Shown piece by piece: positions 1 through 11,610 of a stretch of 11,610 nucleotides of DNA. Position 1 is the first letter of the stretch. Each line of letters opens with the position of its first letter. Made by a program: the position numbers and the translations under genes. Under the pieces are notes generated by a model. The model searched no databases. It was not told the origin of the DNA and saw nothing but the letters and a program-made list of their open reading frames with translations. Source of the stretch: Sphingomonadaceae bacterium (GTDB lineage Bacteria; Pseudomonadota; Alphaproteobacteria; Sphingomonadales; Sphingomonadaceae); NCBI GenBank assembly GCA_020446665.1, contig JAGREF010000208.1, forward strand, positions 1 through 11,610. The letters are read 5' to 3'.

Positions 1-574
1 CGGTGCCGCGCAGATCATGCTCCATATCATGCGCAAATTTGTCGACGCCCGCTTTCTGCGCGCCATAGGCGGGGCCGTGCATGTAGCAATTGGCCCCGAA
101 GGACGAGCCGAAAGCAATCATCCCGCTACCTTGCGGCACCATGATCTTCGCCGCATGCCAGCTGGCAACATAGGCCGAACGAAGCCCGACATCGAGAATT
201 TTGGCTGCGTCCAATTCCTTCTCCCAGAAGGGTTTCTTCTCGATCAGCTGATGATGAATATAGGTCGCATTATTGACCAGCATATCCAGCCGGCCCTCAT
301 CCTTCGCGATCCGTTCAAACAGCGCCGCGACCTGCTCATCATGGGCATGATCGCATTGCACCGCTATTCCGCGGCCACCCAGTTCGGTGATTTTGGCTGC
401 GGTTTCCTCGAAAGTGCCGGGCAACACCGAGCCATCCCAGCCCTTCGCATCACCCGGCGTTTTTGTCCGCCCGGTGACATAGACCGTATAGCCCAGCTCC
501 CCCAGACCGCGGGCAATGCCTGCCCCTGCCCCGCGACTCGCGCCTGTAACCAGCGCAACCCTGCCTTCGGCCAT
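1..574 (-). CDS. Short-chain dehydrogenase/reductase, DHRS1-like (3' end outside window)
   Basis: NAD(P)-dependent oxidoreductase of the SDR superfamily; substrate unknown. The reading frame is open from the ATG at 574 to the window edge and gives the first 191 residues. Visible motifs are the cofactor glycine motif TGASRGAG at residues 10-17, NNAT at 101-104, a catalytic Ser at 157 or 158 (FGSS) and YGAQK at 170-174, the YxxxK catalytic pair. The stretch from FW (116-117) through VGLRSAY to YGAQK resembles DHRS1-type SDRs more than the FabG-like SDRs elsewhere in the window. A GGGAGAG ribosome-binding site lies 7 bases before the ATG, which supports this start. Classical SDRs of this kind run about 250-300 residues, so roughly the last third is missing. 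It is divergent from the BVMO, with 137 bp between the starts. The SDR call is secure; the subfamily is my judgement from sequence resemblance. Confidence 0.9.
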   Translation of the reverse strand, partial: MAEGRVALVTGASRGAGAGIARGLGELGYTVYVTGRTKTPGDAKGWDGSVLPGTFEETAAKITELGGRGIAVQCDHAHDEQVAALFERIAKDEGRLDMLVNNATYIHHQLIEKKPFWEKELDAAKILDVGLRSAYVASWHAAKIMVPQGSGMIAFGSSFGANCYMHGPAYGAQKAGVDKFAHDMEHDLRGT

Positions 575-711
575 GTCGAATCTCTCCCAAGCTGACGCAA
601 ACATCGTGTTTTTTGCGACTCTAACCGCTAAATGCGAAATTGAAAGGATAAATATTTGCGCATTTCACGGTTTGCGATATGTCTGATGGAGAAATATCGG
701 GAGAAACCGCA
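575..711. promoter_or_regulatory. Divergent promoter region between the partial SDR and the BVMO, with TGCG/CGCA boxes
   Basis: This 137-bp AT-richer gap must hold promoters for both flanking genes. It carries several TTGCG/CGCAA boxes: TGACGCAA at 593-600, TTTTGCGA at 611-618, TTTGCGCA at 655-662 and TTTGCGAT at 671-678. CGCAAA (596-601) and TTTGCG (612-617) form a 6-bp inverted repeat with a 10-base spacer. AAATGCG (630-636) and CGCATTT (659-665) form a 7-bp inverted repeat with a 22-base spacer, the same distance as between the TGCG and CGCA cores of the stronger site at 2678-2709. No convincing -35/-10 pair could be assigned. Operator function is inferred only from recurrence. Confidence 0.35.
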
Positions 712-2160
712 ATGTCAGCAACGCGATTTGCGATCATTGGTGCTGGCATGTCCGGCATTTTGGCCGCGATCAAGCTGCGGCAGGCCGGGCATGACCATGT
801 CACAGTCTATGAAAAGGCCGACCGGATCGGGGGCACATGGCGTGACAATGTCTATCCCGGGCTGAGCTGCGATGTCCCGGCGCATAATTACAGCTTTTCC
901 TTTGCTCTGAACCCGGAATGGAGTGGGTACCACGCCTCCGGCCCAGAGATTCAGGCCTATTTTGAAAAGGTGGTCGATGATTTCGGGATCAGGCCGCTGA
1001 TCCGTTTCAACAGCGAAATCACTGCCGCCCGGTGGGACGGAACCCGCTGGCAGCTGGAATTTGCAGACGGAACCCATACTGAAGCAGAGGTTGTGATCGC
1101 AGCCACCGGCGTGCTCCACCACCCCAAGATTCCCGATATTCCGGGGCTGGAGAGCTTTGCGGGCAAGGCCATGCATACTGCGCGCTGGGAACCGGAACTG
1201 GACCTGTCTGGCAAGCGCATCGGGATTATCGGCAGCGGGTCAACCGGGGTGCAGATGACCACAAAACTGGGGCTGGATGGCCATCAGATCGTCAATTTCC
1301 AGCGCTCCCCGCAATGGATCATGCCGATCCCGGATTACGAATATAGCGAAGAGGAGCTGGAGAATTTCCGCAACAATCCCGGCGCCATAGAGGCTCTGCG
1401 TAACGACGATTTCTACTGGAACGGGGTCTATCGCTTCAATGAAGGGCTGGTGAATCCGGATTCCGACGCGATGCAGGAAATCGAGACCTATTGCCTGCAG
1501 AATCTGGAATCGGTCACCGATCCGGTGCTGCGCGAGAAATTGCGCCCCGATTATCGTGCCGCCTGCAAGCGACTGATCTATTCCAGCCACTATTACGAGG
1601 CTGCGCAATTGCCCAATGTCGAAACTGTTGTGTGTGGAATCGACACTGTCGAACCGGGTGGCATCAGAGACAGGGAAGGCACTTTCCACGAACTGGATAT
1701 CCTCGCTCTGGCAACGGGTTACCATGCAGATCGCTTCATGCGGCCCATGGTGGTTGAGGGCACAGATGGTATCGATCTGGAGACCGCATGGGCGACGCGG
1801 TGCAGCGCCTATATGGCCATATCCATCCCGCATTTCCCCAATCTGTTCATGCTCAATGGCCCGACTTCGCCGGTTGGCAATTTCTCCCTGATCGAAGTGG
1901 CGGAGATCCAGTGGACTTATGTGGAGCAGCTCATCCGGCCCATTGCAGCTGGCAATGCGACTGCCGTTGTCGCCAGTGACAGCGCCTTTGCAGCCTATGA
2001 GGACAAACGCATCGCAGCCGCCCGCGGAACGATTTTCGCCAGTGGCTGCACCAGCTGGTATCTCGACGCGGAAGGGGTACCGATGACCTGGCCCTGGTCT
2101 TATCAGGATTTTGAAAAGGCTATGGAAACGCCTGAGTGGGAGGCCTATCAGGTCAGCTGA
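712..2160 (+). CDS. Baeyer-Villiger monooxygenase (class B flavin monooxygenase)
   Basis: FAD- and NADPH-dependent enzyme that inserts one oxygen atom next to a ketone, giving an ester or lactone; cytosolic. The 482-residue protein has the FAD Rossmann motif GAGMSG at residues 10-15, then GGTW (40-43) followed by YPGLSCDVPAHNYSFSF, typical of type I BVMOs. The family fingerprint FxGxxxHxxxW is present as FAGKAMHTARW at 149-159, directly before the NADPH motif GSGSTG (174-179). LATGY, NGPTSPVGN and the C-terminal GCTSWYLD motif also fit the family. Length is slightly short for cyclohexanone monooxygenases (about 540) but normal for this branch. I chose the ATG at 712 because GGGAG (699-703) lies 8 bases upstream; the in-frame ATG at 679 has no ribosome-binding site and would add 11 unconserved residues. 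It converges on the SnoaL-like gene with 12 bp between stops. Substrate is unknown; a cyclic or aryl ketone is likely. Confidence 0.95.
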   Translation: MSATRFAIIGAGMSGILAAIKLRQAGHDHVTVYEKADRIGGTWRDNVYPGLSCDVPAHNYSFSFALNPEWSGYHASGPEIQAYFEKVVDDFGIRPLIRFNSEITAARWDGTRWQLEFADGTHTEAEVVIAATGVLHHPKIPDIPGLESFAGKAMHTARWEPELDLSGKRIGIIGSGSTGVQMTTKLGLDGHQIVNFQRSPQWIMPIPDYEYSEEELENFRNNPGAIEALRNDDFYWNGVYRFNEGLVNPDSDAMQEIETYCLQNLESVTDPVLREKLRPDYRAACKRLIYSSHYYEAAQLPNVETVVCGIDTVEPGGIRDREGTFHELDILALATGYHADRFMRPMVVEGTDGIDLETAWATRCSAYMAISIPHFPNLFMLNGPTSPVGNFSLIEVAEIQWTYVEQLIRPIAAGNATAVVASDSAFAAYEDKRIAAARGTIFASGCTSWYLDAEGVPMTWPWSYQDFEKAMETPEWEAYQVS

Positions 2161-2172
2161 TCGCGGCGCACT

Positions 2173-2664
2173 TCAGCCAAAGCTCTGCGGTGCTTCGCCC
2201 ATCACCTGCACCAGCGCATTGCCGGCCCCGTCCACTGAATGGATCAGGCAGCTTTTTCGGCTGGAAGCGCTTTGCGCAATCCACCAGCGGCCTTCGCGCA
2301 GGACGTAAATATCCTCATATTCCACCCCCATCTGCGTGAGCGTGCCCTGCCCCAGATTGATGTTGTGAAAATAGAGCGGCCACCAGCCGCGCGCCTGTTC
2401 GACAGTGTCGAATTCAACAACACCCGTCCCGCCCTGATGAATGTCGAAAATGCCGGGCGCACAACCCAGCTCGCGATAGATGGCAATGAAGCTGTCGCGA
2501 TCATCAAAATCAGGGAACCCGTCAAAGCGGATTTTGGCATCGGGCAGAAAGCAATCGCGCATCGTGTCGGGATCTTTCGCATCGGCCGCGCGGAGATAGC
2601 GCATCTTGAGATCCCGGATCGCCCGGTCTGCTTCGATTCTTGCGATTCTTTGCTCAATATCCAT
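2173..2664 (-). CDS. SnoaL-like (NTF2 superfamily) protein
   Basis: Small 163-residue protein of the SnoaL-like alpha+beta barrel fold (SnoaL_4 type). The family includes dehydratases (scytalone dehydratase), isomerases, and the hydroxysteroid dehydratase Hsh2 of bile-acid-degrading Sphingobium. Evidence is the N-terminal helix region (EQRIARIEADRAIRDLKMRYLR broken by AADAKD at 27-31), then FLPDAKIRFDG at 39-49, a His in IFDIHQGG (His76), and the C-terminal strands YEDIYVLREGRWWIAQS at 116-132. I chose the ATG at 2664, preceded by GAGG about 7 bases upstream; an in-frame start at 2709 would read through the inverted repeat in the promoter and adds a basic tail that does not fit the family. 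It is divergent from the SDR at 2733, with 68 bp between starts. A dehydratase or isomerase role is inferred from fold and context; many relatives have no known reaction. Confidence 0.82.
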   Translation of the reverse strand: MDIEQRIARIEADRAIRDLKMRYLRAADAKDPDTMRDCFLPDAKIRFDGFPDFDDRDSFIAIYRELGCAPGIFDIHQGGTGVVEFDTVEQARGWWPLYFHNINLGQGTLTQMGVEYEDIYVLREGRWWIAQSASSRKSCLIHSVDGAGNALVQVMGEAPQSFG

Positions 2665-2677
2665 TTTCAACCTCGCT

Positions 2678-2709
2678 TTGCGTAACTGAAATGATAGAGT
2701 GTTACGCAA
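2678..2709. promoter_or_regulatory. Perfect 9-bp inverted repeat, candidate operator in the divergent SnoaL/SDR promoter
   Basis: TTGCGTAAC at 2678-2686 and GTTACGCAA at 2701-2709 are exact reverse complements with a 14-base spacer. The repeat sits in the middle of the 68-bp gap between two divergent starts (2664 minus, 2733 plus), so one bound dimer could control both. Between the arms lies a minus-strand TATCAT (2691-2696) that could be the -10 of the SnoaL-like gene. A related site with the same 14-base spacer occurs at 9006-9037. The repeat is directly visible; the operator role is inferred. Confidence 0.55.
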
Positions 2710-2732
2710 TTAAGGGAAGAGGAGTTGCGATT

Positions 2733-3476
2733 ATGCGTTTTTCTGGCAAACGGGCCATCGTCACCGGGGCAGCATCGGGCATCGGCCGCGCCACGGCTCA
2801 GCGGCTGGCAAGCGAAGGCGCCGCGCTGGTGATCGCAGACGTCAACGAGGCGGGGCTGGCAGAGACGCTGGCCAGCCTTGATGGCGATCACCGCGCCGTG
2901 CCCTTTGATGCGAGCAATGTGGCAAGCTGCCATGCGCTGGTTGCAGATGCGACATCGACGGGGCCGCTGGATGTGCTGTGCAATATCGCCGGGATGCTCG
3001 ACTGGGGGCCGACCGCCAGTTTCGAGGAAGCACGCTTCAACCGGCTGCTGCAGATCAATCTGGTGGGTGTGTTTGCCATGTGCCGGGCGGCGATCCCGCA
3101 TTTGCTGCCGAGCAGGGGCAACATCGTCAACATGGCCTCCACCGCTGCGCTGGATGGCATCGCCTATTCCGCGGCCTATACTGCCGCGAAACATGGTGTG
3201 CTGGGGCTGACCCGCAGTCTGGCGGTCGAATATGCCGCACAGGGCGTGCGCGTGAACGCCGTCTGCCCCGGCCAGGTCGATACGCCGATGGGCAATCAGG
3301 CCCCGCCCGAAGGCGATGTGGACTGGTCCATCGTGATGCGCTCCGCGCCCAAGCTGGAAAATGGCATCTGCCAGCCGGAAGATATTGCCAGCATGGTCGC
3401 CTATCTCGCCAGCACTGACGCTGCCAAGATCACCGGCAGCGCCTTTACCGTCGATGGCGGGCAGTTAGTCGGATAA
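2733..3476 (+). CDS. Short-chain dehydrogenase/reductase, classical, probably NAD-dependent
   Basis: Classical SDR of 247 residues, likely oxidising a secondary alcohol to a ketone or the reverse. Motifs are TGAASGIG (11-18), Asp36 in VIADV at the end of the second strand (usually marks NAD(H) rather than NADP(H)), CNIAG in place of NNAG (83-87), catalytic Asn109, Ser136 and YTAAK (Tyr149, Lys153), CPGQVDTPM and the C-terminal TVDGGQLVG. The catalytic tetrad is complete. I chose the ATG at 2733 because GGAAGAGGAG lies just upstream (2715-2724); an upstream in-frame start at 2640 would lie in the neighbouring gene and its promoter. The 3' end overlaps the convergent esterase gene by 12 bp. If it acts with the BVMO, it could supply the ketone; that is inference. 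Confidence 0.93.
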   Translation: MRFSGKRAIVTGAASGIGRATAQRLASEGAALVIADVNEAGLAETLASLDGDHRAVPFDASNVASCHALVADATSTGPLDVLCNIAGMLDWGPTASFEEARFNRLLQINLVGVFAMCRAAIPHLLPSRGNIVNMASTAALDGIAYSAAYTAAKHGVLGLTRSLAVEYAAQGVRVNAVCPGQVDTPMGNQAPPEGDVDWSIVMRSAPKLENGICQPEDIASMVAYLASTDAAKITGSAFTVDGGQLVG

Positions 3477-4394
3477 AGCCGCACGCAGATTGGCACCGCC
3501 GCGCTCGATCCATTCCAGCGCGGCGGGCACCATCTGGAACATCGAGAAGAAGCCGTGGATCATCCCCGGTGCGCAAGCCGCGTCCACCGCCACGCCTTGC
3601 TCCGCCAGCCGCACGGCATAGCGATCCCCTTCGTCGCGTAGCGGATCATATTCAGCCGTGATAACTGTCGCCGGGGCAAGGCCAGACAGGTCGGGCGTGC
3701 CCAGAATATCGGCCAGCGGCGCATCCTCGATACCACCCGCATAATGATCCCAGAACCAGCGCATGCTTGCTTTGCTGAGGAAATACTCGCCGCCGCCATT
3801 GGCCACATAGGATGGCGTGGTGAAATCGCGCGCGGTTACCGGATAGATCAGCAATTGATGGCGTAGCGCAGGCCCGCCCCGATCACGCACCTGCAGTGCC
3901 GTAACAGCGGCCAGATTACCCCCGGCACTGTCCCCCGCCACGGCCAGACGCGACGGGTCGATCCCCAATTGCGTCCCGTTTTCCACGACCCAACACAGCG
4001 CATCATGACAATCATCCGCCGCCGCCGGATAGCGATGCTCTGGCGCAAGCCGATAATCGAGCGCCAGCAATGCTACTCCGCTCGCCCGTGCCAGCGCGCG
4101 GCAACTGGCATCATGCGTGTCGAGATTGCCCAGCACCCAGCCCCCGCCATGGAAGAAAAGAGTGAGCGGCGGTGCTTCCCCTGCCCCTTCCGGAATATAG
4201 AGCCGCGCCGCCAGCGAGCGCCCAGCCAAGGGGATCGCAACATCCTCCACCCGGGCCATGGCGATGGGCTCCCCCGGGAAAATCATCGCATCATAGGCGG
4301 CACGCACTTGCTGCGCGGTGGAATTCTCGAAATCAATCGGCGGTGCCTCGGCCATGGCGGCCAGCATTTGTGCGACCTGCGGGTTAAGTGTCAT
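3465..4394 (-). CDS. Alpha/beta hydrolase, hormone-sensitive-lipase-type esterase
   Basis: Carboxylester hydrolase of the HSL (bacterial family IV) esterases, 309 residues, probably cytosolic since no signal peptide is visible. It shows the oxyanion-hole motif HGGG at 82-85, the nucleophile motif GDSAGG at 154-159 with Ser156, the acid Asp250 in EYDPLRDEG, and the base His280 in MIHGFF. The layout and length match EST2-like esterases of about 310 residues almost position for position. AGGGGAA precedes the ATG by about 6 bases. It lies 21 bp downstream of the SDR-like gene (4416-5180) and is probably cotranscribed with it; its end overlaps the plus-strand SDR by 12 bp. An esterase beside a BVMO fits hydrolysis of the ester or lactone formed, a known pairing in cyclic ketone degradation; here it is inference. 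Confidence 0.93.
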   Translation of the reverse strand: MTLNPQVAQMLAAMAEAPPIDFENSTAQQVRAAYDAMIFPGEPIAMARVEDVAIPLAGRSLAARLYIPEGAGEAPPLTLFFHGGGWVLGNLDTHDASCRALARASGVALLALDYRLAPEHRYPAAADDCHDALCWVVENGTQLGIDPSRLAVAGDSAGGNLAAVTALQVRDRGGPALRHQLLIYPVTARDFTTPSYVANGGGEYFLSKASMRWFWDHYAGGIEDAPLADILGTPDLSGLAPATVITAEYDPLRDEGDRYAVRLAEQGVAVDAACAPGMIHGFFSMFQMVPAALEWIERGGANLRAALSD

Positions 4395-4415
4395 GCGAAT
4401 TCCCCTGCTCTGTGT

Positions 4416-5180
4416 TCAAATTCCATAACCACCGGCCACGGCGATCTGTTGCCCTGTAACATAGGCAGATTTGTCCGACAGCAACCAACTGACCGCATGG
4501 CCAACCTCTTCCGCCTGCCCCCAGCGCTTGATCGCCAGCGCTTTCAACGTTTCTTCCACCCAGCCATCGGGGAACTGGCCCTGCTCCATCAATTCGTGGA
4601 ACATGCCCGCATCAATCACGCCGACCAGCACGGAATTGGCGCGGATGCCATGGCGCCCTTCCTCGCGCGCAATCCCTTTGACCAGCGCTTCATTGGCCGC
4701 CTTGGGCACAACCGACAGGCCATCGCGATCAGGCCAGCGCAGATGACCGGCAGAGCCGAGATGGACAATCGCCCCGCCTCCGTTCCGCTTCATCGCAGGC
4801 AATACGGCGCGTAATGCCCGAAAGAAGCCGCTGGTCTCTATGTCGAGCGAGCGTTGCCATTCCTCATCGCTGACCTGCCCCATGAAATGCTGCTGCACCA
4901 GCGGCCCGGCAGCCCAGACCAGCCCGCTGATCCGGCCATGCGTGGCAAGCGCTTCAGCAATGATGCCTGCCGCGCCATCGGGGGTGGAGACATCGCCCCG
5001 ATGCACGCTGGCCCCCTGACCGATCTCAGCCGCCAGTTGCTCGGCCATGTCACGCTTGCGGTTGCAGACCAGCGCGAGGGGCATCCCATCCAGTGCCAGC
5101 ACGCGGGTAATGGCAGAGCCGATCCCGCCACTGGCCCCGAACACAATCACGCAACCACCGCCATTTGCGTTATCAGACAT
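4416..5180 (-). CDS. SDR-fold protein lacking the catalytic tyrosine
   Basis: 254-residue protein with the SDR Rossmann fold: FGASGGIG at 14-21, NRKR at 40-43 (basic, suggesting NADP(H)), WAAG at 89-92 where NNAG is usual, HLGSAG with Ser143, and a C-terminal VTGQQIAVAGGYGI. At the YxxxK position the sequence reads SVVPK (156-160): the lysine is kept but Tyr is replaced by Ser. The catalytic Asn position reads Glu (IET around 114-116). The normal tetrad is therefore half missing, so ordinary dehydrogenase activity is doubtful; it may be a divergent reductase, an isomerase or lyase, or a partner protein. The ATG at 5180 has AAGGGAT about 6 bases upstream; an ATG at 5204 would place that site inside the gene. 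First gene of a probable two-gene operon with the esterase; divergent from the Coq4-like gene. Confidence 0.88.
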   Translation of the reverse strand: MSDNANGGGCVIVFGASGGIGSAITRVLALDGMPLALVCNRKRDMAEQLAAEIGQGASVHRGDVSTPDGAAGIIAEALATHGRISGLVWAAGPLVQQHFMGQVSDEEWQRSLDIETSGFFRALRAVLPAMKRNGGGAIVHLGSAGHLRWPDRDGLSVVPKAANEALVKGIAREEGRHGIRANSVLVGVIDAGMFHELMEQGQFPDGWVEETLKALAIKRWGQAEEVGHAVSWLLSDKSAYVTGQQIAVAGGYGI

Positions 5181-5198
5181 CACAATCCCTTCGCATTT
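5163..5198. promoter_or_regulatory. Candidate TGCG-N22-CGCA inverted repeat over the start of the SDR-like gene
   Basis: ATTTGCG (5163-5169) and CGCATTT (5192-5198) match in inverted orientation except at one outer position, with a 22-base spacer between the TGCG and CGCA cores, the same as at 2678-2709 and 630-665. The site covers the ATG (5178-5180) and ribosome-binding site of the minus-strand gene, so a bound protein would sit over the translation start. Short arms in GC-rich DNA can recur by chance, so support is weak. Confidence 0.2.
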
Positions 5199-5206
5199 CC
5201 ACATTC

Positions 5207-5247
5207 ATTATGGATTCTATTTTCCAATTGCGTATCATTGCTCGCAA
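5207..5247. promoter_or_regulatory. Divergent promoter with TTGCG-N10-CGCAA inverted repeat and a minus-strand -10
   Basis: The 94-bp gap between starts at 5180 (minus) and 5275 (plus) holds TTGCG (5228-5232) and CGCAA (5243-5247), an inverted repeat with a 10-base spacer. On the minus strand CATAAT (plus coordinates 5207-5212) is a good -10, placed to start transcription about 20 bases before the SDR-like gene. The -35 position then falls on the ATACGCAA box (minus strand of 5228-5235), related to the TTACGCAA boxes at 2702-2709 and 9030-9037. No clear plus-strand promoter for the Coq4-like gene was recognised. Regulatory function is inferred. Confidence 0.33.
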
Positions 5248-5274
5248 GAAATGCAAAATGAGAGGATGCAGGCG

Positions 5275-5823
5275 ATGGATGATATTCCCTATCTCGCGCG
5301 CGGGGTGGCGTTGCTGGGCACCGATTCCTCCGTGCTGATCTCTTCTTCCAAATATCTCAATGATCCACGCCTGCGTGACTGGATCGCCAAGATTGCGCTG
5401 CGGCGCAACGGGCCGGATTATCCGCCTGCTGCGGAGACGCATGATTTCGAACACATACTGACCGGCGGCGGGTTCAATTACATGGGCGAGCTGATCCCCT
5501 ATTGGTTTCGCCTCGGCACGATCGACAAGTTCATCGCCAACAAGGAACTGGCAGGCGAAATGAACGCGATGGGGATTCTGGGCACCATGCGTTATGTCAT
5601 CCGCACTGTGCTGCATTACCCGCAAGTGTGGGGCACAGCGCTGCAATGCATGGAACAGGGCATGGCCATTGCCCGTCAGTCAGACGCATTCTGGATGGCG
5701 AAGATGGAAGATTACTGGGACCTGCCGCTGGACCAAGCCCGCGCCGCGCTGGGTGTGCGCGGGACAGTTGATCTCGACACGCATGAAGCCGGTGCCATCT
5801 GGGCAGATGTGGAGCGGGCATGA
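5275..5823 (+). CDS. Coq4-like protein
   Basis: 182-residue protein of the Coq4 family, recognised by the zinc-binding signature HDxxH-x11-E: His56, Asp57, His60 and Glu72 in HDFEHILTGG followed by MGE. The C-terminal DLPLDQARAALGV (149-161) also resembles the end of Coq4 proteins. Coq4 acts in ubiquinone synthesis in mitochondria, where it scaffolds the complex and has been linked to oxidative decarboxylation of the C1 carbon of the quinone precursor ring. Here the gene sits in an apparent catabolic cluster and overlaps the amidohydrolase by 4 bp (ATGA), so the two are probably made together and may act on the same small molecule; that role is inference. There is no signal peptide or clear membrane segment. 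I chose the ATG at 5275, 8 bases after GAGAGGA (5260-5266); the ATG at 5266 overlaps that site. Confidence 0.75.
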   Translation: MDDIPYLARGVALLGTDSSVLISSSKYLNDPRLRDWIAKIALRRNGPDYPPAAETHDFEHILTGGGFNYMGELIPYWFRLGTIDKFIANKELAGEMNAMGILGTMRYVIRTVLHYPQVWGTALQCMEQGMAIARQSDAFWMAKMEDYWDLPLDQARAALGVRGTVDLDTHEAGAIWADVERA

Positions 5824-7538
5824 GCGATTTTGACCTGATCATTCGCGGCGGCACAATCGCTGACGGAACCGGCGGCGATTTGCTCGAGGGCGACCTTGCC
5901 ATTTCAGGCGGGCGCATTGCCGCCATAGGCGAAGTGTCCGGCAAAGGCGCGGAAGAGATCGACGCCAAGGGGCGGATCGTCACCCCCGGCTTTGTCGATG
6001 TGCATACCCACTATGATGGTCAGGCGATCTGGTCGGACGTGCTCGATCCATCCTCTGCCCATGGCGTGACGACGGCGGTGATGGGCAATTGCGGGGTCGG
6101 CTTTGCTCCTTGCCGTGCGGAGGATCACGATCTGCTGATCCGCGTGATGGAGGGGGTTGAGGACATCCCCGGCGTGGTGATGGCGGACGGCCTGCCATGG
6201 AACTGGCAGAGCTTTCCCGAATATCTCGACCGTGTGGCCGCGGGCAAACGCGATATCGACGTTGCCGCCTATCTGCCGCACAGCCCATTGCGGGTCTTTG
6301 CCATGGGCGAGCGCGGCGCGGCGCAGGAACCGGCGACGGAAGACGACCTCGCGCTGATGCGCCAGCTCGCGCGGGAAGCGGTGGAAGCGGGTGCGCTCGG
6401 CTTTGCCACATCGCGCCTGTCCATCCACAAGACCGCCGATGGCGGCAGCATTCCCAGCTTCGAAGCGGATGTGCGTGAACTGACCGAGATCTGCCACGGC
6501 GTCGCCGAGGGTGGCGGCGGAACCTTCCAGATCGTGCTTGATGCTTTTCGCCGGTGGGATGTGGAATATCGCTTTGTCGAAGAAGTGACCAGGGCAACCG
6601 GCCTTGCGGGAACCTTTACGCTGGCATCCGGCAATGACGGCGATAGTGGCTGGCGCGAAGTTCTCGACCTGCTGGATAGGTCCAACGCCGCCGGACAGCA
6701 TGTGAACGCGCAGGTCATGCCACGCCCGATCGGGCTGATCGCCGGGCTGGAGCTGACCGTCCATCCCTTCGTCCTGTGCCCCAGCTGGGCGAAGATCGCA
6801 GACCTGCCGCTGGATCAGAAACTCTCCGCCATGCGCGATCCGGACTTGCGAGAAGCGCTGCTGACAGAGAATTTCACTGAGGGCCATCCCTTCAACGCGC
6901 TGGGTCGCAATTGGGAATGGATGTTCCCGCTGAATGATCCGCCAGACTATGCCCCGCCCAAATCCTGCAGCATCGCCGATCAGGCCCGCGCGCGCGGATG
7001 CAGTCCGCAGGAAGTCGCCTATGACCGTTTGCTGGAAACCGGCGGCAAGGGCTTTTTCATGGTGGCGCTGGGCAATTATGAAGGGGCCACGCTACAAGGC
7101 GCGCATCAGATGCTCAACCACTCGCATTGCGTGCCCGCATTGGGCGATGGCGGCGCGCATTATGGTGCGATCTGCGATGCGAGCTATTCTACTTACTTGC
7201 TGAGCGAATTCGTGCGCGGGCCCAACCGCGAAGGCTTGTCCATCCCGCTGGCTGAGGCCGTGCATATGCTCTCGGCCAAGGCCGCGCGTGCTGTCGGGCT
7301 GGCGGATCGCGGTGTTTTGAGCGTTGGAGCAAAGGCAGACGTCAATGTGATCGACCTCGACCGGCTGCAGCTGCATTGCCCGGAAATCGTTCACGATCTG
7401 CCCGCCGGGGGGCGCCGCCTGACGCAACGTGCAACCGGCTATGATGCGACCATTGTTTCGGGCGCAGTGATCCGGCGAAACGGGCAGCTGACCGGAGCGA
7501 AGCCGGGGCAACTCGTCAGGGGTGCGCGAGCGACCTAA
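5820..7538 (+). CDS. D-aminoacylase-like metal-dependent amidohydrolase
   Basis: 572-residue member of the amidohydrolase superfamily closest in style to N-acyl-D-amino-acid deacylases. The N-terminal beta domain (DLIIRGGTIADGTG, residues 5-18) leads into the metal motif VDVHTHYDGQ with His62 and His64. NCGVGFAP follows with Cys91 (the bridging Cys of D-aminoacylases), and LGDGGAH at 441-447 holds the likely catalytic Asp443. The C-terminal GAKADVNVIDLDRL is the usual return to the beta domain. The His-containing motifs normally giving the other metal ligands in the middle of D-aminoacylases (HxR and SHxK) are not evident: the corresponding strands read TFQIVLDAFRR and TFTLASGNDG. Substrate may therefore differ from N-acyl-D-amino acids; a C-N or other hydrolysable bond is possible. 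The start ATG overlaps the Coq4-like stop, with GGAG 5 bases upstream. The stop overlaps the convergent EthD gene by 4 bp. Confidence 0.85.
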   Translation: MSDFDLIIRGGTIADGTGGDLLEGDLAISGGRIAAIGEVSGKGAEEIDAKGRIVTPGFVDVHTHYDGQAIWSDVLDPSSAHGVTTAVMGNCGVGFAPCRAEDHDLLIRVMEGVEDIPGVVMADGLPWNWQSFPEYLDRVAAGKRDIDVAAYLPHSPLRVFAMGERGAAQEPATEDDLALMRQLAREAVEAGALGFATSRLSIHKTADGGSIPSFEADVRELTEICHGVAEGGGGTFQIVLDAFRRWDVEYRFVEEVTRATGLAGTFTLASGNDGDSGWREVLDLLDRSNAAGQHVNAQVMPRPIGLIAGLELTVHPFVLCPSWAKIADLPLDQKLSAMRDPDLREALLTENFTEGHPFNALGRNWEWMFPLNDPPDYAPPKSCSIADQARARGCSPQEVAYDRLLETGGKGFFMVALGNYEGATLQGAHQMLNHSHCVPALGDGGAHYGAICDASYSTYLLSEFVRGPNREGLSIPLAEAVHMLSAKAARAVGLADRGVLSVGAKADVNVIDLDRLQLHCPEIVHDLPAGGRRLTQRATGYDATIVSGAVIRRNGQLTGAKPGQLVRGARAT

Positions 7539-8215
7539 GCAAAATCATACTGGCTGGTAGCAAACACGTCGATTGTCCCCGGCGTGATGAAGCGTGCGCA
7601 GCTTTCCATCATCGCGGCCAGATTGCGCTCAAACTTTGCCTTGTCGCCAGCGGCATCGAAAAAGGTCAGCGGGTCAGTCATCGCGGCAGGCGGGAAACAT
7701 TCCTCGACTACCGCGACAAAGGGCGCGGCGCCGTCCGCGAGTGGCTCCACCACCAGATTCTGCACATATTCAAAGTTTGACTGCGTATCGATCGCCACCT
7801 GCGTATGGCCATCGCGCCAGATGCGCCGCCAGTCCGCCCATGCCCTGCCCTCAGGCAGAGTCAGAAACGCCATTTGCGCAAAGCCATGTGTGCGTTCACC
7901 CGCCATTGGTGGATGAAGTGTGTTGGCGATGATGGTCGATTCCGTGACCAGCCATTGCCCTGTCACTGTGCCGTAACGGGCCAGCACTGTGTCGGTCGCC
8001 CCCAGCCGCGCCGGATTGGCGCTGGGCAGCCAGAATTGCACCACGGCATCGGGCAGGCTGGCCCCGCTTTGCTGCACCAGCCCGGCTGCAGGCGCCACCG
8101 CTTCATCGCGCAGATTGATCCGCACTGCCGTTGCACCAGCCTCACGCAGGCCTGCCGCCAGCGCCGCAGGATCAGGCATTTGCTCGCCGCATAGCGTGGC
8201 GATGATCTTTTCCAT
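7535..8215 (-). CDS. EthD-domain protein
   Basis: 226-residue protein with an EthD-type ferredoxin-like (dimeric alpha-beta barrel) domain in its second half. EthD proteins are small accessory or enzymatic proteins in oxidation and degradation pathways, named from the ethyl tert-butyl ether cluster; most have no assigned reaction. The C-terminal half (about 110-226) has AQMAFLTLPEG, the helix WADWRRIWRDGHTQVAID (128-143) with the family's conserved His in DGHTQ, YVQNLVVEPL, VEECFPPAAMTD and a MMESCARFI helix. The first 100 residues have a similar strand-helix-strand pattern (KIIATLCG, helix 17-27, VRINLRDEAV, AVVQFWLP) and may be a second, degenerate copy. It lies 9 bp after the SDR at 8225-8989 and is probably in its operon; the AGG ribosome-binding site lies next to the SDR stop codon. 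Confidence 0.82.
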   Translation of the reverse strand: MEKIIATLCGEQMPDPAALAAGLREAGATAVRINLRDEAVAPAAGLVQQSGASLPDAVVQFWLPSANPARLGATDTVLARYGTVTGQWLVTESTIIANTLHPPMAGERTHGFAQMAFLTLPEGRAWADWRRIWRDGHTQVAIDTQSNFEYVQNLVVEPLADGAAPFVAVVEECFPPAAMTDPLTFFDAAGDKAKFERNLAAMMESCARFITPGTIDVFATSQYDFA

Positions 8216-8224
8216 GCCGCCGCC

Positions 8225-8989
8225 TCAGTCGAAATTGGCCTGCCCGCCATCGAGCGGGATCGTCGCGCCGGTGAGATAGGCCATTTCGGGCTGACACAAG
8301 GCCACCACTGCCCGGCCAATATCCTCTTCGCATTCGCCCACGCGGCGCAGCGGGATGGTGCGGAAAAATGCCTCGGCCTCTTCGGGATTATGCTCCATCC
8401 ATTTGACCAGACCGGGGCTTTTCGCATGCGGCGCGATGGACAGGACGCGGATATTGTCACCACCCCATTCCGACGCTGCCGCGCGGGTCAGCGGGCGGAT
8501 CGCCTGCTTGACTGAACCATAGGCACCATAGCCTGCCATGTCCCAGCGCACCCCGGCGCTGGAGACGAGGTTGAAGATCGTTCCCCCGCCGCGCTGCGCC
8601 ATGATCGGGCGGACCAGCTTCATCAGCCGCAACACTGCCAGCGGGCCGGATTCGAAACCGCGCAGATAGGCTTCGTCGCTGACCTTCTCCAGCGGGCCAT
8701 TGGGCACTTGCTGGGCATTATTGACGAGGATGTCGATCCCGCCAAAGCGTTCTGTCGCCTCAGCCACAGCGCGCTCAAGGTCTGCGGCGCTGCACACATC
8801 GCCGGCCATGGCCAGCGCCTCGCTGCCGCGCGCTTCCACCAATTCCTGTGTTGCGACCAATTTGCTCTCAGTCCGCCCGAACAGAGCGAGCTTCACCCCC
8901 GCCGCCGCCAAAGCGAGCGCGATTCCCTGTCCGACACCTTGACCACCCCCAGTCACCAGCGCGATCTTGCCCGAAAGTTGCGATTCCAT
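8225..8989 (-). CDS. Short-chain dehydrogenase/reductase, classical, probably NADP-dependent
   Basis: 254-residue SDR with TGGGQGVG at 13-20, Arg39 after the second strand (FGRTESK, favours NADP(H)), NNAQ at 90-93, catalytic Ser143 or Ser144 in LVSSAG, and YGSVK giving Tyr157 and Lys161. The C-terminal LTGATIPLDGGQ is typical of the family. The usual catalytic Asn position seems to be Glu113 (FESGPL), as in the SDR-like gene at 4416-5180, but here Tyr and Lys are kept, so activity is plausible. The start at 8989 follows GGGATTGAGG; an in-frame ATG at 9037 is less likely because it would run through the promoter region and adds unconserved residues. First gene of a two-gene operon with the EthD protein, and divergent from the Old Yellow Enzyme gene. 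Reaction is alcohol/ketone interconversion by family; substrate unknown. Confidence 0.92.
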   Translation of the reverse strand: MESQLSGKIALVTGGGQGVGQGIALALAAAGVKLALFGRTESKLVATQELVEARGSEALAMAGDVCSAADLERAVAEATERFGGIDILVNNAQQVPNGPLEKVSDEAYLRGFESGPLAVLRLMKLVRPIMAQRGGGTIFNLVSSAGVRWDMAGYGAYGSVKQAIRPLTRAAASEWGGDNIRVLSIAPHAKSPGLVKWMEHNPEEAEAFFRTIPLRRVGECEEDIGRAVVALCQPEMAYLTGATIPLDGGQANFD

Positions 8990-9005
8990 AGCCTCAATCC
9001 CATAA

Positions 9006-9038
9006 ATTCGTAGTGAATATGCAAATATATTACGCAAT
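9006..9038. promoter_or_regulatory. Candidate operator related to the 2678-2709 repeat
   Basis: ATTACGCAAT at 9029-9038 repeats the right arm of the site at 2701-2710 with one change (GTTACGCAAT there). Exactly 14 bases upstream of it, ATTCGTAGT (9006-9014) is a degenerate left arm sharing the CGTA core with TTGCGTAAC. The site ends 3 bases before a TTGACA element and lies in the 108-bp gap between divergent starts at 8989 and 9098. The shared spacing and right arm suggest the same regulator; the left arm is weak. Confidence 0.35.
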
Positions 9039-9041
9039 CGG

Positions 9042-9071
9042 TTGACAGAAAGCCAGTCTCATTCAAAGAAT
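9042..9071 (+). promoter_or_regulatory. Candidate sigma70-type promoter for the Old Yellow Enzyme operon
   Basis: TTGACA at 9042-9047 is a consensus -35. AAGAAT at 9066-9071 matches four of six -10 positions with an 18-base spacer. Transcription from about 9078 would give a 20-base leader containing the GAGAGGAG ribosome-binding site (9081-9088). The -35 is exact; the -10 is only fair. Confidence 0.4.
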
Positions 9072-9097
9072 GCGTGAAGAGAGAGGAGTCCCAGCGC

Positions 9098-10330
9098 GTG
9101 TCTCAATTTGAAAAGGCCTACAGCTCGCTCACCATCGGGCCGCTTACCCTGCGCAACCGCTTTATCAAGGCGGCGACCAATGAAGGTATGGCCAAGGGCG
9201 GCATCGTCAGCAAGGGGCTGGCACGGTTTCACGAACGCATGGCCGAAGGCGGGGCGGCGTTGTCCACCGTCGCCTATTGTGCCACCTCACGCGATGGACG
9301 GACCTTTATTGATCAGGCCGTGCTGGATGATGATGCACTGGCGGATTTCCGCGCGCTGACCGATGCTGTGCACCGCCATGGCGGGGCGGCCAGCGCGCAG
9401 ATCACCCATGCGGGCAGCTTCACTTTTCTGGACAAGGATACTCTGCAAACCAGCAAGCCGCTGTCCTCCTCGGGCGGGTTCAACAAGGTTGGCGTGATGT
9501 CGGGCCGCTTCTTCAAGAAGGCCATGAACCGCGACGAGATGGACGCGATGGCGGCAGAATTCGTGACCGCCGCGATCAAGGCGCGCGAAGCAGGGTTTGA
9601 CGCGGTCGAGCTGCATATGGGCCATGGCTATCTGCTCAGCCAGTTTGTCTCGCCCATTTATAACAAGCGGCGCGATGCCTATGGCGGCACGATTGAAAAG
9701 CGCATGAATTTCCCCAGCGAAGTGCTGCGCAAGGTGCTGGATGCGGTGGGCAAGGATCTGGCCGTGCTGGTCAAATATTCCATGACTGACGGGCCAGGCA
9801 AAGGGAACACGATCAGCGAAGGCGTGGAAGTTGCCAAGCGACTGCAGGCTGATGGCGCGCATATGGCGGTGCTGTCCAACGGGCTGAATGTCGAATCGAT
9901 TCAGGCGATGTTTGGCTGTCCGCTGCCCTCCTCCGGGTCGAAACCGGCCAATCCGATCATCGGACTGGGCATGAAGATCCAGGAAATGACCGCCCCGCCG
10001 CCGATTGAATTCCGCGAAAACTATCTGCGCGAGCTGGCGCAGCAAGTGCGCGCTGCGGTGGACATGCCGCTCGCCTATCTCGGCGGAATTCAGTCGCATG
10101 AGGGTGTGGAACAGGCGATGGGTGACGGTTTCGAAGCCATCGCCATGGGCCGTGCGCTGGTGCATGATCCACATTTCGTGAACCGGCTGCGCGAAGGCAG
10201 TATCCAGACATCGGGCTGCACCGCCTGCAATCGCTGCGTGACCATGATGTATTCTCCGGGCGGGACCAGCTGCATTGAATCGCCGGACAAACCCGACCCC
10301 AAACTCAACACTGAAAGGGCCGCTGCATGA
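9098..10330 (+). CDS. NADH:flavin oxidoreductase, Old Yellow Enzyme family, with C-terminal Cys cluster
   Basis: FMN-dependent ene-reductase-type enzyme of 410 residues; reduces C=C bonds conjugated to a carbonyl or CoA thioester, or acts as a related dehydrogenase. The TIM barrel shows the N-terminal IGPLTLRNRF (13-22), ITHAGS (102-107), ELHMGHGYLLSQFVSP (171-186) with substrate-binding His173 and His176, NKRRDAYGG (189-197), LGGI and AIAMGRALVHDP near the phosphate-binding end. At the C terminus Cys374, Cys377, Cys380 and Cys392 lie where 2,4-dienoyl-CoA reductase (FadH) and trimethylamine dehydrogenase carry their 4Fe-4S cysteines, but spaced C-x2-C-x2-C-x11-C rather than C-x2-C-x3-C-x11-C. 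The second NAD/FAD domain of FadH is absent. I chose the GTG at 9098, 9 bases after AGGAG (9084-9088); an upstream GTG at 9074 has no ribosome-binding site. First of three plus-strand genes; its stop overlaps the next start by 4 bp (ATGA). Confidence 0.92.
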   Translation: MSQFEKAYSSLTIGPLTLRNRFIKAATNEGMAKGGIVSKGLARFHERMAEGGAALSTVAYCATSRDGRTFIDQAVLDDDALADFRALTDAVHRHGGAASAQITHAGSFTFLDKDTLQTSKPLSSSGGFNKVGVMSGRFFKKAMNRDEMDAMAAEFVTAAIKAREAGFDAVELHMGHGYLLSQFVSPIYNKRRDAYGGTIEKRMNFPSEVLRKVLDAVGKDLAVLVKYSMTDGPGKGNTISEGVEVAKRLQADGAHMAVLSNGLNVESIQAMFGCPLPSSGSKPANPIIGLGMKIQEMTAPPPIEFRENYLRELAQQVRAAVDMPLAYLGGIQSHEGVEQAMGDGFEAIAMGRALVHDPHFVNRLREGSIQTSGCTACNRCVTMMYSPGGTSCIESPDKPDPKLNTERAAA

Positions 10331-11103
10331 GCGTGAAGGATATGGAAGGCCGCGTTGCCATCGTCACCGGGGGCAGCGACGGGATCGGCCGCGCCACCTC
10401 GCAGAAACTCGCCGCACGCGGCGCGCATGTGGTGGTTCTGGCCCGTGGCATGGAAAAGCTGGAGGCGACCCGCAATGCCATTCACGCCGCAGGGGGCTCG
10501 GTTGAAATCCATTCCATCGACTTGTCCGATGCAGAAGCCTATGCCGCGCTAGTGACGCAGATTGCCGATGCCCATGGGCGGCTCGACATGCTGGTGAACA
10601 ATGCGATGAGCGTGCATTATGCCCCGCTCGACAAGCTCTCGCTGGAGCATTGGCGCAAGGATTTTGCCGTCAATTCCGACGCAGTCTTTGCCGGGACCAA
10701 GGCCGCGATTGCTGCCATGCGCAAGAGCGGCGGGGGCAGCATCGTCAATGTCAGCTCTACCACCGCCATTCGCTCTGCGCCCTATATGACCAGCTATTCC
10801 GCGAGCAAGGCGGCAATGATCCAATTCACTTCGGTTGCCGCAATGGAAGTCGCGCGCGAGAATATCCGCCTCAATTGCGTCGTCCCCGGGCAGGTCCAGA
10901 CCGCGGGGAACGAGGATTTCGCGCGCAAGGCACCTGAAATTGCAGCCAAGACGGCAGATGCCATTCCCATGGGGCGCGGCGGCGATCCGGACGAATTGGC
11001 GGAATCGATCATCTTCCTGCTGTCTGATGCGGCCAGCTATATCACCGGCATCGCGCTGCCGGTGGATGGCGGCAAATCCGCGCAGCTTTATCTGCCAAGC
11101 TAA
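10327..11103 (+). CDS. Short-chain dehydrogenase/reductase, classical, probably NADP-dependent
   Basis: 258-residue classical SDR with a full active site: TGGSDGIG at 14-21, Arg40 after the second strand (NADP(H)-type), NNAM at 91-94, Asn116, Ser143 or Ser144 in NVSS, and YSASK giving Tyr157 and Lys161. VVPGQVQTAG and ITGIALPVDGG close the fold. The ATG overlaps the stop of the Old Yellow Enzyme gene (ATGA), with AAAGGG about 8 bases upstream, so the two are translationally coupled. The next gene starts 11 bp after its stop. Placement between an ene-reductase-type enzyme and a KstD-like dehydrogenase suggests oxidation or reduction of a hydroxyl/ketone on the same ring system; that is inference. 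It is the fifth SDR-fold gene in the window, and all five are clearly different sequences. Confidence 0.94.
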   Translation: MSVKDMEGRVAIVTGGSDGIGRATSQKLAARGAHVVVLARGMEKLEATRNAIHAAGGSVEIHSIDLSDAEAYAALVTQIADAHGRLDMLVNNAMSVHYAPLDKLSLEHWRKDFAVNSDAVFAGTKAAIAAMRKSGGGSIVNVSSTTAIRSAPYMTSYSASKAAMIQFTSVAAMEVARENIRLNCVVPGQVQTAGNEDFARKAPEIAAKTADAIPMGRGGDPDELAESIIFLLSDAASYITGIALPVDGGKSAQLYLPS

Positions 11104-11114
11104 GGGGCAAAGCC

Positions 11115-11610
11115 ATGGGCTGGGACAAGGAAGTTGACCTTCTCGTCGTCGGATCGGGCGCAGGCGGATTGCTGAGCGCGCTGGTCGGTGCGGAAAACTG
11201 TGCCGACACACTGATCGTGGAGAAGGAAGCGCAATGGGGCGGCACCTCCGCCACGTCTGGCGCAGGGATCTGGATTCCGGCCAGCGATCAGGCGCGCGAA
11301 GCCGGGTTTGACGACAAGCCCGAAGATGCGTTCAAATATGTCCGCGCCCTGTCGGCAGACAATGTTCCCGATGCCAATATCCGCGCCTATGTGGAGAATG
11401 CCTCGGGCATGCTGCGCTGGATGGGCGCGCATACGGACATCACCTATTGCGCCTTCCCCTATCCCGATTACCACGCGGAAAATCCCGGCGGCAGCCCGAC
11501 CGGATACCGCACCCACATGCCGCTGCCGATGGATGGACGGGAGCTGGGCAAGGATGTGGAATCGCTCCGCTTCGCCAGCCCGGCCGCCAGCCTGTTCGGC
11601 TATCTCAACT
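11115..11610 (+). CDS. FAD-dependent 3-ketosteroid delta-1-dehydrogenase-like protein (3' end outside window)
   Basis: The first 165 residues of a flavoprotein of the fumarate reductase/KstD group, which removes hydrogens next to a ketone to form a conjugated C=C bond. The FAD motif GSGAGG is at 13-18, EK at 36-37 ends the second strand, and WGGTSATSGAGIWIP (41-55) is the family's isoalloxazine-binding stretch. YPDY at 116-119 and DGRELG at 140-145 are also typical of KstD-like proteins; the Tyr at 119 appears to match the active-site Tyr119 of Rhodococcus KstD1, which an alignment should confirm. The family is usually 500-580 residues, so about two thirds lie beyond the edge, including the rest of the active site. 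AAGGGG lies 7 bases before the ATG. Third gene of the Old Yellow Enzyme operon. A steroid substrate is possible but not shown; related enzymes act on other cyclic ketones. Confidence 0.87.
   Translation, partial: MGWDKEVDLLVVGSGAGGLLSALVGAENCADTLIVEKEAQWGGTSATSGAGIWIPASDQAREAGFDDKPEDAFKYVRALSADNVPDANIRAYVENASGMLRWMGAHTDITYCAFPYPDYHAENPGGSPTGYRTHMPLPMDGRELGKDVESLRFASPAASLFGYLN

Follow-up and report, generated by a model that had tools for sequence, protein, structure and literature searches.

Gene content of the window

The stretch of DNA analysed here (the window) is contig C125 of genome G000, with 11,610 bases and 13 genes (Table 1). The genome is a 2.37-Mb assembly in 448 contigs, estimated to be 77.5 % complete and 4.2 % contaminated. 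Ten of the 13 window proteins were scanned against Pfam and NCBIfam, the latter with the best 25 matches considered, and the other three are all SDR-like by eye. The scans bear out the surroundings described in a sequence-only reading of this DNA, namely a Baeyer-Villiger-type monooxygenase, SDRs and a KstD-like protein, and add an old-yellow-enzyme-type oxidoreductase (OYE). They also agree with the statement that ubiquinone genes are absent nearby: no such family was found in the ten scanned proteins, except for a sub-threshold Coq4 match of the Coq4-like ORF itself. In relatives such as locus L030, the orthologue of the first SDR gene of the window lies directly upstream of the Coq4-like gene. 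A viral scan gave two weak matches only (54 residues at 34 %).

Table 1. Features of the 11,610-base window, with the basis of each assignment.
Feature	Position	Strand	Basis or remark
SDR, cut by contig end	2..604	-	orthologue in L030 is adh_short
FMO/Baeyer-Villiger-type flavin monooxygenase	679..2160	+	Pfam/NCBIfam scans
SnoaL-like (NTF2-fold) protein	2173..2709	-	PF13577, 82.3 bits
SDR, by eye	2733..3476	+	outside the scans; ATG picked by eye, longest ORF from 2640; tblastn query
Hormone-sensitive-lipase-type esterase	3465..4394	-	PF07859, 247.6 bits; NF058653, 357.8 vs cut-off 350
SDR, divergent from Coq4L	4416..5204	-	Pfam/NCBIfam scans
Likely ribosome-binding site GAGAGGA (putative)	5260..5266	+	precedes ATG at 5275
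Coq4-like paralogue gene (Coq4L), 182 aa as assembled, internally deleted	5275..5823	+	ORF and alignment with relatives; PF05019 below cut-off
Deletion junction GAG/ACG, in frame	5434..5439	+	92 codons of relatives missing
Metal-site motif HD-xx-H-x11-E, codons of H56, D57, H60, E72	5440..5490	+	translation
Amidohydro_3 hydrolase (AH), 572 aa	5820..7538	+	PF07969, 150.9 bits vs cut-off 29.7; ATGA overlap with Coq4L
EthD-domain protein	7535..8215	-	PF07110, 22.9 bits vs cut-off 22
SDR	8225..9037	-	Pfam scan
Old-yellow-enzyme-type flavin oxidoreductase (OYE)	9074..10330	+	PF00724, 188.7 bits
SDR, by eye	10327..11103	+	outside the scans; 4-bp overlap with OYE gene; tblastn matches
KstD-like FAD_binding_2 flavoprotein, cut by contig end	11115..11609	+	PF00890, 71.7 bits; NCBIfam KstD-type matches below cut-off

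The Coq4-like ORF carries an internal deletion

The 182-aa ORF that had been taken for a Coq4-like protein was confirmed, its HDFEH-x11-E motif reproduces the claimed Coq4 signature exactly, and the next gene's ATG at 5820 overlaps its stop codon by 4 bp, as had been noticed. The Coq4 profile PF05019, which had been suggested as a check, gave 12.8 bits (E 0.075), under the cut-off of 22.9, and this match covers only positions 124-216 of the 221 of the profile. A PDB sequence search with the ORF returned no match. In a search of 5.8 billion proteins, 496 match it at E <= 1e-3; given these matches and the kept motif, the likeness to Coq4 is more than chance.

Alignment revealed one clean gap: in the window protein PPAAE joins THDFEH directly, where relatives carry 92 residues between the two. 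The missing piece is present in all 11 close relatives compared (92 codons in ten, 91 by motif count in L027), and the junction, at 5436/5437, keeps the frame. The database relatives among the best 120 of the 496 matches are all 271-286 aa long. Moreover, within a set of Coq4L loci drawn from named genomes (the best 80 of 138, 79 of which were kept), 78 of 79 match over nearly their whole length, and the remaining one (L071) runs off the end of its contig.

The loss amounts to approximately one third of the protein, or some two fifths of its Coq4 domain; by alignment and structure, several helices and the N-terminal portion of the helix that bears the motif fall within the gap. The complete Coq4 helical domain is present in the full-length relative P0005; the window ORF, with 92 residues missing, does not make it up. 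The suggested structural comparison with Alr8543 (PDB 6e12) gave a divided answer: one model in the Coq4L group has the Coq4 fold, whereas the window ORF aligns with 120 of the 210 residues of 6e12. A Coq4L copy with an in-frame TGA inside the match was seen in another genome (G184:C5:208178-208984) and is possibly a second decaying copy.

Coq4L relatives form a clade apart from canonical-type Coq4

Among four full-length relatives scanned with PF05019, L030 (29.1 bits), L077 (30.5 bits) and L075 (24.6 bits) pass, and L054 of strain Chol11 (21.6 bits) lies just under 22.9. The L030 gene comes from Sphingorhabdus contaminans and spans 10001-10822 of its locus. A profile of the group, searched against the PDB, finds 3msq (E 3.9e-18) and 6e12 (E 2e-7). 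All 106 Coq4-like ORFs with 200 aa or more, a set that counts a few ORFs of one genome twice, have the motif, and an alignment of 56 sequences reaching down to 27 % identity shows no variation at its four residues. In a 109-row tree with long branches and unsettled bootstrap, the Coq4-like proteins encoded in degradation clusters split from canonical-type Coq4 at 100/100, and the window ORF groups with L025-L029 (99/92). The canonical-type reference consisted of five Coq4s that are the strongest PF05019 matches, namely a copy on contig C219 of the same genome and L110-L113.

The distribution of Coq4L is patchy, as it was found in 4 of 59 relatives and in 17 of 199 family genomes (own genome counted), with up to 10 matches in one genome at E <= 1e-20. 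Named carriers include Novosphingobium, Sphingobium, Sphingomonas, Croceicoccus, Sphingorhabdus and one Thauera bin, and the copies on sphingomonad plasmids are mostly annotated as 'Coq4 family protein' or 'hypothetical protein'. Five genomes (G212, G086, G157, G108 and G012) hold eight to ten Coq4-like matches each, down to about 25-30 % identity, which amounts to a large paralogue expansion.

Compared with known members of the Coq4 family (PF05019; Alr8543 6e12, 3msq), Coq4L thus differs by its separate clade, its place in degradation clusters and its several copies per genome, and the window copy differs further by the loss within its domain. The proposal of a Coq4 repurposed for catabolism is partly supported for the family, by fold, clade and degradation clusters, but it cannot be credited to the window copy, whose domain is about two fifths lost and which is probably not a working enzyme. 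Coq4L is a little-studied Coq4 side branch of bacterial degradation clusters, often with an adjacent hydrolase gene. The open-licence full-text literature held no paper joining Coq4 with sphingomonads, Novosphingobium or bile salt degradation, none joining Coq4 with UbiD and alphaproteobacteria, and none using the term 'Coq4 family protein'; for Coq4 together with amidohydrolase and steroid, it listed one paper on the COQ metabolon and one on mouse heart cells.

Neighbours of Coq4L: the hydrolase AH and AtuA

Against NCBIfam, none of the best 25 of 61 matches of AH reaches its cut-off (top match 68.5 bits vs 371). The label 'D-aminoacylase-like' holds only at the level of the family, since D-aminoacylase and N-acyl-D-glutamate deacylase (1m7j, 3gip) belong to the same Amidohydro_3 family, and the HxH and the NCG cysteine of AH align with 1m7j. 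At least 98 % of 49 sequences have H62, H64, C91 and D443 of AH, among which is one Asp of the D-aminoacylase site. Histidines between residues 155 and 446 are conserved in part: none reaches 95 % there, the values being 69 % for H203, 61 % for H315 and 55 % for H356 in the same 49 sequences. This is the region into which the D-aminoacylase ligands H220 and H250 would presumably fall, and because no 95 % histidine is found where they are expected, we would not call AH a D-aminoacylase.

We then surveyed the pairing with the amidohydrolase in relatives, using an HMM built from the window AH and its matches. An adjacent AH-type gene was found in 36 of 79 Coq4L loci but not in the other 43, three of which have short flanks, so that the pairing is conserved in part only. 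All 36 share the strand of the main Coq4L gene, which they follow in 26 loci and precede in 10, and the two gene orders occur on separate tree branches. Regarding four annotated plasmid copies, an amidohydrolase is adjacent in S. herbicidovorans and EMRT-2 and none is in pNL2, where the Coq4L gene is SARO_RS19420, and ES2-1. Seen from the hydrolase, 40 of 43 AH ORFs in the ORF sets lie next to a Coq4-like gene; once overlapping ORFs are removed the count is 33 of 42, whereas 2000 shuffles gave 4.5 on average and never more than 11, related loci not being independent. AH relatives are also common without Coq4L: with up to six candidates of each genome scored, they turned up in 109 of 199 genomes at E <= 1e-40, and none of the seven closest there (71-75 % identical; five of the seven neighbourhoods read) was seen beside Coq4L. 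The AH partner is optional for Coq4L, not obligatory.

AtuA (PF07287) is the second frequent neighbour, present in 31 of 79 loci and within 100 bp of Coq4L in 17. It is an alternative neighbour in relatives and is absent from the window: L030, L034 and L041 have an AtuA gene between AH and EthD (12528-14306 in L030), whereas in the window the AH and EthD genes overlap by 4 bp (7535-7538). A protein search for AtuA was positive in G075 and G208 but negative in G034 and in the incomplete genome of the window (G000). Apart from AtuA, a dihydrodipicolinate-synthase-type aldolase was seen by eye near Coq4L in eight clustered loci, with a median gap of 66 bp (10959-11891 in L098), and in EMRT-2 an annotated aldolase of this type lies about 6 kb from Coq4L.

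The genome holds a separate canonical-type Coq4

A search for a separate Coq4 in the genome, which had also been suggested, found one on contig C219 (L001), with 283 aa and 43.5-44.6 bits against PF05019. Because of this copy, the objection that the window ORF might be the only Coq4 of its genome does not apply. The C219 protein shares the motif with the window ORF but is 26 % identical to it in the alignment, adjoins SerB-like and nitroreductase-like ORFs (by eye) and groups with the canonical type in the tree; its ubiquinone role is putative. A canonical-type Coq4 was found in 26 of 59 family genomes. The genome also has a UbiD, on contig C257. Across family genomes G000-G034, searches gave a UbiD (PF01977) match in 4 of 35, a PF05019 match in 18 of 35 and neither in 17 of 35, which leaves the C1 decarboxylation of ubiquinone unaccounted for in these 17; given that PF05019 misses some members (e.g., in G013), this is a lead only.

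Discussion

We read the window ORF as a copy of a catabolic Coq4 paralogue that has lost an internal piece and probably no longer works, and whose intact relatives would have the role proposed below; we give this reading a probability of about 0.6. The deletion removes most of the helices that precede the motif, together with the N-terminal portion of the helix bearing it, and for this reason little or no binding of metal and substrate is expected of the window copy. Since the frame and the codon pattern of the remainder still look conserved, the loss would be recent. The earlier observation is thus real and wrong in one decisive detail, the protein being incomplete.

A deletion that arose in the assembly or in the sampled population is a less probable account, though one to be taken seriously, in which the organism has a working, intact Coq4L of ~274 aa. 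It suits a fragmented, incomplete and partly contaminated metagenome-assembled genome, it suits the full length of the listed relatives and of 78 of the 79 loci, and the window also lacks the AtuA gene that L030, L034 and L041 have between AH and EthD. In L025 and L027, moreover, a short imperfect repeat is common to both flanks of the missing piece (AGA.GCATG in L025); however, some nine imperfect bases are too short to mislead a usual assembler. Nor did the missing segment turn up elsewhere: its best match in the window (E 0.081) is not convincing, and a full-length relative used as query against the genome found the two flanking pieces only, with no other contig matching the segment. The AH of this locus (protein P0122) has 100 % matches in the protein database on two contigs, the longer of 101,855 bp, yet neither the 120 listed of 496 nor the 120 listed of 327 database hits include a nearly identical Coq4L, whether intact or deleted, an absence that decides nothing because a C-terminal fragment could score below those listed.

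The internally deleted copy leaves the role of its intact relatives to be considered. The function of Coq4 has been clarified only in recent years, and there are two differing accounts: in the available part of PMC7615680, COQ4 is reported as a plain Zn-dependent C1 decarboxylase acting via this motif, whereas a one-step oxidative decarboxylation by human COQ4 is cited in the available part of PMC11495197. Intact Coq4L would bind a metal ion at HDxxH-x11-E and would remove, perhaps oxidatively, a carboxyl from a ring or enol acid that may arise during the degradation of a hydrophobic polycyclic substrate; the adjacent Amidohydro_3 hydrolase would act one step before or after. Given that the motif is invariant and the setting degradative, such a metal-dependent, perhaps oxidative, decarboxylation would be the likeliest job of intact Coq4L.

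Alternatively, intact Coq4L might be a non-enzyme that binds hydrophobic intermediates or organises their handling as a scaffold, as has long been proposed for Coq4. The Alr8543 structure was solved with oleic acid and magnesium (6e12 title), and the available part of PMC11495197 cites work that gives Coq4 an organising role. The invariance of the motif in all aligned sequences and Coq4-like ORFs would, however, be unusual for a pure scaffold, and we consider this role rather unlikely. More doubtful still is the idea of a 182-aa protein that functions as a minimal Coq4L, with motif and C-terminal helices kept and the hydrolase perhaps as partner. Frame, start, 4-bp overlap and motif are all retained, most differences from relatives are at third codon positions, and the C-terminal half of the predicted model is confident; but the gap is seen neither in the 120 listed of 496 database hits nor in the 79 loci, and several helices and part of the motif helix are gone. 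That Coq4L is the ubiquinone Coq4 of these bacteria is very improbable: fold and motif are the same and UbiD was not found in 31 of the 35 family genomes searched, so that another C1 decarboxylase may be needed, yet the genomic context speaks against a ubiquinone role, Coq4L being patchy, multi-copy and placed in degradation clusters, and the genome of the window holding both a canonical-type Coq4 and a UbiD.

As for the substrate on which a decarboxylating Coq4L would act, a look for core steroid-degradation genes (9,10-seco pathway) beside Coq4L showed that the ES2-1 plasmid has FadD3, a steroid delta-isomerase and dmpG near Coq4L, none of which was recognised among the ten scanned window proteins, and locus L054 belongs to the bile-salt degrader Chol11, for which cluster tables are published (PMC8399759, seen in part). 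A steroid pathway as sole substrate source, considered in view of these two contexts, is not claimed. The Chol11 gene adjoins TauD and an FAD-linked oxidase, and the neighbourhoods in EMRT-2, S. herbicidovorans and pNL2 differ; for these reasons we claim no substrate. The available part of PMC12882949 describes a cholate-induced amidohydrolase in Caenibius tardaugens, and neither Coq4 nor amidohydrolase occurs in PMC8540908. According to the available part of PMC12175502, some proteins of the EthD and NTF2 types are known as hydroxysteroid dehydratases in Chol11. Since one plasmid copy sits in a steroid-type cluster and such dehydratases are known, polycyclic isoprenoids may be the substrates of Coq4L, a fair guess and no more. 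We advance only tentatively, and at less than even odds, that in sphingomonads and their kin Coq4 has given rise to a family of degradation enzymes, in which a module of Coq4L with Amidohydro_3 or AtuA would decarboxylate, perhaps oxidatively, polycyclic-isoprenoid acids.

Because the window copy has lost about two fifths of the domain, further work should use an intact relative. A Coq4 clade outside ubiquinone synthesis and linked to the degradation of small molecules would give soluble systems and a gene-deletion phenotype for testing Coq4 chemistry and, if the degradation-module reading is true, this chemistry would reach soluble, non-membrane substrates.
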